Below, one piece after another: positions 1-36,764 of a stretch of DNA of 36,764 nt. Source of the DNA: an uncultured Methanomicrobiales archaeon (GTDB taxonomy: Archaea; Halobacteriota; Methanomicrobia; Methanomicrobiales; Methanospirillaceae); assembly GCA_903819595.1 (NCBI GenBank), contig CAIJED010000105.1, positions 1 to 36,764 on the forward strand, given 5' to 3'. The first letter of the stretch is position 1. Every line of letters begins with the position of its first letter. The translations under genes were made by a program, and so were the position numbers. The notes under the pieces were generated by a model, which ran no database searches, had not been told where the DNA came from, and saw nothing but the letters and a program-made list of their open reading frames with translations.

Positions 1-35
1 AAAATCCCCTCTTCACTGGGTACTCTTGCATAATA

Positions 36-43
36 CTTTTTAG
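36..43 (+). promoter_or_regulatory. Probable TATA box of the PAC2 gene
   Basis: A T-rich TATA-like element (CTTTTTAG) is centred about 26 nt before the ATG at 66. No Shine-Dalgarno sequence lies before that ATG. This spacing fits an archaeal leaderless transcript. The element is short and the call rests on spacing only. Confidence 0.35.
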
Positions 44-65
44 TAAGGTCGTATATGTTAATCTA

Positions 66-794
66 ATGTCACCAGAAGCCGTGTTTGATATTAAGATATT
101 CTCAAATCCTTTGAAAACCGAAGGCGCATCTGTACTCATGGGTTTTCCCGGGAGCGGTCTCGTTGGAAGTATTGCCCTCCAGTACCTGGTTGATCAACTG
201 GAGTTCCAGCAGATCGGCAGCATGACCAGCAAATTCTTCCCACCGCTTGCGATGATGAACAAGGGTGTCATCAATGTCCCGGTCAGGATTTATGAGAAGG
301 AAAAACTTGTGGTCATCGTCGCAGACATTCCCATTCACCCGATGATCTGCTACGAGGTCTCTAACGGCATCATAGAATGGCTTATGCCCTATAAAGTCCG
401 GGAGATTGTCACTATTGCAGGGATAATCACGAACGAAACTGAAAAACGTGTATTTGGAGTTGCCACGACAGAACAGGACCTGCCTCGTATCCAGGAAAAT
501 ACAATAATCCTCCCCATGGGGAGCATTTCAGGAATCGCAAGCAGCCTGCTTACGGAGTGTAAGATCAGGGGGATTTCAGCCTATGGCCTCCTTGGGGAGA
601 CAATAAACGCACCCGACCCACGGGCGGCTGCTTCAACAATCGAGGTCCTCAATAAAATGTATGAAATTCATCTCGATGTGAAGCCCCTGCTCGAACAGGC
701 TGAAGAGATCGAGGCGACGATGCTTAAGCTTTCAGAAGAAGTGCAATCACAGGAAACAATGCCGAAGAAAGAGAACCTTCCGATGTATGGGTGA
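66..794 (+). CDS. PAC2-family protein (proteasome assembly chaperone-like)
   Basis: The 242-residue soluble protein has the PAC2 fold signature. A glycine-rich GFPGSGLVGS turn lies at residues 26-35 after the first strand. A conserved-looking core follows around residues 95-125 (ending VTIAGI). The C-terminal 40 residues are Glu-rich and helical, possibly coiled coil. PAC2 proteins in eukaryotes are proteasome assembly chaperones; the archaeal members are abundant, but their role is inferred rather than proven. The ATG at 66 has no ribosome binding site but a TATA-like element at the right distance, so leaderless translation is likely. The next gene starts 5 nt after this stop codon, so the two form an operon. 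Confidence 0.85.
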   Translation: MSPEAVFDIKIFSNPLKTEGASVLMGFPGSGLVGSIALQYLVDQLEFQQIGSMTSKFFPPLAMMNKGVINVPVRIYEKEKLVVIVADIPIHPMICYEVSNGIIEWLMPYKVREIVTIAGIITNETEKRVFGVATTEQDLPRIQENTIILPMGSISGIASSLLTECKIRGISAYGLLGETINAPDPRAAASTIEVLNKMYEIHLDVKPLLEQAEEIEATMLKLSEEVQSQETMPKKENLPMYG

Positions 795-799
795 ATTCC

Positions 800-1192
800 A
801 TGGAATGCACCGCAATAACCGGAATTTCCCCTGACCTGATCAAGGATCTCAGGCTGGGAAAGGCGCGGACGCTTGAACTTCATAGTACTCCCAATATCAT
901 CACACTCAATGGTGTACAACCAGGTATGCCTGTTTTCCTGACACCTGTCACCAGGGAGGACCTCGGCATTGGAGACCAGGGGATCGTGGCAGATGTCATT
1001 GGGATCACAATTTCAATGAAACGAATGATCGATTACTCACCAGGAATTGTCTACGAAGAGCGCGAACGCATGTCTGCAAGGATAAAAATTAAATTTTGCT
1101 GTAATTCGACGATAAAAACGGTTATCCAGGATGCCATGTTCATGCCTGTCCTTGTGGACGTTGTAAAGTGCTGTAGTTACCACGCTGGGTAG
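800..1192 (+). CDS. DUF473-like conserved archaeal protein
   Basis: This is a 130-residue protein of unknown function. It resembles DUF473, a small family found in methanogens and other euryarchaea; the match is from memory of the N-terminal pattern (CTAITGI, then LRxGxxRTLEL). I chose the ATG at 800 over the upstream in-frame GTG at 791 because GGGTGA ends 6 nt before it, and 791 would overlap the preceding stop. Two Cys pairs occur near the C-terminus (FCC and CC). No membrane segment or catalytic motif is visible. Coupling to the PAC2 gene suggests a shared process, but nothing in the sequence says which. Confidence 0.75.
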   Translation: MECTAITGISPDLIKDLRLGKARTLELHSTPNIITLNGVQPGMPVFLTPVTREDLGIGDQGIVADVIGITISMKRMIDYSPGIVYEERERMSARIKIKFCCNSTIKTVIQDAMFMPVLVDVVKCCSYHAG

Positions 1193-1194
1193 GG

Positions 1195-1211
1195 ATGGGT
1201 TTTTTCCCCAT
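1195..1211 (+). terminator. Candidate terminator: short stem with T-rich loop
   Basis: Directly after the stop of the DUF473-like gene, ATGGG and CCCAT form a 5-bp stem around a run of six T. Archaeal RNA polymerase terminates at T tracts, and this one separates the two-gene operon from the tRNA downstream. Confidence 0.4.
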
Positions 1212-1303
1212 TCTTATCACCGGTATCTTCCCGCATGGAAACGCCATACCAAATGGCGATAGTTACATACGAAAGGCCTGACAAATACTATAGGACCAGA
1301 TTT

Positions 1304-1378
1304 GGGCTTGTGGCTTAGCTTGGACATAGCGCCGGGCTTCTAACCCGGATGTCGGGGGTTCGAATCCCCCCAGGCCCG
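1304..1378 (+). tRNA. tRNA-Arg (anticodon UCU)
   Basis: A full cloverleaf can be folded. The 7-bp acceptor stem GGGCTTG / CAGGCCC has one G-U pair. The anticodon stem is CCGGG / CCCGG with loop CTTCTAA, which places the anticodon TCT at 1339-1341. The T stem is GGGGG / CCCCC around TTCGAAT. The discriminator is G at 1378, and CCA is not encoded. No intron is present. It reads arginine AGA codons (and AGG by wobble). Confidence 0.97.
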
Positions 1379-1525
1379 CTATTCTTCCAGTTATTCTTAC
1401 CGTTTAAGAGAAAATTTTCCCGTTTAAACAGTAAATTTCAATTACCTGGACTAGGTTCATCCGGTCCACGGGACCTCCCGTACATGGAAAAAACGGAAAG
1501 GTCCCTTTGTCAATAAGGAACGATC

Positions 1526-1536
1526 CAAAAAATATG
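1526..1536 (-). terminator. T-tract terminator candidate of the RNA polymerase operon
   Basis: On the minus strand a T6 tract (ATATTTTTTGG) lies about 17-27 nt after the nusA stop codon. T tracts are sufficient for archaeal transcription termination. It lies between convergent units (tRNA-Arg from the left, the rpo operon from the right). No stable hairpin precedes it. Confidence 0.4.
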
Positions 1537-1552
1537 TGTCTGAAGAAGAAAT

Positions 1553-2002
1553 TTATTCCTGCTCATGGGGGGTCAGTTGAACATCCCCGATGTTGTGCTG
1601 CCGTTGCGAGAGCTTTTTCGCTTTGAAGATATTTTTTCCTTCCTTGCCGATCGCAATACCCCGGTCTTCATCCTTCACATCGATAATTGCAACCTGTTCA
1701 CCAGTTTCATCGTTCTCGAATTCGACCGATGTTACCTGTGCGGGGAGAAAACAGTTTTTCAAAAACTGGGTCACATCGGCGGAGTACTCAACGACTTCGA
1801 TCTTTTTCCCCATGACTTCCGATGCCTTTTTGATGCTGGCCCCTTTCTTTCCAATCGCAAGGCCCATTTCACCCTGGTTAACAACAAAAATGATCCGGTT
1901 GTTCCGGTCGTCAATGATACAGTCACGACTACCAGCACCGGTCAGGCGCTCAAACTGGGAGATCAGACCCATGCAGTCTTCAGTCAGTTTGACTTCGACC
2001 AT
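1553..2002 (-). CDS. nusA: NusA-like transcription factor with two KH domains
   Basis: The 149-residue protein contains two KH RNA-binding domains. The GxxG loops are visible as GKKG (51-54) and GKEG (119-122), each in an IGKxG context. This is the archaeal short form of NusA, which lacks the bacterial S1 and acidic domains. Archaeal NusA is encoded in the RNA polymerase operon and is thought to act in elongation or termination. The ATG at 2002 is preferred over the upstream GTG of the same frame at 2056, because it follows the rpl30e stop by a single base and matches family length. It is the last gene of the operon. Confidence 0.93.
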   Translation of the reverse strand: MVEVKLTEDCMGLISQFERLTGAGSRDCIIDDRNNRIIFVVNQGEMGLAIGKKGASIKKASEVMGKKIEVVEYSADVTQFLKNCFLPAQVTSVEFENDETGEQVAIIDVKDEDRGIAIGKEGKNIFKAKKLSQRQHNIGDVQLTPHEQE

Positions 2003-2003
2003 A

Positions 2004-2294
2004 TCATGCCCTCTTAAGGGAAAGAATATCAGACTCGCCGGGGTCAATGACGGCAAGTGCGCTCACCATGAATGGTTTACCGCAGGCCTTGCCGAGCGCA
2101 ACACTTGAACCTTCAAACGTGTGGACAAATAATCCCTCTGTTGCCTTTACCGACGAAAGGAACAGGGCCGGGCAATTCGCTGCCACGACCACGATCTGCG
2201 CTTTTCCTGACTCAATACATTTTTCTGTTTTATTCTGACCGAGAAGGACATCGCCAGTCTTGATCGCCCTTCTTAATGAAGCATTAAAATCCAT
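2004..2294 (-). CDS. rpl30e: Ribosomal protein eL30 (L30e)
   Basis: This is a 96-residue L30e/L7Ae-fold protein. The family pattern is clear: an early LRRAIKTGDVLLGxNKT segment, then an IVVVAANCP strand and loop, and a C-terminal ALAVIDPGESDIL. It binds RNA through a kink-turn-type interface in the large ribosomal subunit. The ATG at 2294 follows an AGGAG ribosome binding site. It lies 10 nt downstream of rpoA2 and one base upstream of nusA. This position between rpoA2 and nusA is the standard archaeal order. Confidence 0.95.
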   Translation of the reverse strand: MDFNASLRRAIKTGDVLLGQNKTEKCIESGKAQIVVVAANCPALFLSSVKATEGLFVHTFEGSSVALGKACGKPFMVSALAVIDPGESDILSLKRA

Positions 2295-2304
2295 TGCAAT
2301 TCTC

Positions 2305-3468
<1,164 letters not shown>

Positions 3469-6108
3469 TTAAACCTCCTCCTTCAGGACACTTTCGACAA
3501 TCCCTTTTACGTCCACAGGATCCCCAAAGCAGCTCTTCATGGGGTCAGTCCCGTCTTCGCCATACGTGAACTGTATGATACGACCACCGGTTGTCCTGAC
3601 AGTCCCATCGTACGCGACCTTCAGGTCCTGTAAGGCATTGATCATACGGCGCTGCAGGTACCCACTCTGTGATGTCCTGACTGCCGTGTCCACAAGCCCT
3701 TCACGACCACCTATTGCATGGAAGAAGAACTCCGTGGCATTGAGCCCCCCCTTGTAACTGTGTTTGATAAAACCGTGAGCGTCTGATCCCCGATCCCCTT
3801 TCTTAAAGTGAGGGAGCGTCCGGTCATCATACCCACGCATAATCCGTTCCCCACGAACGGACTGCTGGCCTACGCAGCCGGCCATCTGGGTCAGGTTGAG
3901 CATCGAACCTCTGGCCCCACTGACCGCCATCAACACGGCGCTATTTCCAAGACCGAGGTGACGGCCTGCAATCTCACCAGTCCGGTCACGGGCTTTCCCA
4001 AGGACCTGCATGATCTGCATTTCGAGGGTCTCTTCCGGAGTACGACCGGGCATCGGTTCAAGTTGTCCGTCCTCGTAGATACGTATCCTCTTCTGTACGT
4101 CTGTCACGGCACCATCAAGGACCTCACCTATCTGCCCGTATTCAGTCTTTGAGAGATCTTCATCGTCGATACCAAACGAGAAACCATCCAGCATGATCGA
4201 ACGGATCGAGAGCTTTGTCATATCGTCAATGAAATCCGCAGCTCGTTTCATCCCATACTGCCTGATGATACGCTGGACAATCTGACCATCAAAAGCACCG
4301 ATTGCCTTCTTATCAATGGTACCTGTTATCAGTTCTCCATTGAAGATCTGCACGTATGCGTCACGTTCGCATCTTTCCTTTATGCACGTATCACAATTTG
4401 CACATGAACTTGCTTTGAAGACCATGTTGAGCCCATCGGGCAAAATAACTGAGAATGCCTGTTTGTTAGTCCACATCTGGACACCATCCACTTCCTTTGC
4501 TGGAGGTGGAAGGTGTTCGATGCTGGTAGACTTCAGCAGGTAGAGGACATCTTCCCTGGTAAACCAGCGGACCTGGTTGGTGAGCATGAAGACACCGGAG
4601 ATGTGATCATGAATACCCCCGATAATCGGGCCTCCGAACCGGGGCGAGAGGATGTTTTCCTGTACTGCCACGAGTATCGCGGCTTCTGCCCTCGCCTCCT
4701 GTGTCTGGGGGATATGGAGATTCATCTCATCCCCATCAAAATCCGCATTGTATGGCGGGCATACTGCAGGGTTTAACCGGAATGTCTTCCCGTCCATGAC
4801 CTTCACCCGGTGAGACATGATACTCATCCGGTGCAGGGATGGCTGCCGGTTGAACAGGACAATATCTCCGTCACGCAGGTGCCGTTCCACAGTCCATCCG
4901 GGCTCAATCATATCAGCGACAGTGTCAAGATTCCCTTCTGCGAGGCGGAGCCTGCGCTTGTCAGGCCTGATCACATAGTTTGCCCCGCAGGGGTGGTTAA
5001 GGGTGGGCCGGGAAGGGCCATTCCTGGCCATTGCTTTGAGCTCATCAATATTGTTCGGCGCTGCATGAACCGGGATCGACATCTCGTTGGCAATTGCCAG
5101 TGGTATCCCGACCTGCACCACGCTGAGATTCGGGTCCGGTGAGATGACAGTACGGGCGGAGAAATTCACCCTCTTCCCGGAGAGTGAACCACGGAAACGC
5201 CCGTCTTTTCCCTTGAGTCTTTGAGAGAGTGTCTTGAGTGGCCTGCCACTCCGGTGGCGTGCCGGGGGGCACCCGGCCACTTCGTTGTCCATGTACGTAG
5301 TGACATGGTACTGCAATAGTTCCCAGAGGTCTTCGATGATCAGCTGTGGCGCTCCTGCATCCTGGTTTTCCTTGAACCGCTGGTTGATCCTGATGATATC
5401 GACCAGTTTATGGGTTAAGTCATCTTCCGACCTCTGACCGTTCTCAAGGATAATCGAAGGCCGCATCGTCACGGGAGGCACGGGCAGCACGGTAAGAATT
5501 GTCCATTCCGGTCGTGCCACATCAGGATTGATACCGAGGTGCCTGAGATCCTCATCCGGGATCTTCTCTAACCGGGACCTGATGTCCGCAGGTGTCAGCT
5601 TGTGCTCGATCTTTTTGCCTTCGTCTACCTGGACTTCTGAAAAGGTCGTAGGCTTCTCGAAATTAATTTTCAGCTGCTGTTCCCCGCAATGTGGACAGAC
5701 CCTTTCTTTCTTGATATCTTTTTCTGATAGCACATCACCGGTAGAATCGTCCTCCGTCCCGATGACTTTTTCAATCTCCTCAGGTGAGAGGAGGAGCCGT
5801 GAGCAATTCTTGCACGTCACACGGAGGAGTTTCCTGATCATCCGTGTATAACCGACATGGATGACAGGTTTTGCAAGTTCGATATGTCCGAAATGACCAG
5901 GACATTCGCTTGCCTTCTGGTCACAGGTCTTGCACCGCAGGCCCGGATCAATGACCCCGAGGTTTAAGTCCATCAGTCCCTGCGGATACGGGAAGCCATC
6001 ATCATCGTAGGTATCGGCCCATATAATTTTCCGTACACTCATCGTCCTGAACTCTTTCGGAGAGAGCAGGCCAAATTCAATCTTTCCTATTCTTTTTGGG
6101 CTTGGCAT
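3469..6108 (-). CDS. rpoA1: DNA-directed RNA polymerase subunit A' (Rpo1N)
   Basis: This 879-residue catalytic subunit carries the Mg-binding motif NADFDGD at residues 454-460 (Asp456, Asp458, Asp460). The N-terminal zinc site has Cys59, Cys62, Cys69 and His72; a second one has Cys99, Cys102, Cys138 and Cys141. The FNRQPSLHRMS segment and the rudder/lid region before it are conserved. Length and domain order are normal for archaea. The ATG at 6108 follows a GGAGGAG site, 10 nt after rpoB1. It forms the active centre together with B' and A''. Confidence 0.98.
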   Translation of the reverse strand: MPSPKRIGKIEFGLLSPKEFRTMSVRKIIWADTYDDDGFPYPQGLMDLNLGVIDPGLRCKTCDQKASECPGHFGHIELAKPVIHVGYTRMIRKLLRVTCKNCSRLLLSPEEIEKVIGTEDDSTGDVLSEKDIKKERVCPHCGEQQLKINFEKPTTFSEVQVDEGKKIEHKLTPADIRSRLEKIPDEDLRHLGINPDVARPEWTILTVLPVPPVTMRPSIILENGQRSEDDLTHKLVDIIRINQRFKENQDAGAPQLIIEDLWELLQYHVTTYMDNEVAGCPPARHRSGRPLKTLSQRLKGKDGRFRGSLSGKRVNFSARTVISPDPNLSVVQVGIPLAIANEMSIPVHAAPNNIDELKAMARNGPSRPTLNHPCGANYVIRPDKRRLRLAEGNLDTVADMIEPGWTVERHLRDGDIVLFNRQPSLHRMSIMSHRVKVMDGKTFRLNPAVCPPYNADFDGDEMNLHIPQTQEARAEAAILVAVQENILSPRFGGPIIGGIHDHISGVFMLTNQVRWFTREDVLYLLKSTSIEHLPPPAKEVDGVQMWTNKQAFSVILPDGLNMVFKASSCANCDTCIKERCERDAYVQIFNGELITGTIDKKAIGAFDGQIVQRIIRQYGMKRAADFIDDMTKLSIRSIMLDGFSFGIDDEDLSKTEYGQIGEVLDGAVTDVQKRIRIYEDGQLEPMPGRTPEETLEMQIMQVLGKARDRTGEIAGRHLGLGNSAVLMAVSGARGSMLNLTQMAGCVGQQSVRGERIMRGYDDRTLPHFKKGDRGSDAHGFIKHSYKGGLNATEFFFHAIGGREGLVDTAVRTSQSGYLQRRMINALQDLKVAYDGTVRTTGGRIIQFTYGEDGTDPMKSCFGDPVDVKGIVESVLKEEV

Positions 6109-6118
6109 GATTCTCCTC

Positions 6119-7933
6119 CTACACCACGTCCTCTAGTTTCAGCCTGGGTGCAATACCCATGCTCTTCATTTCATCGAGGAGCAGTTTGAATGCATAACTC
6201 ATCTCGACAGGGTAGATATCAGTCTCGCTCCCGCAGGCCAGGCATCGTGTGGAATTTGATTTCCGGTCGAGCATGGCAATCATACCACAATGGGCACAGA
6301 CGTATTCAGTCACCTTATCGGACTCATCGAGAAGGCGTTCTTTTAACGCCATCGCGGCACCGTGTCCAATCATCACGTCCCGTTCCATCTCACCAAACCG
6401 GAGACCCCCTTCACGGGCCCTTCCTTCTGTGGGCTGACGCGTAAGGACCTGCACCGGTCCGCGGGACCGGGCATGCATCTTCGAAGAGACCATGTGGTAG
6501 AGTTTCTGGTAATAAATCACACCAATGTAGATATCTGCATTGAACTGTTTCCCGGTGATACCATCATGCATGATTTCCCGACCGCTGTGAGAAAACCCGA
6601 GTTTTTTAAGCGAACCCCGTATGTTGGCCTCGATCTCCCCGCTGAAGGCAGTGCCATTAATGCGACGTCCTTCCAGGGCACCGACTTTTCCTCCAATCAT
6701 CTCCAGCATGTGACCGACGGTCATACGGCTCGGGATGGCATGCGGGTTGATGACCAGATCAGGTGCAACTCCTGCCTCTGTAAACGGCATATCTTCCTGT
6801 GCTGCAATTAATCCGATAACTCCTTTCTGCCCATGCCTGGACGCGAATTTATCCCCGACTTCAGGGATCCTTAAATCCCTCGTTCTTACTTTAACGAGGC
6901 GGGAACTGTTCTCGCCTTCAGTGATAATCACCGTATCAACAATCCCATGCTCGTTGCTGCGCATGGTCACTGATGTATCACGCCTCTTTTCTACCGTAAT
7001 CAGGTCACTGGAAGGCTCTTCCAGGAACCTCGGCGGTGAAGTCTTCCCGATCAGGACATCCTTTTCAGCGACGACCGTCTCCGGGTTGATCACACCGTCT
7101 TCATCAAGGTTCTTGTAGGAATCGGCTCCGTGGGCACCGGTCACTTCCTCGTCAGGTACTTCAATCCGGTCAATCTGCCCACCGGGATAACGGCGTTCTT
7201 CGCCTTCATAGGTCCTGAAAAAATGAGACCTTCCAAGGCCCCGGTCAATCGACGCTTTGTTAAAGATCAACGCATCTTCAATGTTGAACCCTTCATAACT
7301 CAGGATGGCAACCACGTAATTCTGCCCTGCAGGGCGATCGTCGGAGCCAATCAGCTCCGATGCCTGGGTGTGCGTGAGAGGTTTCTGGGTATAATGGAGC
7401 AGGTGTCCCCGGGTATCCGGCCGGAGCTTCATATTCGCATCAGCGAACCCAAGCGCCTGTTTGACCATCCCTGCCCCCATCGTAACACGCGGACTTGCGT
7501 TGTGTTCCGGGAAAGGAACATGTGCTGCACCAATACCGAGGATCAGCGAGGGGTCGATCTCGAGGTGGGTATGCTCGACCGTGATGTCGTCGGGATTGAT
7601 CGCAATGAAAAGGTCCTCCTCTTCTTCGGCGTCGATCAGTTCGATGGATCCTTTCTGGACGAAATAGTTGAAATCCACCTCATTTTTGCGTAATTTTTCA
7701 ATTTCATCCGGGGTGATGAGAGGTTTTCCATTATGAAGGACTATCAGCGGCCTTCTGGCCCTGCCCCTGTCGGTATGGATGACCACGTCGTTATTAAATT
7801 CCTTGTACGAAATATTCACTTCGGTTGATAACGTACCCTGTCGACGCATTGCACGGGCCTGCGCTACAAGCGCACGCGGGTCATCGGCGAGCCCGATTAA
7901 CGCACCGTCAACGAATACCCTGGATTTTTTCAT
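6119..7933 (-). CDS. rpoB1: DNA-directed RNA polymerase subunit B' (Rpo2C)
   Basis: This 604-residue protein is the C-terminal half of the second-largest subunit. In methanogens and Archaeoglobus this subunit is split in two. Key segments are [12 protein letters not shown] (switch/active-site region) and the [10 protein letters not shown] hybrid-binding motif. A C-terminal zinc ribbon has Cys546, Cys549, Cys564 and Cys567. The ATG overlaps the rpoB2 stop by 4 nt (ATGA), implying translational coupling and equal dosage of B'' and B'. The split itself supports a methanogen assignment. Confidence 0.98.
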
Positions 7934-9489
7934 CGGGCATCCCCCTTGATCTGGTCAACACCAAGACCATAGAGTGTTCTGATTACTTCTGCCTCATCAA
8001 CAACCCCTTTGCTGACTTCAACCATCTGGGCGAAATTCTTGACAAGCCCACAATTCGGACCTTCAGGAGTCTCACTCGGACAGATCCTGCCCCACTGTGT
8101 CGGGTGCAGGTCTCGTGCCTCGAAATGGGGCTGTGAACGGGAGAGGGGTGAGATAACACGACGCAGGTGCGAGAGTACGCTCATGTGATCGACACGGTCG
8201 AGCAATTGAGAAACACCGGTTCTGCCGCCAACCCAGTTCCCGGTGGCGAGAGGGTGTAACAGACGCTCGGTAAGGACATCAGCACGCACTGCGGTCCCGA
8301 TGGAGAGGTCACGGTGCCTCATACTGGCCCGTTCAAGCTGGTACTTGATATCCCTTGTAAGACGGTTGAGGGAAATACGGAAAAGGTCTTCCATGAGGTC
8401 CCCTGCAAGTTTCAGTCGTTTGTTGGAGTAATGGTCCTTATCATCAATCCTGCGCTTGTTCAGTACAAGGTCAAAACAAGCCTCGGCCATCCGGCCGAGG
8501 AAATGTCCCTTGGCAAGGCGTACACTTTCAACGGTTTCACGGTACCCCTCGTCTTCTTCCTTCATGCCAAACGGCATCAGGTAATTGAGATGTGGGAGCA
8601 GATAATTATCAAGCACGAATTCGGCACGTTTCCGCTGGTAATCCCTTGTCTGGTTCGGTGCCAGCTTCTTGCCGACATACATGACACCACTCTCAACGCT
8701 GTCGCACTCACTTTCTTCAAGGTTCTGCATCATGAAGGTTAAGATGTCCTCATCCGTCGACACCGCGTTGACTACTTCGTGATCGCTTACCATCCCAAGT
8801 GCCCTCATCAGGTCAACAAACTTGAGGTGCCCGGCAACTGACGGGAATGATACTTCAAGCAGGTTCTTCCTGTTCCGTTCCACGACCACGAGAGCACGGT
8901 ACCCACGGTACTGCGAGAACACCTTCGCGACATATATCCGCTCGCTATACCGCTCGGTGAATTCCGTCATGATCTTGTTTGATGCAAGGTCTTCCAAGGT
9001 CATGAGGACCCGTTCAGTCCCGTTCACAATAAAAAAGCCGCCCGGGTCATAGGGGTCTTCACCATGAGTTACACGTTCCTCATCACTCATACCAAAGAGA
9101 TTGCAGGAAGAAGAGCCGATCATGATCGGTAACTGTCCAATCGTTGTCATTATTGGTTCCTGGCGGTCCTCCCCCTGGACAAGCGTGAGTTCAAGTTGAA
9201 TCGGTGCAGCATACGTCAGGTTTCGAAGTCTCGCTTCACTTGGGAACAGGTCCCCCTGCGACCCGTCTGCTTCACGGACGAGCGGTTTTCGCACCTCAAT
9301 TTTTCCTAATTCAACCCATACCGGTATATTGCTTTTGCCACGGATCTCGATATCGGTCTCGATTACCCGCTGCTCGTTCACAACTTTCTGGAGGTTGCGA
9401 AAAAGAAAATTGTTGTAGGAGTCAAGTTGGTGGCGCGCCACATGCTCCCGTGAAAAATATGCCCGTGATAAAATGCTTCTGTCGATCAG
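7930..9489 (-). CDS. rpoB2: DNA-directed RNA polymerase subunit B'' (Rpo2N), non-AUG start likely
   Basis: This is the N-terminal half of the second-largest subunit (lobe and protrusion). Visible motifs are [46 protein letters not shown] and [16 protein letters not shown]. The first canonical start is GTG at 9441 (503 residues). The frame, however, stays open upstream and encodes SRAYFSREH immediately before [10 protein letters not shown]. That matches the usual archaeal N-terminus, in which a SFF/AYF element precedes R-QHLDS-N. No ATG, GTG or TTG exists in this upstream part. CTG at 9489 has GGAGCTGAT (9502-9494) at ideal spacing, so I take it as the start, giving 519 residues. The GTG start is the conservative alternative. 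Confidence 0.9.
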
Positions 9490-9505
9490 AAATATCAGCT
9501 CCCTC

Positions 9506-9757
9506 TTATTTTTTGGGTCTTTTTACGACAAGCCGGTATGACTCAGCGATCCCGGCAGTGTGACTGGTCCTGATGGTCCGGACCACGTCCCCCACTTTCG
9601 CTCCAATGATTTTTACCGCTGGTTCGTCATGATAAATTTTTGGCAGGTGCTCACTCGTAATTTTATAGGTGGAGAATAACGTGCCCACCTCCTCTTCACT
9701 CATGATTTCATGGTCCGGCACCATGACATGTTCAAGCACGTTCAGCTTGGTGCTCAA
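9506..9757 (-). CDS. rpoH: DNA-directed RNA polymerase subunit H (Rpo5)
   Basis: This is an 83-residue Rpo5 protein, homologous to the C-terminal domain of eukaryotic RPB5. The signatures are [17 protein letters not shown] near the N-terminus and YRLVVKR at the end. It begins at TTG (9757); the next in-frame ATG would remove the conserved NVLEH element. Upstream is an odd G6-T8 run and an eight-codon ORF whose TGA overlaps this TTG. It is the first protein gene of the polymerase operon and lies 88 nt downstream of tRNA-Lys on the same strand. Confidence 0.95.
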
Positions 9758-9842
9758 TTAAAAAAAACCCCCCATTTCATACAAATTTGCGTCTCCTCAA
9801 GATGCATCATCAACTAAAAACCCACAGGCTGTACCGTGGCAG

Positions 9843-9916
9843 CGGGCCCGGAGGGATTTGAACCCCCGACCACCTGGTTAAAAGCCAGGCGCTCTACCTA
9901 ACTGAGCTACGAACCC
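9843..9916 (-). tRNA. tRNA-Lys (anticodon UUU)
   Basis: On the minus strand a complete cloverleaf folds. The acceptor stem is GGGTTCG / CGGGCCC with two G-U pairs. The anticodon stem CCTGG / CCAGG carries loop CTTTTAA, so the anticodon is TTT (plus-strand 9880-9882). The T loop TTCAAAT sits on a GGGGG / CCCTC stem with one G-U-type pair. CCA is not encoded and no intron is seen. It lies just upstream of rpoH on the same strand and could be cotranscribed with it. Confidence 0.97.
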
Positions 9917-9958
9917 ACGGGTACATGCCCACACAGCATTAGAACAACGTAAGAAAAC

Positions 9959-9966
9959 TATATAAA
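9959..9966 (-). promoter_or_regulatory. TATA box of tRNA-Lys
   Basis: The minus strand reads TTTATATA about 46 nt before the mature tRNA 5' end. This predicts transcription starting about 20 nt before the tRNA and processing by RNase P. No convincing separate TATA box was found between tRNA-Lys and rpoH, so this may also feed the polymerase operon. Confidence 0.5.
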
Positions 9967-10294
9967 CATTCTCACGCTACATAATTAGTTCTGACAGATT
10001 AGATCTGTTTTATTTCCTTATTTGTGAAAAGGGAAACCATATGCTGCAGATGAATTTTGATTTAACTTATGCTGCTGTGTGTAACGTGTGCGCGTTATTT
10101 CCATTCACCCATTCCCGGTCCAGGGGTCAGCGCGGAGTAGGATTGTTCCCTGATCCCCGGGACCCCCCCCATGGTAAATTCGGATGGGGATTTCTCCGGT
10201 TGATTCCCTCTGTACGGATATAGCGATTAAACTATTAAGATTTTATAATAACGAGAGTCTTTTTAAACCACAAATAATAAATAATAGATACGTA
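9967..10294. other. Divergent intergenic region, tRNA-Lys to the 398-residue protein
   Basis: No supported gene lies here. The part near 10100-10170 is C-rich, including a C8 run within 10163-10171. The right end is AT-rich and holds two TATA-like elements, TTTTATAATA at 10241-10250 and CTTTTTAAA at 10259-10267. The second is about 30 nt before the ATG at 10295 and predicts a leaderless transcript. Confidence 0.5.
10259..10267 (+). promoter_or_regulatory. TATA box of the 398-residue protein gene
   Basis: CTTTTTAAA is centred about 32 nt before the ATG at 10295, the spacing expected for a leaderless archaeal mRNA. No ribosome binding site precedes that ATG, which supports this reading and the choice of 10295 as start. 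Confidence 0.45.
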
Positions 10295-11491
10295 ATGACA
10301 GACCTGATTCGCTGGCTGAATAATAACCGCTCTTCATTCCAGCCAGACGAATCATACTCGGTACGTGCTATCCGCCATATCAGTAACCTCGAAAAAAACA
10401 AGCTGTTTTCCCCTGATATCGAGCATATGCGGACTGCAGAAGGGAGGTGGTTTGAAGCAATCGTATACGAGATGTTTCTGGATGCCGGAGAGACCACCGA
10501 TGAAATTGGTGGTGTGGCAGTCAAGGGAGCCGATGCTCCAAGGGGAAGGCGGAATATTCACCTCGGCCAGAATGGGTTCTTTTATTCGAAAAACGGTGAT
10601 ATTACAATTCGTGGCAATGGCCAGGACCTCGCTGAATTTGACCTGCTCCTGGTTGACCGTGATCACCGGGTCGCTTTTGGAGAGGTTGTTACTTCACCAT
10701 CAGACTTAAAAGAGTTTGAAATAGAAGTCGAATATAAAAAAAGGCTTCTTGGATACCTTTTTGCCCAGCCACATGTGCCATTCCTGCTGATCTCCTCCTT
10801 TGACATCTCGCATTTTTCCGTTGTGCGCCGGTTGATGAAATCGAAAGATAATATCAATATCCAGACAATATCCTGTGAACAAATAAAAGCCCTGGCAGAC
10901 AGCAGGAACGCAGGGAATGATTTCGGACAGCCCCGTAAGCATAAAAAAACTTTTCTGGCAACAAATCTCGCCCAGAAGAAGCCGTTTGAATACCTTCAGT
11001 ACCATGACTGGGAGAGAAACAAGGTCTTTTCACAGGTCAGCAACCAGGTTGACGTAAGGAATGTATCAAATCCGGTGGAAACCACGGTGCTTGTTAAAAA
11101 AATTCTGTATGGCGGACTATATCCTTCTGCAATAAAATCCCTCTGCAAAGAGTATGAGATCAGTATCAGGGGTGAGAAACTTGGATTTGATGACCTGATG
11201 AGAAATTTTTCCAAGGTGATCCTTGCAACCGATCTGCCCGGGTATGACCCTCTCGTCTACCTCCGGCCCAGGCAAAAACGTGAATATCTAAAATTGGTGC
11301 AGGATAAAGAGGGAAATTTTAAGTATGAACGCAGGACACCACCAAAAGTCGGGTTTTTCCTATGGCTCGAGTCCCTCACACCCACGCTTGGATCGAGGAT
11401 CACGCACCAGATCCTTGAATCATTTTCACCGGAGAATGGTAATGGGAATGGTAGAAATCAGGTGGCCGGGGTAGTGAACCACCAGAATTAA
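10295..11491 (+). CDS. Uncharacterised protein with PD-(D/E)XK-like core
   Basis: I do not recognise a named family for this 398-residue protein. An N-terminal helical part ends in the helix GRWFEAIVYEMF (Glu54). A hydrophobic strand then reads AEFDLLLVDRD (Glu114, Asp116), followed by VAFGEVVTS (Glu130). A long basic helix, EVEYKKRLLGYLF, comes next. Helix, strand with Asp, strand with Glu and helix is the order of a restriction-endonuclease-like core, but the usual Lys two residues after the Glu is Val132; Lys139 or Lys149 might substitute. The C-terminal half is basic and could bind nucleic acid. The ATG at 10295 is chosen over an open upstream frame from 10184 because of the TATA spacing. 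It may be an active nuclease or a degenerate fold. Confidence 0.7.
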   Translation: MTDLIRWLNNNRSSFQPDESYSVRAIRHISNLEKNKLFSPDIEHMRTAEGRWFEAIVYEMFLDAGETTDEIGGVAVKGADAPRGRRNIHLGQNGFFYSKNGDITIRGNGQDLAEFDLLLVDRDHRVAFGEVVTSPSDLKEFEIEVEYKKRLLGYLFAQPHVPFLLISSFDISHFSVVRRLMKSKDNINIQTISCEQIKALADSRNAGNDFGQPRKHKKTFLATNLAQKKPFEYLQYHDWERNKVFSQVSNQVDVRNVSNPVETTVLVKKILYGGLYPSAIKSLCKEYEISIRGEKLGFDDLMRNFSKVILATDLPGYDPLVYLRPRQKREYLKLVQDKEGNFKYERRTPPKVGFFLWLESLTPTLGSRITHQILESFSPENGNGNGRNQVAGVVNHQN

Positions 11492-11841
11492 TGATTTCTT
11501 TCAATAACAGGGTTGGAACTACTTTCCGTGGACCGCCGCGTAGTAACAGGGTGGAACCAACGGTTTTAACAGTTCATTCTCCGGCCCGGGACAAAATTAT
11601 TCCAATTATTACCTCGAAACCGCTGGGCCACCCACATTACAAAAAATTGAATTCCAGTCCCTTTTCGGGTACAGTGGGGTTCCTGCCGGGAGTCTGGTCA
11701 GGGAGTCTGCGGTTTGTTTCCCCCTTTTTATGCAGCCATCGCATACAGTATACCGGGTATACAGCTTGATTCCTCAGATAATGCCATCGCATCATCTCCA
11801 GATATTGCCTTAAAATTAAAATTTGTACTCCCTTCCAGCAA
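11492..11841. other. Convergent intergenic region with repeats and a palindrome
   Basis: This 350-nt stretch lies between two converging genes and has no supported gene. A near-identical element, TAACAGGGT(T)GGAAC, occurs twice at 11505-11519 and 11544-11557. A perfect palindrome sits at 11748-11762. An AT-rich patch near 11811-11825 (TTAAAATTAAAATTT) could end transcription from either side. Confidence 0.45.
11748..11762. repeat. Perfect 7-bp inverted repeat (GTATACC-G-GGTATAC)
   Basis: The 15-bp sequence GTATACCGGGTATAC is perfectly symmetric around a central G. In a convergent intergenic region it may be a protein-binding site; a one-base loop argues against an RNA hairpin. A single copy was noticed in the window. 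Confidence 0.4.
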
Positions 11842-12954
11842 TCATTCCAGTGGGACCAGTTCGTATTCTGATGAACCGAGACCAATCTCGTTTCCGTACC
11901 TGATCTGCCGGTACGCATCGGTATTTTCCCGGAGCCCTTTAAATTTATCTGCCCCCTTCCGGTGATTATGGAGCAGCTGAGACCCGGGGTTTCCCTCCTG
12001 GTTATTAACTAGGTCGAAGCTTGCGGCATCAATCGCCACCGGGTCTCTTGATGCAAGGATCCCGATATCAGGGACAATCGGGATATCACTCCATGGGACG
12101 CAGTCACAGTCAGGAGTGATATGCGTTAAGAAATTCATGTACCCCATACGTGATTCCTTGCCCTGTATGGCCCCAACGGCGTATTCGACGATGCGCTCGA
12201 TGAACTGCGGGATCTCCGTTAACCAGTCAATATCGATTGCCCGTTCGGGACAGACCGTCATACATTCGAAGCAGCCAATGCATTTTGCCTTTTCAATAGT
12301 GGATTTATCATTCATCATCGTAATGGCGGTTTTTGGACAGACCGCAACACATTTTCCGCAGCCGATGCAGGCCTCTTCGATGATCTCGGGCCTTGCATTG
12401 TGCTGTGCCTGCTTACCCATGGCCGATGCACAACCCATACCCAGGTTTTTTATTGCTCCCCCGAACCCCGCCACTTCATGCCCTTTAAAATGTGAAAGAA
12501 CGATGATGCTCTCTGCTGCAACAATATCGCCCGATATGATTACCTTGTTAAAGTGTTTTTTGTTAATTGTTACAGTTTTTATGTTGCCTCCGTGAAGCCC
12601 ATCTGCAATAATAACCGGGGCCCCGACAACGGAATAATCGAACCCGTGGAGGACCGCGGTTTCAATGTGATCTGCCGCGTTATTCCGACTCCCAAGGTAC
12701 AGGGTATTTGAATCTGTGACAAAGGGTTTTCCCCCGTGTGCCCTGACCTTATCAACTACCTGGCGGACAAATACCGGGTTAATGTAAGAATCATTCCCAA
12801 TCTCACCAAAATGCAATTTTATTGCAGCCAGGCTATTTCGGGTTATCGTCTCCCCGAACCCGGCTGAGTCGAACAGGCGGTTAATCTTCGAGATCGTGTT
12901 GTCATTCGGGTTTCTCGCGCTCATGTTTGCGAAATAGACTTTTTGTTTTGACAT
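11842..12954 (-). CDS. DUF362 domain protein with two 4Fe-4S clusters
   Basis: This 370-residue protein combines the DUF362 fold with a ferredoxin-like insert. The DUF362 landmarks are AAIKLHFGEIGN, FVTDSNTLYLGSR and FKGHEVAGFGGAIKNLGMG. The two cluster motifs are CIGCGKCVAVCP and CIGCFECMTVCP. DUF362 proteins are widespread in anaerobes with no firmly assigned reaction; an electron-transfer role is inferred from the clusters. The ATG at 12954 has a GGAG about 9 nt upstream and gives the usual MSKxKVYFA start, so the longer frame from 13041 is rejected. It is transcribed alone, convergent with the 398-residue gene. No signal peptide is visible, so it is probably cytoplasmic. Confidence 0.9.
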   Translation of the reverse strand: MSKQKVYFANMSARNPNDNTISKINRLFDSAGFGETITRNSLAAIKLHFGEIGNDSYINPVFVRQVVDKVRAHGGKPFVTDSNTLYLGSRNNAADHIETAVLHGFDYSVVGAPVIIADGLHGGNIKTVTINKKHFNKVIISGDIVAAESIIVLSHFKGHEVAGFGGAIKNLGMGCASAMGKQAQHNARPEIIEEACIGCGKCVAVCPKTAITMMNDKSTIEKAKCIGCFECMTVCPERAIDIDWLTEIPQFIERIVEYAVGAIQGKESRMGYMNFLTHITPDCDCVPWSDIPIVPDIGILASRDPVAIDAASFDLVNNQEGNPGSQLLHNHRKGADKFKGLRENTDAYRQIRYGNEIGLGSSEYELVPLE

Positions 12955-13685
12955 GGCAGTGCTCCATTCTAAAAAATCATTAACATGGGCCCCGTGAACC
13001 GGGTAATGATTTATCAATACTCTGTAGGAAGGATAAATCACTTTGCAATTGATAAACCGGAACGAAAGCCAGGAATGTGACAGAAATGACCAGGATGATC
13101 ATGCTCCGCCGTCCATTCCTGCCCTTGTACCTCACACATATCACACTTCCGTCAAATATTTTTCCAAAAAATGACCACTGGGTATAGTTGCCCGACACCA
13201 TATCCCGACAATTTCCCATTCCCAATTCCCACTTCCTGACATCAACATGTCCTGAAATCCTGGTATTGGTACTAACCCTTGGTTGCGGCAACCTGATAGA
13301 AAATCGGGGCCGATTCCGGCCCCTGTATTCGAAAGATAAGCGGGGTATTATCCTTGCACCACCAGTAGTAGCCACCCCCTCCCACAAGGGCCCGGATTTT
13401 TGTTCCTTACAGGCCGCATTTCCATCAGATTAAAAAAATAACCAAATATATGCCACTATTTTAAATAACCCCATTACTCCTTTGTTTTAAGATGATCCGA
13501 ATCCCAAATGGACCTGGATTTCCTGAGCCCCACGGTTTACAGACGGGTGGCTTACCGGAAACGGGTGCAGATCCCGGCCGGGTTGTAAACACCACGCTCC
13601 ATTCCTTTCGTTATGGTTATGCAGGACTTCCAATCCATGCAGTACCAGGTTCAGGCAGATCACCCGGGTTACCGGTTCCATCCCA
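12955..13685. other. Long non-coding region with a GC-rich hairpin
   Basis: About 730 nt without a supported gene. Open frames on both strands (for example 12980-13387 minus) have shadow-like composition and no ribosome binding sites. A strong hairpin is at 13306-13323. An AT-rich block at 13430-13490 (ATATATGCC, TTTTAAATAA) looks like promoter DNA pointing right, but only the antisense frame of the permease gene follows. A non-coding RNA running rightward or leftward from here is possible. Confidence 0.4.
13306..13323. repeat. GC-rich hairpin GGGGCCG-ATTC-CGGCCCC
   Basis: A perfect 7-bp GC-only stem surrounds a 4-nt loop ATTC. It is isolated in a long gene-free region. It is not followed by a T tract on the plus strand. 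It could be a structural element of an RNA or a protein site. Confidence 0.45.
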
Positions 13686-14939
13686 TCATACGATCGATAG
13701 CCATACCACGAATATCACACCGGTCAGAAGGGTAAATGGGATGCCAAGGCGTATGAACTCCAGGAAGGTGACGGTCTCTCCCTGCCGTTCCGCATTCTGG
13801 ATCACGATAACATTACTTGCAGCACCGAGGATCGTTAAGTTACCAGCGAGCGTGCTTCCAGCGACAAGCGCCATCGTCTCGGATACAGACATCCCGGCCT
13901 GTTGCAGCAGGGGGTTAAACAGTGCAACAAACGGGACATTGGAGATGAACTGGCTGATAATCAGGCTTGTCGAGAACAGGAGAAACACCGACGATGCAGC
14001 TGCTGCAGGGACCGCGGCCTGGAAAAAACCTGTGTTGAATACTGCGGCCATCAGGACGAACATCGATATGAAAAAAATCAGCGTGGGCCAGTCAATTTTT
14101 TTGATTATTTTGACCCTTTTCCCGGAAAACAGAATAACCGGGGCAGCTCCGGCAATTGCAATGACAGGTAACGGTACATCGCAGACTAGGCCGAAAGGAT
14201 GCAGGGTGAGCAGGACCTGCAAAATAATACAGGATGCGATAAGAAAAAGAGAAATTTTGAGGGCCCGGGCAAGTTCCGGGTCTGGTAGTTGCCCACCGTT
14301 AATATTCACTTCTTCCGTCATGCAGATACTTTTCCTGCAATCCTGCGGATAAAAAAAACGGATACATAGAACCAATAATACCAGGGAAATTATCGTGGGT
14401 ATACCCAGGTACAATAAAAACGTTCCAAATGGATTTGCATAGCCGCCTTCTGTTGCAATGAGCAGGTTCTGTGGGTTACCAATCGGGCTCATTACGCTCC
14501 CGGTAGTTATTGCAAAACAGAGAGAGACGAGGAGCATTTTTACACTGATCCCAAGACGACGCCCCAGGTACAGGGCAAGTGGCGTCCCGATGATCGCCAT
14601 GGTATCATTCATAAGAAACGCAGCGAGGAACGCCATCGAGAATACAAAAAGAACGATGAATTGCCAGAAATTTCTACAATGGGAGACCAGGTGTTGTGAA
14701 AAAGCAACCAGGTAACCACTCTCTGCCAGGGCTTCACCGACAATAAACATCCCGAACAGGAAGACCATTACATCGACGTTGATCGATCGGGCCGCATCGG
14801 GTAATGAGATCTGGCCTGTAATAATGACGGCTACAGCACCGGCACACATGATCTGCCAGATCCGGAACCTGAACCGCCCCACCTGGCGAACCGATATCAA
14901 CAAAAAAACAGCCAGGAGGATAATGAGTGCGAATTCCAC
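13686..14939 (-). CDS. ArsB/NhaD-type ion permease
   Basis: This membrane protein of 417 residues has about 10-12 hydrophobic segments and the two-fold internal repeat of the ion transporter superfamily. The first half has FLMNDTMAI (from about residue 108) and SPIGNPQN (about 151-158). The second half has SNVPFVAL and the GAASNV turn; such N/P-rich re-entrant turns bind the substrate in ArsB, NhaD and SLC13 carriers. A hydrophilic loop near residues 210-230 separates the halves. The substrate (Na+/H+ exchange, arsenite or dicarboxylate) cannot be read from the sequence. No arsenic genes are nearby. I chose GTG at 14939 because GGTGA lies 6 nt upstream and the first helix starts at once; ATG at 14981 is the alternative. 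Confidence 0.88.
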   Translation of the reverse strand: MEFALIILLAVFLLISVRQVGRFRFRIWQIMCAGAVAVIITGQISLPDAARSINVDVMVFLFGMFIVGEALAESGYLVAFSQHLVSHCRNFWQFIVLFVFSMAFLAAFLMNDTMAIIGTPLALYLGRRLGISVKMLLVSLCFAITTGSVMSPIGNPQNLLIATEGGYANPFGTFLLYLGIPTIISLVLLVLCIRFFYPQDCRKSICMTEEVNINGGQLPDPELARALKISLFLIASCIILQVLLTLHPFGLVCDVPLPVIAIAGAAPVILFSGKRVKIIKKIDWPTLIFFISMFVLMAAVFNTGFFQAAVPAAAASSVFLLFSTSLIISQFISNVPFVALFNPLLQQAGMSVSETMALVAGSTLAGNLTILGAASNVIVIQNAERQGETVTFLEFIRLGIPFTLLTGVIFVVWLSIV

Positions 14940-15041
14940 GGGTTTCACCAGGATTTTTATGTGGCATGGTGGTCCCGGCAACAGGGGCCACTCCTGTCAC
15001 GTCCACACACCGCCTTGTTAATTCTCCCGTCAGCCCCGAGA

Positions 15042-15734
15042 TTACGCAACCTGGCAGGGCGGTCTCATGCGCCAGTGGAGCAGTACCCCTTCATCAATCG
15101 GGACACATTCGACCAGATCCATCTTTACAAACGGTCCGGTCAGGCAAAATCCCTCGCCATCGGCAGGAGTGGGGGATTTACTGCCGCCGATGACCATGTT
15201 GCCGATATACTGGAACATCTCATCGACGAGTCCCATCCTGAACATGGACCAGAGCAGGGTCCCACCCCCTTCAACCATCAGGTTTCGGACACCCATCACA
15301 TACAGTTGGCAGAGTAATCCATCCAGGTCTACTTCTTCCTTTCCCGCAATAATTACCGTTGCACAGGATTCCAGGGATTGAAGGACTTCAGGATCAATAA
15401 TTTCTGCACAACAGATCACTCTCTCTCCCGGACCCCTGCACAAGACTGCTGCATTAACAGGAATACGCCCCCTGCTGTCTATTACCACCCGGATGGGGTT
15501 TTCATCCTGCCCCCGGGAAACCCTCGCCCGTTGCAGTACTTCTGATTTGACAGTTAGAGAAGGATCATCAGCCATCACGGTGCCAATCCCGACCATGATC
15601 GCATCACACCCGGCTTTCAGCTGGTCAACCCGTACAAAATCCGCATTCCCTGAAATTTTTACCTGCCGCCGCTCTTTTGTGGAGATCTTGCCATCCGCAC
15701 TCATGGCAATATTGACGGTCACATGTGGGCGCAT
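15042..15734 (-). CDS. arfC: 2,5-diamino-6-(ribosylamino)-4(3H)-pyrimidinone 5'-phosphate reductase
   Basis: This 230-residue RibD-C/dihydrofolate-reductase-fold enzyme reduces the ribosyl side chain of the pyrimidine intermediate with NAD(P)H. It belongs to the archaeal pathway leading to riboflavin and to the deazaflavin of coenzyme F420. Visible family motifs are VNIAMSADGKIS at the N-terminus, DAIMVGIGTVMADDPSLTV, RVVIDSRGRIP and VEGGGTLLWSM, the last closing the nucleotide-binding site. It is a stand-alone reductase without the deaminase domain found in bacterial RibD, which is the archaeal arrangement. The stop lies about 100 nt from the permease start and both are on the minus strand. 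Confidence 0.92.
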   Translation of the reverse strand: MRPHVTVNIAMSADGKISTKERRQVKISGNADFVRVDQLKAGCDAIMVGIGTVMADDPSLTVKSEVLQRARVSRGQDENPIRVVIDSRGRIPVNAAVLCRGPGERVICCAEIIDPEVLQSLESCATVIIAGKEEVDLDGLLCQLYVMGVRNLMVEGGGTLLWSMFRMGLVDEMFQYIGNMVIGGSKSPTPADGEGFCLTGPFVKMDLVECVPIDEGVLLHWRMRPPCQVA

Positions 15735-16012
15735 ACATAACTGTTCGATATCGTTGTATTAGTTTATTCTCAAGGAACGATTGCCCAGATATCGGGTCCT
15801 GGTTAATAATTGGGTCAGATGAACAGCAGAACGGATTGCTCCGGTGTATCACCGGCGATACAAGGACGGAACAATCGAAATTGTTACGAATTCCTCTTTC
15901 CCTCTACAAAAAAAATTCCCTTGCAGCACAGGAACATCACGAGGTTGCAGGGTACCGTACCACTCACCAGCGTGTATTCATTATTGAACCCGATCAACTG
16001 TACTATAGAACG
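15735..16012. other. Divergent region between arfC and the small membrane protein
   Basis: The 278 nt between the two starts are open in one plus frame, but that reading has no ribosome binding site and looks unlike its neighbours. I see TACTATA at 16001-16007 just before the ATG at 16013, too close to act as its TATA box. No strong repeat was noticed. Confidence 0.35.
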
Positions 16013-16531
16013 ATGACTCCGGCAGATCCATGTATATCAGCCCGCCCGGCACCTGAAGACAGGATATTACAGTTCTTTCAGTCTCCGTTTTTTTTGAGCG
16101 TTACCATCGGGATCCCGTTTTGCACCTACAAGTTTATTTTCGGTTCTCTTTCCATCCGGAACAGTACCGGAGGGGATTCGCCATTTTTCTTTCTTGGATG
16201 GCTGATTATCGGCTGGGCTGCACTGGACCTGGCAATGAACGTGGCAAGGGCGGTCCTCGATATTTTCGGACGGCCCGGCACAATAGAATATTGTTCTATC
16301 GCCCAGATTGGCAGGTATTTTCATGCACCAGGGGCATTTCTTGCATTTGACACCCTACTCTCATTTTCTATCATCTGCATAACGCTCTGGTCCGGCTGGA
16401 TTACCAGGCTTACTTCCTTTGAATCGTTTCTATGGTATTCGGCGACTACATTAAACCTGATCAGTCTCTCTCTCGTTATTATGTACGACGAGACATTACG
16501 TACCCGATGGAATACTCGAAAAAAACAATAA
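16013..16531 (+). CDS. Small four-helix membrane protein, function unknown
   Basis: The 172-residue protein has four probable membrane segments, at about residues 21-41, 52-75, 102-123 and 131-156. The N- and C-terminal tails are charged, the latter ending in RTRWNTRKKQ. The loop between helices 2 and 3 carries Arg, Cys, His and Tyr (residues 78-100). I do not recognise the family. The ATG at 16013 is preferred to an upstream open frame starting at 15725, because the upstream part overlaps the arfC start and has no membrane or domain character. It is a single gene, divergent from arfC. Confidence 0.65.
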   Translation: MTPADPCISARPAPEDRILQFFQSPFFLSVTIGIPFCTYKFIFGSLSIRNSTGGDSPFFFLGWLIIGWAALDLAMNVARAVLDIFGRPGTIEYCSIAQIGRYFHAPGAFLAFDTLLSFSIICITLWSGWITRLTSFESFLWYSATTLNLISLSLVIMYDETLRTRWNTRKKQ

Positions 16532-16599
16532 CTGCAGGTCTTTATTTAAAATACTCAACGTCACCCGCGCAATAACGGGAAGACCTGCTATTTACAGGG

Positions 16600-17421
16600 T
16601 TATGTGTGAATCCTTGCTTTTAGTCCCAGGACAGAGAGGAGAACTGATATGGCGAGGACAATCATGGGGATGGACACCGGGGCCTGTTTTGTCGTCGCCG
16701 GAACTGTCGGGGTAAACGGTGCGGTCGAGGGGACAGATGTCTGAAGCCCGGTGGATGGGGGAACTGGGACGGCCCTGGTCGGTTCAACGATCATGGACCT
16801 CGTGATCGATACGAATGACCCCGGGGTCACGGTAACACGTTCGATCAAAGGACGGTACCCGGGATGCTCAAACCGTATTTCGTGGTCCCCTTCGGGAAGG
16901 CCACGGGTCTGGGGTGTGAGACCGACGGACTGGCCATCAATGAAAATTTCCGATACCACGGGTGTTGAGTTGAACACAACGGTCCCGGATGAGGTATATG
17001 GTGCACCACTGTGGGTCAGGGATACGCTGATTGTACCATACACTGCATTATCCACGCGGGATTTCCCAACAGGTTTTTTTGCTGCATACACGGTGTAGAT
17101 CCCTTCTTTCAGCGAAAAACCCTGCCTTGCCGTGTTCCATGAGTACGCCCATCGATCGAAATTCACGTCGGTTACCGTGAAGCTCTCCGGATCACCAGTG
17201 ACCACCGGGATCAGCATGGTATCAAGACGTACCCCGTTCACGGGCAGACCGGGACCTGTTACAAAGAGGTAAATGGAGTCTGCACTCACGGCAGTACCTT
17301 TCAGGTCGATTCGATTCCCGATTTTCTCATTGATATCTGCCGCCTGGGAATATCCTGAACAGATGACCAGCGCTATCAATAGACATACAATGCAATACCA
17401 GCTTCCTGATACGATACCCAT
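16600..17421 (-). CDS. Secreted PEGA-domain protein with S-layer-like N-terminal domain
   Basis: The 273-residue surface protein starts with a signal peptide (about 1-27, ending SQA). An S-layer-like domain of the Methanomicrobiales type follows (about 30-140; landmarks IYLFVTGPGLPVNGV and TDVNFDRWAYSWNT). A PEGA domain occupies 145-213 (IDGQSVGLTP, LPEGDHEIRF, HPGYR). A Pro/Thr/Ser-rich stalk covers 214-247 and a C-terminal membrane segment 250-267. The order signal, S-layer domain, PEGA, stalk and anchor suggests attachment to the outer face of the membrane. The ATG at 17421 follows a clear GGAGGT site. It is probably a cell-envelope component; its ligand is unknown. Confidence 0.85.
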   Translation of the reverse strand: MGIVSGSWYCIVCLLIALVICSGYSQAADINEKIGNRIDLKGTAVSADSIYLFVTGPGLPVNGVRLDTMLIPVVTGDPESFTVTDVNFDRWAYSWNTARQGFSLKEGIYTVYAAKKPVGKSRVDNAVYGTISVSLTHSGAPYTSSGTVVFNSTPVVSEIFIDGQSVGLTPQTRGLPEGDHEIRFEHPGYRPLIERVTVTPGSFVSITRSMIVEPTRAVPVPPSTGLQTSVPSTAPFTPTVPATTKQAPVSIPMIVLAISVLLSVLGLKARIHT

Positions 17422-17639
17422 TATCTACCTCCACTGTCTGTTGAATGGTATCTCCCTGGGATCACGTAAGTAACGTTTTATAGGACCAGTACATCGACAG
17501 GATATTGCAATGCCCGGCCAATCAGCCATTTCATTCGTGATTAAATCACAAATTTTTGGAGCCATTTCCGACTTTGAAATCCTGGTACCATCAATGACCA
17601 GGTATGGTGGCATCACAATCTGTCATTGCACTCCCGGTA

Positions 17640-18209
17640 TCAGCTACTGATCAGGTCACAGACCGCATCCTTCTGTACGATAACGGTCCCGATATTGGCC
17701 ATATCATGGAGGTTTGCCTGGTGGACACTGGCATCCCGGGCCGCCACGGCATCCTCAACCAGGACCGTATGATACCCGAATGCAGCCGCATCGAACACGG
17801 TGGTCCTGATACAGTTCGGCGTCTGGATTCCGGTGACAAACACGGTGTCAATCCCAAGGGACCGCAGGAGAAGGTCAAGATCGGTATTCATAAAGGCACT
17901 CATGCGATTTTTCCGGATAATGTACTCTCTCTCTGTTGGCATGAGTTCATCAATAATCCCTGATCCGGATGTGCCCTCGACGGTAAAAGGAACCTTCTTA
18001 AATATTTCGTGCCGGAATATCTCCACATCAGAGCCATCACTCCGGTGAATTCGTACCACATGGAACACGGGATGGTCATAATGACGGAACATTTCCAGCA
18101 CTGCCCTGACATTGGCAATAATCTGTTCCGCACCGGGCATCTGCATGGGTGCTCCCTCCCGGACAAAGTCATTTTGCATATCGATAATCAGAAGCGCCGG
18201 CTTGTTCAT
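17640..18209 (-). CDS. Isochorismatase-family cysteine hydrolase
   Basis: This 189-residue cytoplasmic hydrolase has the family's catalytic triad: Asp10 in LIIDMQNDF, Lys100 in IIRKNRMSAF and Cys133 in VTGIQTPNCIRTT. The cis-peptide and oxyanion region TGIQTPNC is intact. Family members cleave amides such as nicotinamide, N-carbamoylsarcosine or ureidoacrylate, or the isochorismate ether. The substrate here cannot be assigned; no metal-binding Asp-x-His of true nicotinamidases is obvious, which argues mildly against that role. The ATG follows AGGAGAGAAAGG. The gene appears monocistronic. Confidence 0.9.
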   Translation of the reverse strand: MNKPALLIIDMQNDFVREGAPMQMPGAEQIIANVRAVLEMFRHYDHPVFHVVRIHRSDGSDVEIFRHEIFKKVPFTVEGTSGSGIIDELMPTEREYIIRKNRMSAFMNTDLDLLLRSLGIDTVFVTGIQTPNCIRTTVFDAAAFGYHTVLVEDAVAARDASVHQANLHDMANIGTVIVQKDAVCDLISS

Positions 18210-18813
18210 TCCTTTCTCTCCTTATAATACCATTTTATCGCAGGATTTAACCCCTAGTCCGCATTATTCCCACGTCGCGGGAACCAGGAGATCCTGAATA
18301 GTTGGTCGTGTCCCGAACACCGGCGATGATCAGATCCCGGTACCATTACCTGACGATGTACACGCATCAACATATCGATCAATGGATTAGCCACGGATGA
18401 GGGAAACAGGAAAACGGCGTACCCGCAATAATCCTGGACATTATCCTCGATAACGTCTCCTGATGTCTGTTCCTTACGGAAAACGAAGATACTTTACCCT
18501 CATCCGGGACATCGTCATCTGAATCTGATTCCCGGTAATCTGATAAAAACTCTTTTATTGTGGCCAGATGGGTTTTTCCTGGCAGTCTGTCTCCGGTATA
18601 CGTTCCATCCTTATCAACCATATTATTCTACAAAAGGGGTACTCAGGGGGCACAACACAAGTTGCCAGTCGCATTGCCCCGAAATCATCAAAATAATACA
18701 TTCAAATTACACCCAATCTTATTTGCACCGCCAAAAATTTGGAATTTCAAAAAAATCAGGTGATCGGCGAACTTTTGCCCCTAACATGACGAACAGGTGA
18801 TCACGGGTGAATT

Positions 18814-18883
18814 ACGGTGACATTCATTCCAGAACATGAAACCGTGACATGTTCTATCCGTTTGCTGTTGTGAACATCACCGT
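18814..18883. repeat. Three copies of an ACSGTGA(C/T)..TTC motif
   Basis: ACGGTGACATTC is at 18814-18825, ACCGTGACATGTTC at 18841-18854, and ACGGTGATGTTC on the minus strand at 18872-18883. The middle copy overlaps a perfect 8-bp inverted repeat, AGAACATG...CATGTTCT (18831-18838 and 18848-18855). Three related sites within 70 bp, in both orientations and upstream of a promoter, look like operators. Confidence 0.45.
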
Positions 18884-18922
18884 ATGGTATTCTGGGCACG
18901 TTTGAACACCCTGGAGCCCGTG

Positions 18923-18940
18923 GAACAACGTAAGTTGTTC
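18923..18940. repeat. Perfect inverted repeat GAACAAC-GTAA-GTTGTTC
   Basis: A 7-bp perfect dyad with a 4-bp spacer lies about 50 bp upstream of the TATA box at 18989. The position fits an upstream binding site for a dimeric regulator. An RNA hairpin is also possible if transcription begins earlier. Confidence 0.45.
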
Positions 18941-18952
18941 AGGTTTAAATCA

Positions 18953-18974
18953 GGTCCATTTTTTAAAATGGGCC
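18953..18974. repeat. Imperfect palindrome around a T6A4 core
   Basis: GGTCCATTTT at the left pairs with AAAATGGGCC at the right around a TT centre, with one G-T mismatch. It ends 14 bp before the TATA box and may overlap the BRE and activator-binding zone of the TMEM175-like operon. Confidence 0.4.
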
Positions 18975-18988
18975 TCACATATGATAGA

Positions 18989-18999
18989 TATATATAAAA
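18989..18999 (+). promoter_or_regulatory. Strong TATA box of the TMEM175-like operon
   Basis: TATATATAAAA is the best TATA box in the window and predicts transcription starting near 19018-19022. That coincides with an ATG at 19018 that opens a 29-codon frame ending at 19107. The downstream membrane gene would then have a leader of about 160 nt if it starts at 19181. Confidence 0.6.
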
Positions 19000-19017
19000 A
19001 TCCCATTCATATAGTAC

Positions 19018-19107
19018 ATGAATACGGAATACATACGAACAGGGCAAATTTTTCTCGCTCGTCCCGTTGAACGCCAATTGTGGAAATTCACGGGGTTTCA
19101 CGGTTGA
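19018..19107 (+). CDS. Possible leaderless 29-codon upstream ORF
   Basis: An ATG lies about 24 nt after the centre of the TATA box, exactly where a leaderless mRNA would begin. The frame runs 29 codons (MNTEYIRTGQ...) to TGA and differs from the frame of the following TMEM175-like gene. It may be a regulatory leader peptide, the remains of a frameshifted N-terminus, or chance. There is no homology evidence. Confidence 0.3.
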   Translation: MNTEYIRTGQIFLARPVERQLWKFTGFHG

Positions 19108-19180
19108 ACCACGGCAGGTTCCACCACGTGTGTTGATGAACTATCGGGCATATCGATCAAAACCTGCAGAGAACCATACA

Positions 19181-19831
19181 ATGGAAGGTACACGTTCAGA
19201 AGGACCCATAACAAAGGTCAATATTGGCAGGCTGACGAATAGCATTTTTGTTTTCACTCTGCTTTTATTATTCCGGAATGTCAGGACTCCGACATTCGGT
19301 GATTATATCGGGAATGCCACGGCAAATGATTTCGGCCTGATGCAACTCCCTGATATCGTGAGTTTCCTCAACGCATTCATCATTATCGCTATGCTGTGGA
19401 TCGTGCTGTTTCATGTTTTCCACCAGTTGCAGAAAATTGACAGACCCTACCTGTACCTCCACCTCATCACCCTCATGGCGGTAATTTTTATCCCTGTATC
19501 AAGCCATCTCAACGTAGTATTCCCGGGAAAATCCGCATTTCCGGTCCTTTTCAACCTTAATATGCTCATCATCGGTGTGTTGCTACTACTTGAATGGTGG
19601 CATATCTCCCGCGACCCGGAGATCCGCACACCGGGGATAAACCCCTGGCAGATGCAATGTATCAGTATAAAAATGCTGTATATCCCGGTCACTGCAATTT
19701 TCGGTATCGTGCTTTCAACATTCGATCTTCCATATACCCAGGGGGTCTATTTTGTCACGATACTCGCCTTTGCACTTACTTCACTCTATTCCCGGAACCG
19801 GGAGAAACACCGGTTGAGAGGTATATCATGA
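19181..19831 (+). CDS. TMEM175-like (DUF1211) membrane protein, first of tandem pair
   Basis: From the ATG at 19181 this is a 216-residue protein with about six membrane helices in TMEM175/DUF1211 order. The first helix is preceded by GRLTNSIF, a short luminal-like loop follows, then the second helix pair and IDRPYLYLHLITL, which matches the family's internal 'DRrllwlnl' element. Prokaryotic TMEM175 proteins are potassium channels whose pore helix carries a conserved F-S-D. Here that position reads L-T-N (Asn20). Earlier in-frame starts exist (TTG 19067, ATG 19136), but the added residues are polar and lack family character. No ribosome binding site decides the matter. The stop overlaps the next gene (ATGA). 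Confidence 0.65.
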   Translation: MEGTRSEGPITKVNIGRLTNSIFVFTLLLLFRNVRTPTFGDYIGNATANDFGLMQLPDIVSFLNAFIIIAMLWIVLFHVFHQLQKIDRPYLYLHLITLMAVIFIPVSSHLNVVFPGKSAFPVLFNLNMLIIGVLLLLEWWHISRDPEIRTPGINPWQMQCISIKMLYIPVTAIFGIVLSTFDLPYTQGVYFVTILAFALTSLYSRNREKHRLRGIS

Positions 19832-20502
19832 CTGGTGAAGTGCCGGACACCGGTAAAAATCAGGATGACACTGGATCCTGCACCTGCTGCAAAGGGGCCA
19901 TTCCACAGGACATGTTTGAGATCCTGATGAACGGTGTATTTGCGTTTGTGATGACGCTCATCGTGAAGAACAATATACCCCTTCCCTCTGCCATTAACGC
20001 AGATGATTTTGCATTCATTGCCACGTATGTCGAACAGATCTCCAGCGAATCGACAAATTTTATTTTTACCTTCGGAATTCTTGCCGTCTTTTATATCCTG
20101 TTTTTTGAGATGCTGCGGCATATCCGGGTCCTTGACCGCAATTTTGTCTATTTGTCCTTTGGCTTCATCCTTTCAATCATATTCATCCCGTTAACTTCAT
20201 TGCTCTGGACATTTTCAGACATGCCGATGCCGTACGGGGTATTATTCCATGTGAATATCCTGTGTACCGGACTCCTGATGGTCACGCTCTGGAGATATGC
20301 CTCACACCACCAGAGACTCATTCTCCCTGGAATAGCCAATAAAACGGTAAAGAATCTTTCCTTACGAATGCTTCTTTTTCCTGCGACTGCCGTTTGCGGT
20401 CTTGTCATCGACGGGTGGGACGGTTCCTTCGGGAGCATCCCCATTACAGAACTCTACCTCATCCCGATTATCCTGTTCTTCTTTTTATCATGGAAGAACT
20501 GA
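19828..20502 (+). CDS. TMEM175-like (DUF1211) membrane protein, second of tandem pair
   Basis: This 224-residue protein has the same six-helix plan as the gene before it. EILMNGVFAFVMTLIV (about residues 31-46) aligns with the family's E-x-[FL]-S-D-G-V-F-A first pore helix. Ser-Asp is replaced by Met34-Asn35. LDRNFVYLSFGF matches the second conserved block. The N-terminal tail has a Cys cluster, CTCC, at residues 18-21, which is absent from the first protein. Four-nt overlap with the upstream stop shows translational coupling, so the two products may form one mixed channel. The family call rests on the pattern of the first helix and is moderately sure. Confidence 0.65.
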   Translation: MTGEVPDTGKNQDDTGSCTCCKGAIPQDMFEILMNGVFAFVMTLIVKNNIPLPSAINADDFAFIATYVEQISSESTNFIFTFGILAVFYILFFEMLRHIRVLDRNFVYLSFGFILSIIFIPLTSLLWTFSDMPMPYGVLFHVNILCTGLLMVTLWRYASHHQRLILPGIANKTVKNLSLRMLLFPATAVCGLVIDGWDGSFGSIPITELYLIPIILFFFLSWKN

Positions 20503-21045
20503 AATGTATTTTTACACCCGGATTTGTTCGGGGACCCCACCAGCCTCTTCCTTGTCCCGGATTGCGTCGACCCCCCGAACACAGGTCAATAGTGGATCCA
20601 GGCAATAATTGGATGACCCGGGGAAAAAGCAGTAATGGGGTATTCGAATAAAATACAACTCATGATCACGTGAAAACTTACCGACGGCATCTCAAACCAG
20701 GTTCTGGCGATTATTTCGAGCAGGGCAACCTGTGAACATCACGGGTACGTGATAGTTTCCCCGGGTCACCTGATGAAACAGTGCTGCAGGGTGGCCACCA
20801 TGGCAGGACGTATCGCCCGCGCATTCAAGGGGTTCTATCCAGTATAATACGTTGAGAACCATCGTTGCATGAATTAACTCCTTTTTACCCGGAACCCGAT
20901 TCACTGCACCACATCGCAAAAAAACAGTTTGCCGGCGAAAAAAATAAGATATCTTAACTATTGAAAGAGTTAAATAAAACATAAAAAATTGGAAAGAATT
21001 CTATTCACATACTTTTTTTTAATACGATACTACACGTTTTCTTTA
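20503..21045. other. Intergenic region before the multi-PAS regulator
   Basis: About 540 nt without a supported gene. A minus frame at 20692-20982 is open but has no ribosome binding site. The last 110 nt are very AT-rich and hold the palindrome at 20945-20956 and several TATA-like stretches (TTAAATAAAAC near 20970), consistent with the promoter of the gene starting at 21046. Confidence 0.45.
20945..20956. promoter_or_regulatory. Perfect 12-bp palindrome TAAGATATCTTA, probable operator
   Basis: TAAGATATCTTA is identical on both strands and lies about 15 bp upstream of TATA-like sequence and 90 bp before the ATG of the winged-helix PAS protein. It is a natural candidate binding site for that protein (autoregulation) or another dimeric factor. 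Confidence 0.45.
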
Positions 21046-24000
21046 ATGGATAACCGGCAGGAAACAATTAAAAAAATAAAAACACTACTCCGATCCCACC
21101 GAAAAGGGCTCACCATTACCGACATCGCACAAAAATTACTGCTGAACCGGAATTCCACTGCAAAATATCTTGAGATCCTCCTCATGTCCGGCGATGTCAA
21201 CCTCAACACGTACGGTCCGGCAAAGGTCTACACCATTTCACACAGAATGCCTGTTTCTGCACTTGTAAAATTTTCCGCCGATATTATTATCCTCATTGGA
21301 AACGACATGAGGGTGCTGGATGCGAATGAAAACGCACTTCAGACCTTGGGCCTTTCCCGGGAAGACCTTCTGGGTAACCGGATTGAAACCGTACATTCTC
21401 CTCTCCTCGATCGTCTTGCGATTCCTGAAATTTTTGAAGAGGTCCAGTTAAACGGAGAAATTCAGAGGGAATTCTCCATTGCATCTCATCATGAAGAATA
21501 CCATTACCGTGTCCGCCTTATTCCGACAGTTTTTGATAATATGGAAGACGGACTGACGATTATCGGGGAAGACATCACCAGACAGATCCGGTTTGAACAG
21601 TCCCTCATGATCTCTGAAGCACGGTATCGTGGGATTGTGCTGGACCAGACGGATTTTATCTGCAGGGGGCGTCCTGATGGTACCGTTACGTTCATCAATG
21701 AACCGCTTAGCAGGTTCATTGGTATTTCATGCAGTGATGCCATTGGGAAAAGCATTTTTTCCTATATCGCACCCGAAGATCTCCATCTTGCCATGGAAAA
21801 AATGGGTGGGTTAAATCCGGACGAGCAAAACAATACCATCGAAATACGGGTGATCAATCACGAGGGGGTTTTCCGCTGGAACTTGTGGAGCAGCCGTGGT
21901 ATATTTGACGTTAACGGGGCTCTGGTTGAGTGGCAGTCAGTCGGGTATGACATTACCGAACGGAAAGAGATGGAAGAAGCTCTGGCCCGCATCCAGAAAG
22001 CGGTGGACAGCTCCAGCGAGGCCATTGGAATCACAAATTCAGAGGGCCATCATATCTACCAGAACGCTGCCTTAACCAAAATGTTAGGATACACGAAAGA
22101 CGAACTTGCGAGTTCGCCACTTCCCGTGATCGCGTACGAAGATCCACAGAAAGGATATGAAATTTTTAAGACCATTTTGCAGGGGAAATCCTGCAGCGGT
22201 GAGACGGTCATGGTCTCAAAAGAGGGTCGGAACGTAGAGGTCAGTTATCATGCCGACGCAGTGAGGGATGAAAATGGAACTATCATCGGCCTTATTGGTA
22301 TCCATACAGACATCACTGAGCGAAAGCGGGTTGAAAAAACCCTTGCAGAGAGCGAACTTCTGTACCGTACGATCCTGAACAATATCCAGGATGTGTACTA
22401 TCGCTGCGACCCCACTGGAAATCTCGTGATGGCCAGCCCCTCAGCACCGAAACTCCTGGGTTACGGCTCTCTTGATGAAATTGTCGGATTGAATATTGCC
22501 GAAAATTTTTATTACGATCTAGAGGAACGTGCCACTTTATTAGAGACCCTTCATGAAAAACAAAAAATATCCGATTATGAGATCACATTCAAAAAACGGG
22601 ACGGATCACCTGTCAGTGTCTCGACTAGCAGCCACTTTCTCTATGGTCCGGATGGAAAAATAACAGGCATTGAGGGGTTTATCAGGGATATTACGGCCCG
22701 AAAGAATGCTGAACTGGCACTCCGTGAAAGCGAAGAACGATACCGGAAGGTAGTAGAAGACCAGACCGAATTTATCTGCCGTTTTTCTCCGGACGGGACC
22801 CATGTTTTTGTGAACTCGGCGTACTGTCGCTATTTTGGAATGAAACGGGAGGAGGTTCTGGGCTCCAGGTTCCGGCCGATGATTCATCCAGAAGACCAGC
22901 AGAGGGTTGCCCGGCTCCTTGCATCTCTCACCCCGGAAGACCCGGTAAAGAGTATCGAACAGCGGATTATCATGGCGGACGGCAGTATCCGCTGGCAGCG
23001 ATGGACGGACCGGGCGATCTTTTTCTTAGATGGGAGCCTGAAAGAATACCAGTCTGTCGGTAGTGATATCACGGACCGCAGACAGGTGGAGGAAGACGTT
23101 GCCAACGCGTTGAAAAGAACCCGGCAACAGCAGGTAACGCTGGGTACGATCTCGCTTTCACCGTACCTTTTTTCAGGAGACGTTCATGGACTCTCGGCCA
23201 CCCTTACGGAACTCTCATCCGGAGTACTCGGTGTGGAAAGGGTGAGTGTCTGGCTGTTTAATGGTAGTGGGGATGAACTGCAATGCATTGACCTGTACGA
23301 GGCCAGGGGTGATCGACACTCTTGCGGGGATGTACTGAAACGTGATGAATATGCACCAGAATTTGATGCATTAAGCACGGTAAAGTACATCGATGCAAAT
23401 GATCCATTGACCGACCCACGCACAGCTGGATACGTGGAGGGCTATCTCAAACCCAACCATATTACCTCGATGCTGGATGCAGTGATCCGGGTCACCGGCC
23501 AGAACCTCGGGATCCTCTGTCTTGAGCACGTTGACCGTCCACACCAATGGGACAGTGATGAAATTGCATTCGCCTGCCATCTTGCAGACCAGGTGGCGAT
23601 TACCCTGATGAACCATGAGCGCAGGCAGGCAGAAATGGCCCTTCTAAAAAGCGAGGAGCGGTACCGGAACGTGGTGGAGGACCAGACAGAATTCATCTGC
23701 CGTTTTACTCCGGGTGGAATCATCACATTTTGCAACGATGCATACTGCAGGTACTTCGAATTACAGAAAGATAGCTGTATCGGGAGCCCTCACCGCGTAG
23801 TAGTACCACCTCCGGATATCGGCGTGATGAAAGCTCATCTGGCATCACTTACTACGGAAAATCCTGTCAGGACTATCGAACACCGGATTCTCATGCCCAA
23901 CGGTCACCTTGTCTGGCATTCCTGGAGCGATCGCGCAATTTTTGGTCCTGACCGGAATGTGATAGAATACCAGTCTGTCGGACGCGACATTACCAGAAAA

Positions 24001-24777
24001 ATGGAACGGATCGAAAAGATCAGAGATAGTGAAGAGAGGTTCCGCATGATTGCCAATCTCTCCCCTTTCCCCATCTCTATTATGGATGGTGCATCGAATT
24101 ACCGGTACCTGAATTCCATGTTCGAACGCCTCTTCGGCTATACACTCACCGATATTCCCACCGGAAGGGAATGGTTCGAAAAGGCATTCCCGGATGCTAA
24201 TGAACGAAATGAGGCAATCTCCACATGGAAAAATGATCTCGCACATTCAAGCCCGGAAACGGCGAGGTCACGTGTTTTCCCGGTCACATGCAAAGATCGG
24301 ACCGTCCGCCAGGTCCGGTTTTTTGCAGTTACACTCGGGAGCGGTGAACAGTTTGTTGTATATGAGGACCTGACTCCGAAAAATGAGCTGGATCGACTTC
24401 GTTTTGTCCTTGCCTCAATTGTAGACTCTTCCAATGATGCCATTATCGGAAAAACACTTGATGGGACTATCATCAGCTGGAACAAAGCCGCGGAGCGAAT
24501 TTATGGATATCGTGCCGATGAGATAATCGGGAAATCGATTGCTCTGATTATTTCACCAGAGTTACGGAGCCAACTGCCGTCATTCCTCCGGAGAATCCGT
24601 AACGGGGAACGTATTGAACATTTCCGGACAATCCGGGTACGAAAGGACGGGACCCCCATCAAGGTCTCAATTACCCTGTCCCCGATCAAAGATGAAAACG
24701 AGCGGATTTATGGTGTATCCACGATAGCCAAGAGTATCTCTGATACTAATGAAAATGACCTCAGCAGTACCTCATGA
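21046..24777 (+). CDS. Winged-helix multi-PAS/GAF regulator without kinase domain
   Basis: The 1243-residue cytoplasmic protein has no membrane segment. An N-terminal winged helix-turn-helix spans residues 4-65 (LTITDIAQKLLLNRNSTAKYL). PAS domains follow at about 72-182, 190-305, 315-428, 437-553 and 562-678, a GAF domain at 690-855, and three more PAS domains at 870-985, 993-1115 and 1118-1235. Most PAS units end in D-I-T-x-R-K/R linkers. There is no HisKA or ATPase domain, so signals probably act on the DNA-binding domain directly. PAS units 2, 5 and 6 share RYRxVVEDQTEFICRF-like starts, showing internal duplication. The ATG at 21046 is preferred to TTG at 20989, since it begins at the helix-turn-helix domain. 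It is monocistronic. Confidence 0.9.
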   Translation: MDNRQETIKKIKTLLRSHRKGLTITDIAQKLLLNRNSTAKYLEILLMSGDVNLNTYGPAKVYTISHRMPVSALVKFSADIIILIGNDMRVLDANENALQTLGLSREDLLGNRIETVHSPLLDRLAIPEIFEEVQLNGEIQREFSIASHHEEYHYRVRLIPTVFDNMEDGLTIIGEDITRQIRFEQSLMISEARYRGIVLDQTDFICRGRPDGTVTFINEPLSRFIGISCSDAIGKSIFSYIAPEDLHLAMEKMGGLNPDEQNNTIEIRVINHEGVFRWNLWSSRGIFDVNGALVEWQSVGYDITERKEMEEALARIQKAVDSSSEAIGITNSEGHHIYQNAALTKMLGYTKDELASSPLPVIAYEDPQKGYEIFKTILQGKSCSGETVMVSKEGRNVEVSYHADAVRDENGTIIGLIGIHTDITERKRVEKTLAESELLYRTILNNIQDVYYRCDPTGNLVMASPSAPKLLGYGSLDEIVGLNIAENFYYDLEERATLLETLHEKQKISDYEITFKKRDGSPVSVSTSSHFLYGPDGKITGIEGFIRDITARKNAELALRESEERYRKVVEDQTEFICRFSPDGTHVFVNSAYCRYFGMKREEVLGSRFRPMIHPEDQQRVARLLASLTPEDPVKSIEQRIIMADGSIRWQRWTDRAIFFLDGSLKEYQSVGSDITDRRQVEEDVANALKRTRQQQVTLGTISLSPYLFSGDVHGLSATLTELSSGVLGVERVSVWLFNGSGDELQCIDLYEARGDRHSCGDVLKRDEYAPEFDALSTVKYIDANDPLTDPRTAGYVEGYLKPNHITSMLDAVIRVTGQNLGILCLEHVDRPHQWDSDEIAFACHLADQVAITLMNHERRQAEMALLKSEERYRNVVEDQTEFICRFTPGGIITFCNDAYCRYFELQKDSCIGSPHRVVVPPPDIGVMKAHLASLTTENPVRTIEHRILMPNGHLVWHSWSDRAIFGPDRNVIEYQSVGRDITRKMERIEKIRDSEERFRMIANLSPFPISIMDGASNYRYLNSMFERLFGYTLTDIPTGREWFEKAFPDANERNEAISTWKNDLAHSSPETARSRVFPVTCKDRTVRQVRFFAVTLGSGEQFVVYEDLTPKNELDRLRFVLASIVDSSNDAIIGKTLDGTIISWNKAAERIYGYRADEIIGKSIALIISPELRSQLPSFLRRIRNGERIEHFRTIRVRKDGTPIKVSITLSPIKDENERIYGVSTIAKSISDTNENDLSSTS

Positions 24778-25045
24778 AATCAGTTTCCATATGTTGCATT
24801 GATTCAGGGGGATTTGCTTCGCACTGGTAAAATGGTGTGAGGCCGGATTCGATCCTGATCGTCTTTTAAAAAGAAATCCGGTCTGAAATGCCTTTTCGTG
24901 GATGATATGGATAGCAGCCATTTTTGGTCCGGACTGCTTGCCCCTTATGCCTGACACTATTGCCATGCAGTAATTTCTGGCAAATAATGATAATATACCC
25001 TGGTTGATTACTCATCAGCCTAATTTGGCGGGAACGTGTATTGAA
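24778..25045. other. Intergenic region before the HEAT-repeat gene
   Basis: No gene is supported in these 268 nt. A TATA-like GATAATATACC occurs near 24987-24998, about 50 nt before the ATG at 25046, consistent with a short-leader transcript for that gene. Confidence 0.35.
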
Positions 25046-25414
25046 ATGAAAAATACAGCGGCATCACTTGCAAATAAAGAGAACATCGAACGTTGGAAAG
25101 CAGTTATCGAACTTGAGAAATTCGGGCAGCCGGCCGCCGATTATCTGATCCCGGCACTGAAAGATACTGATCGCTGGGTCCGGTACCTGGCGGCAGATGC
25201 ACTTGCCGCCATCGGGGCAACCCAGTCGGTGACCCCATTGATCGCACTCTTAAAAGACCCAGACCAGGATGTTCGGTTTGCGGCTGCGTCAGCACTTGGC
25301 AGGATAGGAGACCCAACTGCAGTGCCTGAACTTGAATCGGTTCTGAAAACAGATAACGCATATGTCCGGATCGCAGCGGAAGAGGCACTGGAGAAAATCA
25401 CCCCAATCAGGTAA
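25046..25414 (+). CDS. HEAT-repeat (PBS-lyase type) protein
   Basis: The 122-residue protein consists of about four alpha-helical HEAT-like repeats of roughly 31 residues. The repeating pattern is [DS]xxWxVRxxAAxALxxIG, seen as RWVRYLAADALAAIG, QDVRFAAASALGRIG and AYVRIAAEEALEKI. Such small repeat proteins act as binding scaffolds; the partner is unknown. The ATG at 25046 gives a first repeat beginning ENIERWKAVIELEKFG. There is no signal peptide. It follows the PAS regulator on the same strand after 270 nt, so cotranscription is doubtful. Confidence 0.85.
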   Translation: MKNTAASLANKENIERWKAVIELEKFGQPAADYLIPALKDTDRWVRYLAADALAAIGATQSVTPLIALLKDPDQDVRFAAASALGRIGDPTAVPELESVLKTDNAYVRIAAEEALEKITPIR

Positions 25415-25436
25415 AGGTGCAATCCAAAGAGGAATA

Positions 25437-25931
25437 TTAACTGACCGGACCGATATCATATTTCATCAATTCAGCAGATTCATTTTTTGATTTCTTCCCG
25501 GAACACCACCGGTTCCCGGACAGGGAGGCATATGCACTTAAACAGTGATCGGGACCATCTTTTTTCCAGGGACAAACCGTCCGACCCTGGTCTTTGATCC
25601 CCGGACGTTTGCCAGGAACCCGGTTGAAGATCTGCCCCGTATCGATACCATAGAAAACAACCGGGAATGCGATCCTGGGAAGTGCGTTGGTGTCACCCGG
25701 ATGGAATGGTACCAACGCGTATCTTTTGCTATCACCTTCCTTCACCATTCTCCCTGGTCCGGGTCGCCGGTCCCATCGGGTGATTATCTGTAATGTGGTG
25801 AGATGGGTGGCAAAACTCGAACCCCACCCGGTATTCTTCCAGAAACCCGACAATAAGGTTTTTCTTTCTTTCAGTGGAATACCAATTCCAGTCATCCCTT
25901 CCCATGATGCGATCACCTTCGCACATCCCAC
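25437..25931 (-). CDS. Doubtful hypothetical protein or decayed gene
   Basis: This 164-codon minus-strand frame starts at GTG 25931 (or ATG 25895). Its codon use looks more gene-like than competing frames: GGT, ATC, AAA and GAA codons, moderate Lys content, little of the Ser/Arg/Pro excess of shadow frames. The C-terminal third has several Cys and Trp residues (TVCPWKK, DHC, RWC). An overlapping minus frame (25732-25986) also has plausible codons (MGRDDWNWYS...), which would fit one gene broken by a frameshift near 25800. I recognise no family. It could be a pseudogene. Confidence 0.3.
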   Translation of the reverse strand: MGCAKVIASWEGMTGIGIPLKERKTLLSGFWKNTGWGSSFATHLTTLQIITRWDRRPGPGRMVKEGDSKRYALVPFHPGDTNALPRIAFPVVFYGIDTGQIFNRVPGKRPGIKDQGRTVCPWKKDGPDHCLSAYASLSGNRWCSGKKSKNESAELMKYDIGPVS

Positions 25932-26112
25932 GGCAGAGGTCAGGATAGTTGCGATGGTACCGCCGTATCGCCCATGCGAAGTCCACCAGGTTTTAAAGCA
26001 TCCCTGATATGCAGGAGGACGACGAACATTTTTCTTTCGTTGATATAAATGATTTTTAAGGATTTCTACGGAGATAGCGTAACAGAGGACAGAAAAAATA
26101 AGCTCCTGTTAT
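25932..26112. other. Short intergenic remainder
   Basis: Outside the doubtful frames discussed above I see no gene in 25932-26112. The plus strand near 26030-26060 is AT-rich. Confidence 0.3.
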
Positions 26113-26508
26113 TCATACATCATACACCGGCACAGCGCGGACATTGTAGTCTTTCAGACACTCCCCGTCGAGTTCAATGGCAACATTCGTGGAGGCCCCA
26201 GGAGCCAGTGTACCAATGTAGATATCCCGTGAATCCCTGACGGCATCGTCATTGATGTGAACAAGCATGACCCCAAGTTTTACATTGTTGACTGGGGTGG
26301 AACCCGTATTATAGACCTGGTACTGTACTGTATAATAGCAACCCCGGGTAATACCCCAGTCTTCGGACTGCTTTTGCAGTGTCGCCTGCACCTGTGAGGT
26401 CTGGCCACCATGGTCATAGGTCCCGACACTGCTCAGTGAGGAACACCCCGCAGCCATGATGGTGACACCTGCGAATAGGATGATTATTGCTAATCCGGCG
26501 GGTTTCAT
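26113..26508 (-). CDS. Small lipoprotein with FxLYD/CARDB-like domain
   Basis: The 131-residue protein has a lipoprotein signal peptide with lipobox MAAGC (Cys22), so it is probably anchored on the outer face of the membrane. The mature part is a single beta-sandwich-like domain. YYTVQYQVYNTGSTPVNNVKLGVML resembles domains in which a strand is followed by N-x-G and a second strand. It ends IGTLAPGASTNVAIELDGE, typical of such adhesive folds. The ATG at 26508 follows GGTGA at good spacing. Function is unknown. It is the first of several surface proteins in this stretch and is divergent from the peptidase gene. Confidence 0.8.
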   Translation of the reverse strand: MKPAGLAIIILFAGVTIMAAGCSSLSSVGTYDHGGQTSQVQATLQKQSEDWGITRGCYYTVQYQVYNTGSTPVNNVKLGVMLVHINDDAVRDSRDIYIGTLAPGASTNVAIELDGECLKDYNVRAVPVYDV

Positions 26509-26745
26509 CTTTTTTCACCTGTATGGTGGTATAGGACGGGATGCCCCATCAATGTCACTGCGTGAGATCCCTATCACGTATTCAATTCCAATACCAGATT
26601 ATTGCCTGAGGTCCATCAGATCGGAACCAGCATTATCCTTTTCCGAAATGATCTTGTCCCTCCCGGTTCACGACAACCGTACCGAAACGATCCCTTATTA
26701 TTGGAGCAGATTTTAACGTTCCTTAAATAATTTTTTGGTGATCTG

Positions 26746-27501
26746 ATGTCGTATCGCTCTATTGTGTGTGGACTTGGCCTGATATTTGTCCTCGTTGTTG
26801 CAGCATGGGGACTGTCAGGGTATGCAGGATTACCGGGACCGGGGGGGAGCATAAGCTATTCTACCAATTCAGCCCTTAAAGAGCCGCGATATTATACGGG
26901 AATTGATTTTCGCTCACTGAAGTCTGATGATCACCTGACCGTGCTTCCGGTAAAGGACGTACGACAGCAGGTAACGAACTGGACCTGCGGCCCCGTCGCT
27001 GCAATGAATGTAATGACCTTTTACGGGGTAAATTTCTCCCGGGGTGATCATGATGAATTCCGGATATCGGATGAGATGCATGTCTCAACGACCGGTGTGG
27101 CGAACGAAACAACTACACTCGGGGCAACCCCCGATGTGATGGCATCATGGTTTGCCAGCAAAGGATGGAATGCCACCTGGGGGACGAACGGGTCGATGCA
27201 GATGCTTCGTGACAATCTTAAATCAGGAAAACCCACCCTGGTGGAATGGATTGACTGGGGCGGCCACTGGGTAATCGTCGTTGGGTATGATGATCGGGGT
27301 ACCCCGACGTACTGGGACGATGTGATCATGTTTGCCGATTCTGCAGACTGCCATGATGACCGCGTCGACGGGATCACTTATTTCAATGCTGGGGAATTCG
27401 AAGCAATGTGGTTTGACGCCCATTATTTCCCTGAAACGATAAAAAACCGTGCGTATGTTCTTGCAGTCCCGGGTCCATCGAGTCCGGTGATTCCCGGATA
27501 G
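26746..27501 (+). CDS. Secreted C39-like cysteine peptidase
   Basis: This 251-residue exported protein has an N-terminal signal/anchor helix (about 8-28) and a papain-like peptidase core of the C39-like type. Gln75 and Cys81 in QQVTNWTCGPVAAMNV form the oxyanion and nucleophile site. His174 lies in GGHWVIVVGYDD and an Asp follows in MFADSADC (Asp198). All catalytic positions are present, so it should be active. Homologues process peptides or cleave cell-wall bonds, but the substrate is unknown. The start ATG has a GGTGATCTG site just upstream. It is monocistronic. Confidence 0.85.
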   Translation: MSYRSIVCGLGLIFVLVVAAWGLSGYAGLPGPGGSISYSTNSALKEPRYYTGIDFRSLKSDDHLTVLPVKDVRQQVTNWTCGPVAAMNVMTFYGVNFSRGDHDEFRISDEMHVSTTGVANETTTLGATPDVMASWFASKGWNATWGTNGSMQMLRDNLKSGKPTLVEWIDWGGHWVIVVGYDDRGTPTYWDDVIMFADSADCHDDRVDGITYFNAGEFEAMWFDAHYFPETIKNRAYVLAVPGPSSPVIPG

Positions 27502-27732
27502 CCAGAATACCGGGTAACAGGGGGGGAAGGTAAGGGAACCTGTGTGCCAGGCATGGCGGATATATAACAAAAAGGCCTCCATCTGTTTATCCGGAACTGG
27601 AACTTCACCTCAGGATATCCCATGATTTGATGGATGGTGTCAGTGGAATGTCCATTCCGTCACGAATAAAACGGTAGGATGAACGAAAAACAATAGAGAT
27701 AACCGTCGCCAGATGTACCAAAGATAGATCGC
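27502..27732. other. Intergenic region between peptidase and Cache lipoprotein
   Basis: These 231 nt contain no supported gene. A GGGGGGAAGG tract follows the peptidase stop. No clear TATA box or strong hairpin was identified. Confidence 0.3.
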
Positions 27733-29184
27733 ATGAAAACTGATATTCGTGTCTTTCTCGCGTTGTTGATGATGAGCTGCATACTTGCAGCGGGCTGCAT
27801 CCAGCCATCAATTCCGAAACCGGCCATGTCCATTTCCCCGCCGGTGACTAAAACACCCACTACCGCAACGCCGACAACACATTCTCCAGCGATTTCTGAC
27901 AAGTCAGTACCAGTACAGTCGACCCGTGACCAGATCGCGTTTGTCGACAGGGCCCGCGTCTATGCGCAGGAGAATGGGAAAGAGAGAGCTATCGCGGAGT
28001 TTAATGACCCGGTGGGACAATTCTCAGTGAATGGCATGTATATCTTTGCCGGGGGATATGATGGTACGGCCCTTGCTGAGCCGTTCAAGCACGAAATCGT
28101 CGGGAAAAACATCCTGGATATCACCGACCCGTACGGCATTCTATTCATCCGGAGCCTAATCGATACTGCCCGGAAAGGGAAGGGACTGGTCAGTTACGGA
28201 TACCGGAACTCGTCGCTGAACAATACTATTCAGCCCTACCTCTCATATGTAACGAACGTTGACAGCACCTATTATATCGGTGCCAGGCTCCACGAGAACA
28301 CAGGTACAGAATTCCCTGCATCCGCAAGGAATATTGCATCGAAAGATATCACACCGGGAGAACTGGTCACGTTTGTCCATGATGCAGCCGATTATGCAAA
28401 TAAATCCGGGAAGGACAAAGCCCTTGCCGCGTTCAATGATCCGGATGGTCCCTTCACGAACGGCGAAATGTATATCATTGCCTACGATTTCAACGCAACA
28501 AACCTCGCACATCCGTACACCCCGTGGATCAGGGGGCTTTCCCTTGAGCATTATACGGACCAGGACTCTGTTGCCACCATCTCCGAACTGTCATGTATTG
28601 CACGTCTCGGGGGCGGGTTCGCCCACACTACCCAACGGATCCCCTCCGGCGAAAAACAGATCTACGTACCAAAACTCCAGTACGTTCTGCCAATAAACGA
28701 GAGCTGGTGGATTGCTGCGTCCATTCTCAACCCGGATTATACCCAGCTCCGCTCAGGGAACCTTGCCGGAATCAGGGTCAGGAACCAGACTAATGAACAG
28801 CTCTTCGCTCTGGTGAATCGTGCAGTTCAGTACGAACAACAGAACGGGAAAGAAAAAACACTCGACGAGATTTCGAAACCTGATGGCGAATTCGTGAACG
28901 GGGACCTCGCGGTATGGGCAGAAACCTTTGATGGGGTGATTCTTGCGGACCCCTTCAATAAAGACATGGTTGGAAAATCCTTCCTCAATTATACCGATCC
29001 ATATGGCGAGAAGACGACCGTTGTCGGCATAGCGACCATCCGGAACGGGACCGGGTTCACCCACGCAATGTTCCCGGATGCCGCCACCGGGTCGGTCGTA
29101 CACGTTCCAAAACTCATTTACATGAAACCGGTTGATGATACCTGGTGGATTGGCAGTGGGATCTATGGTATCCAGGTCCGGTGA
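27733..29184 (+). CDS. Lipoprotein with three tandem Cache-like domains
   Basis: The 483-residue protein begins with a lipoprotein signal (LAAGC, Cys22) and a Pro/Thr-rich linker to about residue 60. Three repeats follow at about 65-190, 208-345 and 355-483. Each opens with a helix of the type F-V-x-x-A-x-x-Y-A-x-x-x-G-K-x-[KR]-A, then FNDPDGPF-like and MYIxAxDxxG-like segments, and ends with a YVxPVxxxWWIGxxI strand. This is the single-Cache pattern used by sensors to bind small molecules outside the cell. There is no membrane signalling domain, so it may be a binding or co-receptor protein. The kinase homologue at 29591-31726 also has a Cache-type sensor and is convergent with it. Confidence 0.82.
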   Translation: MKTDIRVFLALLMMSCILAAGCIQPSIPKPAMSISPPVTKTPTTATPTTHSPAISDKSVPVQSTRDQIAFVDRARVYAQENGKERAIAEFNDPVGQFSVNGMYIFAGGYDGTALAEPFKHEIVGKNILDITDPYGILFIRSLIDTARKGKGLVSYGYRNSSLNNTIQPYLSYVTNVDSTYYIGARLHENTGTEFPASARNIASKDITPGELVTFVHDAADYANKSGKDKALAAFNDPDGPFTNGEMYIIAYDFNATNLAHPYTPWIRGLSLEHYTDQDSVATISELSCIARLGGGFAHTTQRIPSGEKQIYVPKLQYVLPINESWWIAASILNPDYTQLRSGNLAGIRVRNQTNEQLFALVNRAVQYEQQNGKEKTLDEISKPDGEFVNGDLAVWAETFDGVILADPFNKDMVGKSFLNYTDPYGEKTTVVGIATIRNGTGFTHAMFPDAATGSVVHVPKLIYMKPVDDTWWIGSGIYGIQVR

Positions 29185-29590
29185 GGCAGACACCGGCCTT
29201 CCGGACAATCTCCCCTGATTTCACATCCCTGCACCATCATATTTCCTTTCCAGCCCATCTTTTCTCCCTAACTCGGGGGAACTCGAATAAAACCGGCAGA
29301 CCAGGTTATTTTTCCAGATCTATAGTGGCGGATAAGTGGCAGGTGCGGTGCTGCCGGTAATCCCCGATGGCCGGACTGCGCAACGTGCAATCAAGGGAGG
29401 TCATCATTCTTTTTGGAGGCCATGGGGGGTATCTTCGCACCCCGCTCTACTGACATGGAATTGGAGAATTAATGGCCCGGCAGCTAATTAGATCGGTTCA
29501 CAGTACGGAAATGTAGCATTCGCCTGTGAATGGGATCGTCTATCCTGTTATCAGGAGCCAGCCATCCCTGGTAACCTGATAGAAACCCTT
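29185..29590. other. Convergent intergenic region
   Basis: About 400 nt between the convergent Cache and kinase-homologue genes hold no supported gene. Base composition is mixed. I see no clear hairpin-plus-T terminator, although short T runs (CTTTTTGG near 29409) could end rightward transcription. Confidence 0.35.
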
Positions 29591-31726
29591 TCAATTTTCT
29601 TCCCGGGCCTCATCCCCTGAATTCCGGTACGCTCCATCTGGTACGTTCATCTCGAACCGTGCCCCTTTCCCGGGCTCACCATTCTCATGGATCGCAATGC
29701 CGGTAATATCAAGAATTTCCCGCACAAAAACGAGACTTCGCATCGAGTCGCGGGCACCAAAGTCGCCGCGGACGAAAATCTGTTCCTTCTTCTCACAAGG
29801 GATTCCAATACCATTATCTTCGAAGACGATTATCACCCCGTCAGGAGTGATCCTGTGCCAGACCCGGATCCGGGTGACATGGCCCCCGTGTTTCACTGAG
29901 TTCTCGAAGATACGCTGGCATACCTTTTCCAGCAGGGGATCAGCGAATATCTCAAGATTTTCCATCTCAAGGTGATACTGGACTTCACTGATGGAGATAT
30001 GGGAGAGCCCGAGCAGCATCGCCATCTTGAGGTTCTGCCATTTAGGGGGTTTTACCCCCATATCCTGGTAATCTTTCGAATATTCAAGGACTTCGTTAAT
30101 TAGCCGGGCGGCCTCATCACATTGTTCCAGGGTCACGAGGATCTGGTCCTGCCCGGTCAATTGATTTTTTGCCAGCTCGAGATAGCCACTCAGGATAAAG
30201 ATCTGGCTGGTTAAGTCTTTTCGAGTCAGCTGCGAGAGCACATTGAGTTTCTGGTTCACCCGTCGCAGGGTGTCCTCGGTAAGTTTACGTTGCGTGATGT
30301 CTTCCCCGGACCGGAGGGTCCCGGTAACTCTCTGGTCTTCATCGCGGATGAGGGAAAAATGCCAGGTAACCTGGCGTTCCTCCCCAATTGCCGTAACAAT
30401 GACGTTTTCAACCTGCTCTGGTAGATACGTCGCGTCGGTCATCATCCGGAAAAAAATCTCCCGGCTTTTTTCCCGTAATCGCACGGGCAGGAAGGTATCA
30501 AACCAGTTCTTTCCGAGGATTTCTTCTTCACTTCTGCAGAGCAGTCTACACCCCGCGGGGTTTACCATGATCACCGCCTGGTCAGGACCAATGGCAATGA
30601 CTGCCGTTCCCACGATTTCAAGATAAGTGCGGGTCTTTTCGCGTTCCTTCCGCAGCGCTCGTTCTGACTCGAACATCTCCATGTAGAACATGGTGCTCTC
30701 CTGCCGCCAGATAATGCAGATCCCGGTCCCGATACTAATCAGGAGAATGGAGACAATGATGATCAGGAGGAGGATCTGCTCCTGAATAGGTCCATATGCC
30801 TCCGATTTATCCATTTTGACAACGATGGACCACGGGGTATCCGGGACATCCCGGATCGCGCTGATAACAGGTACACCCCGGTAATCAGAGCCCTTGATTA
30901 TCCCCGCCTCACCATGCACTGCTTTTACCGCCGGATCCTCTGTCAGGTCCAGCGGAACCCGCAAAGTAAGAGCAGAATGATTGCTGAAACGAAGGTCATT
31001 GAGATAGACCAGATCGTTCCCCTCCCGGCGTACGACCAGGGTCTCTGCCGATGTGCGGGGCCCGGGCCATTCACGGATAAACGGGTAGAGATATATTTCG
31101 GGATCGACCTGAAAACAGACGAATCCGAGTGGCTTGCCTTGTTCCTGGTCATTGTATATGGGAACGATGATCGCAAGGTAGATCTTCTGGTCATGGTCAT
31201 CACGATAAAAGTCAAGAATGGTGATATTCCCGGAGACCAGGACCCGGGGTAGTTCCCGGATTACGGGTGTTGCAACCGGGATTTGTGTATCAGGGACTGA
31301 CAGACGGAGCGTGCCTTTTGTATCGATGAGGTACGCCCGGACATACTGGTTGTACTTTAGTTCTTTTTCAAACCAGGCCTTGAGCGCTTCTCTCGTTTCT
31401 GTATCATTCCCATCATTCATTAAGTCCCGAACGCGTGAAGTGAACACGGGATTGTGGAAAAATATCCCGGCATCCCCCATCTGTTCAGTTTTCCAATCGA
31501 CCAGTTCATTTGCTTTCAAATCCGAAATGGCAATCAGCTGGTGATCGATCTCCAGTTTATAATTTTTCTCGTAATTCTGGTAATATACATAACTGCTTGC
31601 GAGGATCAGGACCGCCATAATAATAAAAAACAGGACCAGGAACTTCCGGGTGCGTGGCCCGTTTCTTTGACCAGGTCCATTGCCCGCCATTATACTCCAT
31701 TCCCAGCGGCCGGCACCCTTTTTCAT
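29591..31726 (-). CDS. Membrane sensor histidine kinase homologue, probably a pseudokinase
   Basis: The 711-residue protein has a membrane helix at 29-49, a large extracellular dCache-type sensor (about 50-310), a second helix at 317-340, a PAS domain (about 363-480), a dimerisation region (about 495-550) and an ATPase domain (about 565-697). The dimerisation helix reads LTRKDLTSQ where related Methanomicrobiales kinases have LTRHDI; Lys503 replaces the phosphoacceptor His. In the ATPase domain the N box (Asn609) and G1 (DNGIGIP, 637-643) are intact, but the G2 segment reads RDSMRSLVF instead of a TGLGL-type loop. It probably binds ATP poorly or differently and signals without autophosphorylation. 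Its ATG overlaps the stop of the preceding gene by 4 nt. ATG 31690 is an alternative start. Confidence 0.85.
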   Translation of the reverse strand: MKKGAGRWEWSIMAGNGPGQRNGPRTRKFLVLFFIIMAVLILASSYVYYQNYEKNYKLEIDHQLIAISDLKANELVDWKTEQMGDAGIFFHNPVFTSRVRDLMNDGNDTETREALKAWFEKELKYNQYVRAYLIDTKGTLRLSVPDTQIPVATPVIRELPRVLVSGNITILDFYRDDHDQKIYLAIIVPIYNDQEQGKPLGFVCFQVDPEIYLYPFIREWPGPRTSAETLVVRREGNDLVYLNDLRFSNHSALTLRVPLDLTEDPAVKAVHGEAGIIKGSDYRGVPVISAIRDVPDTPWSIVVKMDKSEAYGPIQEQILLLIIIVSILLISIGTGICIIWRQESTMFYMEMFESERALRKEREKTRTYLEIVGTAVIAIGPDQAVIMVNPAGCRLLCRSEEEILGKNWFDTFLPVRLREKSREIFFRMMTDATYLPEQVENVIVTAIGEERQVTWHFSLIRDEDQRVTGTLRSGEDITQRKLTEDTLRRVNQKLNVLSQLTRKDLTSQIFILSGYLELAKNQLTGQDQILVTLEQCDEAARLINEVLEYSKDYQDMGVKPPKWQNLKMAMLLGLSHISISEVQYHLEMENLEIFADPLLEKVCQRIFENSVKHGGHVTRIRVWHRITPDGVIIVFEDNGIGIPCEKKEQIFVRGDFGARDSMRSLVFVREILDITGIAIHENGEPGKGARFEMNVPDGAYRNSGDEAREEN

Positions 31727-32208
31727 CTATCCTCACAAACAGCGACACAATCTTCTTTGCGTTCCAGGGCTGAGCACCAGTAGGTCATACTATTTCCACG
31801 GTCATGCATGACATTGTCCATCAGGTTGTAACATGCCTTAACGAGATATCGGACCTTGTCAGAAAATCCGCCCAGCTGAAACCCGGTTGCACAATTCTTC
31901 AGAATATGAAGACCGGCATCCTCGTTGAGCACGGCATTCCCTGCCACATTACGTCCTTTTCTCTTCAAGATAAGAACGGATCGGGTATTCGCCGCTACTC
32001 CGGAAAATTTCCGGGACCTGTTCTGGTCCATATCCACCACACGGAGTCTGGGAACGATAGCGTAATAAGACTCTGTGTTCAGATCCATGAGTGCGTCAAA
32101 TTTACATCCGCAGGTAGGAATCGCATCCTCGTTCCATTGGAAGAATTGGATTAATGTATGCTGGCCCTGTCGGTCATTAACCGCGAGAACATGGACGGCA
32201 GGTACCAT
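31723..32208 (-). CDS. Unknown 161-residue protein, coupled to the kinase homologue
   Basis: I do not recognise a family. The protein is soluble and Cys-containing (PTCGCKF near residue 33, further Cys at the C-terminus: YWCSAL, EDCVAVCED). The codons look genuinely coding. The stop codon overlaps the kinase-homologue start in ATGA, the hallmark of translational coupling. A competing plus frame (31804-32154) lacks a ribosome binding site and coupling. The ATG at 32208 has no ribosome binding site, and a TATA-like element lies only about 12 nt upstream, so the start is uncertain. Context suggests a partner or modulator of the kinase homologue, which is an inference. Confidence 0.6.
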   Translation of the reverse strand: MVPAVHVLAVNDRQGQHTLIQFFQWNEDAIPTCGCKFDALMDLNTESYYAIVPRLRVVDMDQNRSRKFSGVAANTRSVLILKRKGRNVAGNAVLNEDAGLHILKNCATGFQLGGFSDKVRYLVKACYNLMDNVMHDRGNSMTYWCSALERKEDCVAVCEDR

Positions 32209-32214
32209 TATAAT

Positions 32215-32226
32215 GTTTTATATGTT
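32215..32226 (-). promoter_or_regulatory. TATA-like element between the 58- and 161-residue genes
   Basis: The minus strand reads CATATAAAACAT here. It would start transcription near 32195, inside the annotated start of the 161-residue gene. Either that gene begins further downstream or the element is not the promoter and transcription comes from before the 58-residue gene. Confidence 0.3.
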
Positions 32227-32258
32227 TCGTAATGATTAAGATTTGGCATTGTACTCAC

Positions 32259-32435
32259 TTATTCCAGCACCCTCCCTCCCTGCATTCGGGCACCATCGGA
32301 AAAGTTAATCGGCACTGGATAAACTACAGGTAACACATAGAACCGGGAAACATCAATGACTGTCGTAACGTTAGGTGGAAATAATGGGATTATTGCCGAT
32401 TCATAACGATCAGCCCCATGATAACGCCTTATCAT
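32259..32435 (-). CDS. Small 58-residue ORF with perfect ribosome binding site
   Basis: The frame starts at ATG 32435 directly after AGGTGATAAA, an almost ideal archaeal Shine-Dalgarno site with 3-nt spacing. The product begins MIRRYHGADRYESAI and contains a hydrophobic, Pro-rich middle part (SRFYVLPVVYPVPINF); it ends QGGRVLE. No family is recognised. Codons look coding. It lies 50 nt upstream of the 161-residue gene on the same strand, so a three-gene unit with the kinase homologue is possible. It could also be the tail of a decayed gene. Confidence 0.45.
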   Translation of the reverse strand: MIRRYHGADRYESAIIPLFPPNVTTVIDVSRFYVLPVVYPVPINFSDGARMQGGRVLE

Positions 32436-32646
32436 TTTATCACCTGTGACACCCGCATTTTTCCTGAAAGCCCGATGCATCATTGCAGATCCCGGAAAAG
32501 CGGGGAATGCATGGGATTATCAACGGGTGCCGGCTCCTCATGGCGTGAATTTCACGTAATCCCTCCCGGCACAGATCCAACCGCTACAACAGATGATGCC
32601 CGGTCACGTGGCAGTGACCTTGAGTGGTTTTCAAAAAATATGTGTT
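32436..32646. other. Intergenic region downstream of the GH26-like gene
   Basis: These 211 nt lie between two minus-strand genes. No gene or strong hairpin was found. It may carry the promoter for the 58-residue gene, but no convincing TATA box is visible. Confidence 0.3.
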
Positions 32647-34506
32647 TCAGACACCAATTGCCGCAAGGTTACCCGGGCTCCTCATAAAGAGCCAGTAACC
32701 CCGGGTCGGGTATAATAGTGTGGATTCACCGGGATCACCATTGAAGATAGTCGGTTCATAACTCTGGGTCAAGGCATTGAATCCTATTGAATGTACCCAG
32801 TCAGGTTGGACTGCAAGGAATGTATTCCGGGCTGACGCCGGGTTTAAACCGGTAAACCCTATCGTATTCCAACCTTCCGGCAGGCTCCGGGATGGCGGGA
32901 TAACCATCGGATTCGTATTGTCAAAGGTCAGATTGATATCTGCACCTGAAACGGAATAGATCCAAATACCATACAGCGGTTGTATCGGTGTAGTGGCGAG
33001 AACCATCGCCCAACCTGGCGGGCTTCGTGACCCGTCCCACATGAAGGCAGAATGGCCCCCCATATTTACTGGACTAAATATCATGCCGGTATTGGACCCG
33101 GTTGCGAGTCTTTTGGGTGTTGAAACCAGGTTCCAACCCGGTGAGAGGGTGATCCGATCAGGTGTCGGTGGAGGGCTGGAGATGAATGAAGCCGGTGAGG
33201 AGATAAAATATGGGTCTCTGACCGCATCAGGATAGATTGAGAGCATTTTCTTCTGTTTTGAGGGATCAGATGCAGAGTAAATCACCCCCGGCTCATCCTT
33301 TCCATTATCAATGTACTGCCCGTCGGGAATGAGGAAATTCTTGTTGACAAGAGTTGGATCATTTCCGCTTTTTCCCTCTTTCTTGATCACATTGAACCAG
33401 ACAATCCCCTTGATATCAGGATAGAGGGACGAGAGTGACCCGGGGTTATATACCTCTGTAACGTGGGAAACTTTAAGCGATTCCTCCCGGCCAGAATCCC
33501 CCTGTCCGTCACTGCTCGTCTCGGTGAAGATGAACGGATGGTTTCTCTCCTTCGCGTAATAATCGTAAAACCCTTTGATACTGGAAAGAGTAGTGGGGCC
33601 CCCTGGCCAGGAATACCAGGTCATGCCCACCCAGTCGACTGAATCTGAAGGGAGCGGTTCAAGGTTGTCATTATTTCCAGGCCAGTAGACTTTCCGGTCG
33701 TCCTTTGCCTGTGCAATATTTCCTGCCCAGACGACCTGGACATTATCGCCGCCGTTCTGGTGAACGAGAACGTACGCATCCCGGAACCACTGCCGGAATG
33801 CTTTTTTCGCCGGGCTGTCCACATTGTCATTTACTTCAGGATTTACTTCGTTGTACGTATTGAACTCCGGGGCAAGCCAGATGAGAATTGTCGCACCTTT
33901 TCCCGAACCGTCCTTGTTCCGGTCTGATACATCTTTTAATTTTGTCGCAAGGTCAGTAAGAATTTCTCTTCCTGTTTTCCCATCAGGGTAGATATCGGAC
34001 AACGAAAGGGGATGTCCGTTGTAGGGTGCGAGTGCTATCATCGGGACTCCACCCTGGTTGATGACTTTTTCAGCCCAGATATCCGGCCCTGGGGATGCGG
34101 TATAGAGTTTTTTCCCATAATTGTTGTCCGGGTAGTAGTTCATCAGGTAATACCGGGAAAATATCACCTGTTTTGCACCGGACCCGGGAGTTATCGCATC
34201 TGTTGATGCTCGGAATGATAAAATCCCGGTATCGATAGAATCAATACCACCGGACACCGTTTCTCCGTATGACTCCGGATGGTCCATGACCTGTGTCTCA
34301 TAGAGATGACCGTCCTGGTTGCTGTTCTTAAAGTTATTCGGACCGAGTGTCCCTGTATTCCCACCGAGGTACACACCCACGTAGGTCCCATTCCCTGAAA
34401 GAAGACCTTCATTGACCGTGGGGATGTGAACTGCCGCGAGTGGCTGGACCAACAGACAGATTCCTAAAATAATTCCAGATACAATTATGAGTCTCGTAGG
34501 TTCCAT
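32647..34506 (-). CDS. Secreted GH26-like glycoside hydrolase with C-terminal surface domains
   Basis: The 619-residue exported protein has a signal peptide (about 1-25). A TIM-barrel-like catalytic part covers about 40-400, with ILIWLAPEFNTYNE (Glu214) and HPFIFTETSSDG (Glu329) as the probable acid/base and nucleophile, spaced as in GH26 and related clan GH-A enzymes. DWVGMTWYSW lies between them. A linker (SSPPPTP) leads to two related C-terminal repeats starting SPGWNLVSTPK (about 455) and PEGWNTIGFTG (about 543), a pattern seen in archaeal surface proteins. Likely role: cutting or remodelling an extracellular or envelope polysaccharide. A TATA-like element lies about 30 nt upstream. GH26 is the best guess, not certain. 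Confidence 0.75.
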   Translation of the reverse strand: MEPTRLIIVSGIILGICLLVQPLAAVHIPTVNEGLLSGNGTYVGVYLGGNTGTLGPNNFKNSNQDGHLYETQVMDHPESYGETVSGGIDSIDTGILSFRASTDAITPGSGAKQVIFSRYYLMNYYPDNNYGKKLYTASPGPDIWAEKVINQGGVPMIALAPYNGHPLSLSDIYPDGKTGREILTDLATKLKDVSDRNKDGSGKGATILIWLAPEFNTYNEVNPEVNDNVDSPAKKAFRQWFRDAYVLVHQNGGDNVQVVWAGNIAQAKDDRKVYWPGNNDNLEPLPSDSVDWVGMTWYSWPGGPTTLSSIKGFYDYYAKERNHPFIFTETSSDGQGDSGREESLKVSHVTEVYNPGSLSSLYPDIKGIVWFNVIKKEGKSGNDPTLVNKNFLIPDGQYIDNGKDEPGVIYSASDPSKQKKMLSIYPDAVRDPYFISSPASFISSPPPTPDRITLSPGWNLVSTPKRLATGSNTGMIFSPVNMGGHSAFMWDGSRSPPGWAMVLATTPIQPLYGIWIYSVSGADINLTFDNTNPMVIPPSRSLPEGWNTIGFTGLNPASARNTFLAVQPDWVHSIGFNALTQSYEPTIFNGDPGESTLLYPTRGYWLFMRSPGNLAAIGV

Positions 34507-34533
34507 GATTGTTTCCCCTGATACAATTCAGAC

Positions 34534-34543
34534 ATTTTTTTAT
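34534..34543 (-). promoter_or_regulatory. TATA box of the GH26-like gene
   Basis: The minus strand reads GATAAAAAAATG about 28-37 nt before the ATG at 34506, implying a very short leader. A GGGGAAAC sequence before the ATG could serve as a weak ribosome binding site. Confidence 0.4.
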
Positions 34544-35052
34544 CCGGGCCAGACCCGGGACCTTACCATATCGGCACTGATCTGAATTTGTGTCGCTTTT
34601 CCCAGATTAACCAGTAATTTTACCTTTAATCTGACACCATAAAAAATCTACGGGTGCTGGGGAAGGACCTTTCAGAATTTACAACAACCGACATGAAGTT
34701 TTTACTTGTACGGAGAAAAATTGGAATGGGTCGTTCATTGCCATCCATTTTACGATTCCTGCGTAGTGGTGAACGAATAGGACCAGGGAATTCCAGAGCA
34801 TTCTGGTCCAGGGGGTCATATCCGGAATTCCGGCCTGGCCATAGACCGGGTCACTCATGTTAATTGGCGATGTGGTCCAGGTAACTCTGTATCAAATTGC
34901 CGACATTCCTTCTTTTTACCTGGCCGGAACTATCCCGGTAGGGTACCGGAAACACCAGGGAATAACTCTTTTACGCCCGGTTTGCAGAGGAACCGGGGCG
35001 GATATCCGCCGGTCCTGCATCACTCCATTATGACCAAATACAATCATCACAC

Positions 35053-35060
35053 TATATAGA
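35053..35060 (+). promoter_or_regulatory. TATA box of the DNA methyltransferase gene
   Basis: TATATAGA is centred about 40 nt before the ATG at 35096, predicting a leader of about 15 nt. No clear ribosome binding site precedes the ATG (CCTGGATAATCTATG). Confidence 0.45.
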
Positions 35061-35095
35061 ATAACGGTTTTGCTAAAACCTAACCTGGATAATCT

Positions 35096-36121
35096 ATGAC
35101 ACCGGTTTCTCTCAAGAACGGAGCATTTTATAACTGTGACTGTATTACCGGGGCCCGGGAATATATCCCTGATAACTCAGTGGACTTAATCATTACCGAT
35201 CCACCCTACGGGATTAACGGGGACAAACTGCACAAACATTACAACCGAAACGAAGAATTTGTCGTTGGAGGGTATGTTGAAATCCCGCAAAATGAGTATG
35301 CAGATTTCAGTATCCTGTGGATAACCGAGGCAGAACGCGTGTTACGACCCGGAGGTTCGCTCTATATCGTATCGGGATACACAAATCTTATCGATATCCT
35401 GAATGCCTTACGGAACACCCGCCTTAACGAGATAAATCATATTATCTGGAAATATAATTTTGGGGTTTTTACACGTCAAAAATACGTTTCATCCCATTAT
35501 CACATACTCTTTTACGAAAAGCCGGGGGGTACCCGGACATTCAATCTCGAATCACGTTATGGCCTCGACGAAAGGAACGGGGAGAACCGGTCACTCAATA
35601 ATTATGATCGGGAAGATGTCTGGGTGATTAACAGGGAGTACAAACCTGGCCAGGTAAAGAACAAAAATGAACTGCCCACAAAATTACTCATTAAAATGAT
35701 GCAATACAGCAGTAATGAAGGCGACCTTATCTGTGATTTCTTCCTTGGAGGATTTTCCACCGCAAAAGTCGCAATTGGTCTTAACCGGAGGGTGACAGGG
35801 TTTGAAATTTCCTGCGGGATGTTCGAGACTAAGACCAGGGAGATTGCCGCAATAATTCCCGGCAATCTTATTCCAGGACTAAGAAATCCGACAGTCAGTA
35901 CGCTTGAAAACCCGGGAAAAGCCTGGACCGACGACGAGTTGCAACGTCTGAAAATGGGATTTATGAGGCTTAATGTAATTGGAATGACGAAAAAGGATAT
36001 AATCGCGGAACTGGGTGCAGAGCACGGGCGGGGACGTTTCGCAATTTTAAACGCACTCAAAAAAATAAATTGTTACAATGACGTAAAGTCTTCACCGGTT
36101 ACATTAGATAAATTCTCGTGA
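35096..36121 (+). CDS. Beta-class DNA methyltransferase (N4-C or N6-A), apparently solitary
   Basis: The 341-residue enzyme has catalytic DPPY at residues 35-38, followed by LRPGGSLYIVSG (about 83-94). The S-adenosylmethionine motif comes late, as DFFLGGFSTAKVAI (about 214-227) after NELPTKLLIKMMQ. Catalytic motif first and cofactor motif last is the beta class, which modifies exocyclic amino groups in DNA. The consensus F-x-G-S-G is F-L-G-G-F here, a slight departure. A C-terminal helical segment (about 285-332; WTDDELQRLK then GMTKKDIIAELG) resembles a SANT/HTH unit that may help target recognition. No restriction gene is adjacent in the window. The substrate sequence is unknown. Confidence 0.9.
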   Translation: MTPVSLKNGAFYNCDCITGAREYIPDNSVDLIITDPPYGINGDKLHKHYNRNEEFVVGGYVEIPQNEYADFSILWITEAERVLRPGGSLYIVSGYTNLIDILNALRNTRLNEINHIIWKYNFGVFTRQKYVSSHYHILFYEKPGGTRTFNLESRYGLDERNGENRSLNNYDREDVWVINREYKPGQVKNKNELPTKLLIKMMQYSSNEGDLICDFFLGGFSTAKVAIGLNRRVTGFEISCGMFETKTREIAAIIPGNLIPGLRNPTVSTLENPGKAWTDDELQRLKMGFMRLNVIGMTKKDIIAELGAEHGRGRFAILNALKKINCYNDVKSSPVTLDKFS

Positions 36122-36764
36122 CAAATTACGGGAAAAAAATCAACGTATAAAACGTATCCGGACCATTCCATATCAATTTCTTCCGTGAATTCACAGCCTT
36201 GAATGAGCGTTAAGAGTACCGGATTCTCTGGAATGATATTTCCCAGCATGACACTCCAGAGTCCCTGGCAAACCCCCACGGGGAGCAGGGAGGACTACGA
36301 TATGCTTAGGCAACGTTATGCTTGGGAATCCCGCATGTGAACAGGAAATGATGACCGGAACGGTTGAAAAAACTCTTCCTCTCTCCTGATACAGTAAACC
36401 GTTTGCCCCCCAACCGAAAAAAGGTCCGGACAAATTTGTCAGTCAGTTCCTGTAAAAAAGATAATCGAAGGCTTTGAATTTGGAGTGCTGATGCCTTAGC
36501 CCGGCAATAGGTCGGGACGATTAAATCGAATATTTTTCCTATTTCCAACAAAAAATGTGCAATCGCGCAAAAGAGATAGAAGAATTAAGACCTGTAATCC
36601 GCACCCTGCCGCATAACATTTTATTTTTAATCTTCCGGACACGCCTCCACCCGGAGCCCTCCCCCAGCTATTCACAACATTTTGTGAGTAAGGTAACATC
36701 CACTATTCAATATTATACGACAATTGTGTAAGGTCTCCTTTTAGAAATTTCAAGTGTTACAAGT
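36122..36764. other. Non-coding right end of the window
   Basis: No supported gene. A 58-codon plus frame at 36555-36731 and several short minus frames are open but have no ribosome binding site or family pattern. The stretch is AT-rich at the far right (36700-36764), suggesting a promoter for a gene beyond the window. The gene following the methyltransferase cannot be seen. Confidence 0.35.

Follow-up and report, generated by a model that had tools for sequence, protein, structure and literature searches.

Does a sensor kinase homologue that has lost both its phosphoacceptor histidine and its ATP-lid glycines still have a function, or is it a kinase gene on its way out? This question is raised by a gene on the minus strand of the window, a 36,764-nucleotide stretch of DNA from an uncultured Methanomicrobiales archaeon (contig CAIJED010000105.1). 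A preliminary description of the locus had proposed a functional pseudokinase that may signal by conformational change. Because the family is conserved, under selection and linked to active kinase genes, we lean towards a conserved archaeal family of pseudo-histidine-kinases, non-catalytic sensor partners that would change the output of active His-kinases, often of the one encoded next door.

A transmitter without phosphoacceptor histidine and ATP-lid glycines

The gene (29591-31726, minus strand) was delineated from the open reading frame, its translation, Pfam matches and hydrophobic windows. It encodes a membrane sensor protein of 711 residues without internal stops. The domain order is TM, Cache-like, TM, PAS, DHp-like and HATPase_c-like. 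Hydrophobic 19-residue windows start at residues 25-32 and 311-323, and a sub-threshold Pfam match to dCache_1 is located between these two stretches. PAS_4 and HATPase_c (5e-10) score above the Pfam cut-off; HisKA was not found by the same search. The AF2 model has a pLDDT of 85, and its sole segment below 50 corresponds to lid residues 655-658. A Foldseek search with this model matched HK853 and, lower down, DivL (PDB 4q20).

The degenerate H-box LTRKDLTSQ (residues 500-508; 30203-30229, minus strand) was located by motif search, alignment to HK853 and column statistics. A profile built from 58 relatives places K503 (codon AAA) on H260 of HK853, D504 on E261 and S507 on T264. Thus, lysine stands at the phosphoacceptor site, as the preliminary description had read it, whereas D504 (H+1) is still an acid and S507 (H+4, the phosphatase position) still carries a hydroxyl. 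Displacement of the histidine along the helix, which would have overturned that description, is ruled out by the HK853 profile alignment together with the family alignment.

Comparison with 76 His-bearing relatives shows an invariant histidine at the place of K503, and glycines at the places of S661 (96%) and S664 (99%). The two serines belong to the segment RDSMRSLVF (residues 659-667; 29726-29752, minus strand; motif search, column statistics and pLDDT), which replaces the G2 box and ATP lid. Motif search and column statistics also delimit two elements that are kept, the N box NSVKHGG with Asn609 (residues 609-615; 29882-29902, minus strand) and the G1 box DNGIGIP (residues 637-643; 29798-29818, minus strand). 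The segments VREILDITG (residues 668-676) and GEPGKGARFE (residues 683-692) follow the lid. All motifs quoted earlier (LTRKDLTSQ, DNGIGIP, RDSMRSLVF, VREILDITG and GEPGKGARFE) were recovered on the minus strand at the places given for them, and the reported loss of the G2 loop and retention of the N box both hold.

Active HisKA-type kinases are recognised by a phosphoacceptor histidine and by a HATPase_c domain with N, G1 and G2 boxes; the window protein lacks the histidine and the G2 box. Because the phosphoacceptor is missing and the lid glycines are gone, autokinase activity is very unlikely. Judging from these residues, autophosphorylation at the canonical site would not be possible, and autophosphorylation anywhere in the protein is probably absent.

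A conserved family and the order of the losses

A search of the window genome with the DHp-CA region gave 73 matches, of which six form a close group, made of the window gene and five paralogues at 57-74% identity; beyond these, identity falls to 42% or less over full length. In each of the six, K or Q stands for the His and the G2 glycines are missing. Among the readable transmitters of this genome, 49 are His-bearing, 6 belong to the group of the window gene and 3 are other non-His forms. When 232 genomes of the order were searched for close relatives (identity of at least 54%), this G2-less group, hereafter group A, was found to comprise 39 members in 12 genomes and 5 genera of one family; named records place it in Methanoregula and in Methanomicrobiales MAGs. 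The GxG of G2 is absent in 39/39 members and K, Q, R or E occupies the His site in 38/39, so that the two changes, whose co-occurrence among homologues had been named as a check, do go together. The exception, L038 (L038:1501-2136), has the H-box ITRHDINNQ and still lacks G2. Its DNA resembles that of a neighbouring His-kinase gene only around the H-box, and its histidine was apparently regained by a short gene conversion from this next-door kinase. Three further relatives without G2, with the H-box sequence LTKTELAN, occur in a sister (sixth) genus.

The altered segments have a conserved pattern of their own in about 40 genes, with L665 in 100% and F667 in 98% for the lid and L505 in 100% for the H-box. 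Since both losses recur in some 40 relatives, those of the window gene are not due to chance. Comparison of the window gene with its sister in genome G126 gives a dN of 0.17 and a dS of 0.72 for the entire gene (dN/dS 0.24), and 0.14 and 0.78 for DHp-CA (dN/dS 0.18). Other pairs have a dN of about 0.06 for a dS of 0.35-0.71. Overall, dN/dS values span 0.1-0.25, and active neighbours give similar ratios. Purifying selection thus acts on the window gene in spite of both losses, and the gene is not decaying. It combines a histidine kinase fold, lost catalytic residues and selection on the gene, as pseudo-histidine kinases do.

The DNA upstream is what could suggest a kinase being lost. An open reading frame of 161 residues (31723-32208, minus strand; traced by its matches to a 1275-residue kinase) overlaps the start of the pseudokinase gene. 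Its residues 1-123 match the REC domain of the 1275-residue kinase (E=2e-10) and its residues 86-160 match the N-box-to-G1 part of the same protein (E=3e-4). In G126, the 1275-residue kinase is intact in the same place, beside the orthologue L031 (L067/L069). By this comparison, the 161-residue frame is the internally deleted remnant of a His-kinase running from a REC to a HATPase domain. Broken kinase neighbours also occur at 2 of the 5 close paralogues in the window genome. Even so, the full-length frame, the low dN/dS and the shared lid and H-box patterns make decay highly improbable, and the notion of a single odd or decaying gene is rejected on the number of relatives and on dN/dS. The earlier verdict of a conserved pseudokinase is borne out on this point.

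At the two paralogues concerned, L207 (G000:C104) and L208 (G000:C340), the upstream His-kinase genes look partial or broken, which brings damaged partners to 3/6 copies of the group in the window genome. The REC active-site residues of the 161-residue remnant are also altered.

The order of the two losses was addressed with a larger set of relatives, group B (about 70 sampled; LN-x-[VI]-T-F-[QNTSEDAMK]-D-I-Q), which has no His and mostly keeps G2 (lid columns: position 661, G87; position 664, G86). The H-box and lid columns were left out of a first tree, and the Ser-His columns described below were also left out of a second one. Both trees, which were quick reconstructions with SH-aLRT as sole branch support, split the His-bearing kinases from one His-less clade made of group B and group A. 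Group A with the sister genus has a support of 96-98, and the nesting of group A with group B has 92-98. L056 (TFQDIQT, no G2) is the nearest neighbour of group A and is weakly placed (supports of 92 and 62). Since group B mostly keeps G2 and group A is nested with it, the trees indicate that the histidine was lost first, in the common ancestor of the large clade, and G2 afterwards, in the subclade. The preliminary description had spoken of two independent losses in an otherwise intact protein. Two losses there are; they are successive rather than independent. The frame is indeed full-length, but "intact" is too strong, since the N-box Asn is relaxed in the subclade (85% vs 100%) and the kinase gene directly upstream survives only as the deleted remnant.

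The histidine has a varied history elsewhere. Within group B, the TFxDIQ group, L143 (L143:1498-2133; VTFHDIQS) has the histidine again, encoded by CAT. At least three further His losses, apparently independent, are found on unrelated branches (V[AT]YQDIQ, ITRQDIL and ITRRDIL; L070:10648-11271, L221:2742-3371, L255:5233-5862; L228:2777-3394; L257:55-696). The first of these sets (L070, L221 and L255; V[AT]YQDIQ) also has an odd lid, GGEGKF.

Among 14 genomes from other orders, the His-less clade was not found; 20/20 hits are His-bearing and without Ser-His. This bears on RdmS and MsmS, the Methanosarcina acetivorans kinases of MA_type 2, which are likewise histidine kinase-like proteins of a methanogen. 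They are without an H-box, and autokinase activity is absent from the member that was tested (PMC11784639). Type 2 proteins are without the whole H-box region, whereas the window family keeps the H-box helix and has lost the lid. Because relatives outside the order are all His-bearing in these 14 genomes, among which M. acetivorans was not singled out, the loss in the window clade looks separate from that of MA_type 2.

Conserved residues of the His-less clade

G1 is near-invariant in group A (D637, G639 and G641 in 98-100%), and the acid at H+1 is present in 100%. The His site, in contrast, is free to vary: K, Q, R, E or T in group A and Q, N, T, S, E, D, A, M or K in group B, so that a fixed substitute acceptor is rejected. 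These columns bear on a possible ATP-dependent activity elsewhere, in which ATP would be bound through G1 and the N box and another residue, or a partner, would be phosphorylated. RdmS and MsmS provide a precedent, since these H-box-less proteins bind and hydrolyse ATP (PMC11784639), and G1 is kept and the N box mostly kept in group A. But the lid glycines are gone in every member of the group, 15% have another residue for the N-box Asn, and no replacement acceptor is conserved, with almost anything accepted in group B. We therefore regard such an activity as unlikely.

The His-less clade has a signature of its own in the CA domain. Ser575-His576 (29999-30004, minus strand; column statistics) follows closely on the first CA helix, which ends immediately before the dyad in the AF2 model. 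It is found in 112/113 sequences of the His-less clade, against 3/110 His-bearing ones (L007, L038 and L143); the frequencies of Ser and His are 99/99% in group B and 100/98% in group A. E600 is near-invariant in the clade (98-99%) vs 36% in His-bearing kinases, and F510 is likewise near-invariant.

L007 (L007:1501-2136) and its 92% relative L281 have the phosphoacceptor histidine and the dyad together, and possibly represent a transitional form or a recombinant. At the place of the dyad, A-S-[LI]-D is common among the nearest His-bearing kinases. The dyad can thus precede the His loss or exist without it. Loss of the histidine and gain of the dyad always occurring together is rejected, as L007 and L281 have both and at least three His losses are without Ser-His.

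A bolder reading would make the order-wide His-less clade a distinct class of non-kinase transmitters. Ser575-His576, with Glu600, would then be a new functional centre of the CA domain, to which a phosphoryl or ligand site had moved when the histidine was abandoned, and the G2-less subclade would supply the regulatory member of kinase/pseudokinase units made of two genes. We consider this whole proposal quite unlikely.

Neighbouring kinases and possible output

Both flanks are known for 27 group A genes, and 12 of these overlap an intact His-kinase gene of the same strand or have one within 200 bp. The same arrangement is seen for 4/56 His-kinases and for 1/29 members of group B. The excess is significant against both (Fisher p = 1.3e-4 and 3e-4, respectively), with counts drawn from fragmented MAGs and controls partly from other genomes. 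The kinase is upstream in 10 pairs and downstream in 9. The paired transmitters are 37-43% identical, the sensors differ, and the N-termini mostly share PAS-level similarity only; with both gene orders represented, recent tandem duplication is rejected as the source of the adjacency. No enrichment of REC domains was observed in the partner kinases (8/16 vs 31/72). This leaves unsupported the idea of a pseudokinase reading the REC domains of REC-rich partners, and marks no particular docking target.

The Cache-like and PAS sensor and the DHp/CA fold are kept, and the pseudokinase may pair with an active kinase through the DHp bundle. Counting against a kinase partner, an intact kinase neighbour is lacking for 15/27 members, including the window gene, and for 3/3 members of the sister genus. 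The 15 genes are what would favour a sensor acting by conformation or localisation alone, the strict form of the earlier idea. With active kinases adjacent far more often than in the controls, and with nothing pointing to another output, a sensor without any kinase partner seems very unlikely. The pairing and the residue kept at the phosphatase position point to a role directed at a partner or at a response regulator.

Alternatively, the retained DHp surface, with its acid at H+1 and N, S or T at H+4, could bind or dephosphorylate a receiver domain. In its full form, this would make the protein a stand-alone response-regulator phosphatase, loss of the histidine and lid leaving phosphatase activity only. 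In HisKA kinases the phosphatase residue is Thr or Asn at H+4, and the DHp domain alone can suffice for this activity (PMC3510030); HATPase-less archaeal histidine kinase-like proteins have been proposed to be phosphatases (PMC5847659). Since the H+4 position, aligned with T264 of HK853, keeps an amide or hydroxyl (N, S or T in 97% of group A and likewise across groups A and B), the DHp face may indeed bind or dephosphorylate a receiver. The conserved H+1 acid is no argument for a phosphatase, because in CrdS it is required for kinase and not for phosphatase activity (PMC3510030). Moreover, H+4 varies in group A (N65/S22/T10/I2, with Ser in the window protein), whereas active kinases have N97, and DivL, which has the same fold, binds DivK~P without phosphatase activity (PMC4211667). 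A dedicated phosphatase thus appears rather unlikely.

The sensor-partner reading has its closest known counterpart in DivL of Caulobacter, a pseudo-histidine kinase that has neither kinase nor phosphatase activity, binds DivK~P and controls CckA (PMC4211667). Both have a histidine kinase fold with PAS and a replaced histidine, and would also share weak or no nucleotide use and the regulation of another histidine kinase. They differ at the His site, with Tyr in DivL and K, Q, R, E or T in group A; all group A members lack the lid glycines, and they occur as many paralogues per genome, often beside active kinases. The window protein is not a DivL orthologue, having Lys at the site, 16-17% identity by Foldseek and similarity at HMM level only. 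A catalytically dead histidine kinase can also alter the output of a paralogous kinase, as observed with the CA-frameshift pseudokinase ChrS of Corynebacterium glutamicum (PMC9491836); ChrS is laboratory-evolved and dead through CA truncation with its His intact, whereas group A is a natural family. The parent family is that of the Methanomicrobiales HisKA/HATPase_c His-kinases (ITRHDINNQ type), which have the same transmitter architecture at 35-43% identity and differ by their His and GxG lid and by the absence of the Ser-His dyad.

We found no paper describing group A in the open literature, an absence that is not proof. Knowledge of pseudo-histidine-kinases comes mainly from isolated cases, among them DivL. 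The archaeal order studied here has a large clade of His-less transmitters and, within it, an ATP-lid-less subclade whose members occur several to a genome and are frequently paired with active kinase genes. The abundance of paralogues and pairs offers natural replicates for testing the role of a dead sensor kinase. The clade is also a warning that, among methanogen proteins with a histidine kinase annotation, many cannot be ordinary kinases.

Other genes of the window are noted here for completeness. The pseudokinase gene adjoins, on the opposite strand, a gene whose product looks secreted and contains three single-Cache (sCache_2/dCache_2) repeats (27733-29184, plus strand). A 619-residue protein whose N terminus is signal-like, and for which Pfam gave no match, is encoded at 32647-34506 (minus strand), and an N6_N4 DNA methyltransferase (Pfam E=2e-32) at 35096-36121 (plus strand).
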